A stretch of DNA of 30,188 bases. It comes from a virus. Where the stretch lies: IMG/VR virus record IMGVR_UViG_3300024333_000019, positions 1 to 30,188 of that record. One strand, given 5' to 3'. The position numbers and the translations under genes were made by a program. Of the stretch, positions 1-30,188 are shown piece after piece. The notes beneath the pieces are model-generated. The model saw nothing but the letters and a program-made list of their open reading frames with translations, made no database searches and was not told the origin of the DNA. Position 1 is the stretch's first letter. Every line of letters starts with the position of its first letter.

Positions 1-3000
1 TCAGCTCCAGCGCTATCATATAGTTTCATATTATATGGGTCGATACTGGTGTAGGAGCCGTCGGTGATGACAGAACCAGAAGGCATAATAAGATTTCTCA
101 AATTTGAGCCGTCTAAAAAAAGATTTCCTCCCATATATATATCGGCAGTCATACGAGTCCAACTAAACATAGCATTTGAATTTTGTCCTGAGCCCTCCCA
201 ATCTATGAATACAGCCTCCCCATTTTTATCATAAAGTTTCCTATTATACGGATCTATGCTGGTGTAGGAGCCATCTTTAATTAACGCTCCAGAACCCATA
301 ACAATATCATCGGCATAAATCGTCTGGATTGTGGTATCAATATCCTTTGTAAAGTGCCACCTTGAGTCCCCGCTGTTGTAATAGAGATATGCGTTCACAT
401 TATCAGCCAAAGAGATTAACGCATTATCGGAAGCATCGGTTAAAGCTCTTGTTGATGGAAGGAACCACCCGTCTCCGCTACTATCTTGGAGTTCTGAATA
501 GAATCTTGCTTGACCTGTGGTTTGAATAGAAAGCCCTATGTTAGTTCCAGAACCATTCCAGTCAAAAGTGCAAGTTGCATTACTATTAAGAAGCTGTCTG
601 TTAAACGGGTCTATACTGGTGGCGGAGCCGTCGGTAATAGTATAACTTCCGGAAGTAAATTTCATATTAGCTGAACCCATGTCTAAGGTATGTAGCGGTG
701 TTACATCACCATTATAATCCCAGTCTAAAGTAGGAAGTCCTGAGCTGTCGTATAAGTATCTGTTGTATGGGTCTATGCTGGTGTTGGAGCCATCTTTAAT
801 CTTACTCCCACTTTCAAATCTTAATTCTCCACCCTGCATGTTCAAATACTTGTCTGATGGTATTTTGAGAGCACTACTATCGTAGAAAAACATTAATCCG
901 CTAGAAGAATAAAAATTAACATACCCGCTTTCATCGGCAGCGTAGAAACCAGATGTTCCCCAATAAAGTTTCCCTGCGTCCAGATACAGATTCCCGCCGC
1001 CAGAACCTGTTCCATCTTTAAGATAAATATGCTGTCCGTTTGCGGCAAATGGGTCGGATACCAATTTAACTCCGAGATTAGCGTCGAGTTGGAGCATTTC
1101 CCATGAACCGCCAGAAACACTATCTGAAGAATACAAACTCATTACGCCATTGGCTCCTGCGGATATGTAGGCATTACCAGATGAACCTATAGTTAAGTAT
1201 CCACTACTCCAACCTGCTGTCTCATTGCCTGAAGAATCGTGGAGGGTTCTGCCATACGGATCTATACTAGTGTAGGAGTTCCCGACAATTACATCGCCAG
1301 AGGCGTTAAAATCAATGTCATACCCGCCAGTAGTATTCCCAAGAGCGAGGGTCTGGGCGAGGGTTTCACCACCACCACCGCCTCCACCGACTTCTGATTC
1401 AACCCCTGCCGAAGTAAGTTTGTATAACTTATCGTCTGACTTGAAGTATATCTTATTGTGATTAGCGGCAGGGTTAGCAGGTGTAGTAATCTGCAAGAAG
1501 TCAACTGCTGTCGGGTCAATCTCTCCATCCACCGTCAGCTTACCTGCGAAATATCCATCCTTGAACTTATGAGTGCTATCACCCAAGTCAATATCGTTGT
1601 TCGTGGTCGGGGCCAACTTCCCATCAGTTAAAGTAATCTGCTCTGTTGCACCAATATTGAAATCTATTCCGTTTGTCCCGCCTCGCAAAAGAAGGCTGTC
1701 CGTTGCCGTAGTCGCATCGCTCTGTATGCTGAATATCGTGCCTGAATGTAATATCTGCCCATCCTGCCCAGCCCCGAATGAAAGACAACCTGCCGCACCA
1801 GAGGTTCCATCAACTAAAATCTGAATTTCACCGTCCGAGACTATCTTCAGCCTTTCCGTGCCTGTGGTAGTCGTAGTATCTGCGGCTGTGTAAAAGGACA
1901 TTTGAGTAGCCGTATTAAATAGAGCTGAACCGCCACCAAAAGATACACTATTTGCTGTGCTGCTACTTGTCGCAAGAAATATCCCGACTGGTTCTTCAGC
2001 GTTAGTGTAGTGGTAAGCACCCACTCTTGCTGATTTATTTGTTGCGTTAGTACGGGTTACTGCTACGTTGTTATCCGCCCCAACAACTATGCTCATTACG
2101 CCAGAAGCCACATCTAACATCGCTGAATTGGAAGGGGCTGTCGTGCCTATGCCTACAAGACCCGCATTGGTAATCCTTACTCGTTCTGCTCTTGTTGTGG
2201 ACAAGTTCGGGGTTGTTTCAAAGGTGATATAAGTTCCTGTTGCTCCAGCGTTAAATGTTTCTGCGGCTAATATGCCTATGACCCCATTAGAAGAAGATGG
2301 GAATGCTGCCCCCGTATATCCCCTTCCAAAAATAGCCGATATATAATCCCCCGATTGAACTACTGCGGGACTGGCGATTGTTCCTCTTGCTCTTCTCCCA
2401 ACCGTGCCTCCTGAATAATTTGTGTTTGAATATACATCAGAATAAATGGCGACCTCATCTTGCTTAACAACATGAAGCGAACTGGTTGGACTCGTCGTTC
2501 CTATTCCAACATTGCCATCTTTTATAGTTAAAGTATCTGCCGCACCATAAGTTGAAAATGTCATTCTTGCGGTAGAACCTTCATCCATTGTATAGATTCT
2601 GCCTACTTCTGTTGAAGTGCTCTCAACGAACTTTATCTGTATGCCTGCCCCAGTGCTTGAACCTGAAGTGCGAAGTCTTAAAAATTCTTTATCAGTATTA
2701 CCTGCGGCATTATAGATTTCCAATGGAGTGGAAGGACTTGTTGTTCCTATGCCAACATTGCCTGACCCAAGAATAGTCATTAATTCTGTTGCATAGTTCT
2801 TAAATTGGAAAACAGGTTCAGTAGAACTGAGTGCTTGAGCGGCAGTTCCACTTTTCTTTGCCCCAGCAAAAACAAGGGCGGGGGCTGTAACTGTAGTATC
2901 GCCAACTGTGCCTCTAAAGTAAAATGCAGTTGCATTAGAGTCGCTCAATCCATCAATTCTTAGACCGCCTGCTGTTCCATTATAAGGGAGCACCCCACCA

Positions 3001-3854
3001 TAAACATTTGTAGGGTAGAGGTCCGTCATACCGTGAGCAACATCAGCATCGGAGAGATAAAAACTCCCGTCCTTCAATTCCAATTTTTCTTGTGGACTTG
3101 TCGTTCCTACACCGACAAAACCAGCATTAGTAATTCTCATTCTTTCGGCAGGGGTTATAGAACCGTCGGGAGTTGTAAGGAAAGTTAGATTTCCCGGCAT
3201 ATCACTTGAGCCAGGTGTAGCATCTACTTGGCTTAATATTCTTGCTCCGTTTACTCGGGAAGTTCCACTCCAGCCTTGAAAGTTAATAGCCCCAAGTGTA
3301 TCTCCGCTTGATACTATCGTAGGAGACGCTATTGTTCCTCTTGCCTTCAAAAGATTGAGTGCGGGAGCAGTAGCACCAGTATCAGATGCGGCAATAATTC
3401 TTTGAACTGTTGAAGAGTCGGTAGCAATATCAAGCGAGTCCGAAGTAGGAGCAAGAGAAACACTTGGCGAACCACTTGTTATGGTCACCTTTTTGTTCGT
3501 CGTATCAAAGATTACAAAATCTGTTCCGTCCGCTTGGGCGATATTGATTGCAGTAGTGGAATTTGCGGAGGGACGGATGTCGTTTCCCGCAGTGAGATTA
3601 AGATTGCCCGTCATCGTGTTATCGCCGTTTAAGTGGAGAGAGAGCGGATCGGTTTCCGCTGATACAATGGTCAAATTATCTATTGTATCGAGCGCTTTTT
3701 GAACATCGGTGTCCGCTGGAGAAAGATTCCCGTTAAAATTAGTCGTGTCAGTTTCTATCTCCGCGGCGAGAGAATACACCGCCTGAGAATCCGCAAACGC
3801 AGGCTGACAAGAAATGAGAAGAAAAGGAATTGCAAGAATCCAGAGTTTTTTCAT
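1..3854 (-). CDS. Fibre/adhesin-like repeat protein with signal peptide (3' end outside window)
   Basis: I translated this frame by hand and it stays open from an ATG at 3854 to the left edge, about 1284 residues with no stop. The start is fixed by an AGGAAAGG ribosome-binding site and an ATGA overlap with the upstream methyltransferase. The N-terminus (MKKLWILAIPFLLISC) is a charged then hydrophobic signal sequence. LISC at residues 13-16 fits a lipobox, and AFA|D at 21/22 fits signal peptidase I instead. Four VG(I/V)GTT(S/A)P motifs lie near residues 246, 366, 448 and 565, a run of seven glycines near 827, and five TSIDPYxR-type repeats from about 862 to the edge. VGIGTTSP repeats are typical of long tail-fibre and adhesin proteins that often end in an S74 intramolecular chaperone; any such end lies outside. 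I infer a fibre or surface adhesin. A leader peptide is unusual for a virion fibre, so a surface-expressed protein is possible. Confidence 0.8.
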   Translation of the reverse strand, partial: MKKLWILAIPFLLISCQPAFADSQAVYSLAAEIETDTTNFNGNLSPADTDVQKALDTIDNLTIVSAETDPLSLHLNGDNTMTGNLNLTAGNDIRPSANSTTAINIAQADGTDFVIFDTTNKKVTITSGSPSVSLAPTSDSLDIATDSSTVQRIIAASDTGATAPALNLLKARGTIASPTIVSSGDTLGAINFQGWSGTSRVNGARILSQVDATPGSSDMPGNLTFLTTPDGSITPAERMRITNAGFVGVGTTSPQEKLELKDGSFYLSDADVAHGMTDLYPTNVYGGVLPYNGTAGGLRIDGLSDSNATAFYFRGTVGDTTVTAPALVFAGAKKSGTAAQALSSTEPVFQFKNYATELMTILGSGNVGIGTTSPSTPLEIYNAAGNTDKEFLRLRTSGSSTGAGIQIKFVESTSTEVGRIYTMDEGSTARMTFSTYGAADTLTIKDGNVGIGTTSPTSSLHVVKQDEVAIYSDVYSNTNYSGGTVGRRARGTIASPAVVQSGDYISAIFGRGYTGAAFPSSSNGVIGILAAETFNAGATGTYITFETTPNLSTTRAERVRITNAGLVGIGTTAPSNSAMLDVASGVMSIVVGADNNVAVTRTNATNKSARVGAYHYTNAEEPVGIFLATSSSTANSVSFGGGSALFNTATQMSFYTAADTTTTTGTERLKIVSDGEIQILVDGTSGAAGCLSFGAGQDGQILHSGTIFSIQSDATTATDSLLLRGGTNGIDFNIGATEQITLTDGKLAPTTNNDIDLGDSTHKFKDGYFAGKLTVDGEIDPTAVDFLQITTPANPAANHNKIYFKSDDKLYKLTSAGVESEVGGGGGGGETLAQTLALGNTTGGYDIDFNASGDVIVGNSYTSIDPYGRTLHDSSGNETAGWSSGYLTIGSSGNAYISAGANGVMSLYSSDSVSGGSWEMLQLDANLGVKLVSDPFAANGQHIYLKDGTGSGGGNLYLDAGKLYWGTSGFYAADESGYVNFYSSSGLMFFYDSSALKIPSDKYLNMQGGELRFESGSKIKDGSNTSIDPYNRYLYDSSGLPTLDWDYNGDVTPLHTLDMGSANMKFTSGSYTITDGSATSIDPFNRQLLNSNATCTFDWNGSGTNIGLSIQTTGQARFYSELQDSSGDGWFLPSTRALTDASDNALISLADNVNAYLYYNSGDSRWHFTKDIDTTIQTIYADDIVMGSGALIKDGSYTSIDPYNRKLYDKNGEAVFIDWEGSGQNSNAMFSWTRMTADIYMGGNLFLDGSNLRNLIMPSGSVITDGSYTSIDPYNMKLYDSAGA
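30..1285 (-). repeat. Five degenerate TSIDPYxR repeats inside the fibre-like gene
   Basis: A 21-nt unit encoding roughly (S/N)-x-T-S-I-D-P-(Y/F)-(N/G)-(R/M) recurs at about 37-57, 251-271, 608-628, 769-789 and 1260-1280 in plus coordinates. Each copy is usually preceded by (K/T)DGS and followed by a (K/Y/Q)L(Y/L)(D/N) stretch. Spacing is irregular (about 160-490 nt), so these are protein-level repeats, probably one per beta-helical or triple-stranded fibre segment, and not a simple tandem DNA repeat. Confidence 0.75.
2130..3120 (-). repeat. Four VGIGTT(S/A)P protein repeats in the fibre-like gene
   Basis: The segments near 3094-3118, 2730-2758, 2486-2512 and 2133-2160 (plus coordinates) each encode (N/G)-x-V-G-(I/V)-G-T-T-(S/A)-P, usually followed by L-E-hydrophobic or S-L-H-V. 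Two of them follow an ERMRITN/ERVRITN-type strand. The motif recurs in long fibre proteins of phages and environmental bacteria and probably marks repeated fibre modules. Confidence 0.7.
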
Positions 3855-4573
3855 TTTAGACCTTTCCTCATGATCAAATGAAAATCGTTCTTGTAAAGAA
3901 ACCGAGGAGAAAGATTCACGACCTGAGCAAGCGGCTCTCTCTCAAATCCGTTCTTAAAAAAAGAGTTTTTCATGTTTTCCAGCGAGTACATGGTCCTGTT
4001 CTCGATCCCCCAATGACCGAAGTCCTTGAACCCAGTCTCGATCGCGCTCCCGGCATCCGGGGCCATGACGAATACCACGCCTCCCGGCTTAACGAGTGCC
4101 GCGGCCTTCTCAATCGCTTTCTCAGGATCAGAAAAGGATCCAACGACATGATGAAGGATCACGAGGTCGTACATGTCATTAAACTCGAATTTCTCGAAAT
4201 CCCCGGTGATATAATCGTTTTTGATGAGATCGATCCCGTCCGAAAGCCAACCGCGATCGCGCATATTAAGAATGTTTTCCGGGAACCCGAACCCGACATC
4301 GAGAGATTCCCGGCCGTAGGTCGCTTCCTCAATGATCGGCATGTAGACGCGCCTTGGATAATCAATGCGGTCCTGAAAGAACTTCGCTTCCCGGATCTTT
4401 GCGAGATATCCCGGCGTGAACCGTTTCTGGTCCACCGGGCGATCGTGATAGATCACCCCGCACCGGCAGAAGAAATAAACGAGGTCCGTCCCTTCCGGGC
4501 TCCGCATCGTGTACTTCTGCGCCGGGATCCTATTACAAATTCTGCATCTGGATAGCGTTTCCTGAGTGTTCAC
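3851..4573 (-). CDS. Zinc-ribbon class I SAM-dependent methyltransferase
   Basis: The 240-residue product starts at GTG 4573 behind a GGAG site. The N-terminus carries CRIC (residues 10-13) and CRCG (about 36-39), a likely zinc-binding pair. A Rossmann methyltransferase core follows: LDVGFGFPENILNM as the SAM-binding motif I, DLVILHHVVGSFSDPEKAI as the post-II region, then a KPGGVVFVMAPDAG strand typical of Methyltransf_11/23-like enzymes. The substrate is not evident. It lies at the end of the glycosyltransferase cassette, overlapping the upstream GT9 gene by 41 nt and coupled by ATGA to the fibre-like gene, which suggests action on a sugar, nucleotide-sugar or surface polymer. A tailoring role for the fibre is also possible. 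Confidence 0.8.
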   Translation of the reverse strand: MNTQETLSRCRICNRIPAQKYTMRSPEGTDLVYFFCRCGVIYHDRPVDQKRFTPGYLAKIREAKFFQDRIDYPRRVYMPIIEEATYGRESLDVGFGFPENILNMRDRGWLSDGIDLIKNDYITGDFEKFEFNDMYDLVILHHVVGSFSDPEKAIEKAAALVKPGGVVFVMAPDAGSAIETGFKDFGHWGIENRTMYSLENMKNSFFKNGFEREPLAQVVNLSPRFLYKNDFHLIMRKGLK

Positions 4574-5570
4574 TTTTTACTCCGAATTTTGATTTTACGG
4601 TTTCGATCTTCTCTTTTACGAGGTCTGGCCGGATCCCTTTCGACATACAGACCGGGATAAGACTGAGCCGGTCCACGGGGCATTGAGTGGACGCTTTGTA
4701 AATAAGACGGAAGCACGGGGAGCATGGCGCGAGGTGCTCATCCGCTTGTAGAGAGAAATCGTTCACGAAATGTTTCGTGAGGTTATTGAGCGTATTCGAC
4801 CCGACAAGCCCGATCTTTGGAGTGACGTAACAGCCGGCGGCATGTAAAAGGCCGGTATCCGGGGCCACCACAAGATCCGCGTACTTACAGGCGAGCGCCG
4901 CTTCGCGCATGGACCAGATCCCGGACCGGTTCACGACACGCTTATCCTTGTGCTCGAGCGCCTGACAGAGCTCGTCCCCGGTCGTGATGAATACGATATC
5001 GGGATGATCCCTTAGGAGTTCAGCCATGACATAATCTGTGTAGGGGTACGCCTTATGGAGCGCGGAACCGGATAGCCCCCAAACAATGACGAACCTGTTC
5101 CTAAACTGCTCGAACCATTTCCGCATCGAGGTCTCCTCTTCCTCGGAAAAGAAAAGTTCGGGAAGAAAGCTTTCAATATGCGTGTTTTGCTCAACGCCGG
5201 CATAAGTAAAGGTGTGCTCGTAAAAGTTCTTGTCGCACCGCGCGCGCCGCTCGTCTTTCGATAGGTTATACGCCGGGTCGATCGGATGAAGAGAGATCGC
5301 GCGCTCGAGACTCTCGCAAAGATTGATTAGTTTGTCGCACCCTAGATTATTTTTCAGCATATTCCAATGCTCGACCAACTTATCGTCTGGGACGGAGTTC
5401 GCCACATACGGAACGAACTGGTCAATGTTCGAGTTCTCTTTCAGGACTTTCATTCCGATCTCTGAAGTGTGGAGGACGATCGTATGCCCCTGCCTCTTCA
5501 GGAACCTTAAAAACGGAGTGATCACGATCGAATCACCCCACGCTCCGAGACGAACTACGAGTATCTTCAT
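4533..5570 (-). CDS. Glycosyltransferase family 9 (heptosyltransferase-like)
   Basis: The 345-residue product begins MKILVVRLGAWGDSIVITP, the GT9 N-terminal nucleotide-binding loop (R-x-GAxGDxI). The C-terminal half has the sugar-nucleotide-binding signature VAPDTGLLHAAGC near residue 232. It then has the cysteine cluster CSPC...CPVD...PVC that is common near the C-terminus of heptosyltransferases. GT9 enzymes usually transfer heptose from ADP-heptose onto lipopolysaccharide core. Here the acceptor is unknown. The gene starts by ATGA overlap with the upstream GT2 stop. It is a diverged paralogue of the GT9 half of the 7216-8778 fusion: both share R-x-GAxGD, the HK(A/I)YP segment and the four-cysteine tail. 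Confidence 0.85.
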   Translation of the reverse strand: MKILVVRLGAWGDSIVITPFLRFLKRQGHTIVLHTSEIGMKVLKENSNIDQFVPYVANSVPDDKLVEHWNMLKNNLGCDKLINLCESLERAISLHPIDPAYNLSKDERRARCDKNFYEHTFTYAGVEQNTHIESFLPELFFSEEEETSMRKWFEQFRNRFVIVWGLSGSALHKAYPYTDYVMAELLRDHPDIVFITTGDELCQALEHKDKRVVNRSGIWSMREAALACKYADLVVAPDTGLLHAAGCYVTPKIGLVGSNTLNNLTKHFVNDFSLQADEHLAPCSPCFRLIYKASTQCPVDRLSLIPVCMSKGIRPDLVKEKIETVKSKFGVKSEHSGNAIQMQNL

Positions 5571-6376
5571 ACGATTATTTCCGGCACTTTTTCGGTTTCT
5601 TTTTCTTCATAATGAAACTCCAGTTTTCCCCATTTCCCCATCTGTTGATTGATCGGGATCGCGCCTAAAATCTCGTTCATGGCCGCCCCGAACCATTTCG
5701 AGGCGAATATCTTCTGGTCCGCGTAGGGAGTGATCCCCATCGGAAGCCATGTGCAGGACTGATGGTGGAACACCTTCGACTTCGGTTCCACGACCACCGC
5801 GAACTCCTGAAAGATAGCGCGCAGGCAATAATCGTTATCGGAGTTATGATTCCGCATTTTCTCGTCGAGAAGCCCTGTCATTTCGACGCAATCCTTGGAC
5901 AGAAGCACGGAACAGAACGGAAACCACACGCATTGAACCGGTTCCTTGAACGCGTCCTTCTCCTGAGAGGCGTACACAAGCCCTGTCGTGAGGTCCGCGC
6001 CTCCGGCCGCTTCCCGGTACGGTTCCCAAGACCCGATCCTTGTCGAACCAACGACCCCGATCCTTTTATCGGATTCCGCAAGCTCGACCAAGGATTTCAC
6101 GAAATCCGGCTGTCCCTCAGCGTCATTGTTCAGGACAAGCACATAATCATAATCAAGACGGAGCGCCCTAAGCCCCTCATTCACGGCTTTTGTAAAACCC
6201 GAATTATTCGGGATTCTGATTGTCTCGGTGAGAGAGTTTGAATAGGGACGCTCGCTACCGTCATCGATCACAACGATCCTGACGGGTATTCCTGCGTTTT
6301 TAAGAACATACTCAACGCACTTATCGGTAAGATCCGCGTGGTTGAACATGGGTATAAGAACGACAACCTTTTTCAT
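5567..6376 (-). CDS. Family 2 glycosyltransferase (GT-A fold)
   Basis: The 269-residue product has the GT2 layout. A VVVLIPMFNHADLTDKC N-terminus is followed by VVIDDGSE around residue 37 (nucleotide-binding Asp) and NNSGFTKAVNEGL. The DxD-type motif is VLVLNNDAEGQPDFV near residue 80. VGSTRIGSWEP and a late DNDYCLRA segment correspond to the ED/NDYC catalytic-base region of rhamnosyltransferase-like GT2s. No membrane helix is visible, so it is a cytoplasmic transferase. The ATG is preceded by GAGGGG and overlaps the upstream stop (ATGA); its own stop overlaps the next start. It probably builds the same glycan as the flanking GT9 genes. Confidence 0.88.
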   Translation of the reverse strand: MKKVVVLIPMFNHADLTDKCVEYVLKNAGIPVRIVVIDDGSERPYSNSLTETIRIPNNSGFTKAVNEGLRALRLDYDYVLVLNNDAEGQPDFVKSLVELAESDKRIGVVGSTRIGSWEPYREAAGGADLTTGLVYASQEKDAFKEPVQCVWFPFCSVLLSKDCVEMTGLLDEKMRNHNSDNDYCLRAIFQEFAVVVEPKSKVFHHQSCTWLPMGITPYADQKIFASKWFGAAMNEILGAIPINQQMGKWGKLEFHYEEKETEKVPEIIV

Positions 6377-6750
6377 GCTACGACCCCTCTCGCTTTAAGA
6401 CGCAGGAAAAGATCGTGTGCGTCACGCTCCGTTTTCTGGAACCGGCGCTTCTGTCGCTCGATAAAATTCTCTGCCCGGTATTCTGAGCTTGCGCGCATCT
6501 TCTCGACATGTTTTAGCCAACGGATATGATAATCCCAGCAAAGGGAGTTCCCACAGTGGGACGGTTCCCCGCGCTTCTCATCCCACCGTTTCTCGAGGAT
6601 ATACCGCTCGATATTCTGGAGCGACCACGAGAACCATTTCCCGCAGATCGGGCATTTCATCTCCCCGCACACGGGTTTCCCTTCCTTTCGGAACCGATAT
6701 CCAAGGAAATTCCCTTTCTGTTCCTTCCAACTGTCCATGACTACCGGCAT
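6373..6750 (-). CDS. Small cysteine/tryptophan-rich zinc-binding protein
   Basis: The 125-residue product is not assignable to a named family. CPIC...W near residues 34-37 and CGNSLCWDYHIRW near 67 supply four or more cysteines in a zinc-finger-like spacing. The remainder is basic and helical (EKMRASSEYRAENFIERQKRRFQK). The start at ATG 6750 follows GGAGGG with an 8-nt gap. It sits in tight overlap between a methyltransferase and GT2, so it is part of the glycan operon. Nucleic-acid or protein binding is possible, but I assign no function. Confidence 0.65.
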   Translation of the reverse strand: MPVVMDSWKEQKGNFLGYRFRKEGKPVCGEMKCPICGKWFSWSLQNIERYILEKRWDEKRGEPSHCGNSLCWDYHIRWLKHVEKMRASSEYRAENFIERQKRRFQKTERDAHDLFLRLKARGVVA

Positions 6751-7226
6751 ACGAGGATCCCTCCGAGCCCGTTCTGTCTTTTGTCGTAAAAGTATTCAAG
6801 ATTGTTCTCGACGCAGAAATTCGCGACCGCGATCAGGACCCCATCACAGTTCATGTCATGGAGAAGGATCACCCCTCCCGGCCTTACTCTTGGAGCCCAA
6901 AGCATGAGTTCATTCGTGGTATGCTGAAGTTCGTGGTTCGTGTCGATGAACAGAAGATCGATCGAGTCGTTCTCCATCCCGACCATGAGACTGTCCGATT
7001 GAATAAAAACGATGTGCGGCTCGTACTCCCCTTTCATCCACTTGCACCGGGGCCGGCAATCGTCCTTATCGATCGTAATGACGCGCCCCCCTGTTTTCAT
7101 GGCGGCCTGAACGAGCGTGTGCGTGGATTCCCCTTCCCGGGTCCCGAGCTCCACGATCCGCGTCGCCTTGAGATACCGGACCCACGCCGCGAGAAGAGGA
7201 AGATGTTCGTCAATATCACTTGGCAT
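6741..7226 (-). CDS. Class I SAM-dependent methyltransferase (Methyltransf_24-like)
   Basis: The 161-residue product shows RIVELGTREGESTHTL (motif I, residues 22-37), GRVITIDKDD (motif II acidic residue), then NDSIDLLFIDTNHELQHTTNEL and PRVRPGGVILLHDMN. The FIDxxH...GGxxxxHD pattern is characteristic of the Methyltransf_24/cephalosporin-hydroxylase-like group, often found beside sugar biosynthesis and polysaccharide genes. GGAGG precedes the ATG. It overlaps the upstream fusion gene by 11 nt. It is a likely small-molecule or sugar O-methyltransferase, with substrate unproven. Confidence 0.82.
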   Translation of the reverse strand: MPSDIDEHLPLLAAWVRYLKATRIVELGTREGESTHTLVQAAMKTGGRVITIDKDDCRPRCKWMKGEYEPHIVFIQSDSLMVGMENDSIDLLFIDTNHELQHTTNELMLWAPRVRPGGVILLHDMNCDGVLIAVANFCVENNLEYFYDKRQNGLGGILVCR

Positions 7227-8778
7227 TTAAAATTGCCTCCGTTTTATTGAACCGCGTGTCCCGCCACTTCAGGTACACTTCCCAGATCCTCGATTTCAGA
7301 CGCTCTTTCGGGTGACCTTCCGAGATACAGACCGGGAGATTGAACTGTTTGTCAAGCGGACATCCTTCCGTTTCATGGACGAGCCGGTGGCAGGGATGGC
7401 ACGCCGCCTCGCTTTCCAAGGAATAGTCATTCTTCCAGTATTTCGTGAGGTTCTCTTTTGAGGAATGGGTCAGGAGACAGATCTTTGGAGTATCAAACGC
7501 ACTCGCGGCATTGATCACCCCGGACTCAGGGCCGATCACGAGGTCCATAACGGACGGCATGATGATCGATTGCCGCCAGAGCCATTGTCCGATCCGGGGA
7601 TGGATCTTCTTATTCTCAAAATCGAGCATCCGTATCTCAGGCCCCCCACAAAGATAGAACTCGATCTCCGGGATCTCGTCCGCGAGCTCGAGCATGATCT
7701 CGTCGGCAAACGGATAAATCTTGTGCCATGAACTGCCGGCAAGCGCCCATTGAACGAGGAACCGCCCTTTCTGTTTCTCTCTGAATAAATGGATCATGTG
7801 CTGTTCGTATTCCGAAAGATAAAGCTCCGGGTTCCTGCCGGTGATGTGGCCGTACCCTCCGAGCGCGAGGATCCAGTCCGTGTAATTGATGTTGCATCGT
7901 TTCTCGCGCGCCCATTTCGGGAGATTGAATAAATGCGCGTCCTTCGGCTCAAGGAGAAGCGTCCTCTCGATCGATTCGCAGAGGTTTATGAAAAGATCGA
8001 ACTTTTTCTTCAGAACCGCGTGGTATTCGTGGAGGTGCGTGGTCGGGATCGTGTATTTCTCGATCAGAAGAAGGTCGTCCACGCACGGACTATTCTCATA
8101 AACGCATGCCGTGGCCGGAGTGCAGTTCACGGTCACATGAAACCCGTCGTTTTTAAGTGTGCGAAGGAGAGGAGTGACCTGGATCGCGTCCCCGATCGCG
8201 CCGTACCGGCACACCACCGCTGTTTTCTGTTTCGGTTTCGCTTCTTGAACCTGAAAGGGCGACAAAAATTCGGATTTTAGCTTCTTTGCCACGATCAGGA
8301 ACGAATATTCGTCCCCTTCCGAGCAGGTCTCGCACCGCTCGAGGAAGAACGGGCCTATGCTTTCGAGGATTTTAATGACATCTTCGGGTAAAAAATCGTG
8401 TTTGTGCCTTGGATTTGCGTCCGGATGCCCGACATTCGGGTAAAGGTCCTTATGCGGAAGATATAAAATGAGCCGGCCGTCTATTTTGAGGACCCGGAAC
8501 ATGTCTCTCAGGAGTTCTTTCGGGAACGGCATGTCCTCGAGACAATGGGATGAGAACACCACATCAAAGAAATCGGAAGAAAACACTTTGAGAGGGTTCG
8601 GGCTCGAGAGATCGAGAAGAATATCAGCCGGGGCGAAGAGATCCACTCCTACCGCGGCCGGAACGATCTTCTCTGACCCGCACCCGACATCGAGAATGGA
8701 CCCGCGAAGGAGTTCCGCGATCCTTGGACGGACCTTCCGTTGCTCGAACCCCTGCGAAGTTTCAGCTTTCCAAACCAT
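7216..8778 (-). CDS. Methyltransferase - GT9 glycosyltransferase fusion protein
   Basis: The 520-residue protein joins two enzymes. Residues 1-170 form a class I methyltransferase: SILDVGCGSEKI as motif I, FDVVFSSHCLEDMPFP, then LKIDGRLILYLPHKDLY with a following HKHDF. From about residue 186 a GT9 domain begins with VVCRYGAIGDAIQVTPLL and continues through the AGSSWHKIYP and VIGPESGVINAASA sugar-nucleotide signatures to the CHPC...CPLD...PVC cysteine tail. GGAG stands 8 nt before the ATG. It is the first gene of the cassette after the hairpin at 8801-8835. The fusion suggests that transfer and methylation act in one pathway, for example capping a glycan. No frameshift is seen between the two halves. 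Confidence 0.85.
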   Translation of the reverse strand: MVWKAETSQGFEQRKVRPRIAELLRGSILDVGCGSEKIVPAAVGVDLFAPADILLDLSSPNPLKVFSSDFFDVVFSSHCLEDMPFPKELLRDMFRVLKIDGRLILYLPHKDLYPNVGHPDANPRHKHDFLPEDVIKILESIGPFFLERCETCSEGDEYSFLIVAKKLKSEFLSPFQVQEAKPKQKTAVVCRYGAIGDAIQVTPLLRTLKNDGFHVTVNCTPATACVYENSPCVDDLLLIEKYTIPTTHLHEYHAVLKKKFDLFINLCESIERTLLLEPKDAHLFNLPKWAREKRCNINYTDWILALGGYGHITGRNPELYLSEYEQHMIHLFREKQKGRFLVQWALAGSSWHKIYPFADEIMLELADEIPEIEFYLCGGPEIRMLDFENKKIHPRIGQWLWRQSIIMPSVMDLVIGPESGVINAASAFDTPKICLLTHSSKENLTKYWKNDYSLESEAACHPCHRLVHETEGCPLDKQFNLPVCISEGHPKERLKSRIWEVYLKWRDTRFNKTEAILNAK

Positions 8779-8800
8779 AAGATTTTCTCCAAGAGTTCCA

Positions 8801-8835
8801 CCGGGGCCTAGCGATGGAGAGCGCTAGAGCCCCGG
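8801..8835 (-). terminator. Strong hairpin between head genes and glycan cassette
   Basis: CCGGGGC pairs with GCCCCGG (7 bp) and an inner CTAGCG with CGCTAG (6 bp) around an 8-nt loop, with a single bulged base. It begins 14 nt after the stop of the last head-region gene. There is no U-tract after it on the minus strand, so it may be a Rho-assisted or attenuating terminator, or an mRNA-stabilising hairpin, and not a classic intrinsic terminator. Confidence 0.6.
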
Positions 8836-8848
8836 CTTCCCTCAAACC

Positions 8849-9286
8849 TTAAACGCCCGATTCGTAGCGTTCGCCGTAGAGAACGATCAGGTTCCCTTTC
8901 GCGGAGTTCGCGTCAGAAGCGGTCGTGCGCGAGAGCGCAAGAACACGGAGATAGTCAGTTTTCGCCATCTCAATATCCAGCGCGGAGCTCGTGCAAACCG
9001 TTAATGCCGTTTCGGTCGTTACCGAAAGCGACCCGGAACTCGTTGTGTTCTTGTACACATCGAGCGTCAGGTTGTTCCCGGCCCCCGTCTGCGCGGTTTC
9101 AACGAGGTAAAGTAGCCGTTTAATGACCACTTTACGCCCGAATACTTCCGTTTTCAGGGTGGTTGTGTGCGTCTTGGTTTCTGCTCCCGTCCCCGCCTGA
9201 GGGGTCAGAAGCAGGGTCGTTGAATCGTTGCCCTTCAGCGGAAGCTGTTGGACCGCGTTCAAACTATCATCAGCATAGTCACGCAT
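8849..9286 (-). CDS. Probable head-associated structural protein, unassigned
   Basis: The 145-residue product is rich in Thr, Ser, Ala and Leu and reads as predominantly beta-stranded (LTLDVYKNTTSSGSLSVTTETALTVC, KGNLIVLYGERYESGV). It lacks a signal peptide or TM segment. The ATG follows AGGAGGG. It lies directly downstream of the capsid gene and just before the hairpin, the usual place of head-decoration, head-completion or stabilisation proteins. I do not recognise a family. Confidence 0.6.
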   Translation of the reverse strand: MRDYADDSLNAVQQLPLKGNDSTTLLLTPQAGTGAETKTHTTTLKTEVFGRKVVIKRLLYLVETAQTGAGNNLTLDVYKNTTSSGSLSVTTETALTVCTSSALDIEMAKTDYLRVLALSRTTASDANSAKGNLIVLYGERYESGV

Positions 9287-9317
9287 GGTGATTGCCCTCC
9301 TTTCTCTCAGTTAGCGG

Positions 9318-10172
9318 TTAAGCGGAAGTCACACGCACGATTCTCTCAATCCCCTTACCGGTCGAATTGAGGTCATCGCTCGTGAGATCCCAAGTTTTCT
9401 TGAATTGCAGGATGGCGAGCCACCCCACCTTCCGGGAACGGCCCAGATCCGTGGGGACATCGGCCACCGTGTACTCCGGGACCGCGATCGCTTCGGAAAG
9501 GGCTTCATCCCCAAAGAAATACCCGTTTCCGTATGCCGCGGAAGAACCCACGCCGTCCGACAGGAAAGCGTTGTCCTCCATGAACCGGCAATCGTAATAC
9601 TTCCCGACCTCGGAGTTGTAACGATACTCCGGTTCGGTGTACTGCGCGATCGCCTGAAGGTAGTCGTAAATCCCGCGACAAGACTTGATCGAGAGAATTG
9701 CGCCGTAATACCCTTTCCGGCCCCCGATCTTCGGGATCTGTTTCCCCTTCATGAAATCCACGAGATCGCGGACGTTCTTATCCGAAATGCTCGCGCTTGC
9801 GGTCGCTGTTGCTGTGCCGTTGCTCGTGAGGATCGTGGAAGCGGTGCTCGTTGCGACGGCGACAAATTTCGCCACCGTGAACGGCACGCTCGCCGCGCTA
9901 TCCAGAACTTCGGCCTGATCGTCCCTGAGGCCCTTCAGGAAGATGTTGTTCGGATCCCATTCCGCGAGATCCTCGAGCTTTTTGGTGTATTGGACTGAGT
10001 TGCCCCACTCCGCTACGACCACGGAATCTTTCACGATCTTGATGAGGTTTGACGGGACCGTGGAGGTTTCGGTGAGTGTGCCGCCCTTGGTATCGATGCG
10101 GAGCACTTTATCGAAATACACGGTATCGCCGGAATTGCGGCCTAACCCCTCATCCTTGATCTGCGCGAACTG
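9318..10172 (-). CDS. Major capsid protein, exon 2 (N4gp56-type)
   Basis: This exon encodes 284 residues starting QFAQIKDEGLGRNSGDTVYFDKVLRID and running to a TAA at 9318. Features match the N4gp56 family of HK97-like capsid proteins: an N-terminal GD-T-V-x-F/Y segment, a long central region with SLTG/KIGG-like elements (KGKQIPKIGGRKGYYGAILS), and a C-terminal EAIAVPEYTVADVPTDLGRSRKVGWLAILQFKKTW stretch near the conserved 'GW...G' tail. Read alone it has no ribosome-binding site or normal start; the first in-frame candidate is GTG 10121, inside the conserved region. Joined to exon 1 it gives a 317-residue protein, a normal length for the family. It forms the capsid shell. Confidence 0.82.
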   Translation of the reverse strand, partial: QFAQIKDEGLGRNSGDTVYFDKVLRIDTKGGTLTETSTVPSNLIKIVKDSVVVAEWGNSVQYTKKLEDLAEWDPNNIFLKGLRDDQAEVLDSAASVPFTVAKFVAVATSTASTILTSNGTATATASASISDKNVRDLVDFMKGKQIPKIGGRKGYYGAILSIKSCRGIYDYLQAIAQYTEPEYRYNSEVGKYYDCRFMEDNAFLSDGVGSSAAYGNGYFFGDEALSEAIAVPEYTVADVPTDLGRSRKVGWLAILQFKKTWDLTSDDLNSTGKGIERIVRVTSA

Positions 10173-10825
10173 CTACTCTGTTACCACGGCGTTATGCCGC
10201 GACAGCCATCGTTTCCGGGCTGTTCTTTCTGTCTCCAGAAAGTTCGGAACATATCATCCCGTTTCCGGGGGAGGCGTATGTTCTCTGAGGATCCTTGAAT
10301 CGGCTCACGATTTCAAAATCGGATTTGGTATACCATCCTCTTTTGGAAGATATCCGCTTTGTTACAAACTCGATCATAATCTTGGCCCGATGCTTTTTCT
10401 CTCCCGCTAGATTGGGTTCGAGAATTTCGAGAAGTTTCTTAATGTGTTCCATTCTCGAAATTGTTGCATACACGATCGGGCGGATTAAATGACCGTGTTG
10501 GTTCGGCATCCGTTCTACCACATACGGGTTAATACCTATCTTGCGAAGAAGATCGATATATTTCTTCACGATCCCTCCGTCGGTGTTTCCCATAGTGACC
10601 TGAACTTCAACGCCTTTTCCTTCCCACTTCCCGATTTTTTTGTGGCGATTACTCATAATGATCGAGCCTTCGCCATCAATCAAACCAGCAAGCCATCCGA
10701 TTTCTTCTTCCGTTAAAGTTTCCTGCTGATTGACACCGTGAACAGAGGATTTTTCCATTGGTAGGACCTCCGTTTTTTGATGTTGTTCCAGCATATAGTC
10801 TCCTTTTACTATCGCCAATTCGTCA
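10173..10825 (-). ncRNA. Group I intron in the major capsid gene
   Basis: The 653-nt intron boundaries follow from pairing. Exon 1 ends CUAUCGU and pairs with GCGAUAG inside the intron (plus 10809-10815), leaving the required terminal U-G wobble (P1). Immediately before that guide, GAAUUG (10816-10821) pairs with the first six bases of exon 2, CAGUUC (P10). The intron ends in G, as expected. Near the 3' end, GAACATA (10277-10283) pairs with TATGTTC (10247-10253), a plausible P7, enclosing a CCCG-GAAA-CGGG tetraloop stem (10258-10269). A CTTTCTG-GAGA-CAGAAAG hairpin (10225-10242) is P9-like. P3-P6 were not modelled in full, so the subgroup is left open. Confidence 0.85.
10192..10794 (-). CDS. 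LAGLIDADG homing endonuclease in the capsid intron
   Basis: The 200-residue protein carries EEIGWLAGLIDGEGSIIM, the LAGLIDADG helix with its catalytic acidic residue, followed by a single-motif beta-saddle region (VEVQVTMGNTDGGIVKKYIDLLRKIG, RPIVYATISRMEHIKKLLEIL). It probably acts as a homodimer that cleaves intron-less capsid alleles. ATG 10794 has AAGGAG 5 nt upstream; ATG 10758 with GGAGG is an equally good alternative. An in-frame ATG at 10836 lies in exon 1 and is unlikely to be used. The C-terminal codons overlap the presumed P7-P9 RNA core, so this stretch is both coding and structural. Confidence 0.88.
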   Translation of the reverse strand: MLEQHQKTEVLPMEKSSVHGVNQQETLTEEEIGWLAGLIDGEGSIIMSNRHKKIGKWEGKGVEVQVTMGNTDGGIVKKYIDLLRKIGINPYVVERMPNQHGHLIRPIVYATISRMEHIKKLLEILEPNLAGEKKHRAKIMIEFVTKRISSKRGWYTKSDFEIVSRFKDPQRTYASPGNGMICSELSGDRKNSPETMAVAA

Positions 10826-10924
10826 ACGATAGACATACATCGGAAGCGCCTGATTCCTCAGTTGCTTCGACAGTTTGTTGTTCGTCAGGTTCCCGCCAAG
10901 TGAGTTGGTTACCCAAAGTTGCAT
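10826..10924 (-). CDS. Major capsid protein, exon 1
   Basis: Thirty-three codons start at ATG 10924 (GAAAGG upstream, 15 nt after the scaffold-like gene stop) and end MYVYR just before an in-frame TGA that belongs to the intron. The sequence MQLWVTNSLGG...LSKQLRNQALPMYVYR is the usual N-terminal arm of N4gp56-type capsid proteins, where S-K-x-L-R-x-x-A-x-P is followed by the RQF segment. Exon 2 supplies QF directly. Without splicing only a 33-residue peptide would be made, so the exon identity supports the intron call. Confidence 0.82.
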
Positions 10925-10938
10925 GGCGTTTTGCCTTT

Positions 10939-11673
10939 CTAGGAAGCCTGATGCGCCTTATCCCGGATCGCGTTCCGCTCTCGGATATAATCTCTTGGAT
11001 CATCCTTGAGATCATCCGCTGAGCTTCCCGGTTTCCGTGCCGATTCAGAGCCGGAGGATTGATTCCCCCGCTCGCCCTGTGATCCGCTTGGCGCGCCTTG
11101 ACCTCCCATTCGTTTTTTTAGAATGGCTTCTTGATCGCGCGCAACTGCGTCAGCGGCCTCGAACATGGCTTCTTTGAACGATTTCCCTTCCTGCATTAAA
11201 GGACGCGCCCTTCGCGCGATCTCTCCCTCGAATGGGCGAAGATCCGGATGCTTCTGAAAGACGGACTCGACATCGGCTTGGATCGCGGCCCTTGCCCGCG
11301 CCTCACGATCCTGTTCCGACATGACGGCCGTGGTCTGAGTTTTGACCTCGGTCTTGATCCGTTTTTGAACGACCTCACGAAGTTTCTTGGCCGCGGCTTT
11401 TGGATCCACAACCGCTTCTTCGAGCGCCGATTCAAGTTCTTTCTCGATAGCTTCCGCTTCTTCTTTGTCCTCCGCGGTCGCGTCCCCGTGGGCGATCCTC
11501 GCCTCAAGAGTCGCGAGCCGCGTTGCAAGCTCGGTGTTCTGCCTGTCCTTGTCTTGGAGCCGCGCTTGAAGCTCCTCGACACTCGGCCGGTTGCCGTCCG
11601 GACTGCCTTCGGATCCAGCGGACCCTTCAGCCCCCGTCGGGTCTTGATTATTGTCAGGATTTTCCCGTTCCAT
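10939..11673 (-). CDS. Probable capsid scaffolding protein
   Basis: From ATG 11673 (AAGGAG upstream; a longer frame to 11730 lacks one) the product is 244 residues. It is highly charged, with a Gly/Ser/Pro/Asn-rich low-complexity start, a long coiled-coil-like centre (EELQARLQDKDRQNTELATRLATLEARI..., EAEAIEKELESALEEA) and a disordered Gly/Ser-rich tail ending in a basic segment. There is no catalytic motif. Its position between portal and major capsid gene and this composition are those of a scaffold that is lost from the mature head. Sequence identity to a named scaffold family was not tested. Confidence 0.7.
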   Translation of the reverse strand: MERENPDNNQDPTGAEGSAGSEGSPDGNRPSVEELQARLQDKDRQNTELATRLATLEARIAHGDATAEDKEEAEAIEKELESALEEAVVDPKAAAKKLREVVQKRIKTEVKTQTTAVMSEQDREARARAAIQADVESVFQKHPDLRPFEGEIARRARPLMQEGKSFKEAMFEAADAVARDQEAILKKRMGGQGAPSGSQGERGNQSSGSESARKPGSSADDLKDDPRDYIRERNAIRDKAHQAS

Positions 11674-11732
11674 CTTGGATCTCCTTCGTTGTTCGCGGAC
11701 TTGTACGGCCGGGGAGTCGGCCGTCAGCAATC

Positions 11733-11996
11733 CTATTTTTGATTAACTTGTTTCTCCCAAAGCTCTTTGGTTAATGCCTCGCCAAACCGGATATCATCAA
11801 AACATTTCGAGAAGAGTCCCACGATGCCTTTGCAAACCCCTCTCGCCTCAGGATCGTCTTTCACAAGTAAACGCTCAAGATGCGCTTTATACATATCCTC
11901 CGCGATCTCGAGGAACTCTTTGAACTCCGGGAACTGCCGGAGCGCGTTCAACCTCGAGCCGTGGTGCGCCGCTATCCGTTTCTGGTCCTCATCCAT
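11733..11996 (-). CDS. Small helical protein between portal and scaffold genes
   Basis: The 87-residue product is acidic and basic in alternation and almost wholly helical (LRQFPEFKEFLEIAEDMYKAHLERLLVKDD), with two cysteines and no recognised domain. The ATG overlaps the portal stop region by 8 nt and follows GAGG at good spacing. By position it may be a head-assembly accessory protein. I do not recognise a family. Confidence 0.65.
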   Translation of the reverse strand: MDEDQKRIAAHHGSRLNALRQFPEFKEFLEIAEDMYKAHLERLLVKDDPEARGVCKGIVGLFSKCFDDIRFGEALTKELWEKQVNQK

Positions 11997-13941
11997 TCGG
12001 CGGCCTCATTCCAGTAGGAACGCCGGGTAGAGGCGGCTGTGCCGGAACAGCGGGACCGGGCGCGCCCGGTACAGGAGCTCCCTGCCCCGGCATACCGCCC
12101 ATCCCCTGCAAAAGCCCGACCAGTTTCTTGATCTGTTCAGGGTCCTTGATCAAATCCTCCCAATCCGGGATGTCAGACACCTGAAACAACTTTTTCCACA
12201 TGAGATCCACATTCGAGAGCGCGGAAAGAAGAGGGTTGCTCAGGGCCGCCTCGAGAGCCATCTTCAGTTTCTCGAACACTTCCTTGCGAGCCGAGAACTG
12301 CATGACCCCAGCCGCGATAAAATCATGGGTCATCCTATCGTCCTCTTGGATCGGTTTTAGGATCAGCCGGGGAACCTCAAGCACGCGCCCGATATTTCCC
12401 GTGACCGGATCAGGAACAGGAACCTCTTTCATGCCGAGGATTTCGTCCGCGGCCTCCTGTGTGAAAAGGACGGGGTTCTTTATGATCTTGTAAATCGCCT
12501 CAAGCAAGCGTTTGATATGCTCTTCCTCAAACCTCTTCGCCTGAGACATGAACCGGCGGTCCACCGCCTGAAGTTTAAGCTGATACTCGCCGAGGGTGTT
12601 GTCCCCACCCTTCTTCCCATCGATCGTGGACGTTCCTTCCGCGTGCCGCGTCACGCCCGTCACATCCTGGTGCGTCTGGTCAAGAAGAGCAACCCCGGTC
12701 ATAAGATCGTTCATGGCCGAGACACCGCCCGACTGCCGCCTGAGACTCACCGCCTGATCGGGCGGCCCTTTCACGAGCCACACCGCCATCGGCTTGTACT
12801 TGATCGAGCTCTGGTCCGCGATATTATTAGCGTCCACGACCGCGATATCCATACTCGTCATCTTCTGCGAGTCGAACCCAAGGTTCACCATCGAGTTCAT
12901 GAGCTCCTGTGTGCCACGGCCGTTGAAGAGATAGCCTTTCCCGTAGAAATCGTATTTCCTCGGTTTGATCTTCGCCGGAACAACAGGGATGAACCCGTAA
13001 GCGTTTGGATCCTTCCTGAGAAGCCACGACTTATTCACAACAGTCACCACCATTGGTTTCAAGACATATCCTTTATCGAGGTTCTCCCCGTCCCACGGCA
13101 TAGGGACGAGCCCCCAAAACTCATAGAGCGTGACCGTCTTGTAATCCTTCGGGATCTTCACGTCCGTGGTCCCGTCGATCCCGCGCACGACCGCGAGACC
13201 ATCCTCACTCGAGCCGGCTCCCTCGCTCGACATGCCGTTCAGCATGGTCTGTATCTCTTCTGGCTTGTACAGCCCTCCCGGCCGGCTCGCTTCCCGGATC
13301 AGATCCGAGATGTCTTTATTCTCGATCCTGTCAATCCAAAACCGGTGGTTCTCCCAATTATGCCCGCCCTTCGGGTCAACGAGGCAGTCGTAGCAGGAGC
13401 GCCACACGAAATCAACGCCGCTCTTGTCCGGACGCGCGATCAATTTCATGAAACTCGTGCCGATATCAATCGCTTCTTCGAGCATAAAATCCTTCTCGTC
13501 GAAATACCCGCCCTGATCGAGAATGTTCTTTATCAGGTCCGAAAGAGCTTCCTCCTCGTCCCGGTCCCGCTTCTCCACCCCGCGCACCTCGAAGAACAGG
13601 TCATTGGGGAAGATCATGGCATCAACATTCGAGAACGCGGTCTCCGATGTCTTTGCCTGGAGTCCGACGAATACCTTGCTCTGCCACGCCTCCTTGTACT
13701 GCCAGCCCTCCGGTTCCTCTTGGCGCACCTGTTTCTCGATCTCGTCCCATGTGTTCTTGAACTTGTCGCGGTAATCCTCACCGGCTCTGATACAATCCAC
13801 CACGAAGGCGAGTACCCGGTCGATCTCCCTCTGCTTAATGACCGCGGCATCGGTAGGAAGCGCGTCGTTGTTCAGTTCAGGAACGACCTCTTTCATGAGC
13901 GTTTCTTCAGGACTTATCACGATATCAGCTTTTTCGACCAT
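11989..13941 (-). CDS. Portal protein
   Basis: The 650-residue product starts at ATG 13941 (AAGGGG upstream; ATG 13962 lacks a clear site). It has the portal layout of podovirus-like phages with N4gp56 capsids. The N-terminal helical clip/stem part contains KNTWDEIEKQVRQEE and WQSKVFVGLQAKTSETAFSN. A central wing includes SFMKLIARPDKSG and DCLVDPKG. A KPRKYDFYGKGYLFNGRGTQELMNSMVNLGFDSQ segment resembles the conserved portal core, and a long C-terminal helical region ends in a Gly/Pro/Ala-rich tail (GQGAPVPGAPGPAVPAQP). It would form the dodecameric channel for DNA packaging and ejection. It follows terL and precedes the scaffold-like gene, the canonical order. Confidence 0.85.
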   Translation of the reverse strand: MVEKADIVISPEETLMKEVVPELNNDALPTDAAVIKQREIDRVLAFVVDCIRAGEDYRDKFKNTWDEIEKQVRQEEPEGWQYKEAWQSKVFVGLQAKTSETAFSNVDAMIFPNDLFFEVRGVEKRDRDEEEALSDLIKNILDQGGYFDEKDFMLEEAIDIGTSFMKLIARPDKSGVDFVWRSCYDCLVDPKGGHNWENHRFWIDRIENKDISDLIREASRPGGLYKPEEIQTMLNGMSSEGAGSSEDGLAVVRGIDGTTDVKIPKDYKTVTLYEFWGLVPMPWDGENLDKGYVLKPMVVTVVNKSWLLRKDPNAYGFIPVVPAKIKPRKYDFYGKGYLFNGRGTQELMNSMVNLGFDSQKMTSMDIAVVDANNIADQSSIKYKPMAVWLVKGPPDQAVSLRRQSGGVSAMNDLMTGVALLDQTHQDVTGVTRHAEGTSTIDGKKGGDNTLGEYQLKLQAVDRRFMSQAKRFEEEHIKRLLEAIYKIIKNPVLFTQEAADEILGMKEVPVPDPVTGNIGRVLEVPRLILKPIQEDDRMTHDFIAAGVMQFSARKEVFEKLKMALEAALSNPLLSALSNVDLMWKKLFQVSDIPDWEDLIKDPEQIKKLVGLLQGMGGMPGQGAPVPGAPGPAVPAQPPLPGVPTGMRPPNG

Positions 13942-14083
13942 GCTTTTTCCCCTTTTTGACATGTTCAGGAAGAGACCCGAGGTTCGGCGTATGTTGCGCC
14001 CATACCTTTGCGCGCGCTTTCATCTTCGACCCGAGCGCCCCCGAGAACGCGGCGCGGGCTTGTGCCTTAGAGACAAACGGCAT
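13925..14083 (-). CDS. Small basic phage protein (MPFVSKAQARA family)
   Basis: From ATG 14083 (GGGAGG upstream) the 52-residue product reads MPFVSKAQARAAFSG... and contains a W-x-x-HTPNLGSLPEHV segment, ending in a lysine/arginine-rich tail. This layout (K-S-K-A-Q-x-x-A at the start, a late W-x-x-x-TP...LPE motif) recurs in tiny phage proteins encoded near terminase and portal genes. Its function is unknown. It overlaps the portal start by 17 nt. A longer frame to 14119 lacks an equally good start. Confidence 0.65.
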   Translation of the reverse strand: MPFVSKAQARAAFSGALGSKMKARAKVWAQHTPNLGSLPEHVKKGKKHGRKS

Positions 14084-14130
14084 TAAACACCTCCCAAAGC
14101 TCTTGAGAAGAGGACACATCTCCCGTCATT

Positions 14131-15585
14131 TCAGTACCCTCCACGCCCGCCCCCGGCCATAATATTGTCAAAGTTGATATGAACGCGCGTGATCGAACCA
14201 TGGTTCCAGCCGTATACTGCGAGAGCGAGAGCATCTGCTCTGTCTGGGCTCTGGAACCCTTCTTTCCGGAGCTTCTCTTTTGAAATGAGTCGAATCTGAC
14301 CTCTTGTGGTGTGCTCGTACTTGAGACCGGCAAGCTGACTGATGAGCTTTTCATCTCTTGGGATTGAGATTGTTCCCATTCGGAATCGCTCCCGGAGCTC
14401 CCAATACATTTCGTCGCGCTTGGAATAATACTTCTCCGCGTCCACGGCGACAGCGTTTGCCGCAACAGGATTGACGCGATAGCCCTCGCGCTGGAGAAGA
14501 TCCGTGAGACCACCGCCCACGCCGATATCGTCAACAAAGATAGGGATCTCTTTGGCGCGGAAGGACTCCACTTGTCCCTGAGCCATGAAGGCGACAATAT
14601 CTCCAAAGGTATCAACGATAGATCGATCCTTACGAATGGACGGGAAGCGGGCGCGATACCCGTCAAACTCCGCAAGCACAGTCTCGCAGGATCCGTAGCG
14701 CGCGACATCAACTCCAAGAGCTTTGCGAGGGGTTGGGACTTCGATCGGCCGGTCAATCGCCGCTTCGATCCACCGGAGCGAGATGAGCGTATCGTCGGAT
14801 TCCATGGGAAATTCCCCGAGCACGCGCGCTTGGTAGAACGGATGGTCCTCGCCCCACTCGAGCTTTTTCTCTTCAACCCATTCGTGGGTGACGATTCCTG
14901 GGACCTTATGACACCCTGGGCCGCCTTTGACATTCGGGGAATCGAACGCCGAGATCTTGATCTTGTGAAAGCTTGGATCGCGGAATGAATTATAAAAATC
15001 ACCGGAAGGAATAAGAGGATTACCAATGAGAAGAAGTTTTGCGTTCCCGGACGTGAGACACCCGGACGCGGCCGTGTAGATGATCGGCTTGATCCCTTGC
15101 GCTTCCGAGAAAATGATAAGGATGTTTTCATCATGGAATCCCTGGAACTGGCTCTCGTCGTCCGTCGAGAACCCTATCGCATACCACTTCGGTTCTATCT
15201 CGATCTTCAGGTTCAGGCAACGCCCACCAAGGGGCTTGGTCCAATCCGATGGAACATTGTTCGCTTTTGCCCATTTCCTTCGGATCTCCCCCCATAAAAC
15301 TTGCTCAACCTGTCTGTTGGTCGGCGCAGTCGTGATCACTACCGCCGGCTCGTGCGTGTACAAAAACCAAAGAGCGATGTTCGCCGCGGTCCAATCTTTC
15401 CCGACCCCGTTAGCTGACCGGACCGTTACCTTCTTGTGATCCCGGATCGCCTCCATGATTTCCACTTGCTTGTCCCAAGGCGATTCTTTCAGGACTTTCT
15501 CCGAGAATAAGACCGGGTTCCGATTCAGTTCGAGGACCGTTCTCTGGCGCGGCGTTAGCCACGGCTCGAGTTCTACGTTGCTCAT
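14131..15585 (-). CDS. terL: Terminase large subunit (packaging ATPase-nuclease)
   Basis: From ATG 15585 (AAGGAG upstream; a longer frame reaches 15735) the product is 484 residues. The ATPase part shows SANGVGKDW (Walker A, residues 57-65), TTAPTNRQV (85-93), ILIIFSEAQ (Walker B, 154-163, with Ser before the catalytic Glu where Asp is usual) and LIGNP (coupling motif, 187-190). The RNase H-like nuclease has ALGVDVARYG (D293), IPIFVDDIGVGGG (D352/D353) and DRADALALA (D449/D451). It translocates DNA into the prohead and cuts it. The start is embedded 175 nt inside terS, suggesting coupled expression. Confidence 0.93.
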   Translation of the reverse strand: MSNVELEPWLTPRQRTVLELNRNPVLFSEKVLKESPWDKQVEIMEAIRDHKKVTVRSANGVGKDWTAANIALWFLYTHEPAVVITTAPTNRQVEQVLWGEIRRKWAKANNVPSDWTKPLGGRCLNLKIEIEPKWYAIGFSTDDESQFQGFHDENILIIFSEAQGIKPIIYTAASGCLTSGNAKLLLIGNPLIPSGDFYNSFRDPSFHKIKISAFDSPNVKGGPGCHKVPGIVTHEWVEEKKLEWGEDHPFYQARVLGEFPMESDDTLISLRWIEAAIDRPIEVPTPRKALGVDVARYGSCETVLAEFDGYRARFPSIRKDRSIVDTFGDIVAFMAQGQVESFRAKEIPIFVDDIGVGGGLTDLLQREGYRVNPVAANAVAVDAEKYYSKRDEMYWELRERFRMGTISIPRDEKLISQLAGLKYEHTTRGQIRLISKEKLRKEGFQSPDRADALALAVYGWNHGSITRVHINFDNIMAGGGRGGY

Positions 15586-16018
15586 TGATCTCCTTCGTGA
15601 TGTTATCGATCGTGGAAAAATGAAAATGTTCCTCTTTTTTCTGAGACTGATCGATGAGCGCAGTATCTTTCCAGTCCATGAGATTCTTGGCCGCGAAAAT
15701 ACAAAACACGGGATTGTAGATTCCGAGAACCCCAAACTTGATCAGCATTTCATTTCTCGCGCGCACAATCCCTTTTATTGCCGCTTTTAATTCGGGATAC
15801 TTTTCTTCCAAACTACTTAGCGTAGAATGATTTACATGCCTTCTCTTGCAAAAATCCTCAATGGAAGCAATATGGGGACCAATAAGCTTCGGAGATTTTT
15901 CTGATCCGTGATCGCGGAAGGTTTCGTGGAGTTTTTCCTTGCAGTATTTTTTAATGGTCCGGACGAGCATTTCAACGCGTTTGTCAGTCCAATAAAGCTT
16001 TCTCCCGCGTTTAGCCAT
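15410..16018 (-). CDS. terS: Terminase small subunit
   Basis: The 202-residue product has a basic N-terminus (MAKRGRKLYWTDKRVEML), an HTH-like segment (IEDFCKRRHVNHSTLSSLEEKYPEL), then GIYNPVFCIFAAKNLMDWKDT, a segment shared by many phage small terminases just before an oligomerisation region. The C-terminal third is hydrophilic and low-complexity and is encoded in the region shared with terL. GAGG precedes the ATG. It would recognise the packaging initiation site and regulate TerL. Confidence 0.85.
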   Translation of the reverse strand: MAKRGRKLYWTDKRVEMLVRTIKKYCKEKLHETFRDHGSEKSPKLIGPHIASIEDFCKRRHVNHSTLSSLEEKYPELKAAIKGIVRARNEMLIKFGVLGIYNPVFCIFAAKNLMDWKDTALIDQSQKKEEHFHFSTIDNITKEINEQRRTRAVANAAPENGPRTESEPGLILGESPERIALGQASGNHGGDPGSQEGNGPVS

Positions 16019-16166
16019 TCTTGTCCTCGTCCTTGTCTCGAGAAACAGTTTTTCCGCACTTATGACATTTTAAAGTCACGGTTCCTGAGTGATGCCCAGT
16101 GTCGATGATTGACATGGCGCGGCGGCAACACACGTTTTGGATAGACACAGTTTCACCAATCCTCAT
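16011..16166 (-). CDS. Com-like mini zinc protein upstream of terS
   Basis: A 51-residue frame (MRIGETVSIQNVCCRRAMSI...) contains CC near residue 13 and LKCHKCGKTVSRDKDEDKNG near the C-terminus. The CxxC knuckle after a strand resembles Mu-Com-type zinc-ribbon translation regulators and other small phage zinc ribbons. It ends by overlapping the terS start by 8 nt, so translational coupling or regulation of terS is plausible. Identity to Com is inference. Confidence 0.6.
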   Translation of the reverse strand: MRIGETVSIQNVCCRRAMSIIDTGHHSGTVTLKCHKCGKTVSRDKDEDKNG

Positions 16167-16212
16167 AAAAATATTGTATCACGGGGGGTGGGATACCAGG
16201 GGTAGGACTTTT

Positions 16213-16521
16213 TTATTCTTGCGGGGATTCTTCGAGGGCTTTTTCTTCTTTAAACGCGGCTAGGACATCTTGCTCGACCACTTCTTCGGGGAAGAAATCC
16301 TCTTTTTTGGGGAATTTCAGGGAAAAGGGGTAAGAAACGATTGCTAGGATCAGTTCAGAGCCACAATCTCCGTCCATCATGGAGCGTAACACCCTCTGCA
16401 CCGCTTGGATCGCGCACTTCTTCGCTTGCTCGCTCTCGAGCGGGATCACTTGCTGATCGAGCGCCGAAAGACACCGGTTCCAGAAATCCTTCATTTCGCG
16501 GAGCGTGGCGCACCGTGGCAT
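16213..16521 (-). CDS. Acidic hypothetical protein
   Basis: The 102-residue product starts at ATG 16521 after GAGG. The first half is helical with scattered cysteines (FWNRCLSALDQQ, AKKCAIQAVQRVL), the second is acidic with a PFSLKFPKKEDFFPEE turn. No family is recognised. It stands alone upstream of the packaging genes, with about 46 nt before the Com-like gene. Confidence 0.6.
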   Translation of the reverse strand: MPRCATLREMKDFWNRCLSALDQQVIPLESEQAKKCAIQAVQRVLRSMMDGDCGSELILAIVSYPFSLKFPKKEDFFPEEVVEQDVLAAFKEEKALEESPQE

Positions 16522-16530
16522 AATAAAACC

Positions 16531-16767
16531 TCAAAAGTCTTTATCTCTTAATAAATAAAATCCTTCGGCGAGTTTTATTCCAATCGGTTTTTGCATTTCA
16601 CTCACGGTGTCATAGTCTCCCTCGTCATACCAATCACCGTGGTGAGCAAAACAACAGCATTTATATCCTACTGGATGTCCACAATTCTTTTTCCCTTTTG
16701 GTTTTGGTCGTTTATAGTCGCAAGTTGAATTGGAAACCTCTGGATCATACTCTGGATCCTCTCTCAC
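16531..16767 (-). CDS. Cys/His-rich small protein
   Basis: From GTG 16767, which overlaps the DUF1064 gene stop as GTGA, the product is 78 residues; an in-frame ATG at 16830 would add 21. It contains CDYKRPKPKGKKNCGHPVGYKCCCFAHHGDW, a dense Cys/His cluster that could bind zinc, followed by EMQKPIGIKLAEGFYLL. I see no strong ribosome-binding site at either start, so the start is uncertain. No family is recognised. Confidence 0.5.
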   Translation of the reverse strand: MREDPEYDPEVSNSTCDYKRPKPKGKKNCGHPVGYKCCCFAHHGDWYDEGDYDTVSEMQKPIGIKLAEGFYLLRDKDF

Positions 16768-17111
16768 ACGATCACCATGTACGGAATTTTTGGATTGTTT
16801 GCCTCGAAGATTTTCCGTTTCAGATCCCAAAGCGCGTAGGCCGCGCCATCCTGATACCCTTTTACCTCATGAACCTCGAGCGATCCGTCAAGGTTTTCTA
16901 CGAGGAAATCGACAACGTGCGAGCAAACCTTTCGCCCATCGCAGTAAAGATCGTATGAAACCTGTCTTTTGAATCCCTTGATCTTTTGGCTCGGGTCCTC
17001 CGCTCGACACAAAATCTTTAAAGTCTGATAATACAGCGCCTCCTTCTTCGAGTGGAACCGGATCCCGTCCACGACAGTCGTCTGCGCGTTGAACTTGTTC
17101 TGCCGCGGCAT
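16764..17111 (-). CDS. DUF1064-type nuclease-like phage protein
   Basis: The product, 115 residues from ATG 17111, begins MPRQNKFNAQTTVVDGIRFHSKKEALYYQTLKIL. It continues with RQVSYDLYCDGRKVCSHVVDFLVENLDGSLEVHEVKG and LKRKIFEAN. This is the DUF1064 pattern: N-K-(Y/F)-x-A, S-K-x-E-A, then D-F and E-V-K-G, an order like a PD-(D/E)xK nuclease (E, D, ExK). Such proteins lie in phage replication or accessory regions and may be resolvases or endonucleases, but activity is unproven. In-frame ATGs at 17120, 17138 and 17150 exist. The family N-terminus favours 17111, though its AAGGA lies about 11 nt upstream. Confidence 0.78.
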   Translation of the reverse strand: MPRQNKFNAQTTVVDGIRFHSKKEALYYQTLKILCRAEDPSQKIKGFKRQVSYDLYCDGRKVCSHVVDFLVENLDGSLEVHEVKGYQDGAAYALWDLKRKIFEANNPKIPYMVIV

Positions 17112-17182
17112 GAAAATCATGTTCCTTCTCCGAACCATACACCACCCCATTTTCTTTTTTTAAGCTCCCGCGCTCGATCTGC

Positions 17183-17359
17183 CTACGCCTCCGGATTGCC
17201 GGCGCGTGCGTCGGTTGCTCGATTCTCGGTTTGCATCGGTTCATTTTTAATCTCCTTGTATTCTGAAAAACGGATACACTCGTCGCAAACTTTACCCCGG
17301 GCCGCGCACTCTCTCAGGCAGATCCCAGTCCTGTAGTTCCCCCGCGTTTTAGGCCCCAT
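17183..17359 (-). CDS. 58-aa cysteine-rich small protein
   Basis: A short frame starting at ATG 17359 (AAAGGA upstream) encodes 58 residues beginning MGPKTRGNYRTGICLRECA and containing KVCDECIRFSEYKE. The C-x3-C and C-x2-C arrangement suggests a zinc knuckle. The tail is hydrophilic. Its start overlaps the stop of the preceding 112-aa gene by 11 nt. An AAGGAG inside it precedes an ATG at 17244 in another frame, discussed among the rejected items. Function unknown. Confidence 0.55.
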   Translation of the reverse strand: MGPKTRGNYRTGICLRECAARGKVCDECIRFSEYKEIKNEPMQTENRATDARAGNPEA

Positions 17360-17687
17360 GCTTATCCTTTCTGCTTTGTGATTTTCCCTTTAAGACATCC
17401 TTGAATCTCATCAAGGCTTGGGGAGGGTCATCTTTATCTCCTTTTGTTATCAGTTCGTGGATGGCATTTTCCAAGTCATCTATGGCTCGGTTATATCCAA
17501 TAAGCTCCCCAAGAACTTGCTCTCCATCGTTTTCAAGAACCCAGTCTTTGATAATTATTTTTCTTGTTAAAAGTTTTTCCAAGCTCGGCGCAATCGGCTC
17601 GTAAGAATGATTATAACCCATAGGAGATTTGCTTTCCTTTAAAACACATCTTGTATTACATAGTGGACACTTCACGATGTCGCTCAT
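17349..17687 (-). CDS. Hypothetical protein with N-terminal CxxC
   Basis: The 112-residue product has KCPLCNTRC near the N-terminus, then a helical acidic body (LEKLLTRKIIIKDWVLENDG, RAIDDLENAIHELITKGD) and a basic tail. The single short cysteine cluster may be half of a zinc site. The ATG overlaps the stop of the 59-aa gene by 4 nt. No function is recognised. Confidence 0.6.
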   Translation of the reverse strand: MSDIVKCPLCNTRCVLKESKSPMGYNHSYEPIAPSLEKLLTRKIIIKDWVLENDGEQVLGELIGYNRAIDDLENAIHELITKGDKDDPPQALMRFKDVLKGKSQSRKDKHGA

Positions 17688-17863
17688 TTTGGGTTCCTCA
17701 AGATATCAAGAAGCGATTCGCACCTAGAAATCACAAGCTCATCGTCGTGCAAGATATACCTTAAATGTTGAATTACATCTTCAACCCTTAAAAGACTTCC
17801 CTTTGGTTTTTCTTCAATTCCATAGGCAACGATTGAATATCTTTTTATGATGGGGTCGCTCAT
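17684..17863 (-). CDS. 59-aa hypothetical protein
   Basis: The frame MSDPIIKRYSIVAYGIEEKP... runs 59 residues and ends LLDILRNPK. It starts by ATGA overlap with the upstream gene and ends by ATGA overlap with the downstream one, so its reality rests on the operon geometry. The second half looks helical (EDVIQHLRYILHDDELVISRCESLL). No family is recognised. Confidence 0.6.
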   Translation of the reverse strand: MSDPIIKRYSIVAYGIEEKPKGSLLRVEDVIQHLRYILHDDELVISRCESLLDILRNPK

Positions 17864-18030
17864 AACTCCTCCAACTTTAACTTAATAATCTTAAAATGCT
17901 TTTTTGAAAATGCGCCCCGCAGGGATAAGGCAAGAAATGTTTGTGGGGCAATTCTCACAATATCTTTTTTGCGTTTATCGAAAATTGCAACTGAAGTTCC
18001 TGTCCACTTTTTCTTCTTCGTGTTAGGCAT
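17860..18030 (-). CDS. Small basic hypothetical protein
   Basis: From ATG 18030 (GGGAGG upstream; an in-frame ATG at 18042 is the alternative) the product is 56 residues, strongly basic at both ends (MPNTKKKKWTG, KKHFKIIKLKLEEL) with a central VAIFDKRKKDIVRIAPQTFLAL strand-rich part. Nucleic-acid binding is possible on charge alone. It is coupled by ATGA to the next gene. Confidence 0.55.
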   Translation of the reverse strand: MPNTKKKKWTGTSVAIFDKRKKDIVRIAPQTFLALSLRGAFSKKHFKIIKLKLEEL

Positions 18031-18379
18031 GTTCCCTCCCAAGCATCATCGCTCGATAATCGGATGCGTTCTTAATCGCTTCCTCTTTTGTCTCGCCCAT
18101 AGAATAATAATCACCAACAACATCTTCTCCTTTTGAATTTTCAAGCCGAGCGTCCCATTTCTTACATTCTGAAACCTTACCCGTCTTTTTATTGATTCGG
18201 CAAAACCATGAGTATACCTTTGGCTTTCCAGAGTTCAGTTCCCACTCTTCGACTTCTGCTGAATCATATCCGCCACCATTTATTGCCTTGGCGCAGAACT
18301 CAGCCGATTCTTTGTTGTCATAAATTGCTTCGATGTGATAATCTGAATATGAACCCTTTGTTACGACATAGACTTTCAT
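18023..18379 (-). CDS. KVYVVTKGSYSDYHIE-type small phage protein
   Basis: The 118-residue product begins MKVYVVTKGSYSDYHIEAIYDNKESAEFCA, a pattern shared by small uncharacterised proteins of many phages and bacteria in which a YVV-x-x-G-x-YSDY strand-turn leads an alpha/beta domain. A WELNSGKPKVYSWFCRI segment and a helical C-terminus (ETKEEAIKNASDYRAMMLG) follow. AAGGA precedes the ATG. Its function is unknown. Confidence 0.68.
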   Translation of the reverse strand: MKVYVVTKGSYSDYHIEAIYDNKESAEFCAKAINGGGYDSAEVEEWELNSGKPKVYSWFCRINKKTGKVSECKKWDARLENSKGEDVVGDYYSMGETKEEAIKNASDYRAMMLGREHA

Positions 18380-18398
18380 AACTTATCCTTTCGGTTGA

Positions 18399-18509
18399 TT
18401 AACTCCCCAAAACCTTCCACGCAATCCACGCCCCAAGCCCGAATAATCCCCCGAAAACTATCGGGAGTATCACCGCCAACAGAATGAATTTATAATCCTC
18501 TTTTTCCAT
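18399..18509 (-). CDS. 36-aa single-span membrane protein
   Basis: ATG 18509 follows GAGG and encodes MEKEDYKFILLAVILPIVF and then a glycine-rich span ending IAWKVLGS. The charged start followed by one ~22-residue hydrophobic span is that of a tiny inner-membrane protein. A holin- or superinfection-type role is possible but cannot be shown from so short a sequence. Confidence 0.6.
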   Translation of the reverse strand: MEKEDYKFILLAVILPIVFGGLFGLGAWIAWKVLGS

Positions 18510-18516
18510 AGTTCCC

Positions 18517-19317
18517 TCATTCCTTGATTAACTTCATCATTGATTTAATTGCCGCTGGTCTTGACCATGATCTGACAAATTGCTTCCATTCCCGACTATA
18601 TTGAATTGAGTTATCTCTATCCTTATACAGTTGTGCAAAAGGAAGAAATCCAAGTTCAAACACTCTTTTCAATCTCGCCTTCTCTTCAACCATGTCTTTA
18701 CCACAAAGCACATAACATTGAAGATGATTCCTTGTAAAATCTTTAAGCATTGGGGCAACTCGTTCCAGCCCCTTAATTGCGTTCTTATGATCACAAGCAA
18801 AGAACATCCGTTTTAACCTAAGTGACTTTAAATCATCAACTTTTTCTTGGGTTAATCTACTCGCTTCCATCCCCCCAGTAAACTCTACAGCCTTTTGCTT
18901 CCTAAGCATAGACATCACAAGTGACCAATGACGTTCTGAGGTGGCAAGAATATTGTTGTCCTGAATAATATTTCCTTCTGGAAACTCATCAAATTCAATT
19001 AACTCTCCCTTGTTTACTTGGCAGAAAGAACACTTATTGGGACAACCCCGGCTAGTGATTGTCACACCTTTTTTAAGGTACATTCCAGAAACGAAGGGTT
19101 CTTTGCTTTCACCATTAACAGCCACTCCGCCGACAATAACCTTTCCTTTCTCACTCCACTCAGATGCCAATCTATCAACCTTCGGCAAATCCCAAGTAAA
19201 TGTCACGCTAATATGAACCTCGTCATAATCAGGCGTGAATAGGGCAGGGGTATCAAAATAAGCGTGTTCATCTGTTGGGCTAAGACTCGTTCTTGTTGGA
19301 AAAACTCTTGCGATCAT
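18517..19317 (-). CDS. Radical SAM protein
   Basis: The 266-residue product carries TSRGCPNKCSFCQ with C92, C96 and C99, the CxxxCxxC triad that binds the [4Fe-4S] cluster cleaving SAM. It is followed by IIQDNNILATSERHW, VEFTGGMEASRLTQE and a C-terminal DFTRNHLQCYVLCG region consistent with a partial TIM barrel. A short N-terminal region (VIVGGVAVNGE) precedes the core and may be a vestigial B12-binding-like part, as in B12-binding radical SAM enzymes. The reaction and substrate are unknown. AAGGA precedes the ATG. Its neighbours are small phage genes, none obviously a partner. Confidence 0.85.
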   Translation of the reverse strand: MIARVFPTRTSLSPTDEHAYFDTPALFTPDYDEVHISVTFTWDLPKVDRLASEWSEKGKVIVGGVAVNGESKEPFVSGMYLKKGVTITSRGCPNKCSFCQVNKGELIEFDEFPEGNIIQDNNILATSERHWSLVMSMLRKQKAVEFTGGMEASRLTQEKVDDLKSLRLKRMFFACDHKNAIKGLERVAPMLKDFTRNHLQCYVLCGKDMVEEKARLKRVFELGFLPFAQLYKDRDNSIQYSREWKQFVRSWSRPAAIKSMMKLIKE

Positions 19318-19320
19318 TTT

Positions 19321-19560
19321 TTATTCCTTGATTAACTTCTTGTTAATTGCGTCAACTTCTGCGTATATCCTGTCCTTGGCTGGGTTATCCATCTTTTTCC
19401 GATGTAATTCCATGTGATGAAGTCTGCAAAGCCAGCGAACACTCAACTTCTTTGAATAATCATCGTGGTGTCCTTCCGTTTTGAGATTTCCACAAACCTC
19501 GCTCTGCTTTTTTATCGCAAAGGTCTGCGGCGTGAGAGCATTTCTTTTCCCAATCTTCTT
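19321..19560 (-). pseudogene. HNH/zinc-type 'EGHHDDYSKKLSVRWLCRLHH' fragment
   Basis: A frame open from just after a TAA (19561-19563) to TAA 19321-19323 encodes EVCGNLKTEGHHDDYSKKL and then SVRWLCRLHHMELHR. This is the signature of small phage zinc/HNH-like proteins (C-x2-C...HHxDYSKPLxVxWLCxxCH/HH). The usual first cysteine is replaced by Ser. No ATG or GTG with a ribosome-binding site precedes the motif; the only in-frame ATGs are inside it or later. The frame overlaps the end of the 105-aa gene by 101 nt and is shifted by +1, with an A6 run near 19507-19514. It is either a decayed gene or the product of frameshifting from the upstream gene. Confidence 0.5.
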
Positions 19561-19777
19561 TTAACCCACGCTCATATCCTTCCTTCTCCCCATGCCGATA
19601 TCCTTCGTGATAAGTTTCATTGGGAGGACGGTTGAGGATTTCTTCTTTGCCACGCTCATATTGAGCGGTGAGGGCTTGCTCGATTCTGACTTTAAAATCG
19701 GTTGTTACACGAATACCCCTATAAGACACTTCATAATCCTTGATGATTTCTTCCGCAATCTCTCTTGCGCTTTTCAT
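19460..19777 (-). CDS. Hypothetical helical protein
   Basis: From ATG 19777 (AAGGAG upstream, and free of overlap with the preceding gene, unlike the ATG at 19846) the product is 105 residues. It begins MKSAREIAEEIIKDYEV, is predominantly helical, and has a charged Tyr/Glu/Gly-rich repeat-like stretch (YHEGYRHGEKEGYERGLKED) and a C-x6-C pair near the end. No family is recognised. Its C-terminal codons share sequence with the HNH-like frame at 19321-19560. Confidence 0.6.
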   Translation of the reverse strand: MKSAREIAEEIIKDYEVSYRGIRVTTDFKVRIEQALTAQYERGKEEILNRPPNETYHEGYRHGEKEGYERGLKEDWEKKCSHAADLCDKKAERGLWKSQNGRTPR

Positions 19778-19782
19778 ATCAG

Positions 19783-20001
19783 TTATCTCCTTGGCAAGGT
19801 CTTTGTCGCAGTAGTCCCGTTCAATCTGTCCCAAACCCATTTCCAATCACACTCCGAATCATCAAGAATCTCTTCACCATCATCCTTCACAAGCCGATGC
19901 TCAAGCCAAAGAGCATCATTATCGACACGGATGACGAACTGTTCCATGCCCCGTTCCGTGTTCTCGGTTCTGATTACTTTCTCTCCAGCGATTATTCTCA
20001 T
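19783..20001 (-). CDS. 72-aa hypothetical protein
   Basis: The product begins MRIIAGEKVIRTENTERGME and is acidic with several Trp (DSECDWKWVWDRLNG). AGGAG stands 6 nt before the ATG. It ends 6 nt before the next gene's start. It could be a small regulatory or inhibitory protein, but no motif supports a function. Confidence 0.6.
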   Translation of the reverse strand: MRIIAGEKVIRTENTERGMEQFVIRVDNDALWLEHRLVKDDGEEILDDSECDWKWVWDRLNGTTATKTLPRR

Positions 20002-20028
20002 AACGCGCTCCTCTCAGGTTAAAGTTGC

Positions 20029-20622
20029 TTATCTATTTCTTACAAAACACATCTCAGTAGCTTTTTTTTTGGAACAATGAAACACAAATCTATAAATCCT
20101 TTTTATTTTTACAACGTCAAGAAGTGTCGGAAGAATCCACTCCCGAAGCCCCCAATCAGTAATTTGTCCTACCACATCACCAATCGTAGGTATTCCACGA
20201 TAAAAAGTGTAAAAATGTTGCTCAGAAATTCCATTAAGACAGTTCACTCCAACGATTGGAAAGGTAAAAACAATTAGTCCATTGTCTTTTATCATCTCAA
20301 AAACCAATGGGAAAAATTTATCTGGATATCCATAGCTATCAATATCAATGATGTCGTATTTTTTTCTATCAGCCCTGAGTTGATAAATAGCATCGAAAGA
20401 ACTTCCAAATTGCTCCTTTGTCATTGCCGTAACTGTGCAATCCAACCCGGTATAAAATTCTGTTAAATTTCCCTTTCCGGCAAAAACTTCAAGAACATCG
20501 CTTCCAGACTGGATGAACTTTTCAAGTTGTGCAATTTTTTCTTTTGGATGGTGGTAATCGTCATCGTTTAATCCTTGTTTTAGCCTTGTTTTTTTATGCG
20601 ATTCTGCTGAATGTCCAGTCAT
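20029..20622 (-). CDS. Class I SAM-dependent methyltransferase-like protein
   Basis: The 197-residue product shows SDVLEVFAGKGNLTEFY (motif I, residues 41-57), TVTAMTKEQFG (motif II region), KYDIIDIDSYGYPDKFF (post-I/motif IV-like, D-x-D-x-x-G-x-P) and DNGLIVFTFP. The D-x-D-x-x-G-x-P element resembles the catalytic region of some RNA/DNA N-methyltransferases such as Trm1-like enzymes, but this is only a similarity. The ATG follows GGAG. The gene begins 25 nt after the structured element at 20647-20722, which would lie in its leader RNA. Confidence 0.72.
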   Translation of the reverse strand: MTGHSAESHKKTRLKQGLNDDDYHHPKEKIAQLEKFIQSGSDVLEVFAGKGNLTEFYTGLDCTVTAMTKEQFGSSFDAIYQLRADRKKYDIIDIDSYGYPDKFFPLVFEMIKDNGLIVFTFPIVGVNCLNGISEQHFYTFYRGIPTIGDVVGQITDWGLREWILPTLLDVVKIKRIYRFVFHCSKKKATEMCFVRNR

Positions 20623-20646
20623 TTCATCTCACTCCTCTCAAGTGTT

Positions 20647-20722
20647 CCTTTGGCGGCTCGGTTGCTTACGCTCCCTAGCACCGATAATCTCAGACGTCAT
20701 TATCGGGAGACACCACCAAAGG
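20647..20722 (-). ncRNA. Structured leader-type element A
   Basis: CCTTTGGTGG (plus 20713-20722) pairs with CCGCCAAAGG (20647-20656) as a 10-bp closing stem with one G-U. Inside, CCGATAAT/ATTATCGG makes an 8-bp hairpin with a 10-nt loop, and CTCCC/GGGAG offers a competing outer stem. The minus-strand motifs GGTGT after the 5' arm and CGAGCC before the 3' arm recur in elements B and C. It lies between the 53-aa gene stop and the methyltransferase start, so it may be a cis-regulatory leader or a small RNA. It has no tRNA T-loop. Confidence 0.5.
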
Positions 20723-20732
20723 TTCCTACAAG

Positions 20733-20894
20733 TTACTTAGTAAACATCTCCTTCGGATACCAACCGGAAGAAACATAGGTTAGTCCATTGTTGACTGCAT
20801 TTGTCTCAGTTGTTTTTTGATAATCGCACCCTCTCCATATAGCACAACAAATAACAATGCCAACGACGATGGCGATAACTTTTTCTGTGCTCAT
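20733..20894 (-). CDS. 53-aa membrane or secreted miniprotein
   Basis: ATG 20894 has AAGGAG upstream and encodes MSTEKVIAIVVGIVICCAIW, a hydrophobic span with two cysteines, followed by RGCDYQ and a polar tail ending YPKEMFTK. It reads as a signal-anchor or small membrane protein. CDYQ after the span could be a membrane-proximal cysteine, though a lipobox is not convincing. Function is unknown. Confidence 0.6.
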   Translation of the reverse strand: MSTEKVIAIVVGIVICCAIWRGCDYQKTTETNAVNNGLTYVSSGWYPKEMFTK

Positions 20895-21232
20895 CTTTTC
20901 TCCTTTGTTTGTTGTTGAATATTCCTACGGAATGGCTCGGCAGAAGGCATTGGCCATTTGACTTTCCGACCCGTCTGCACGGTACGTTGAGCAGCATAGC
21001 TCGGTTGGGATTGTCGCCACGAGCCATCCGTAAGAAATTGGTGGGGAAGGCAGGATTCGATACCTGCATAAGCACTAATTGCTGAGAGTTCTATGTACCG
21101 CCTCATCTTTTGAGCATTTGGCGACTGCGCCCTACAGCCTAGTTCATCTTGGTGCTTATCTCCAAAAGGAGGAGCGGACTTTCTGAGCATCAGCAATCGT
21201 TTTGTAGCGTCTATCTTCCGCCACTTCCCCAT
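20891..21232 (-). CDS. Doubtful 113-codon frame over the structured RNA region
   Basis: A frame starting MGKWRKIDATKRLLMLRKSA and ending by ATGA overlap with the 53-aa gene is open for 113 codons. It runs straight across two near-perfect inverted-repeat structures (21039-21230 and 20922-21036). It lacks a close ribosome-binding site, with only AGGA about 14 nt upstream, and shows no domain. I keep it because the length and ATGA geometry could be real. The base-pairing pattern is better explained by RNA structure. Confidence 0.25.
   Translation of the reverse strand: MGKWRKIDATKRLLMLRKSAPPFGDKHQDELGCRAQSPNAQKMRRYIELSAISAYAGIESCLPHQFLTDGSWRQSQPSYAAQRTVQTGRKVKWPMPSAEPFRRNIQQQTKEKR
20922..21036 (-). 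ncRNA. Structured element C with 17-bp closing stem
   Basis: TTCTTACGGATGGCTCG (plus 21020-21036) pairs with CGAGCCATTCCGTAGGAA (20922-20939) over about 17 bp with one bulged base and one G-U. The enclosed 80 nt contain smaller pairings such as CTGC/GCAG and GGC/GCC. On the minus strand the arms share GGATGG and (G)AGCCATTC with element B and AGCC with element A. It sits 28 nt before the start of the 53-aa gene and directly abuts element D. It is either part of a tandem RNA set or an mRNA leader. Confidence 0.5.
21039..21230 (-). ncRNA. tRNA-like element with CCA end and large insert
   Basis: On the minus strand GGGGAAG-TG-GCGGAAGATAGACGC opens like a bacterial tRNA acceptor strand, positions 8-9 and a short D-arm (GCG/CGC). 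The element closes with GCAGG-TATCGAAT-CCTGC (T-arm-like, loop one base longer than the usual TTCGAAT), CTTCCCC (7-bp acceptor complement), A and CCA. GATTGCTGA/TCAGCAATT (9 bp, one G-U) sits where an anticodon arm would be, but about 100 nt are inserted in its loop. No anticodon can be assigned. It is a degenerate, insertion-bearing or tRNA-mimic RNA, and not a standard tRNA or tmRNA. Confidence 0.45.
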
Positions 21233-21244
21233 GTTAAAGAACAG

Positions 21245-21319
21245 TCCTGCGAATGGCTAGCAGGTTGCATCTGCATATAGCTTTGTTCCCCTCGCTAGGA
21301 GGGCACACCATCCGCAGGA
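21245..21319 (-). ncRNA. Structured element B with 12-bp closing stem
   Basis: TCCTGCGGATGG (plus 21308-21319) pairs with CCATTCGCAGGA (21245-21256) over 12 bp with one G-U. The interior holds CCCTC-CTAGC-GAGGG and a GCTA...GCAG/CTGC...TAGC stem. The CTAGC loop of the first can also pair with GCTAG in the second, a possible kissing interaction. It fills the 86-nt gap between the replication-protein gene and element D. Its arms resemble element C. Confidence 0.5.
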
Positions 21320-21326
21320 AATCATG

Positions 21327-21968
21327 TTAAAAACACCAACACTTTTTACCGTCTGGAAGTTTTCCAGTTCCATTGCAAGCACTACAGGATCCGCTTGGTT
21401 TCCTTTCGGTGTGGACATACGCGGCCACCGGCCTCTCTACGCGGTTCAACCAATTTACAAATCTCCGCTCCGTCACATGATACTTTCTTACCTCACACCA
21501 CGCCTTACATTTTCCAAATTCTCTGTCAACATCGATCCCTTTGTATGTCGGGTTTGTTTTGAGTTTTTCAAAGAAATGCCCGTTGTTCCCGATCTTTTCC
21601 TTCTCCTTCTCTTTCTTATTCTCCTTCTTCTTCTCTTCTAGGAACCTATTGGGCAATATCTCACTTTCGTAAGTAGGCGAATTTAAAAGACTTAAAGTTT
21701 TGTAGTTACCATCCTCAGAGCACTTTAGCTTCGGAAATCGTTGCAAAAGTGTATCAATGGCGTGTTTTACAAGGTGTTTGCGCGTCTTTATACCGTATCT
21801 TAGACGGTAGTATCGCGGGTCCACCGGCGCTTGATGGTGGGTCATGTGGCAGGTGTAAATTATCAAAACATACATCAATTTTTCAAAGTCTGAGCAATCC
21901 AAAACCCACCTTGGGTCGGAGCCAAGTTCTTCCGTTAAAGGAGCAAACCTACCTTTTATCCGAGCCAT
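21327..21968 (-). CDS. Replication initiator/helicase-loader-like protein
   Basis: From ATG 21968 (GGGAGG upstream; a longer frame to 22013 lacks one) the product is 213 residues. The N-terminus is a winged-helix-like segment (DPRWVLDCSDFEKLMYVLIIYTC, RYGIKTRKHLVKHAIDTLLQ). A highly charged Lys/Glu linker follows (EEKKKENKKEKEKEK). The C-terminal part has YKGIDVDREFGKCKAWCEVRKYHVTERRFVNWLNRV, typical of phage replication or primosome-loader proteins. A zinc-knuckle tail CSACNGTGKLPDGKKCWC closes it. It probably recruits the host helicase or marks the origin. It lies with recT and the exonuclease. An exact family was not confirmed. Confidence 0.7.
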   Translation of the reverse strand: MARIKGRFAPLTEELGSDPRWVLDCSDFEKLMYVLIIYTCHMTHHQAPVDPRYYRLRYGIKTRKHLVKHAIDTLLQRFPKLKCSEDGNYKTLSLLNSPTYESEILPNRFLEEKKKENKKEKEKEKIGNNGHFFEKLKTNPTYKGIDVDREFGKCKAWCEVRKYHVTERRFVNWLNRVERPVAAYVHTERKPSGSCSACNGTGKLPDGKKCWCF

Positions 21969-22251
21969 TTTCGAGCCTCCCATTTTTTGAGGCGTTACAC
22001 CTAAAGCAAACACACCTTAGGTTTGAGGGTTCGTCTAAACCTCCGGCAACTCTAGGAATAATGTGATCTATGCTCGCGTAATACTTGACCGGTTGCCACC
22101 AATCGTGGCTTATTAAAAAATCTTCCCACTCTTGCGGCTCTTTCACCCTTCTCTGAAAAGACCAAACCTCGATTCCGCACATAGAGCATTTGTATTCGGC
22201 TTTTTTAAAAATTTCTTCCCTTTTTTTATTAAAACATCCTTTCCACTTCAT
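21949..22251 (-). CDS. HNH endonuclease
   Basis: The 100-residue product contains CSMCG near residue 22 and ASIDHIIPRVAGGLDEPSNLRCVCFRCNASK, the HNH beta-beta-alpha-metal core (DH, then N, then C-x2-C-x2-N) with paired zinc cysteines. Such small free-standing HNH enzymes are common in phages, as homing endonucleases or accessory nucleases in packaging or replication. It overlaps the following gene by 20 nt. A weak GGGTGA lies before the ATG, which follows the structured element at 22270-22346. Confidence 0.85.
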   Translation of the reverse strand: MKWKGCFNKKREEIFKKAEYKCSMCGIEVWSFQRRVKEPQEWEDFLISHDWWQPVKYYASIDHIIPRVAGGLDEPSNLRCVCFRCNASKNGRLENGSDKR

Positions 22252-22269
22252 AAGTCACCCAATTATTGC

Positions 22270-22346
22270 TCCCGCCTCAGGCGCGGACGGACCAAGGAGA
22301 ACCGCCCCGGATCGGTCCTATGAAAACCGAGCGCCGTTTAGCGGGA
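22270..22346 (-). other. GC-rich structured spacer before the HNH gene
   Basis: The 99-nt gap between recT and the HNH gene contains nested pairing on the minus strand: TCCCGC/GCGGGA (6 bp) outside, GGCGC/GCGCC (5 bp) inside, and a TCGGT/ACCGA hairpin. The remaining segment can form GGACC/GGTCC. It is much more GC-rich than its neighbours. It could be a terminator-like or cis-regulatory RNA. No known riboswitch consensus was recognised. Confidence 0.4.
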
Positions 22347-22350
22347 AGCA

Positions 22351-23328
22351 TTAGTTCCTTTTTGTTCTTTTTTTAGGTTCTTCACCTTCAATCTTCGGCC
22401 CTTCCGGATTTTCAGGGTCCGGATAATTCCTTTTGTGCTCGTTAGCACGCTCCCTCGCTTCCGCTTCCCTCTCAGAGCGAAGGATTTCCTCTTTTTCTTC
22501 GTCGGTGAGATCCCCTGCGCCCACTTCAACGACTTGGGCCGGGGCATTTTCAGGGGGCGGCAAATAATTTGTCTCGTCCGGGAGCGCGGCCATGTCCTTA
22601 TCGATCCTCGTCTTGGTCGTTTCGTCGGTCGAGATCGCGCGTTGCACGCTGATCGAAAGCGTGAGCAGTTTTGCGATTCTTTTCACGGCAGTTTTTTTCG
22701 CCATTTCCTCGTACCAGTTCGTCCAAGGCGAGTAAGGGGAGCTCCCCGCCCTTGACGCTTTCCGAACCTTATCGATCTCTTCTTTCGCGAGAAACACGAA
22801 GATCTTCTCGTTTGCGACAAGGTTCTTCGCGGTGCAGTACACACCAATTAAATCCCCGCGGTCTCCCTTGGCCGGCACATGAACGAGCACAGGATTGAGC
22901 CCTTGCGCGTACTCGAAGTGATCGTTCTTGTAGACGCACTCAGTCGAGAGGATTACCGCTTTCCCCGCGTTATTCACCAGTTCAATGATCCCACGGTAGC
23001 CCATAATGAACTGGACTTCCTTGACGACTGTTCCGTCCCTTTTCTTGTTGTTGAACGGGACGTAATAACAATGTCCGAGGTTCCCCGGTTCGAGCCCGTT
23101 TTGCACCGTCTGGATCACCGCCGCGATCAGGGACGCTTGTGACGCGTTCCGTATATCGGGGTTCGCCTTGATCGTATTTGCCATGACCCCGATCATGCGC
23201 TTGAGCGTGATATGCTCCGGGAGCACCGCCGCGATCTCATCCTCCCGCTCCTTAAAATACTCCCACACGGTCGTGATCTGTTTCCTCGCGACCTCCGTCT
23301 TTGCTTTCTCCATCGCCGTTTCTGACAT
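22351..23328 (-). CDS. recT: RecT-family single-strand annealing protein
   Basis: The 325-residue product has the RecT core: RMIGVMANTIKANPDIRNASQASLIAAVIQTVQNGLEPG, YYVPFNNKKR, EVQFIMGYRGIIELVNNAGKAV, and the WYEEMAKKTAVKRIAKLL helix. The C-terminus is a long acidic/basic low-complexity tail (EEKEEILRSEREAEARERANEHKRNYPDPENPEG). RecT proteins coat single strands exposed by a partner exonuclease and anneal them. The partner is the YqaJ-type gene 0.6 kb upstream. AGGAGGG precedes the ATG. This is the phage's own recombination or replication-repair pair. Confidence 0.93.
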   Translation of the reverse strand: MSETAMEKAKTEVARKQITTVWEYFKEREDEIAAVLPEHITLKRMIGVMANTIKANPDIRNASQASLIAAVIQTVQNGLEPGNLGHCYYVPFNNKKRDGTVVKEVQFIMGYRGIIELVNNAGKAVILSTECVYKNDHFEYAQGLNPVLVHVPAKGDRGDLIGVYCTAKNLVANEKIFVFLAKEEIDKVRKASRAGSSPYSPWTNWYEEMAKKTAVKRIAKLLTLSISVQRAISTDETTKTRIDKDMAALPDETNYLPPPENAPAQVVEVGAGDLTDEEKEEILRSEREAEARERANEHKRNYPDPENPEGPKIEGEEPKKRTKRN

Positions 23329-23341
23329 TTCTAAACCCTCC

Positions 23342-23542
23342 TTATTTTTTTATTCTTCTCTTTAGACATGACTCATTCCAAATGCCACACACTTTTAAAA
23401 ATGCCATACATGCAGTACCCAATGTTTTGTTCGTCGTCCTTCCTTCGATAATCATGGATTTGGAACGATTATCCGTCACGATGAACCGCACCATCATCGG
23501 GCCAAGAGGGGCAAAAGCGTGTTTTGTAAATTTTTTTTTCAT
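23342..23542 (-). CDS. 66-aa basic hypothetical protein
   Basis: From ATG 23542 (AAGGAG upstream; a longer frame to 23713 lacks one and overlaps the CX3C gene) the product is 66 residues. It begins MKKKFTKHAFAPLGPMMVRF and contains two cysteines (GTACMAFLKVCGIWNESC). The Lys/Arg-rich composition suggests nucleic-acid contact. No family is recognised. Confidence 0.6.
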   Translation of the reverse strand: MKKKFTKHAFAPLGPMMVRFIVTDNRSKSMIIEGRTTNKTLGTACMAFLKVCGIWNESCLKRRIKK

Positions 23543-23558
23543 GTTGATTCTCCTTTTT

Positions 23559-23726
23559 TTAGAAACTGCAAAATTTAACGCAATATCCGTAGGTGCTTCC
23601 GTTTTCCAAGCATGACCGGACACAAGCCTGATCAATATTTTCTCCGTACCCGTCATGGCCAAACGCCCACTTGGAAAAAAGAGCGATAAGCGAAAGCGCC
23701 AACACCAAAACAATGATCTTTTTCAT
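23559..23726 (-). CDS. Secreted miniprotein with twin CX3C motifs
   Basis: The frame from ATG 23726 encodes 55 residues. A clear signal sequence (MKKIIVLVLALSLIALFSKW, AFG before HDGYG) is followed by a short mature part with CVRSC and CVKFC separated by nine residues. Twin CX3C spacing is that of small helical-hairpin proteins held by two disulphides. A periplasmic or exported role such as lysis control, exclusion or a toxin/effector is possible, and no family could be named. Confidence 0.6.
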   Translation of the reverse strand: MKKIIVLVLALSLIALFSKWAFGHDGYGENIDQACVRSCLENGSTYGYCVKFCSF

Positions 23727-23735
23727 AAGCGTCCT

Positions 23736-23948
23736 TTACTCTGCCGGGTCATAAGACCGACAGGTTTTAATTGTAGTTCTTGGAGCCATGTAACAATCCC
23801 TACTCGCCATGTCTTTTGAGCAGAAGAAAATCATACCTTTTGACCTCTTCCGCTTTTCTAGGCTAAGGTTTTTTACATCGGGATTTTTTTCAGAAAAAAC
23901 GGAAGCTTTTACGGTTTTAAAATTCATACAATTTTCACATTTAGCCAT
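23736..23948 (-). CDS. Cysteine-rich small zinc protein
   Basis: The 70-residue product starts MAKCENCMNFKTVKASVFSE and has CSKDMASRDC and CRSYDP later, giving five cysteines in pairs that could form a treble-clef-like zinc site. AAGGAGG precedes the ATG. It overlaps the exonuclease stop by 8 nt, so it is co-translated with the recombination genes. Function unknown. Confidence 0.65.
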   Translation of the reverse strand: MAKCENCMNFKTVKASVFSEKNPDVKNLSLEKRKRSKGMIFFCSKDMASRDCYMAPRTTIKTCRSYDPAE

Positions 23949-24849
23949 TTTTTTCCTCCTTGATTTTTTTCACGCGCAGGGTTCTCCGCGGTGATGGTTT
24001 TGAATACTTCTCGAAAATACCGTCCTCTTTTAACTTCTCAGGATCCGCGAGCATGACCACGTTGGACGGCCAAGCGAGCTCGTAGCGCGCGGTCTTGATC
24101 CCGGAATTGTCCTTCACAATCTGTTTCAGCTTCGCCTCGATCGTCTCCTTTTCTTCCTTGATCGCCTCTTGCTCCTTTAAAAGCTCGAATCTCCGCTCGA
24201 TAGCGATATCGATATCCGCTTGTTTCTCGGGGTCCTCGATCTCGAGAAGGGCGGGACCGGCCTCAGGGAACATTTCAACCAAAAGCTCATTATCGGCCGC
24301 TATGGCGAGAGGCGGCTGATCTTTCTGGATGCAATCTTCCCAAAAGTTTATCGCCGCCTCGACTTGTTTGCGGAACAATTCCTCATCGAAAGAAACATGT
24401 TTTACAAGGAACTTCTGGCCTCCAACAAGGATCGCGAGCCAACATTTCTCCTTGGCGAGTATTCCGAGGTAAAAGTTGCATTGAAGCACATATTCCACCG
24501 GGATTTCTTCGCCTTCCCACTCTTTCGCCTTCCATGCTCCGCAGGTTTTTACCTCTAGGATCTCGTCCGTCCCCACCACCCTCCGGTCAATATGCGCGAC
24601 CAAGTAAGGATAGTTCGGGTGCTCGTAGGTCTTTGAATCCTTCCGGACCTTTAACCCTGTTTTCCTAGAGAACTTCCTCGCGACAAAATCCTCAAGCTCC
24701 GTTCCGAGCTCCATAGCTTCGCTCATTTCCTTTGGGGGAACCTTGCCGGTCTTTTCTGCCCAAAGAGAGAGCGGGGTCTGCCACCGGCTCACCCCCATCA
24801 CGGCGGCAATATCGCTCCCACCAATAAATTTCGAGCGGTCATTTAACAT
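23941..24849 (-). CDS. YqaJ/lambda-type recombination exonuclease
   Basis: From ATG 24849 (AAGGAGG upstream; a longer frame to 24891 lacks one) the product is 302 residues. It shows the YqaJ fold in order: FIGGSDIAAVMGVSRWQTPLSLWAEKTG, AMELGTELEDFVARKF (E), YPYLVAHIDRRVVG (D), DEILEVKTCG (ExK), and VPVEYVLQCNFYLGIL-like Q motif. The C-terminus is a long coiled coil with a basic tail. It would resect double-strand ends 5' to 3' so that RecT can anneal the overhangs. It stands in the usual exo-recT order. Confidence 0.9.
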   Translation of the reverse strand: MLNDRSKFIGGSDIAAVMGVSRWQTPLSLWAEKTGKVPPKEMSEAMELGTELEDFVARKFSRKTGLKVRKDSKTYEHPNYPYLVAHIDRRVVGTDEILEVKTCGAWKAKEWEGEEIPVEYVLQCNFYLGILAKEKCWLAILVGGQKFLVKHVSFDEELFRKQVEAAINFWEDCIQKDQPPLAIAADNELLVEMFPEAGPALLEIEDPEKQADIDIAIERRFELLKEQEAIKEEKETIEAKLKQIVKDNSGIKTARYELAWPSNVVMLADPEKLKEDGIFEKYSKPSPRRTLRVKKIKEEKNG

Positions 24850-25093
24850 GGGTTCCTCCTTCGTAACCTTCCACGCCATTGAGGCGAACAATTTCAGCTG
24901 ATAGATCTTTCAAAAAAGACCAATCATCAAAATCAAACGAGCCCTTGTTCACCCCTGAGAAAGCACAATAATCAAAAACGAACCGCTTCTGTTCGGCGTT
25001 CCACTCGAAAGCGATTGTGGCCCTCCGCGCGGAATCCGCGTACCACACATATTCAAAAACCTTTTGTTTCAGAAAAGCGACAGAGTTTCCCAT
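24839..25093 (-). CDS. 84-aa hypothetical protein before the exonuclease
   Basis: The product is acidic and aromatic-rich (FLKQKVFEYVWYADSARRA, DFDDWSFLKDLSAEIVRL). It overlaps the exonuclease start by 11 nt and begins by a TAATG overlap with the upstream gene. It could be a small partner or inhibitor of the recombination proteins, but there is no motif to support this. Confidence 0.58.
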   Translation of the reverse strand: MGNSVAFLKQKVFEYVWYADSARRATIAFEWNAEQKRFVFDYCAFSGVNKGSFDFDDWSFLKDLSAEIVRLNGVEGYEGGTHVK

Positions 25094-25509
25094 TAGAATA
25101 GCTCCTTTTGTTCTTTGGGTTCATCATCAACATAAATCTCTTTTTGGACTTCTCCTTTTCCTTCGCAATAAGGACATGGAACCTTAATGGATATTTTCTT
25201 TTTTTTGTATCTACGACCCGTGTAAATCCACCGATTGACCGTCTTGTGAGTGTATTCACACTTTACAAGATCAAACTTCTTCAAAAACCCCATCTGTTCA
25301 AGCTCTGATATCCTGCTTCCTAACCCATGGTGTGTTTTATATGGGTATTCTTTAAACTTATCAGCAAACAATCTAACAACTTGGTTTACGGTAAGAGGAT
25401 TATTTAGCTGTTCTGAAAATAAACTCAGGTACATTCCATGAAGTTGAGCAAGCCTTCCGCTCTCTACGATTTCTTCATAAGACCATATCGAACATTGATC
25501 TACCGTCAT
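25093..25509 (-). CDS. Winged-helix protein with C-terminal CxxC
   Basis: The 138-residue product has PLTVNQVVRLFADKFKEY and THHGLGSRISELEQMGFLKKFD, a winged-helix-like DNA-binding segment with a basic wing (VNRWIYTGRRYKKKK), then a CPYCEGKGEVQ knuckle near the C-terminus. It begins after GGGGGATT. It may be a regulator of the recombination/replication module or a replication accessory. It does not match a named repressor I can recognise. Confidence 0.65.
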   Translation of the reverse strand: MTVDQCSIWSYEEIVESGRLAQLHGMYLSLFSEQLNNPLTVNQVVRLFADKFKEYPYKTHHGLGSRISELEQMGFLKKFDLVKCEYTHKTVNRWIYTGRRYKKKKISIKVPCPYCEGKGEVQKEIYVDDEPKEQKELF

Positions 25510-25511
25510 GT

Positions 25512-25706
25512 TTAATCCCCCTTTCCAAACTCTGAGATCATGCAGTTATTGCAAGCGTAGCGATTATAGCGATTGTGAAGTTCCTCAGCCGGGCGCATAC
25601 GCTTGCAAATGTAGCATTGAATTTCACGCCGCGGACTTTCGAGTTTGAGCATGCGGATAGAGGTTTCATTAGGGATCATGGGATCAAACGGTTTGACGGT
25701 ACGCAT
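25512..25706 (-). CDS. 64-aa zinc-ribbon protein
   Basis: The product carries CYICKRMRPAEELHNRYNRYACNNC, a CxxC-x18-CxxC zinc ribbon, in a basic context. GGAGG precedes the ATG. It overlaps the histone-like gene by 23 nt. Small zinc ribbons like this often act as DNA-binding or translation regulators in phages, but none can be named here. Confidence 0.65.
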   Translation of the reverse strand: MRTVKPFDPMIPNETSIRMLKLESPRREIQCYICKRMRPAEELHNRYNRYACNNCMISEFGKGD

Positions 25707-25878
25707 AAGCGACCTCCCCGCCGCGGACCGTCTTGTGGCTATTGGCCGAGCGAATGGACCGGAACATCAACTGCTCGACCGCACAATCGAGGGCGTGAAG
25801 CGCGGTTTTATCGATTCGCTTTCCGTGATCGTGGTAGAACTTTTTTACCTTTGAGACTACGAGGAACTGAGTTTTCAT
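25684..25878 (-). CDS. Bacterial-histone-like DNA-binding protein
   Basis: The 64-residue product reads LVVSKVKKFYHDHGKRIDKTALHALDCAVEQL... and ends with SANSHKTVRGGEV (about residues 44-56). A short basic helix, a long central helix starting after a K-R-I-(D/S)-K turn, and a K-T-V loop before a third helix are the layout of single-domain bacterial histones. The family LVV-x-SKVK start and (R)KTV-x-x-(E/D) signature are both present; the usual final Asp is Glu. It would bend or coat DNA, either phage DNA during replication or packaging, or host DNA. AAGGAG stands 7 nt before the ATG. The N-terminus overlaps the lysozyme-like gene by 71 nt. Confidence 0.68.
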   Translation of the reverse strand: MKTQFLVVSKVKKFYHDHGKRIDKTALHALDCAVEQLMFRSIRSANSHKTVRGGEVAYAYRQTV

Positions 25879-26401
25879 AGGTTTTCTCCTTATTGTAAAA
25901 ATGGGTTACATTCTTGATCCAGTTGCGGTTAAGACCCTGAGGATCGTTCTCCGCGCCCAACGGAGCATACGATCTGGAAAGGAAAGAAATAAAATCTTCC
26001 CCTCCGTTCCAAAGTCTCAACCGCTTCTGGATTGTTTGAACACACCCTTTTCTGCACTTTTGAGGAGTTCGCCCTGTGCAGTACGACGGGGCCAGTATCC
26101 CGTAAGGATGGTTCGTGGAGTTTTCGGCCAGAAAAATCGCGTCAGCAAGTTTCTCGATATCCGGGGAAGGAAATGTTTGGGCAAGTGCGGAAAAAGAAAA
26201 TGAGAGCAAAAGAAAAATTGAAAGCGGAGCTGTTTTTATTACGGACTGAGAAATTCTTTTTGCTTTATTGACTTGATCGAGCGCCCACTTTATTTGCCGA
26301 CATTTTTGGGAGCAGGTTTTTCGCGGGAAGAAAACATTTTTTAGGACTTTGATTGGAGCGCCGCAAACAACGCATGTTTTCTGTTCGTAATCTCTCTCCA
26401 T
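25808..26401 (-). CDS. Zinc-finger / membrane anchor / lysozyme-like fusion
   Basis: From ATG 26401 (GGAGG 8 nt upstream) the product is 197 residues. The N-terminal zinc module has C10, C13, C30 and C34 (CVVCG...CSQKC). A hydrophobic span at residues about 57-74 ends SALAQ. The C-terminal domain begins DIEKLADAIFLAENSTNHPYGIL and contains CRKGCVQTIQKRL, FISFLSRSYAPLGA and GLNRNWIKNV. The latter resembles small secreted lysozyme-like proteins of phages and uncultivated bacteria with an E-N/E-G near the start and a Y-(A/C)-P...LNR-x-W-x-K-N-V end. I infer a membrane-tethered (SAR-like) muralytic protein or host-surface effector. No catalytic residue is proven. Confidence 0.65.
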   Translation of the reverse strand: MERDYEQKTCVVCGAPIKVLKNVFFPRKTCSQKCRQIKWALDQVNKAKRISQSVIKTAPLSIFLLLSFSFSALAQTFPSPDIEKLADAIFLAENSTNHPYGILAPSYCTGRTPQKCRKGCVQTIQKRLRLWNGGEDFISFLSRSYAPLGAENDPQGLNRNWIKNVTHFYNKEKTYENSVPRSLKGKKVLPRSRKANR

Positions 26402-26465
26402 CTCCACGACCTCCATAATCGTTTTGGGACTGTTGTCAAAGCCGTATAACAGTAAATAAAAGCTT

Positions 26466-26504
26466 AATCCTATTATCGAACCGTGTCAAGTTTTCTTTAG
26501 GATT
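26466..26504. promoter_or_regulatory. Dyad around TTGACA in the 26.4-26.5 kb gap
   Basis: AATCCTA (26466-26472) and TAGGATT (26498-26504) form a 7-bp inverted repeat spaced by 25 nt, with TTGACA on the minus strand between them. A matching -10 box at normal spacing is not convincing. This is the only gap over 100 nt between the mini-membrane gene and the zinc-finger/lysozyme gene, so it may hold a promoter or operator for the genes to its left. Weak evidence. Confidence 0.3.
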
Positions 26505-26516
26505 ATTTTAAAAGGG

Positions 26517-26654
26517 TTATTCGTAATCCCGCCAGGAAGCGTCGGGACCTTGGTAAGACATTGGGATAAACGGCCGGACGAAAGAATAAAAAACTGAGAA
26601 AAGAATCCAAGCGACCGCGATCGTTTTTATAAGCCGCTCAGTCCGGTAGGTCAT
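26517..26654 (-). CDS. 45-aa single-span membrane protein
   Basis: The frame starts at ATG 26654, overlapping the stop of the giant gene as ATGA, and encodes MTYRTERLIKTIAVAWILFS followed by VFYSFVRPFIPMS and a polar tail. One hydrophobic span after a basic start gives an N-in orientation. Given the lysozyme-like gene just downstream, a lysis-helper or pinholin-type function is a possibility only. Confidence 0.55.
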   Translation of the reverse strand: MTYRTERLIKTIAVAWILFSVFYSFVRPFIPMSYQGPDASWRDYE

Positions 26655-29600
26655 TTTCCGTGGACCCGTTTCCGTTCACGGGCAAACAAATGAAGCGCCG
26701 CGAGTTTTTCTTTCTTGCTGATACCGCCGGTCTTTTGCTTCCATTGGAGGTAGTTAAAGAATTGCGCTCCACGGAGAAGGTCCTTGTCTGACTTTACAAA
26801 TTTATCGAGGATTTTCCGCGCCTCCGCTTCTTGGATAAATTCCTTTCCGTATTGTTTCAGATCCCTCCGCTCCGGGATCTCTGCTTTATACCGGCGCATG
26901 GCTTCAACGGCAAACTTAACCCTCATGCCGTTTAGTTTTCTTCGGATATCAACATCCTCGGTTTGCTTGCTGATATAATTCATGGCGCTTACGGCATCAG
27001 CCGCATCAGAAAGCATGAGCCGGAGCTCCCGTTCTTTTGGAGTCTCAGGAGTTTCATCGCTCGCCTGCTTGAGTTGCGCTTCCTCCAAAGTCTCGTACAT
27101 TTCCTGAACGACGCGAGGATTCGTCCCCATCGGACCACCGCGTTTGAAAAGAGTTCCAACTAACGGAATATCGGCTGGTTCTTTCTCAATGTTTCTTTCT
27201 CTTGACCCCTTACCGAATAAAGAAACAAAATCAATGCCGACTGGACCAAAAAGCCCGCGAATCGCATGGTCAATCCTATCCGGAGAAATATCGAAAAGTT
27301 GACCCATATAAATCGCCGCTTTAGTCGTATATTCCGTGTATTGTTCCTTCGCCGGTTTCCTTTCGAGTCCTTTTTTCACAATCGGAGTTTCCCAAAACAG
27401 ATCTTTGTTCATCATTTGGGAAACCGATTCATTGATAATTGGAGGCAAGAAGTTTGGGAGCATTACATCAAGGGCGACTCTGAAAAATTCAATCGCCATT
27501 TTAGGATCTTTTCGATAGGCGGCATCCATCATTGAAACAGGAATGCCCCCGAAAATAAGCCCGAGTTCATAAGGCATCGGGATCCTGACAAGTTCTTTCC
27601 TACCTCCGACATTCGACTCAAACCACCAATAAATAAGTTTTTCCCTTGTCGTAAGCGCTCGCTTCCACCATTTCGTATCTTTCGCAAGCCACCATGCGAT
27701 TAAAGAAAGAGCAGTGAGGGCCAATCCTCGAAGAAGAAATTTTTTCGGGTTTCTTTTTGCCGCTCTTAACATGGCCCGCAAACCCATAATGGTCGGGTTG
27801 AAGAAAGGAAGATAAAGATTGATTTGCCTTCCGAAGTTTCCTCCGCTTGAAAAGTCGGTAGTAACTTCCTTTCCGGCCAAAAGAATTTTTATTGAATCTG
27901 TGAATGAAATCGGATCTCCCGGTCTCAAATTCAAATCCCGCATGATTGATTTTACTTCCGCAATCCTTGTCGCTGATTCCGGGAATTGCAGAACTTCGCG
28001 GACATAATCCCACCAATTTCTTACATCAAGTATTTGCATCCCGGTCGTTTCAAAGAGACGACGTGCGGCTCTGCGCGTATGCGCTATGTCCTGACTTAAC
28101 ATTTGTGCCATTCCACCGCCCAAACGGATGTAAAGATCAAAATAAGGATCAATCATTTTCCCGGTCAGAGAGGAAACTAATGCTCCCCCCATGGAACTAA
28201 ACCAATTCATTAGAAATTGAAAAGGATTTGCCCTCGCTTGGGATTGGATCATGCCTGCCGGCAAGTCCTTAATCCAGTTACGAACCAATGAAAATGTCGG
28301 GTTGATTCCGGTTGCGCCAAGCGTAAGCATCTGCTTTTGGACATGAAGCGCATTTAAGGCGAGATCAACCATCGCGTTTACATGCGGAACCATCGGAACT
28401 TCAAGACTCTCAAGCGCCTGCATAAGCTCTGGATCGAGTTGATACCAGACAAGCTTCCCGCCTTCCATGACCGCCACGATCGGCTCTTTCCCTTTCGGAT
28501 ACTGCGCCTCCATGAAAAAGGTCATGGTCTCACCAATCGGCATGGATTCGAGGAGTTCTTCGGGGGTCATTTCCTCGCCGCTGACTTCAAGACCGGCCTT
28601 CGCCATGTTCCTAAGAATATCCTCAGTCCTGATCTTTACAGGTATCCTGTCCTTCGGGATTTCTTCCGCGAACCGGCCAAGCCCTTCGACCTTTGAGAGT
28701 TTAAGGATTCGGTCGATCACGATCCGGTTGTGTGTCGCCTTTACAATGTTCCTGACATTGGCGATTGCTTGAGGGAAGATATCTTTAATCCTTAATCCGG
28801 ATCCTTTCAGGCGCTTTGAAATGGAACCGCCCATAGCGGAAGCGCCGCCCCCGCCCTTGCTGATGATGTCCTCAACCTCATCCAGATATCTTTGGAAAGG
28901 AACATAATAACCGGAACTTGTCGCACGGATCTTCTCGACCACTCTTGCAAACTCTGGGCTTCCTTGCGCCGCATAATTTAATGCTCCGTCAAACCAATCG
29001 TACAATTTCTGCGCCGCAAGCTGAAACTTAGGAGTCTCCAATTCCTTGATCGTCTGCTGGGCATCAGCCAAACTCATCCCCGGATTTCTCGGCCCGCGCT
29101 CTCTATCAAGCCAAAGCGTCTCCGCTCGTTTTCCCACAAGGTAGGCCGTAAAATTCACTTTCTGCCCGGCCACTATCGCACGAATATCGTTAAGAGGAGG
29201 ACCGACGATATTCCCTGCAAGATCGATCATTCCATGTTCGACCATATAAGTGGTCCGGCCTTCGTGGGCGTGACGGAGCGCCTTCCCGATAGTGTAGGGA
29301 TCCTCCCCGGCTTCTAGCTTCCTTCCAAGTCGAGCTTCTGCCTCCCTCGCCATTTTGTTTATTGGCTCAAGCATCTCCCACCATGCTTCAAGATTGAAAA
29401 TGTTTTTTATGGTTTTTTTTGCGCGTCTTACTCTTTCTTTCATGGAACCAAGATCAACGACTGAAGCCTTGACTCGCGCCACGGAACCAGCTTCTTTCCA
29501 CGAATCGATTAGTTTTTTCGAGTTCTCGATTGCCTTCGCTATCTCTGGATAAAGCTTCAGGAACTTTCCCTCAAACCACTCGAAGAACTTAGGAGCGAGT

Positions 29601-30188
29601 TTCTTCGCTTGGTCTTGATCCGTAAGATACATTCTCCCGAACTCCGCGAACCCCTCCCGCTTATACCCGCCTTTCGGGACTCTGGAGATATAAAGTAAAT
29701 GCCCCAAATGCGCGAGCTCCCTCTGCATTTCTGGAGTGATATTCCTACCAGTCCACGCCCCGCCCTTAGACCACCCGTAGATCGCTTTCTCAAGAGCGTG
29801 GAAAACCTCATGCGCCGCCGATGGAATGTTATTCGCCACAAGGACCCGGATCACTTCGGGATGCACTTTGAATATCCCAAGCGCCTTATTCCTGAAATGT
29901 TTGTTCCGGATCGGGATCTCACGACCGGCCGCTTCAAGGATTTGCGCTAACGATTCAATGATCTCTGGGGCTGGCGTTGCCGCCTTCGCGCCTTCCGGCT
30001 TCTCCAAGCGAACCGGCATATCCTGAGAGTTTGGTATCTCCTGCTCCCATGCCTCCTCCTGCGGGTCAGTTGGTTCCGCGTAGACATCCCCTAATCCGAC
30101 TTCTTCAGGAGCGCGGCCAATTCTGCTTGGGTCATCGCTTGCGAGGTCTGGCTTTTCAATGACGCTCCCTTCCCCTTTCCTACGCTCG
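26651..30188 (-). CDS. Giant polyvalent/ejection protein with metallopeptidase motif (5' end outside window)
   Basis: The frame stays open to the right edge, beyond the ATG at 30019, so the gene is probably partial; about 1178 residues are present. Counting from that ATG, AAHEVFHALEKAI has H70, E71 and H74 (HExxH, a zincin-type metallopeptidase) and GFAEFGRMYL (E about 125) may supply the third ligand. A very long helical middle (NTIKNIFNLEAWWEMLEPIN...) is followed by a C-terminal region with GATGINPTFSLVRNWIKDLPAGM, NFGRQINLYLPFFNPTIMGLRAM and two hydrophobic segments. This resembles large polyvalent-protein (LPD38-like) regions of phage proteins that enter the host with DNA. The catalytic role is inferred. 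Confidence 0.75.
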   Translation of the reverse strand, partial: ERRKGEGSVIEKPDLASDDPSRIGRAPEEVGLGDVYAEPTDPQEEAWEQEIPNSQDMPVRLEKPEGAKAATPAPEIIESLAQILEAAGREIPIRNKHFRNKALGIFKVHPEVIRVLVANNIPSAAHEVFHALEKAIYGWSKGGAWTGRNITPEMQRELAHLGHLLYISRVPKGGYKREGFAEFGRMYLTDQDQAKKLAPKFFEWFEGKFLKLYPEIAKAIENSKKLIDSWKEAGSVARVKASVVDLGSMKERVRRAKKTIKNIFNLEAWWEMLEPINKMAREAEARLGRKLEAGEDPYTIGKALRHAHEGRTTYMVEHGMIDLAGNIVGPPLNDIRAIVAGQKVNFTAYLVGKRAETLWLDRERGPRNPGMSLADAQQTIKELETPKFQLAAQKLYDWFDGALNYAAQGSPEFARVVEKIRATSSGYYVPFQRYLDEVEDIISKGGGGASAMGGSISKRLKGSGLRIKDIFPQAIANVRNIVKATHNRIVIDRILKLSKVEGLGRFAEEIPKDRIPVKIRTEDILRNMAKAGLEVSGEEMTPEELLESMPIGETMTFFMEAQYPKGKEPIVAVMEGGKLVWYQLDPELMQALESLEVPMVPHVNAMVDLALNALHVQKQMLTLGATGINPTFSLVRNWIKDLPAGMIQSQARANPFQFLMNWFSSMGGALVSSLTGKMIDPYFDLYIRLGGGMAQMLSQDIAHTRRAARRLFETTGMQILDVRNWWDYVREVLQFPESATRIAEVKSIMRDLNLRPGDPISFTDSIKILLAGKEVTTDFSSGGNFGRQINLYLPFFNPTIMGLRAMLRAAKRNPKKFLLRGLALTALSLIAWWLAKDTKWWKRALTTREKLIYWWFESNVGGRKELVRIPMPYELGLIFGGIPVSMMDAAYRKDPKMAIEFFRVALDVMLPNFLPPIINESVSQMMNKDLFWETPIVKKGLERKPAKEQYTEYTTKAAIYMGQLFDISPDRIDHAIRGLFGPVGIDFVSLFGKGSRERNIEKEPADIPLVGTLFKRGGPMGTNPRVVQEMYETLEEAQLKQASDETPETPKERELRLMLSDAADAVSAMNYISKQTEDVDIRRKLNGMRVKFAVEAMRRYKAEIPERRDLKQYGKEFIQEAEARKILDKFVKSDKDLLRGAQFFNYLQWKQKTGGISKKEKLAALHLFARERKRVHGK

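Follow-up and report, generated by a model that had tools for sequence, protein, structure and literature searches.

A probable non-decoding tRNA-like RNA in an intergenic cluster of a phage genome, with relatives in unrelated phages

What do four closely spaced stems encode in a phage genome that has little room for anything but genes? The window, by which we mean the whole phage record of 30,188 bases, is densely coding on the minus strand and contains genes for a terminase, a portal, a head protein, RecT, a YqaJ-type recombinase, and HNH and LAGLIDADG endonucleases. Its longest convincing non-coding stretch is a gap of 432 nt (20895-21326) between the gene at 21327-22013 and a 53-aa ORF, other long gaps in the automatic gene call being portions of bigger genes (e.g. 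positions 1-3854, a 1284-aa open-ended protein). The first-pass annotation had described four stems, A to D, in this region, and we found all of them in place, best read on the minus strand, the same as the genes, with the spacing that it had noted between B and D (14 nt) and between D and C (2 nt):

20647-20722, minus strand: element A, with an 11-bp closing stem including a G.U pair, an 8-bp hairpin and another one capped by GUAA, lying just upstream of the gene at 20029-20622; fold z-score -3.6
20733-20894, minus strand: the 53-aa ORF, a probable small gene with an AAGGAG ribosome-binding site, situated between C and A
20920-21036, minus strand: element C, with a closing stem of 8 + 10 bp flanking a 1-nt bulge and a 3' half similar to B; fold z-score -3.9
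21039-21230, minus strand: element D, with a 7-bp stem, the weakest of the four; fold z-score -1.7
21245-21319, minus strand: element B, a three-way-junction-like stem-loop with a closing stem of 13 bp; fold z-score -3.4

These z-scores were obtained by folding each element alone, on the minus strand, against 200 dinucleotide shuffles. A further compact two-hairpin element (22262-22352, minus strand, z -3.2) lies between RecT and the HNH gene.

A near-identical contig, IMGVR_UViG_3300045016_000055, shows 99.9% identity over 16 kb and diverges at window position 20030; it ends 40 nt beyond that point, in unrelated sequence and short of A to D. Because the divergence falls exactly at the stop codon of the gene at 20029-20622, this gene and its upstream region may form a recently exchanged module. 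None of the relatives sought via the adjacent methyltransferase-like gene, RecT, the terminase and the portal carries the A-D cluster.

Element D, which the first-pass annotation had ranked weakest and whose likeness to a tRNA it had missed, reads along its 192 nt as a tRNA-like RNA with an acceptor stem, a D-arm, a 139-nt insert, a T-arm and ACCA:

21224-21230, minus strand: 5' acceptor strand GGGGAAG, forming 7/7 pairs with 21043-21049 and present in the unconstrained MFE structure
21207-21223, minus strand: TG plus the D-arm GCG GAAGATAGA CGC, without G18-G19, with 16/17 identity to the element in contig L068 and similar to those in L085 and L100
21068-21206, minus strand: insert of 139 nt that replaces the anticodon arm; in the MFE structure, GATTGCTGA/TCAGCAATT close it
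21050-21067, minus strand: T-arm GCAGG-TATCGAAT-CCTGC, with a 5-bp stem and an 8-nt loop
21039-21049, minus strand: 3' acceptor strand CTTCCCC, pairing with the 5' acceptor strand, plus the ACCA end

Folding D without constraints already gives the tRNA-like form as the MFE structure, in which the insert makes up a closed arm, and the D-arm is of the tRNA-Leu type. Save for one extra loop base, the 3' end resembles those of tRNA-Ser and tRNA-Pro genes in phages. Within the window, D is the sole match to a T-arm followed by an acceptor strand and CCA, for which shuffles expect 0.01, and its acceptor-plus-D-stem match, taken alone, has a chance probability of 4.7%. No anticodon arm (5 bp, 7-nt loop, U33) was found at the D-stem, the best candidate having 3/5 pairs and no U33. 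ARAGORN and the Rfam tRNA model, both at default settings, missed D, and our searches found no contig homologous to its region.

Scanning for the T-arm, acceptor and CCA of the D type also matched L014, an unrelated contig fetched for another reason, which has the same 8-nt loop and layout and was likewise missed by ARAGORN and Rfam. Viral contigs in IMG/VR were scanned with the pattern GGTRTCGAATCC-N10-ACCA, yielding 55 loci, in many of which the T-stem is complete and a 7-bp acceptor partner lies 71-220 nt upstream, and the T-arm search produced about 20 further D-like RNAs in unrelated phages. Members of this family are recognised by a 5-bp T-stem with the loop T[A/G]TC[G/A]A.., a 7-bp acceptor partner, and a D-stem 2 nt after it, all of which D possesses. 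T-stem, acceptor and D-stem occurred together at 19 places in 943 kb, a count aided by the T-loop used for fetching, with the acceptor, the D-stem and the outer T-stem lying outside that pattern; six permuted loops gave 0-1 places, and with shuffled acceptors the count averaged 1.4 and never exceeded 5. The IMG/VR pattern had not selected L014 or L025, nor two of the three copies arranged in tandem in L095. Similarity in the D-arm, which played no part in member selection, links D to some of the same RNAs: beyond the window, the best match to its 17-nt D-arm is in L068 (1 mismatch), with L085 and L100 at 3 mismatches, each then having the same type of T-arm. Among the seven best D-arm matches, three lie directly upstream of such a T-arm, against a background of 0.9% per position.

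Nearly all members lack a canonical anticodon arm, which was present in 1 of 20 members as compared with 22 of 29 ordinary phage tRNAs in a similar test. Several tRNA-sized members have loops of 4-5 nt or 8 nt in place of the anticodon loop, and a plausible anticodon loop is kept in L062 and L103. The D-loops of members are short and mostly without GG, their T-loops have one extra purine, and both changes coincide in most members. A D-loop without GG is not universal, because the group with GGAAGGAC-type D-loops (L014, L025 and L095) retains the dinucleotide. In tRNAs, the GG of the D-loop docks with the T-loop, and we infer that the extra T-loop purine would substitute for the docking G.

Three members, L062, L085 and L097, lie within tRNA clusters. 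The contig of L095, where no tRNAs were recognised, contains on its plus strand (L095:1740-2222) three tandem tRNA-like elements with GGAAGGAC-type D-loops, at 1740-1934, 1944-2066 and 2076-2222 (195, 123 and 147 nt). An unannotated member of 77 nt is found in Escherichia phage Schickermooser between tRNA-Asn and tRNA-Thr (L107:1833-1909, near 56.8-56.9 kb of the phage genome), its anticodon arm being a hairpin with an AAGA loop, and a near-identical 77-nt member, likewise unannotated, occurs in Klebsiella phage ZCKP1 (L108:2455-2531); both phages are Phapecoctaviruses, and the element belongs to their tRNA cluster. Schickermooser also has, at L107:1646-1730, an Rfam tRNA match of 39 bits that is unannotated and was missed by ARAGORN. 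The CAGG/CCTG form of the T-arm, a common variant, had no matches in 257 Gb of cellular genomes. On sequence comparison, this is a family of predicted tRNA-shaped RNAs so far found in phages only, and mostly without a usable anticodon. A literature search, with most subscription journals outside its scope, returned no description of such RNAs, and an earlier description is possible.

We favour, with a probability of roughly 0.6, the reading of D as a phage-encoded, non-decoding tRNA-like RNA that belongs to a family spread across many unrelated phages. The first-pass annotation's suggestion of small RNAs that are processed and belong to a phage 'tRNA cluster' is supported for D. What can be said of the transcription, processing and function of D is read from its sequence features. 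The acceptor stem, the T-arm and CCA are the parts of a tRNA that maturation enzymes read. D keeps these three parts together with a tRNA-Leu-like D-arm, its elbow is altered by the 8-nt T-loop TATCGAAT and a short D-loop without GG, and the structured 139-nt insert takes the place of the anticodon arm. Retention of the acceptor, T-arm and CCA alongside loss of the anticodon would fit an RNA that RNase P and CCA enzymes mature and that then lives long without decoding. Most likely, the host RNase P and CCA enzymes would trim and protect D as they do a tRNA, and the outcome would be a stable small RNA with the variable insert as its working part; T4 rnaC may do likewise. A broader proposal, to which we give somewhat less than even odds, is that D and arrays of the L095 type represent an unrecognised phage family of tRNA mimics that do not decode and whose elbow is altered, an 8-nt T-loop being paired with a short D-loop that mostly lacks GG; the tRNA top half would act either as a decoy for host or defence proteins that bind tRNA or as a scaffold that supports maturation and stability, leaving the anticodon arm free as payload. 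For the insert of D itself, a decoy for tRNA-binding defence proteins and a scaffolded regulator are candidate ideas.

Three other readings of D or of the gap around it were weighed. D might be a functional tRNA with an intron or an unusually long variable arm, decoding normally after splicing: at a threshold lowered to 80%, ARAGORN calls it a tRNA-Glu(CTC) interrupted by an intron of 109 nt, its D-arm is like that of tRNA-Leu, and L062 and L103 retain plausible anticodon loops. However, the anticodon stem proposed by ARAGORN is poor and goes undetected at default settings, both the T-loop and the D-loop of D are non-canonical, and 19 of 20 members are without the canonical arm; in the tRNA-sized members an intron is not the reason, because they have the size of a tRNA and yet the aberrant loops. 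We regard this reading as unlikely. A tRNA gene decaying without function could retain the same parts for some time, and the degenerate D-loop, the T-loop with one base too many, the missing anticodon and the overlapping open frame are all consistent with a pseudogene. Nevertheless, many unrelated phages show the T[A/G]TCGAAT loop and the AAG-type D-loop again while their acceptor, D and T stems are intact, and one contig (L095) has three copies in tandem; independent decay would not converge, so the same 'defects' recurring in many phages argue against a pseudogene, which we consider improbable. The overlapping frame itself could mean that the whole gap is protein, either as the frame from ATG 21325 to TGA 20891 (minus strand), broken by one in-frame amber codon, or as the 113-aa ORF at 20891-21232 that forms part of it. 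This frame fills the gap, begins 1 nt past the upstream stop, overlaps the next start as ATGA and has a single stop among its approximately 144 codons. A conserved protein frame over 20891-21232, the outcome that the first-pass annotation had set against structured RNAs, was not seen: there were no homologues in three collections (viral contigs, phages and 84,980 genomes), no protein family match and no frame-specific codon signal, the codon score being -0.018, without frame preference, whereas known genes average 0.20. The codon score alone is not decisive, because some homology-supported genes likewise score low (0.05-0.06 in the weakest). Also against a protein, C is far more structured than its synonymous shuffles (z -3.1), and TAG is an ordinary stop in this phage record, where five genes terminate with it and stop-codon recoding was rejected. 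We conclude that the gap is more likely non-coding, and that a protein filling it is an improbable reading.

For A, B and C, we put at slightly less than even the odds that they are chance stems, or local leader or processing hairpins, without a common identity. The first-pass annotation held stems of this length to be rare by chance, and they do lie above chance, but their rarity was overstated: among 168 strong stems of the window, B ranks second, and A and C about 20th. The 432-nt gap folds with z -3.2, which is only fourth among 70 windows of equal size (3 of the 69 others fold equally well). The strongest stem of the window, with 16 bp, or 22 bp with its outer part (25925-26024, minus strand, z -5.6), lies within a conserved protein gene; it exceeds synonymous shuffles in structure (z about -5.9) and is absent from the L009 homologue of its host gene, which aligns gap-free. 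That this phage has a stronger, non-conserved stem inside one of its protein genes favours chance or local origins for A, B and C, as do the rank of the gap, the failure of searches to find any contig covering them, and the lack of significant similarity of A to the others. Against these stand the folding of A, B and C, each of which beats nearly all of its own shuffles, within a gap that has no coding signal, and the likeness of B and C, which covers both arms and includes a G.U pair. The arm motifs said to be common to the elements hold weakly for B and C (one of six pairs reaches P 0.008, or about 0.05 when corrected), whereas A shares none significantly with B or C, and its homology to either was rejected. 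The folding of A, B and C is only modestly unusual for the phage in question. None of the three matches the tRNA-like descriptor, even in its relaxed form. The B/C arm pattern had 38 matches in viral contigs, every one of which was attributed to chance or coding sequence, and roughly half of which represent one DNA cytosine methyltransferase motif. The identification of B as an S6-S18 (Chlorobi) ribosomal protein leader was rejected (Rfam 16.9 bits, E 3.6, versus a gathering score of 47.4). B and C probably add further structured, non-coding stretches to this intergenic cluster, with A separate, and each of the three may be a companion RNA, a leader or a chance stem. Overall, the observation in the first-pass annotation was partly confirmed and its interpretation partly supported.

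Genes of the D type escape standard annotation, including in cultured E. coli phages, and the Phapecoctavirus member on E. coli makes them directly testable. If they yield stable RNAs, part of the phage 'tRNA clusters' would be explained by something besides codon supply, a tie to the long-unexplained T4 rnaC would be established, and candidate tRNA decoys or tRNA-scaffolded regulators acting during phage infection would be available for testing.

Compared with known systems, D has in common with canonical tRNAs of the tRNA-Leu type the 7-bp acceptor stem, TG at 8-9, a D-stem GCG/CGC, the 5-bp T-stem and the CCA end; it differs in its 8-nt T-loop TATCGAAT (instead of the 7-nt TTCRANN), in having neither G18-G19 nor an anticodon arm, and in its 139-nt insert. 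A tmRNA likewise has tRNA-like ends and a long insert replacing the anticodon arm, but D lacks a recognised tag frame as well as a G3.U70 pair, and its D-arm is an ordinary stem-loop. Assignment to tmRNA was rejected (ARAGORN -m gave none, with overlapping spurious calls at a 70% threshold only), as was a permuted tmRNA (Rfam 7.8 bits versus a cut-off of 47). The tRNA-Pyl is like D in its altered T-loop and in its short D-loop, which lacks G18-G19; unlike D, which has 2 nt between acceptor and D-stem and no anticodon arm, it has 1 nt there and a working CUA anticodon (PMC7609411). Phages are absent from this 2020 review on non-canonical tRNAs (PMC7609411). T4 rnaC (species 1 RNA), located beside the T4 tRNA genes, has about 140 nt and, like D, no anticodon arm; it resembles D also in having a tRNA T-arm (CCGGGTTCGAATCCCGG) near the 3' end and an acceptor-like end that is partly paired. 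It is a late RNA confirmed by Northern blots, with no known function (PMC9697503; PMC12685909). The two differ in that rnaC has a canonical 7-nt T-loop, TTCGAAT, and an imperfect acceptor stem, whereas in D the T-loop has 8 nt (TATCGAAT), the acceptor stem is perfect, the D-arm is Leu-like and the CCA is encoded. By likeness, T4 rnaC is the nearest known precedent for D.
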